Assembly (NCBI GenBank): GCA_025354615.1
Contig: JANXMO010000548.1
Location: forward strand, 1-13,193
Source: Burkholderiales bacterium
Lineage (GTDB): Bacteria > Pseudomonadota > Gammaproteobacteria > Burkholderiales > Burkholderiaceae_C
Direction: 5' to 3'
Length of the DNA: 13,193 nucleotides
Below are positions 1 through 13,193 of the stretch, piece by piece; position 1 is the stretch's first letter; each line of letters starts with the position of its first letter. The translations under genes and the position numbers were made by a program. The notes beneath the pieces are model-generated. The model made no database searches, had not been told where the DNA came from, and saw nothing but the letters and a program-made list of their open reading frames with translations.

Positions 1-112
1 CGCCGCTCATCCTGCAGCTCAGACAATAGTTTAGCTATTTAAGGATAGGTTCTAAGTACCGCCATCAGTGAAACATTGCACTAGCCCCCGCAATCGGCGC
101 AGCCCGCTCCGC
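1..112. other. Non-coding flank downstream of dut
   Basis: No supportable gene is seen here; stop codons are frequent in the frames I read. It is the 3' flank of dut on the minus strand. A weak 5-bp inverted repeat (AATAG/CTATT, about 26-40) is present. It has no following T-run in the dut direction, so I do not call it a terminator. Confidence 0.5.
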
Positions 113-589
113 TCAACCTTGCCCGGTCGAACCAAAACCGCCGGCACCGCGCTGCGAGCCGTTGAACGCGTCCACGCGCCGAAAGGCCGCCTGCACTACC
201 GGCACGATCACCAATTGCGCAATGCGCTCCATCGGCTGCAGGGTGTAGGCCGTTGCACTGCGGTTCCAGCAGCTGACCATCAAAGGGCCCTGGTAATCGG
301 AATCGATCAGACCCACCAGGTTGCCAAGCACCACGCCGTGGCGGTGGCCAAGGCCAGAGCGCGGCAGGATCAACCCCGCCAGCGCGGGGTCGGCGATATG
401 AAGGGACAGGCCAGTCGAGACCAGTGCGGTGGCGCCGGGCGCCAAATGAAGCGGTTCGTCCAGACAGGCGCGCAGGTCCAGCCCGGCGCTGCCCGGCGTT
501 GCATACGCCGGCAAGTCGTCGGCCATGCGCGCGTCGAGGACGCAGAGGTCAATGGTGGTGGAAATGCTGGCAGTGACTGGAAGCGTCAT
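113..589 (-). CDS. dut: Deoxyuridine 5'-triphosphate nucleotidohydrolase (dUTPase)
   Basis: This 158-residue cytosolic enzyme hydrolyses dUTP to dUMP and pyrophosphate. That keeps uracil out of DNA and supplies dUMP for thymidylate synthesis. All five motifs of the homotrimeric dUTPase family are readable: motif 1 [10 protein letters not shown] (residues 32-41), motif 2 PRSGLG (76-81), motif 3 [12 protein letters not shown] (90-101) with the expected catalytic Asp at 96, motif 4 ERIAQL, and the glycine-rich C-terminal motif 5 [10 protein letters not shown] (147-156). The length is normal for the family. The ATG start at 589 overlaps the coaBC stop as ATGA, so the two genes are probably co-transcribed and translationally coupled. 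The same gene order is known in E. coli (dfp-dut). Nothing appears damaged. Confidence 0.97.
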
Positions 590-1839
590 GCGGTGTGCGG
601 CGCAAGGCGCCGGGCAATGTCTGCAATCAACTGGCGTGCAAGCGTCAGTTTCGGTGCGCGCGGCAGCTCGCGCTGGCCCTCGGCGTCGACCAGCAGCAAC
701 GTGTTGTCATCTTGACCAAAGGTGGCCGAGCCGAGATTGGCAACCATCAGGGCCACATTTTTGCGAACGAGCTTTTCGCGTGCATGGCGCAGCAGGTCCT
801 CGCTTTCCGCCGCGAAGCCGACGCACAACAATCCCGGCCGTTGACCTGCCGCCGCACGCGCTTGCGGCAGCTGCGCCACCGCAGCGAGGATGTCGATGTT
901 TTCAACCAGCGTCAGCACGGCCGGCGCCGCCCCCTCTGCCGTTTTCTTCAATTTATGGGGGGCTACCGTGGCCGGGCGCCAATCGGCCACGGCGGCGGTG
1001 GCAATGAACACATCATGCTGTGGAGCCAGTGGCAGCACGGCATCGTGCATTTGTTGAGCCGTTTCGACGTCGATACGGTGCACGCCGCGCGGTGTTGGCA
1101 ACGCCACCGGCCCGGCAATCAACGTCACGGCGGCGCCTGCTTCCTGCGCTGCACGGGCCACCGCAAAACCCATCTTGCCGCTGGAACGATTGGTCAACCC
1201 ACGCACCGGGTCGATCGGCTCGAACGTCGGCCCGGCCGTAACCAGCACTCGCCGGCCGAGCAGCCGCTTGGGTTGAAACAGGGCCACCAACTCGGCGCAG
1301 AGCACGGCAGGTTCCAGCATGCGGCCGTCGCCCACTTCACCGCACGCCTGTTCGCCGCTGTCAGGGCCAAGCACTTGCACGCCGTCGGCCACCAGTTGGG
1401 CAAGATTGCGCCCGGTTGCCGGGTGGGCCCACATTTCGCGGTTCATTGCCGGGGCCACCAACAGCGGGCAGCGCTCGATGGGACGGGCCAGGCACAGCAA
1501 ACTGAGCACTTCGTCCGCACGCCCCTGGGCCAACCGCGCGATGAAATCCGCACTGGCTGGCGCCACCAACAGCGCATCGGCGTCCCGCGTGAGATGAATA
1601 TGCGCCATGGCGTCCGGCTCGGTGCTGTCCCACGGGCTGGTCCACACGCGGCGGCCACTCAACGCCTGCATCGTGATGGGTGTGATGAACTGCCTTGCTG
1701 CATCGGTCATCACGACCTGTACGCTGGCGCCGGCTTGCACAAGTTCACGCACCAATTGAGCGGCCTTGTAGCAGGCAATACCGCCAGACAGGCCCAGCAC
1801 AATATGCCGACCTTGCAAATCCGCTGCCAGCGTTGTCAT
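586..1839 (-). CDS. coaBC: Bifunctional phosphopantothenoylcysteine decarboxylase / phosphopantothenate-cysteine ligase
   Basis: This 417-residue flavoprotein carries out two consecutive steps of coenzyme A synthesis: CTP-dependent joining of cysteine to 4'-phosphopantothenate (CoaB), then decarboxylation to 4'-phosphopantetheine (CoaC). The N-terminal CoaC half shows SGGIACYK (residues 18-25), the likely catalytic His80, the PAMNREMW signature (130-137, Asn133) and the substrate-clamp Cys166 in [11 protein letters not shown]. The CoaB half begins near residue 195 and shows [34 protein letters not shown] and the late KNVALMVAN segment. Length and domain order are normal. It is the first gene of the leftward coaBC-dut pair and is divergent from the tad genes. 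Upstream of the ATG only a weak purine-rich stretch (GAAGCAAAG) could serve as ribosome binding site. Confidence 0.97.
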
Positions 1840-1910
1840 GTCTTTGCTTCGCGGTACGGCGACTTTTTGGATTGAACAGCAACCAAAATGAATTTTTTCC
1901 TTTTGACTGC

Positions 1911-1938
1911 AATGTATGTTGCAAATTAATACTTACAA
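1911..1938 (-). promoter_or_regulatory. Candidate sigma-70 promoter for coaBC-dut
   Basis: Read on the minus strand, TTGTAA (1938-1933) is followed after 16 bp by TACATT (1916-1911). Each hexamer matches four of six consensus bases. It lies about 70 bp upstream of the coaBC ATG in an AT-rich stretch. Placement is sensible but the match is modest. Confidence 0.3.
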
Positions 1939-2044
1939 ACAAAAATTATCAAAAAATTATTAGAAATCTGAATTCACGGGAATCAGGCATCAACCTCCGG
2001 CAATGCACTTTGCCAAAACAACAGCCCTCCGATGCGGAGCAAAG

Positions 2045-2060
2045 CGTGAACTTGTTCACG
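2045..2060. promoter_or_regulatory. 16-bp palindrome with CRP-like half sites
   Basis: CGTGAAC-TT-GTTCACG is a perfect 7-bp inverted repeat with a 2-bp centre. It contains GTGA-N6-TCAC, the core spacing of the CRP/Vfr operator (TGTGA-N6-TCACA), although the outer bases are C and G rather than T and A. It lies 110 bp upstream of the flp start and is a plausible regulator-binding site. The cognate regulator is inferred from the motif alone. Confidence 0.45.
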
Positions 2061-2068
2061 AACGGCCA

Positions 2069-2087
2069 CCCCCTTGTTCGAAGGGGG
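2069..2087. promoter_or_regulatory. GC-rich hairpin upstream of flp
   Basis: CCCCCTT (2069-2075) and AAGGGGG (2081-2087) form a perfect 7-bp stem with a 5-nt GTTCG loop. It starts 8 bp after the CRP-like palindrome. There is no T-run after it on the plus strand or on the minus strand, so it is not an ordinary intrinsic terminator. It may be an operator, a leader-RNA structure or a spacer between the divergent units. Confidence 0.4.
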
Positions 2088-2160
2088 CGCGCAAGTCATT
2101 TTAAGCCCCCATGCTACGCTGTTCATTCCATCTTGATGGAACCCTTTCACTCCAACCTTC

Positions 2161-2165
2161 AAGGA
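2161..2165 (+). promoter_or_regulatory. Ribosome binding site of flp
   Basis: AAGGA lies 5 nt before the ATG at 2171. It decides the start in favour of MLNKF... over an in-frame ATG 60 bases upstream at 2111. The upstream choice would put 20 unrelated residues before a normal short prepilin leader. Confidence 0.75.
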
Positions 2166-2170
2166 TAAAA

Positions 2171-2458
2171 ATGTTGAATAAATTTCACACGACAAGCAAA
2201 ACCCGCCAACTTGGTCAAGGCATGACTGAATACATCATTATCGTGGCGCTGATTGCCATTGCAGCGATTGCAACCTACACCTATTTCGGCTCCGCCATCC
2301 GCAATCAAACTGCCGGTATTGCGCAAGAAATTTCAGGTCAACAATCCACTGCTGCTATCACAGACGCACAAGCTGCAGCCAACAGTGCACGGACAGAGGC
2401 CAAGAATACCAAAGGACTTGCAACCTACAACAACGCCAATGCCAATGCCGGCAATTAA
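2171..2458 (+). CDS. flp: Flp-type (type IVc) major pilin prepilin
   Basis: This is a 95-residue prepilin, the likely structural subunit of the Tad pilus fibre. The short basic leader ends LGQGMTEY. Prepilin peptidase is expected to cut after Gly15, leaving an 80-residue mature protein with Glu at +5 and Tyr at +6, the Flp hallmark. A hydrophobic helix follows at once (IIIVALIAIAAIATYTYFG), ending in the YFG typical of Flp pilins. The remaining roughly 45 residues are Ala/Asn/Thr rich (for example NANANAGN), longer and more polar than in minimal Flp pilins, and probably form the exposed fibre surface. It is the first gene of the operon, with a good AAGGA ribosome binding site and a hairpin just after its stop. 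That layout fits an abundantly expressed pilin. Confidence 0.9.
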   Translation: MLNKFHTTSKTRQLGQGMTEYIIIVALIAIAAIATYTYFGSAIRNQTAGIAQEISGQQSTAAITDAQAAANSARTEAKNTKGLATYNNANANAGN

Positions 2459-2462
2459 CAAA

Positions 2463-2485
2463 TAAATACTGCGCACCAGTATTTA
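2463..2485 (+). terminator. Hairpin just after flp (partial terminator or mRNA stabiliser)
   Basis: TAAATACTG (2463-2471) and CAGTATTTA (2477-2485) form a perfect 9-bp stem with a 5-nt loop (CGCAC), beginning 4 nt after the flp stop. The stem is AT-rich and no proper T-run follows. It could attenuate transcription or protect the flp mRNA 3' end, making pilin more abundant than the downstream products. A strong terminator is unlikely. Confidence 0.5.
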
Positions 2486-2501
2486 GATTGAATTTAAGTA
2501 T

Positions 2502-2569
2502 CCCCACTTACAAATATAAATAAAATTCCGAACGCTTGTCAGAATGAAAGCTCATAAGAGTAAGTGGGG
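2502..2569 (+). promoter_or_regulatory. Long-range inverted repeat covering the RBS of the TadG-related gene
   Basis: CCCCACTTAC (2502-2511) is perfectly complementary to GTAAGTGGGG (2560-2569), with 48 nt between the arms. The right arm ends 3 nt before the ATG at 2573 and contains the only G-rich stretch (GTGGGG) that could act as Shine-Dalgarno sequence. It also contains an in-frame GTG at 2564. If the arms pair in the mRNA, initiation of the second gene would be masked. The repeat is seen directly; the regulatory role is inferred. Confidence 0.5.
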
Positions 2570-2572
2570 CAT

Positions 2573-4042
2573 ATGAATCACGTTATTAAACGTAAGGCCT
2601 TTATTTCAATAAAGTCAAGGCAACAACAACATTCTTCTTATGCTCTACAACGTGGGCAAGTGCTTGTTTTTGGCCTTTTCTTGATGATCATAGGGGCGGC
2701 AATCCTGTTTTTTGTTTTCAATACAGGACAACTGGTCAAAAACAAAACGAAACTGGTCAATACAGCGGACGCTGCAGCTTATAGCGCAGGCTTGATCACG
2801 GCGAGAACCATGAATGCGGCCTCGTACGTGAACCGCGCCATGGTGGCGAATTCAATTGCGATTGCGCAAATCGTCAGCCTTCAATCGTGGGTTGATTTCG
2901 TCAGCGCACAAGGTAACTATATTACCCAACCGAATAACGATATTTTGACAAAAACAACTCCAGGGATTGTTGACGCAACAGCCTTGAATACCGTCAAATA
3001 TGCTGATTATAACAATGCGTTTGCAAGCGCAACCATTGCAAATTATGAGCAATTCTATTCAAAATACAAAGATTCAAAGTTCTTTGAAAACAACGCAGTC
3101 ATCTCAGATCAAAAAATCCATTTTGCGCTGAAAAACATACAGCTTTCTTATTTTCTCATGTTGCGGTTGGCGCGGGAGGAAATCATCCGCGACGTCATCA
3201 AGGCGAACTACGAAAACACCTCAACGGTCGGTTTTGAAATAAATCCATTGATCGATGGATTGGGGCCTGCTTTTGACGAAGAAGGTTTTCAAAATGGCTT
3301 GGGATATTTTGTGCAAACCTTCAATGATACAAATCGCGGCCGATTGCTTGACGTTATCGACGCAGCACAGAAAATTGACGGATTTACTAATCACTCGGCC
3401 CAATGGGCGCAAACCGCCGCCATTCCAGGCACATGCCCCGGGAAATTCGATTTCATCGAGCGCCGTCGGGGAACCGCCCACCGGATAGAAAGTGAATTAC
3501 AACCCGGCTTCATATCGGTTCCCAGCGATCAAATTGGATATGCACGCTGGACGGCATCGGATGAACTGGTTGAAAACTATTATGACCCAGCATCAGGATG
3601 CACGTTGCAGCAGCGTGTGCTGGCTCAAGGCAATACCAGTTGGGGCAATGATCCAGGACAATTCGCCGGACTTCCACCATTTTTCGACCTTAGCCAGGAC
3701 CGCCAGCGAGAGACAGATCCGCGTCTTAAATTTGGCATTCGGCTTTTTTTGGATAAAACGCAGCTGTCCGTTTCAGGCGGCACTTCGCAAATTCAAAATA
3801 GTTCACCTGACAGCTATTTCGGGCTGAATCGTTATGCTGTTTCTACGCCAGGAAAAGACAATTCAATGGAAGCAGTCGGTGTCAGTCAAGTGTATTTTCA
3901 AAGAGGTTCACTGAATTCAAGTTACGGCGCAGGCTTGGGTACTCCAACGGAATCAGCAAGCTTGTTCAGCCCTTATTGGCATGCTCGTATGGCAGATACC
4001 ACTGAAGCGGTATTGATTTCGCGGGAAAGACAGGGCCCATGA
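2573..4042 (+). CDS. TadG-related pilus assembly protein (TadE/G-like N-terminus)
   Basis: This 489-residue protein has a basic N-terminus, then RGQVLVFG (from Arg27) and a single membrane helix (about 30-50). The segment GQLVKNKTKLVNTADAAAYSAG (51-73, with ADAAAYS at 65-71) follows. This arrangement is typical of TadG-related proteins of Tad loci, which are thought to act at the inner membrane or periplasm as minor pilus-assembly components. Position +5 after Gly28 is Phe rather than Glu, so prepilin-peptidase cleavage is doubtful and the helix may stay as an anchor. The roughly 430-residue extracytoplasmic part has exactly two cysteines (288 and 343), which could form a disulfide. I chose the ATG at 2573; a GTG three codons upstream (2564) is the alternative. 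The stop overlaps the next start as ATGA. AT-rich codon use differs from the cpaF end of the operon. Confidence 0.75.
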   Translation: MNHVIKRKAFISIKSRQQQHSSYALQRGQVLVFGLFLMIIGAAILFFVFNTGQLVKNKTKLVNTADAAAYSAGLITARTMNAASYVNRAMVANSIAIAQIVSLQSWVDFVSAQGNYITQPNNDILTKTTPGIVDATALNTVKYADYNNAFASATIANYEQFYSKYKDSKFFENNAVISDQKIHFALKNIQLSYFLMLRLAREEIIRDVIKANYENTSTVGFEINPLIDGLGPAFDEEGFQNGLGYFVQTFNDTNRGRLLDVIDAAQKIDGFTNHSAQWAQTAAIPGTCPGKFDFIERRRGTAHRIESELQPGFISVPSDQIGYARWTASDELVENYYDPASGCTLQQRVLAQGNTSWGNDPGQFAGLPPFFDLSQDRQRETDPRLKFGIRLFLDKTQLSVSGGTSQIQNSSPDSYFGLNRYAVSTPGKDNSMEAVGVSQVYFQRGSLNSSYGAGLGTPTESASLFSPYWHARMADTTEAVLISRERQGP

Positions 4043-4899
4043 AAATGGACCCACGTCCTGAAAAAGTGGCTTTGAATGCACCCACGGTCAGACAGCGCGG
4101 GCAAGCACTGTCGGAATTTATTTTGCTTGTTGTTGGCGTCGGAATTCCGCTGCTGTTGTTGATACCACTGATTGCCAAATACCAGGATATTCAACATGCC
4201 ACACAAATGGCAAGTCGTTACCTGGCATTTGAAGCCACCACTCAAAGCAATGATGAAGCACAATGGAAACTGCCCCAACAGCTGGCGAACGAAGTTCGTT
4301 CCCGGTTTTTCGGCAATCCCGCTGAGAACATACGAAGTGATGTTATATCCAGCTCAGCAAGCTCAGAACCTTTTTGGACAAACCCACTAGGGAGCGGCAT
4401 GATTGCGTCCCCCGAGGTCGACGTCACAGTGTCCACGAACAAAGCAGGTACAGGTTCGGGTGTGGCGGACGGGTTTGATGCAGCCAGTGATAAAAACCCT
4501 TTTTACGGTGGCAGTCCAGATATTCCAACCATTATGGATTACACCGGACTACCTGCCCGTGGCATCTACACTGCCAATATCAAAGTCAGGTTGGCCAACA
4601 TGCCGTTCTCACTCGGCTTCGGCGGGCCGGTTTACGCCCCGTTTGACAATATAGGAATTTTCATTACAGCGCAAACGGGTACTTTGACGGCATCATGGGC
4701 TGCGTCTGGGCCGCAGGAAGTCGTGCGTCGTTTGAGCAACCCGGATTTGATTCCCAGCTTGCAACTTCAAGCTGATTTCGCACCGGGTAGCGCCAATGCT
4801 GATATTATTTCGGCTGTTGAGTTGGAAAATATTCCACCTCCGAAAATAGGGCAACTTGCACCTTTCATTGATATCGTTCCGCGTGACAGATTGCATTGA
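4039..4899 (+). CDS. TadE-like pseudopilin
   Basis: This 286-residue protein has a 21-residue leader ending QRG, followed by QALSEF. Cleavage after Gly21 would leave Glu at +5 and Phe at +6, the TadE/TadF pseudopilin pattern. A hydrophobic helix follows (ILLVVGVGIPLLLLIPLIA), then KYQDIQHATQMASRYLAFEAT. This resembles the post-helix region of TadE proteins, in which an amphipathic helix continues from the membrane segment. The rest is an extracytoplasmic domain without cysteine, larger than in many TadE proteins. Such proteins are processed by the Tad prepilin peptidase and needed for pilus biogenesis, possibly as minor or initiating subunits. It is coupled to the preceding gene by ATGA. The next gene starts 16 nt after its stop. 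Confidence 0.8.
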   Translation: MKMDPRPEKVALNAPTVRQRGQALSEFILLVVGVGIPLLLLIPLIAKYQDIQHATQMASRYLAFEATTQSNDEAQWKLPQQLANEVRSRFFGNPAENIRSDVISSSASSEPFWTNPLGSGMIASPEVDVTVSTNKAGTGSGVADGFDAASDKNPFYGGSPDIPTIMDYTGLPARGIYTANIKVRLANMPFSLGFGGPVYAPFDNIGIFITAQTGTLTASWAASGPQEVVRRLSNPDLIPSLQLQADFAPGSANADIISAVELENIPPPKIGQLAPFIDIVPRDRLH

Positions 4900-4915
4900 T
4901 CCGATCGTCTGCATA

Positions 4916-5695
4916 ATGGAATCGATTTTTTTTTCACGTTATTTTACAGAAAATAAAATACTCAGCACAGTTGCTGTTAAAAATAAAATTTGTTTTTTTC
5001 TAAAACGATTTTTAATCGCTTTCTGCATTGGTTTTCAAACAAGCCAATGCCATGCCGCCATGCCGGTGGTAAATTTACCGCCTCATGCCATATTTCATGA
5101 ACTGGGACAACCTGTTGTCGTCAATGGTCTGCAGATTCAAGCCAGTGGTTTCAGCAGTTTAGAAAAACCCGAAAAAGTTACCGAATGGTTTAGGTCGCAA
5201 CTCGGCACACCTTTGAGCCAGAGGGCGCTGGGTCGGCGTATGGTGCTTGGCCGCTTGATTAATGGTTATTATGTAACAGTTCAAATTGAAGCGACGGCAC
5301 CTGGAACGAAGGGATTGATTGGTATTTCCAATCTTGAAAGTGCGGCTCGGGAACGGCCGCAATATGAAAACTACCGGCGTGAATTTAGCGACCGTTTACC
5401 GAAAGACTCGCGCATCATCAACCATATTTCATCGAATGATTCAGGCCGATCGGCTAGCCAGTGGTTGTATACAAATAGCTACGGCGTTCAAGCCAATGAA
5501 ATCCATATTGTTGAAATGTTCAAGCGTGAAGGGTTGGCGATGCAATATCGAAACGTCATCGATGAAAAAGGCGGGAGCGTGATCCTTCAATTTGGCAGCA
5601 AAGGACGTGAAGTTTCTGCATCCATACTGCCAGCCGCCGACAAAGCAACCTCTGTCTACATTATTTCAACGTTATTCGACAATAAAAAACCATGA
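4916..5695 (+). CDS. Unrecognised exported protein in the tad operon
   Basis: I do not recognise the family of this 259-residue protein. With the ATG at 4916 it has a long N-region, the basic stretch FLKRF (28-32), a short hydrophobic core (LIAFCIGF) and a CHA|AM-like signal peptidase I site near residue 47. A periplasmic location is therefore likely. The mature part is mixed alpha/beta in look. It has two segments of similar plan: VTEWFRSQLG with VTVQIEA after it, and IHIVEMFKREGL with VILQFGS after it. These might be two related subdomains. TTG (4856, 4868) or GTG (4883) starts would lengthen an already long signal sequence, so I prefer the ATG despite its poor ribosome binding site. A run of nine T lies at codons 4-7. 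Its stop overlaps the start of the mini-prepilin gene, and its position between pseudopilin genes suggests a role in pilus assembly. Confidence 0.6.
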   Translation: MESIFFSRYFTENKILSTVAVKNKICFFLKRFLIAFCIGFQTSQCHAAMPVVNLPPHAIFHELGQPVVVNGLQIQASGFSSLEKPEKVTEWFRSQLGTPLSQRALGRRMVLGRLINGYYVTVQIEATAPGTKGLIGISNLESAARERPQYENYRREFSDRLPKDSRIINHISSNDSGRSASQWLYTNSYGVQANEIHIVEMFKREGLAMQYRNVIDEKGGSVILQFGSKGREVSASILPAADKATSVYIISTLFDNKKP

Positions 5696-5901
5696 GTTCA
5701 GCGCTAGAACCCAATGGTTTTGCCCGGTCTTATATGCCCTATTGGCAATATGGTCAAGGCATGACCGAATATCTCGTTTTATTGGCTTTCTTTTCATTGG
5801 CACTTTTAAGCCTCAATAACCAAATTTCCTGGCACAACATCGTTGACGCGCTGGTTCTTGCTTATCGCCGTCTGAGTTTTGCCCTTTCTGTTGCAACTTG
5901 A
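5692..5901 (+). CDS. Mini class III prepilin-like protein (Flp paralogue candidate)
   Basis: This tiny protein of 69 residues carries YGQGMTEY. Cleavage after Gly21 would leave a mature peptide of 48 residues with Glu at +5 and Tyr at +6, as in Flp. A hydrophobic helix follows (LVLLAFFSLALLSL) and then only about 27 residues. The coding bases around the cleavage site (5751-5771) match those of flp (2212-2232) at 20 of 21 positions, the single difference being a synonymous third base. It overlaps the preceding gene by ATGA and the 5' extension of cpaB lies within or just after it. The class III signal, the coupling and the flp-like DNA make it a real gene despite its size. It may be a minor pilin, a tip or initiating subunit, or a decaying flp copy. 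No usual Tad component of this shape is known to me. Confidence 0.7.
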   Translation: MSSALEPNGFARSYMPYWQYGQGMTEYLVLLAFFSLALLSLNNQISWHNIVDALVLAYRRLSFALSVAT

Positions 5902-5941
5902 GCAGTTTTTAAACGCTCCGCTTTTTTACCTTTTGATTGCT

Positions 5942-6970
5942 GTGAATCCTCAAAAACCTCCTGTTTTTTCGACAAGCGCCGGCAACGGCGTCCGGGCAAA
6001 AAAGACCTGGATTGTTTTAGCAATCGCATTGCTGTTCGGTACTGCCTCTGCTATTTTCAGCTTGATTTATCTGAAACAGGAAAAAGCAGCTTTACATGCA
6101 GATGCAGGCCGCACGACTGGAGGGCAGACGGTCACTTTGGTGGTCGCCAAACGTGGGTTGCGTCGCGGAGAAGCGGTCACCAAGGAAACAGCAGCGGTAC
6201 GCGAAATACCGGTTGCTTTTACACATTCCCTCGCAATTGATGCGTCGCAATTTGATCAATATGAAGGTCATTTGCTGGCTTACGCTGTCAAACCCGGTGA
6301 ACTGATATTGAAAAGCTCGCTGCAAGGCGGCGCGACATCTTTTTCGTCCCGAGTTGAGCTGGGCCGTCGGGCCGTGACGATGTCGGTTGATGAAATCAGT
6401 TCTATTTCAGGTTTGCTTGAGCCCGGAGATTTGATTGACCTGATAGCCACGATTGACCAGGGTGGGAGGCGTGGCCCTCCCCTGCTGGTGCTTCAAGGCG
6501 TTGCGGTCATGGCCACAGGCCAGCGTTCGGTGAACGATCCACGCACGGGCGAAGCACGGCGCTACACCACCGTAACGCTCAATACAACACCCGACCAGGC
6601 TAGGAATGTGATTACGGCGCGTGAATTGGGTAAGTTGACGGCGTTATTGCGCAATCCGGCTGACAAGCCGCTGAACAATGACATGGAAGTTGATGTGAGT
6701 GCTTTTCTCAAAGCACCTGTGGCGTCGTTGCCAATCAGCCGTCCGGCAGTGCGTGCATCAAGCACCAACACGGTCGACATTTTGTACGGAACGGGTGGCG
6801 GAAACAGCAGCGGCAGCAGCAGTACAGTGGCAACCAGTGCTGTTGGCTCCCCCCGGACTCCAACGGGCTTTACGCCAAACGAGGACGCGGGTGCCATACG
6901 AAGTTCTGGCTCAGTGGCTGATTCTTTCCGTTCGCCCTCTTCTTCCCAGATGGCGTCGCCCGGGCGTTGA
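5942..6970 (+). CDS. cpaB: Flp pilus assembly protein CpaB (RcpC)
   Basis: This 342-residue protein has one N-terminal membrane helix (about 22-44, TWIVLAIALLFGTASAIF) and an SAF-type domain: VTLVVAKRGLRRGEAVT, then a region with YAVKPGELILKSSL. The following domain (RRAVTMSVDEISSISGLLEPGDLIDL) is typical of CpaB/RcpC. CpaB is thought to sit in the periplasm and support the secretin channel. The last 75 or so residues are Ser/Gly/Thr rich and probably disordered. The start is uncertain. I chose the GTG at 5942 because MNPQKPPV... gives an ordinary short cytoplasmic N-terminus, but it lacks a clear ribosome binding site. A TTG at 5879, inside the preceding gene, would add 21 residues. It is followed directly by cpaC. 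Confidence 0.88.
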   Translation: MNPQKPPVFSTSAGNGVRAKKTWIVLAIALLFGTASAIFSLIYLKQEKAALHADAGRTTGGQTVTLVVAKRGLRRGEAVTKETAAVREIPVAFTHSLAIDASQFDQYEGHLLAYAVKPGELILKSSLQGGATSFSSRVELGRRAVTMSVDEISSISGLLEPGDLIDLIATIDQGGRRGPPLLVLQGVAVMATGQRSVNDPRTGEARRYTTVTLNTTPDQARNVITARELGKLTALLRNPADKPLNNDMEVDVSAFLKAPVASLPISRPAVRASSTNTVDILYGTGGGNSSGSSSTVATSAVGSPRTPTGFTPNEDAGAIRSSGSVADSFRSPSSSQMASPGR

Positions 6971-7012
6971 TTGCAAGTACGTTGCACCCCACTGAGCCAA
7001 AAATTTGTACTT

Positions 7013-9130
7013 ATGAAACCGCTTTCATCTTCTTTTTTCAGGGTCCAACTCCGTCTTGCCTGTTCTTGGACAGTCAGGACCGCATTTGTCGCGCTGTGTT
7101 TGGTGGTGTTGAATCTTCATCAAACAGCAATGGCAAAAGAACTTACGGCGGCAGTGGCGGTTGCAACACCGCCGTTGGAAGGGGTAAAGCCTGTTTTGAA
7201 TGCCGCGGCAGCGGCCTCAGCTGATCTTCAAGACGCACTTGATGCGCCGTTGCTGAAAACAAAGCCGGAAACTGAAATTTTTCTGTTTGTTGGGGAAACC
7301 CGCGTTTTGCCGGCGCCGGGCTTGCGCCGAATTGCGATTGGCAGTGGCAAGGTATTGAGTGCCAATGCGATTGATGGCCGTGAAGTACTGCTGTTTGCCA
7401 ATGCGTCGGGTGTGTCGTCGCTGGTTTTATGGGATGCCGCCGGGCGTGCAAAAAACATCAAAGTCACCGTGGGCCTGGGCGACGTTGGTCGATCGGCCCG
7501 TGAAATCGCCACTTTTCTCTCCGGTATTGCCAATGCCAAAACAGCGATCATCGGCGACAAAGTGATTGTTGAAGGCGATTCGTTGGGCGACCGTGACTTG
7601 GCCAAGATTGATGAGTTGGCCAAGCGCTACCCGCAAATTGTCAATTTCACCAGCCGACTGGGCTGGGAAAAAATGGTGATGATGGATGTCAAGGTGGTCG
7701 AGTTTCCGACCAGCCTGTTGCGCGAGTTGGGATTGAAATGGACGTCGAACGGCGGCGCCGCAGTTGGTGGCATCTGGGCACCCGGGCGGCGTGGCAATCA
7801 ACCGGGATTGAGTATTTCGATTCCGACCGGGCAAGGCGCACCGTTGCCGATCACCAATGCCGATGGCACGGCCAACGGTATTCCCTTGCCGCGAGGACTC
7901 AATGTTCTCAGCGCATTGAATCTGGGCATCTCTGCCACCTTGAATCTACTGGTTACGGAAGGCAAGGCCAGTGTTTTGGCGGAGCCTCAATTGTCGGCAC
8001 GCAATGGTTCGAAAGCCACTTTTCTGGCGGGCGGTGAATACCCGTATACCGTGTCGTCCATTGGCGGGCAAACGGTGCTGTTCAAGGCTTATGGCATCAA
8101 ATTGGAGATTGTTCCGCAGGTTGATCGCAATGGCATGGTTCGCGCGGTAATTGATGCGGAAGTCAGCGCCATTGATCCCTCGATCAGCACCAGTGCGGGG
8201 CCTGCCCTGTCGACGCGTAAAACCAGTACCGAATTCAATGTGCAGGCTGGTGAGACGATGGTTCTGGCTGGATTACTGTCTCGCCGCACTGCAACCACGA
8301 TCGACAAGCTGCCGTTCCTGGGCGACATCCCGGTCTTGGGCGCCCTGTTTCGTTCGAAACGCTATCAAAATGACGAAACCGAGTTGATTGTGTTTGTCAC
8401 GCCGTCGGTGGTGGATGCCCATACCTCTTCACTGAGCGCGCGCGTAGATCAAGCAACGCAGCGGTTGGAAAGCGAACTCGGGCGTCCGCCTTATCTTCCT
8501 GCTGTGAGTGACAGCACACCAGCGGCCGCCCCCATTTCATTGTCAAAAGAGGAGCGCCAACCCACCGCGGCCGCTGTGACGCCGGGGCAACTGTCGGTTC
8601 CAGAACAAACCCGGCGCAATACAGTACCTGTCATTGCCACCCCTGCCTTGCCGGTGAAGCCGGCCACAGCACTCACCGTAAAGGCAAGCGCTGCAACCGC
8701 TGCAGCCTCTTCGACAACTGCGCAAGTCGACCTTCCCTCCACAGCAGTTTCGCTACAAGCGGCAGCCATACCGTCGCCCGTGAGAGAGCCCTTGCCTGCC
8801 ACTGCCCAGCCCAGCGCAGCGTTATCCACAGCACGGCCCAATCCGCCTGCATCACAAGCCAGCAAACCAGCGCTTGCAGACACGCGAAGGTCCGTACTTC
8901 CCAGCATTCCAATTGAGACGGAAGGCGATTTGGCACCAGGCCTTTATGCCATCAACCAGTACAACCTGCCCCTGCGGACGCAGCCGGATCTCAATTCGCC
9001 CGTCATGCGCTATCTGCCACTCAACACGCAAATCGAGGTCTTGGCGCAGCCAAGGCGCGGCAACTTTGTTGCCGTGCGCATCAACGAACAAATGGGCTGG
9101 GCGCTGGCCCGCTGGTTGCGTCCCATTTGA
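7013..9130 (+). CDS. cpaC: CpaC/RcpA-type secretin with C-terminal SH3-like domain
   Basis: This 705-residue outer-membrane channel subunit lets the Flp fibre exit. A signal peptide ends TAMA|KE. The pilus-secretin N-terminal domain spans about 87-152 (EIFLFVGETRVLPAPGL), followed by a BON-like segment (REIATFLSGIANAK...). The secretin domain runs about 221-466, with VLAEPQLSARNGSKATFLAG, GETMVLAGLL and LPFLGDIPVLGALFRS. The usual CpaC would stop soon after VFVTPSVV. Here an Ala/Pro/Thr/Ser-rich linker of about 175 residues leads to a bacterial SH3-like domain (643-705) with LPLRTQPDLNSPVMRYLP and MGWALARWL. That domain may bind peptidoglycan or a partner protein. I chose the ATG at 7013; a TTG at 6971, next to the cpaB stop, would add 14 residues before the signal peptide. 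The FHA-ATPase gene follows after 16 nt. Confidence 0.93.
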   Translation: MKPLSSSFFRVQLRLACSWTVRTAFVALCLVVLNLHQTAMAKELTAAVAVATPPLEGVKPVLNAAAAASADLQDALDAPLLKTKPETEIFLFVGETRVLPAPGLRRIAIGSGKVLSANAIDGREVLLFANASGVSSLVLWDAAGRAKNIKVTVGLGDVGRSAREIATFLSGIANAKTAIIGDKVIVEGDSLGDRDLAKIDELAKRYPQIVNFTSRLGWEKMVMMDVKVVEFPTSLLRELGLKWTSNGGAAVGGIWAPGRRGNQPGLSISIPTGQGAPLPITNADGTANGIPLPRGLNVLSALNLGISATLNLLVTEGKASVLAEPQLSARNGSKATFLAGGEYPYTVSSIGGQTVLFKAYGIKLEIVPQVDRNGMVRAVIDAEVSAIDPSISTSAGPALSTRKTSTEFNVQAGETMVLAGLLSRRTATTIDKLPFLGDIPVLGALFRSKRYQNDETELIVFVTPSVVDAHTSSLSARVDQATQRLESELGRPPYLPAVSDSTPAAAPISLSKEERQPTAAAVTPGQLSVPEQTRRNTVPVIATPALPVKPATALTVKASAATAAASSTTAQVDLPSTAVSLQAAAIPSPVREPLPATAQPSAALSTARPNPPASQASKPALADTRRSVLPSIPIETEGDLAPGLYAINQYNLPLRTQPDLNSPVMRYLPLNTQIEVLAQPRRGNFVAVRINEQMGWALARWLRPI

Positions 9131-9146
9131 GTAAAGGTTCCTCCAC

Positions 9147-11066
9147 ATGATGCAAATCGAAGTCATTCGTCAAGACGACTCAAGCGAGCTGGTCGAAGCG
9201 CCAGACGAATGCATGATCGGCAAGGGCTTTGACTGCGATATTCGCCTCAATACGTGGCGTATCGGCCGGCAGCATGCCCGTATTTTCAACTCGCCATCGG
9301 GCGTGTTCGTTGAAGATCTGGGTGCGTTTGGCGGCGTTCTGGTCAATGGACAACGCATTACGCTGCAGCAGGGCCCGCTGAGTACGTTGGACCAGATTTC
9401 AATTGGCCCTTATCGCTTGCGCGTGGCCAGCTCGCAGGCAGCAGCACCAGGGCGCGCGCCGGTGGACGGCGGCGGTATCACGCAGGGCCGTCTGTGGACA
9501 CGGCGTGCCAGCGATCATGTTCACGGCCATCAATTGACGCGTGACGATATCAAAGGCGCAGTGGAACATGGCCGGCGTGCAGCAGACACGGCATTGCGCC
9601 AATCCGGTGCCGATGTCTCAGCGCTGGCCGCTGCACAAAGGGCTGCCCCGCGAACCGCAGTGCCTGCGGTTCGGCAAACCGCCGCGTTGACCGATCCGCA
9701 AGCCCAGGCTTTGCAAGGGCTGGAGTTCGAATGGCGCAAACGGCTGCATGGCCTGTTACTGGAAGCCATGGACTTGAGGCGCCGTGACATTTCCACCATG
9801 ACGGACGAGCGGCTTCGCAATGAGGCCTCGCTGCTGATGGACAACGTCATGCAATCGATCGCCAGCGAACTGCCACCGCAACTCAGCCCGGTTCTGCTGC
9901 GCAAACAGGTGATTGACGAGGCGGTAGGACTCGGGCCGTTGGAGGAATTGCTGGCAGACGACAGCATCAGCGAAATCATGGTCAACCGGTTCGACAGCAT
10001 TTTTGTCGAGCGTCGCGGCCAATTGCATGCCTACCCGTCCGGCTTCACCAGTGAGCGCGCCGTCATCAGCGTGATCGAGCGCATCGTGGCGCCGCTTGGT
10101 CGCCATATCGATGAGTCGACACCCATGGTGGACGCGCGCTTGAAAGACGGCTCGCGCGTCAACGCCATCATTCCGCCATTGGCCATTCATGGCGCAGCCG
10201 TCACCATCCGAAAATTCCCAAAACACAAACTGACCAGTGACGATCTGGTGCGTCTTGAATCCATCAGCCCCGAGATGCTTGAATTTCTCCGGATATGTGT
10301 GGAGTCCCGCAAAAACATCGTCATTTCCGGCGGAACGGGGTCAGGCAAAACCAGCTTGCTCAACATCCTGTCGAACTTTATTCCCGATGGCGAACGCATC
10401 ATCACCGTGGAAGATGCGGCCGAGCTCAGCTTGAAACACGCTCACATCATCAGCCTGGAAGCGCGCCCCGCAAACGCCGAAGGCAAGGGCAAGGTGACGA
10501 TTCGCGATCTGGTCAAAAACGTGCTGCGCATGCGACCGGACCGTGTGGTGATCGGCGAGTGCCGCGGCGCCGAATCGCTGGACATGCTGCAGGCCATGAA
10601 CACGGGGCATGAAGGCTCGCTCACCACCCTGCATGCCAATGCCCCCCGCGATGCGATGGCACGGCTCGAAACCATGGTGTTGATGGCCGGTGCCGACTTG
10701 CCGCTCTCGGCCATCCGCGAGCAAATTGCCAGCGCCGTCCACATCATCGTGCAGCAAACCCGGTTTGCCTGCGGCAGCCGCGTCGTGACCAACATCACCG
10801 AGCTCAGCGGCATTGAAAGCGGGCGATTTCAATTGCAGGACCTGTTTGTTTTCAAACACCGCGGCTACCACCCGGATAACCATCCCCAGGCTCGCAAAGT
10901 CAACGGCCACTTCTCCGGCTGTGACGCCGTCCCCGGCTTTTACGAGGAACTGGCCTTGCAGGGCAACCCGTTGAACCTGCGGATTTTCGTGCCGGTCGGC
11001 GAAGACGGCTTGCCAGTTCATTCTTCAAGCGGCTATACGGAGCAGCGCTCAGAGGCATTGCAATGA
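9147..11066 (+). CDS. cpaF: FHA-domain CpaF/TadA pilus assembly ATPase
   Basis: This 639-residue secretion ATPase powers Flp assembly at the inner membrane with TadB and TadC. Its core has Walker A GGTGSGKT (395-402, Lys401), Walker B VVIGECRG (Glu471) and the His box GHEGSLTTLHAN (His488, His496), plus the upstream LGPLEELLADDSISEIMVN segment typical of CpaF. The N-terminus carries an added FHA fold (about 22-95): IGKGFDCDIRL, IGRQHARI, DLGAFGGVLVNG. Three phosphothreonine-contact positions are changed: Arg to Lys26, Ser to Gly40 and Asn to Gly62. His43 is kept. An Ala-rich linker of about 100 residues joins the parts. AAAGG (9133-9137) is the ribosome binding site for the ATGATG start. Its stop overlaps tadB as ATGA. 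No TadZ/CpaE gene precedes it, unlike in many tad loci. Confidence 0.95.
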   Translation: MMQIEVIRQDDSSELVEAPDECMIGKGFDCDIRLNTWRIGRQHARIFNSPSGVFVEDLGAFGGVLVNGQRITLQQGPLSTLDQISIGPYRLRVASSQAAAPGRAPVDGGGITQGRLWTRRASDHVHGHQLTRDDIKGAVEHGRRAADTALRQSGADVSALAAAQRAAPRTAVPAVRQTAALTDPQAQALQGLEFEWRKRLHGLLLEAMDLRRRDISTMTDERLRNEASLLMDNVMQSIASELPPQLSPVLLRKQVIDEAVGLGPLEELLADDSISEIMVNRFDSIFVERRGQLHAYPSGFTSERAVISVIERIVAPLGRHIDESTPMVDARLKDGSRVNAIIPPLAIHGAAVTIRKFPKHKLTSDDLVRLESISPEMLEFLRICVESRKNIVISGGTGSGKTSLLNILSNFIPDGERIITVEDAAELSLKHAHIISLEARPANAEGKGKVTIRDLVKNVLRMRPDRVVIGECRGAESLDMLQAMNTGHEGSLTTLHANAPRDAMARLETMVLMAGADLPLSAIREQIASAVHIIVQQTRFACGSRVVTNITELSGIESGRFQLQDLFVFKHRGYHPDNHPQARKVNGHFSGCDAVPGFYEELALQGNPLNLRIFVPVGEDGLPVHSSSGYTEQRSEALQ

Positions 11067-11926
11067 ACACGATGTGGCTGTGGCTCATCGGGGCAGGCGC
11101 CACTGCCGCATTGGCGGCAGGCATATTGGTCTGGTGGGCTTTTGATGCCGCGCCTGACGCCCTACAACACTATCGGGTTCGATTTACCCGTTCCACCATT
11201 GCCCGTACCAGCGGCTTGTTTCTGGCGTTTGATCCGGGCACTGCCTTTGGAATCAACATCATGGTCATCCTGGCTGGCACGGCAATCACCTGGTGGGCCA
11301 GTGGCAGTGCGGTGGTGGCGTTGCTCTGCGCAGCCATCATCGCTTCCCTGCCCCGCTTGTTGTTTGCGAAGCTGCGCCGGCGCCGCATGGTGGCATTCGA
11401 CGCCCAATTGCCTGATGCACTGATGATGCTGGCCGGTGGCATGCGGGCTGGCCTGAGCCTGACCGGCGCACTTCAAAATTTGTTGGAAGAAGCCGCCAGT
11501 CCGCTGCGCCAGGAATTTGGTCTCATCCTTCAAGAGTACCGTTTGGGCTTGCCACTGGAAAGCGCTCTGCAAAATCTCACCCGCAGAATGAATACGCGGA
11601 CGACGGTTCTGGTGGTGGCCGCCATGCGGGTGGCCCACGAAACCGGTGGCGGACTTGCAGAAGCGCTGGAACGCATTTCCTCGACGATTCGCCGCCAATT
11701 GCAAATGGAAGCCAAGACGCGCGCCTTGACGTCACAGGGGCGGCTTCAAGGTTGGGTCGTGGGCGCGATGCCGATCGCGCTGCTGCTCGTATTGAATTTT
11801 GTCGACCCCCCTGCGATGGCTTTGATGTGGCATACCCCTCTGGGCTGGTTTGCCATGGCCATCATCGCCTTTCTTGAGCTTTGCGGGGCCTTGCTGATTC
11901 GCCGAATCGTGTCGATCGAGACGTAG
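11063..11926 (+). CDS. tadB: Flp pilus assembly protein TadB
   Basis: This 287-residue polytopic inner-membrane protein is one of the two GspF-like platform proteins of Tad systems. It has an N-terminal helix (5-26), a hydrophobic pair near 66-92, and the cytoplasmic T2SSF domain (about 109-235) with LPDALMMLAGGMRAGLSLTG and VAAMRVAHETGGGLAEALE. Two C-terminal helices follow (about 233-250 and 262-282). The platform is thought to turn with or transmit motion from the TadA ATPase to extract pilins from the membrane. Its ATG overlaps the ATPase stop, which fits production in fixed ratio. Length is near the usual 300 or so residues, and nothing is missing. Confidence 0.93.
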   Translation: MNTMWLWLIGAGATAALAAGILVWWAFDAAPDALQHYRVRFTRSTIARTSGLFLAFDPGTAFGINIMVILAGTAITWWASGSAVVALLCAAIIASLPRLLFAKLRRRRMVAFDAQLPDALMMLAGGMRAGLSLTGALQNLLEEAASPLRQEFGLILQEYRLGLPLESALQNLTRRMNTRTTVLVVAAMRVAHETGGGLAEALERISSTIRRQLQMEAKTRALTSQGRLQGWVVGAMPIALLLVLNFVDPPAMALMWHTPLGWFAMAIIAFLELCGALLIRRIVSIET

Positions 11927-11953
11927 AACAACCTCGCCTCCAAAAAACGACTC

Positions 11954-12883
11954 ATGGCCGAACTGATTTCTGTCAATCGATGGCTGCCCGTAGTGGCATC
12001 CCTTTGCGCCGGTGCGCTGGTTTCCTTGCTGGTGTGGGGCGGTTTTCGCCTATTGCCTGTCATGCGCAACAGCCAACGGGAGTTCATGGATCCGCTGCCG
12101 CTGGCTTTCAGCTTGGTCTGGTGGCCGGTTCAAGCCATCGAACGTTTTTTTGAAGGGTTCCAAACAGCACGCTACAAGGCGCGCTTGAATGTGCAATTGC
12201 GCTTGGCGGGTCTTGAGTACACGCTGATGCCGGCGCAATTCGTTGCAACGCGCGCCATTTATGCCGCGGCACTGGGCCTGTTGCCATTTCTATGGCGGGT
12301 GGTGGCCACGGTAACGGGGCTTGAAACCGGTGGCCTGAGATTCACGGCAAACCCTTGGTCCATTCTCATTTTTTCCTTGTTGGGGTGGTATCTGCCATGG
12401 ATCTGGTTGAAAGACCGGATAAAAAAGCGGCGCCGGGAGTTTGTGTCTGCACTGCCTTTCTTTCTTGACATCATCACTTTGTGTATTGAAGCGGGCCTGA
12501 ATTTTCAAGGCGCCATGACGCAAGCGGTCGCCAAAGCGCCCAGAGGCTATTTGCGTGATGAATTTCAACGCGTGCTGCGTGATATCCGGGCCGGAAAGCC
12601 ACGCTCCGATGCCTTGCGCGACCTGTCGGAGCGGGTGCAGGACACAGCGGTTTCGAGTTTCACCACCTGCGTCATTCAGGCCGAACGCATGGGCATGACG
12701 CTGGCGCCGATGTTGCGCGCGCAAGGAGAACAACGGCTCAACGAACGTTTCACGAGAGCCGAGCGTTTGTCGCTGGAAGCGCCCGTCAAAATGCTGTTTC
12801 CCTTGATCGTATGTATCTTCCCCTGCACATTCATCGTGCTGCTTTTTCCGGTGTTCGTGCGCCTGATGGGCATGAAGCTGTGA
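11954..12883 (+). CDS. tadC: Flp pilus assembly protein TadC
   Basis: This 309-residue polytopic inner-membrane protein is the second GspF-like platform component and partner of TadB. It has an N-terminal helix (about 10-34), two central hydrophobic segments (about 100-150), and the T2SSF domain from RRREFVSALPFFLDIITLCIEAGLNFQGA to QAERMGMTLAPMLRAQGEQ. A C-terminal helix pair follows (MLFPLIVCIFPCTFIVLLFPVFV). The conserved LPFFLDII...EAGL and AERxGxxLAPxLR segments are typical of TadC. It begins 27 nt after the tadB stop with no strong ribosome binding site. It ends in a GTGA overlap with the DUF192 gene. Confidence 0.93.
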   Translation: MAELISVNRWLPVVASLCAGALVSLLVWGGFRLLPVMRNSQREFMDPLPLAFSLVWWPVQAIERFFEGFQTARYKARLNVQLRLAGLEYTLMPAQFVATRAIYAAALGLLPFLWRVVATVTGLETGGLRFTANPWSILIFSLLGWYLPWIWLKDRIKKRRREFVSALPFFLDIITLCIEAGLNFQGAMTQAVAKAPRGYLRDEFQRVLRDIRAGKPRSDALRDLSERVQDTAVSSFTTCVIQAERMGMTLAPMLRAQGEQRLNERFTRAERLSLEAPVKMLFPLIVCIFPCTFIVLLFPVFVRLMGMKL

Positions 12884-13193
12884 GCCTGGACTTGCTGCGT
12901 ATTCACCGCGCCAGCAACTTCTGGCAGCGCTTGCGGGGCTTGAGTTTCAAGTCCCGACTCGACAGCGACGCGGCATTGCTGTTGCCTCGTTGTTCCAGCA
13001 TCCACACCTGCTTCATGAGGTTTCCGCTGGATGTGGTGTATCTGGATGCGCAAGGCTTCATCACACACCTGGCGCCGCATGTGAAGCCCTGGCGAATGAG
13101 TCTCGGAACCCGCACCACCACGCAAACGCTGGAGCTGTCGACTGGCGGCATCGACCGCCTGGACTTGAAGGTAGGCGACTCCTTGGCAGCGTA
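12880..13193 (+). CDS. DUF192-family protein (3' end cut by window edge)
   Basis: 104 codons are visible from a GTG start that overlaps the tadC stop as GTGA; the window ends two bases into the next codon (TA). The protein has the DUF192 pattern: FWQRLRGLSFKSRL near the start, IHTCFMRFPLDVVYLDAQG in the middle (His41, Cys44, Met46, Asp51, Asp56), and GGIDRLDLKVGDSLA at the end. DUF192 proteins are usually about 110-150 residues, so the stop is probably at or just past the edge. The biochemical function of the family is unknown. No signal peptide is seen here, so it is probably cytoplasmic. The tight coupling to tadC suggests co-expression with the pilus genes. Confidence 0.85.
   Translation, partial: MSLDLLRIHRASNFWQRLRGLSFKSRLDSDAALLLPRCSSIHTCFMRFPLDVVYLDAQGFITHLAPHVKPWRMSLGTRTTTQTLELSTGGIDRLDLKVGDSLAA

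Follow-up and report, generated by a model that had tools for sequence, protein, structure and literature searches.

What is a second, very small prepilin-like gene doing in a Tad pilus operon that already encodes a Flp pilin and two further prepilins, and is it a gene at all? The question was raised by a stretch of 13,193 nucleotides from a Burkholderiales bacterium (the window), which makes up the entire contig C384 of a 697-contig draft genome with a completeness of 80.85%, and which carries a Tad pilus operon on its + strand:

2171..2458, + strand: long Flp, the presumed major pilin, 95 residues (80 after cleavage)
2573..4042, + strand: TadG-like minor pilin (Pfam Tad, PF13400)
4039..4899, + strand: TadE-like prepilin, named from its RGQALSEF motif and its place, without a Pfam match
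4916..5695, + strand: exported partner protein, 259 codons in the present reading, with a signal peptide placed by eye somewhere within residues 23-49
5692..5901, + strand: small prepilin (mini-pilin), 69 codons plus stop, an ORF with an ATG start
5942..6970, + strand: cpaB/rcpC, alignment ring protein (TIGR03177 and PF16976 above cut-off)
6971..9130, + strand: cpaC/rcpA, secretin (PF00263)
9147..11066, + strand: tadA/cpaF, motor ATPase with an N-terminal FHA domain
11063..11926, + strand: tadB, platform protein (PF00482)
11954..12883, + strand: tadC, platform protein (PF00482)

A preliminary description of this DNA had noted the 69-residue frame with its GQGMTEY motif, a hydrophobic helix with about 27 residues after it, and an ATGA coupling to the exported-protein gene. 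The coordinates and the motif were confirmed, the overlap was found at 5692-5695, and we count about 28 residues beyond the first helix. GQGMTEY occupies residues 21-27, so that the predicted cut after G21 gives a 48-residue mature form, and the hydrophobic segment LVLLAFFSLALLSL follows directly on its C-terminal side, which is the pattern of Flp-type prepilins. An alternative ATG at 5734 would leave a leader of six residues before G21. The features of the gene are:

5692..5695, + strand: ATGA stop/start overlap of partner and mini-pilin (partner TGA at 5693-5695)
5752..5772, + strand: prepilin motif G^QGMTEY (G21, E26, Y27), predicted cleavage after 5754
5755..5814, + strand: hydrophobic helix 1, residues 22-41, in the AlphaFold2 model
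5830..5895, + strand: amphipathic helix 2, residues 47-68, with Y58..S62-F63-A64-L65-S66, from the model and the alignment

The AlphaFold2 model (mean pLDDT 73.5, pTM 0.38) has helix 22-41, a break and helix 47-68, and thus depicts, at moderate confidence, a small and wholly helical protein; with 69 residues and no globular domain, it does not have the pilin-helix-plus-globular build of TadE/TadF/TadG. The protein matched no Pfam family at E up to 1, Flp_Fap included, and no known family in Pfam or NCBIfam. A single-protein homologue search returned the window's own protein alone, solved structures searched by sequence with the mini-pilin and partner families gave nothing credible, and a Foldseek comparison of the mini-pilin fold returned no chain.

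Relatives were found with profiles. A first search of 60 relatives, with the mini-pilin protein as query, gave syntenic relatives in two other genera, and a three-row profile run on 399 genomes of the family gave full-length matches at E < 1e-5 in 19 genomes (own included); in a twentieth, G125 (E 0.003), the neighbours are the same genes as at the other loci with the partner and mini-pilin genes (the module). Larger profiles were run on 399 genomes of the order, where the best 30 loci were fetched and weaker matches left out, and on 369 of the class, and 28 and 29 loci, respectively, were read. The 77 loci read in all were reduced to 74 by dropping three of the 29 fetched in the class set (L119, L120 and L124), each an ordinary Flp beside a TadG-like gene. 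The exported-protein family lies upstream of the mini-pilin in 71 of the 74 loci (window included), cpaB lies downstream in 72, and both neighbours are present in 70. Since the queries were mini-pilins alone, these neighbours are independent evidence, and the search for the small frame between exported protein and cpaB in related tad loci, which the preliminary description had proposed, thus came out in favour of the gene. At L112 a contig edge lies beside the mini-pilin, L092 has a mini-pilin without cpaB, and the match at L125 has neither partner nor cpaB. At L053 the partner is present with an apparently broken frame (in this genome, G263, its N- and C-terminal parts, L025:974-1501 / L053, are in different frames, through a sequencing error or a mutation).

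The carriers belong to 31 families of one class, ten in the order and 21 more in the class (L125 excluded). A search of 349 genomes of the phylum, a set whose share outside the class is unstated, listed ten genomes with a match, every one of them in the class. In two of these ten, from a single family (L206, L207), a small prepilin-like frame lies directly beside cpaB with no partner match, and such frames may be outliers or belong to a different small Flp. Within the order, one genome carries two module copies on one contig (G453:C1, at 5177119, L208, and 5912485, L077), each with partner, mini-pilin and cpaB. A profile search of 1784 candidates gave 114 proteins at E up to 0.001; those with a readable name are called hypothetical protein, 'Flp pilus assembly pilin Flp' or, in two rows, UPF0333. 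Mini-pilin relatives, recognised by sequence only, occur in Actimicrobium, Thauera and Thiobacter, where they are named hypothetical or uncharacterised protein; partner relatives occur in Ideonella paludis (L126) and a Chromatiales MAG (L127); the Ideonella-type partner as query found no match in a plasmid collection. We found no description of the module in open-licence PMC text. The family is set apart by its position and its partner, and is named in none of the libraries searched.

The mini-pilin is under purifying selection in the relatives, with omega between 0.05 and 0.36 in the six pairs that could be used; the partner (0.13-0.25) and cpaB (0.08-0.28) give values of similar magnitude. 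The mini-pilin values are rough, with about 60 codons each and partly dependent pairs (three of the six come from the same three loci, and L076/L079 share 52% identity). Eight pairs were run, of which L090/L094 (the slice fell on a C-terminal extension) and L067/L070 (saturated) were dropped; no close relative of the window itself was found for this Ka/Ks check, which had likewise been proposed. Examination of related loci for a missing frame, stops and frameshifts also favoured the gene, with no in-frame stop in the module matches listed. The frame at 5692-5901 is a real gene; its conserved place and the purifying selection rule out a chance ORF.

To which pili does the gene belong? A survey of cpaB in the 399 family genomes listed 100 places in 91 genomes, 20 of them of the module kind. 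Seventy of the other 80 were read, 30 (L128-L157) with at most about 1.5 kb of flank and 40 (L158-L197) with up to 4 kb upstream, some of the latter cut by contig ends; ten of the 100 were left out, five of them below the family's cut-off. Within these flanks the 70 loci matched neither the partner nor the mini-pilin nor the long Flp, and a classical Flp (EEGATAIEYGLIAG type) was seen in 42. In 18 of the 20 module genomes the stretches read include the long Flp (GQGMTEYIIIVALIA type), the remaining two being cut off; one of these two, G125, has it on another contig (L036). The order flp - tadG-like - tadE-like - partner - mini-pilin - cpaB - cpaC - tadA - tadB - tadC is complete in 15 of the 20 family genomes, and of the other five, four are cut by contig ends and one has no detected tadE-like gene. 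With the module at 20 cpaB places and absent at 70, the mini-pilin is, as far as read, a fixed part of one Tad pilus sub-type. The preliminary statement that it is not a standard Tad component therefore stands for the classical loci and fails for the module sub-type.

Several other features of the operon were recorded. The cpaC-tadA gap is 16 bases and thus holds no tadZ/cpaE gene. Residues 665-716 of the secretin CpaC are SH3-like (PF08239, 25.6 bits, just under the cut-off of 27). A second TadE-like prepilin gene, named by its motif, lies 3' of tadC in six relatives (L047:16468-17001, L048:310-1551, L050:15499-17001, L051:2-754, L061:9926-11878 and L062:15751-16518); the window contig stops short of this place. 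Between flp and tadG (2460-2575), a predicted hairpin AAATACTGCGCACCAGTATTT comes right after flp, and a predicted long-range stem CCCCACTTAC/GTAAGTGGGG would cover the tadG start region. The predicted fold of 2460-2575 has a z of -3.97, and 0 of 200 shuffles were equally stable; the hairpins could separate the dose of Flp from that of the minor pilins.

The preliminary description called the gene an apparently reduced Flp paralogue, pointing to the DNA match with flp and to the small mature size. The match itself is exact as counted: 2212-2232 (flp) and 5751-5771 share 20 of their 21 bases. When GQGMTEY is encoded twice independently with the codon usage of the window, however, the two versions agree on average at 17.6 of 21 bases (200,000 simulated pairs), and 5.7% of the pairs reach at least 20 (P=0.057), so that the identity, read earlier as common origin or strong constraint, is nearly expected from the common heptapeptide. 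As both stretches encode the same seven residues, their match hardly shows a recent common origin. The DNA identity fades on either side of the motif, and exact GQGMTEY occurs in none of the 18 other members of the first alignment (e.g. GQAMTEY, GQASVEY, GFATIEY). The size of 48 residues, considered non-standard, is that of an ordinary Flp: the mature length is 39-60 residues in 44 classical Flps of the family's other Tad loci (selected on their motif, with lengths limited to 35-70 residues), and what stands out is the length of the neighbouring Flp (73-82 residues in 17 long Flps). The window's long Flp itself scores 16 bits, below the Pfam Flp cut-off of 32.2.

In profile comparisons the mini-pilin lies somewhat closer to the long Flp (a median of 17.3 bits and an hhalign E of 3.5e-5) than to the classical Flp (9.8 bits and 1.5e-4), with its own members far above both (68.1 bits); the long and classical Flp profiles are mutually nearer (E 1.5e-6) than either is to the mini-pilin. 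Judged from these profiles, the mini-pilin family is separate from both, and common descent with the long Flp is possible. The paralogue half of the earlier claim may thus hold; reduction from the neighbouring Flp is not established, the size and the DNA match giving it no support.

The family has features of its own. In an alignment of 45 members E26 never varies, and at least 90% of the members keep M1, G21, Y27 and S66; in two members of the class set the motif E is replaced (S in L110, D in L116). The conservation of G, E and Y implies processing by a prepilin peptidase. The C-terminal family motif is Y/F..F/Y-S/T-F/Y-a-l-S-l-P, in which S is present in 41 of 45 members, the following L in 29 and the P in 37; the window's motif ends SVAT, where SLP is commoner. 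Helix 2 has a mean moment of 0.43 compared with 0.25 for the long Flp and 0.34 for the classical Flp, over stretches chosen by position. With the Flp/Fap major pilins (PF04964) the mini-pilin shares the leader, G^xxxxEY, the hydrophobic helix and the mature size (4 of 19 members match PF04964 at E up to 0.1, the best at 0.0015), but it has its own C-terminal motif and its own place before cpaB. Like the minor pilins TadE/TadF/TadG (CpaJ/CpaK/CpaL) it is an extra prepilin of the same operon; unlike them, with their globular domains, it has only about 28 residues after helix 1.

We think that the mini-pilin is a dedicated minor Flp-type prepilin that would prime the fibre or dock its tip, and give this reading a probability of about one half. 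The nearest precedent is the Kil Tad-like pilus of Myxococcus xanthus, in which, according to PMC12075869, KilK and KilO are Flp minor 'adapter' pilins encoded in tip gene clusters. KilO has 59 residues and is fully helical, the major pilin KilP has 97, the double kilK/kilO deletion abolishes KilP polymerisation, and models place KilK/KilO between tip and shaft (same source). An adapter of this type would be expected to be transcribed at a low level and, when lost, to leave neither tip function nor polymerisation. TadE/TadF/TadG are thought to form the tip (PMC12075869, PMC12607857). The mini-pilin, too, is a short Flp (69 residues) beside a longer one (95 residues) and tip pilins, the likeness being one of size, helicity and gene context; the text consulted in PMC12075869 makes no mention of an exported partner of KilK/KilO, and here the mini-pilin differs. 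Since Flp, TadG-like and TadE-like genes are already present in the locus, the mini-pilin is an extra prepilin, as KilK/KilO are, and the predicted hairpins after flp, like the translational coupling, would suit downstream pilins made in smaller amounts than Flp. The preliminary view of a second prepilin coupled to an exported protein is supported, and the role proposed for it, that of a minor, initiating or tip pilin, is probable.

Acting as such an adapter, the prepilin would lose its leader to a peptidase of the Tad or PilD type that cuts after G21. One PF01478 prepilin peptidase was found in the 81% complete own genome (L198:1372-2244, contig C457, 290 residues), which we take to be PilD-like, the next gene looking like coaE; no TadV was seen in this incomplete genome. 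In the inner membrane the hydrophobic helix would then lie with those of Flp and of the TadE/TadG-like proteins, and small amounts of the mini-pilin would be built into the end of the fibre. The second helix, through its conserved Y..hS[FY]ahS face, would dock the TadG/TadE-like tip or the periplasmic partner, after which polymerisation could start. The mini-pilin would thus act like KilK/KilO, with the exported tandem-domain protein as a periplasmic assembly partner. Weighing against the adapter reading are the weak distance coupling of mini-pilin and partner (below), L110 and L116 with their replaced E, L125 with neither partner nor cpaB, L206/L207, and the middling confidence of the mini-pilin model; instead of an adapter, the product may be a further subunit of the shaft or a membrane peptide linked to CpaB.

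The exported partner consists of two tandem alpha/beta domains (about 52-140 and 160-257), one of which may be DcrB/Mog1-like and does not look like a pilin head; its Pfam matches are weak, scattered and in single members. DcrB, PA1624 and EagT6 (Mog1-PsbP-like fold) are the candidate nearest relatives in fold, and the partner differs from them by its two tandem domains. A more ambitious reading, that of a split or chaperoned pilin, which we hold to be unlikely, would have a two-helix prepilin with a separate exported tandem DcrB/Mog1-like head, or membrane-mimicking holder, as the obligate initiator pair of a Tad sub-type in the class.

The pair might also be a split minor pilin, in which the mini-pilin provides the membrane and docking helix and the partner a globular head in trans, the two replacing a TadF-type pilin. 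The two genes stand side by side in 71 of 74 loci, in 26 of 47 loci of the family and order they can overlap by 4 bases (start codons being picked in favour of ATGA wherever possible), and the partner looks soluble and exported, without a pilin helix beyond its presumed signal peptide. However, in the loci read no frame matched both profiles as a natural fusion would, TadG-like and TadE-like pilins are present (with the second TadE-like gene in six loci), so that no minor pilin is evidently missing, and the fold of the partner appears nearer to DcrB/Mog1 than to a pilin head. Co-divergence of mini-pilin and partner beyond that with cpaB is weak as well: over 65 loci the partial distance correlation of mini-pilin and partner given cpaB is 0.185 (reached in 0 of 2000 permutations), and that of mini-pilin and cpaB given the partner is 0.309, which gives no sign of a specially tight mini-pilin/partner pair. 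We regard a split pilin as improbable.

Quite improbable, in our judgement, is a second structural Flp of the shaft, perhaps the main pilin under some conditions. The mature size of 48 residues lies within the 39-60 of the 44 motif-selected ordinary Flps, and mature mini-pilins mostly have 45-58 residues. The mini-pilin, however, diverges fast, with three invariant columns among 19 sequences, the long Flp being far more constant, and its gene lies deep in the operon behind coupled genes. Class members of other orders have tails beyond the motif, up to about 120 mature residues, and in the order L090 and L094 have about 40 extra residues; such tails suit the end of a fibre better than a close-packed shaft. 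Long tails after the motif were recorded in L097, L099, L100, L104-L106, L108, L109, L111, L112, L121, L090 and L094, some of them rich in D/E/P, and added tip functions of these mini-pilins are possible.

It is very doubtful that the partner is a periplasmic chaperone or holdase for the mini-pilin, although a parallel would be offered by the Eag chaperones, in which sheets of a DcrB/Mog1-like fold hold transmembrane helices. Least probable is a small membrane protein that regulates or stabilises the CpaB ring, a prepilin look-alike that never enters the fibre: it would account for the place before cpaB in 72 of 74 loci and for the better correlation of mini-pilin distances with cpaB than with the partner, but not for the invariant E or for the G and Y that at least 90% of the 45 members retain, which imply processing by the peptidase.

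The start of Tad pilus polymerisation and the shaft-tip junction are still poorly known. In the literature searched, small Flp adapters with genetics are those of Myxococcus only, and no link of the periplasmic partner's fold to Tad pili was met. The conserved two-gene module marks one Tad sub-type across 31 families, and offers a compact target in ordinary laboratory bacteria. Our results suggest that genes annotated as 'hypothetical protein' at this place should be annotated as minor prepilins.
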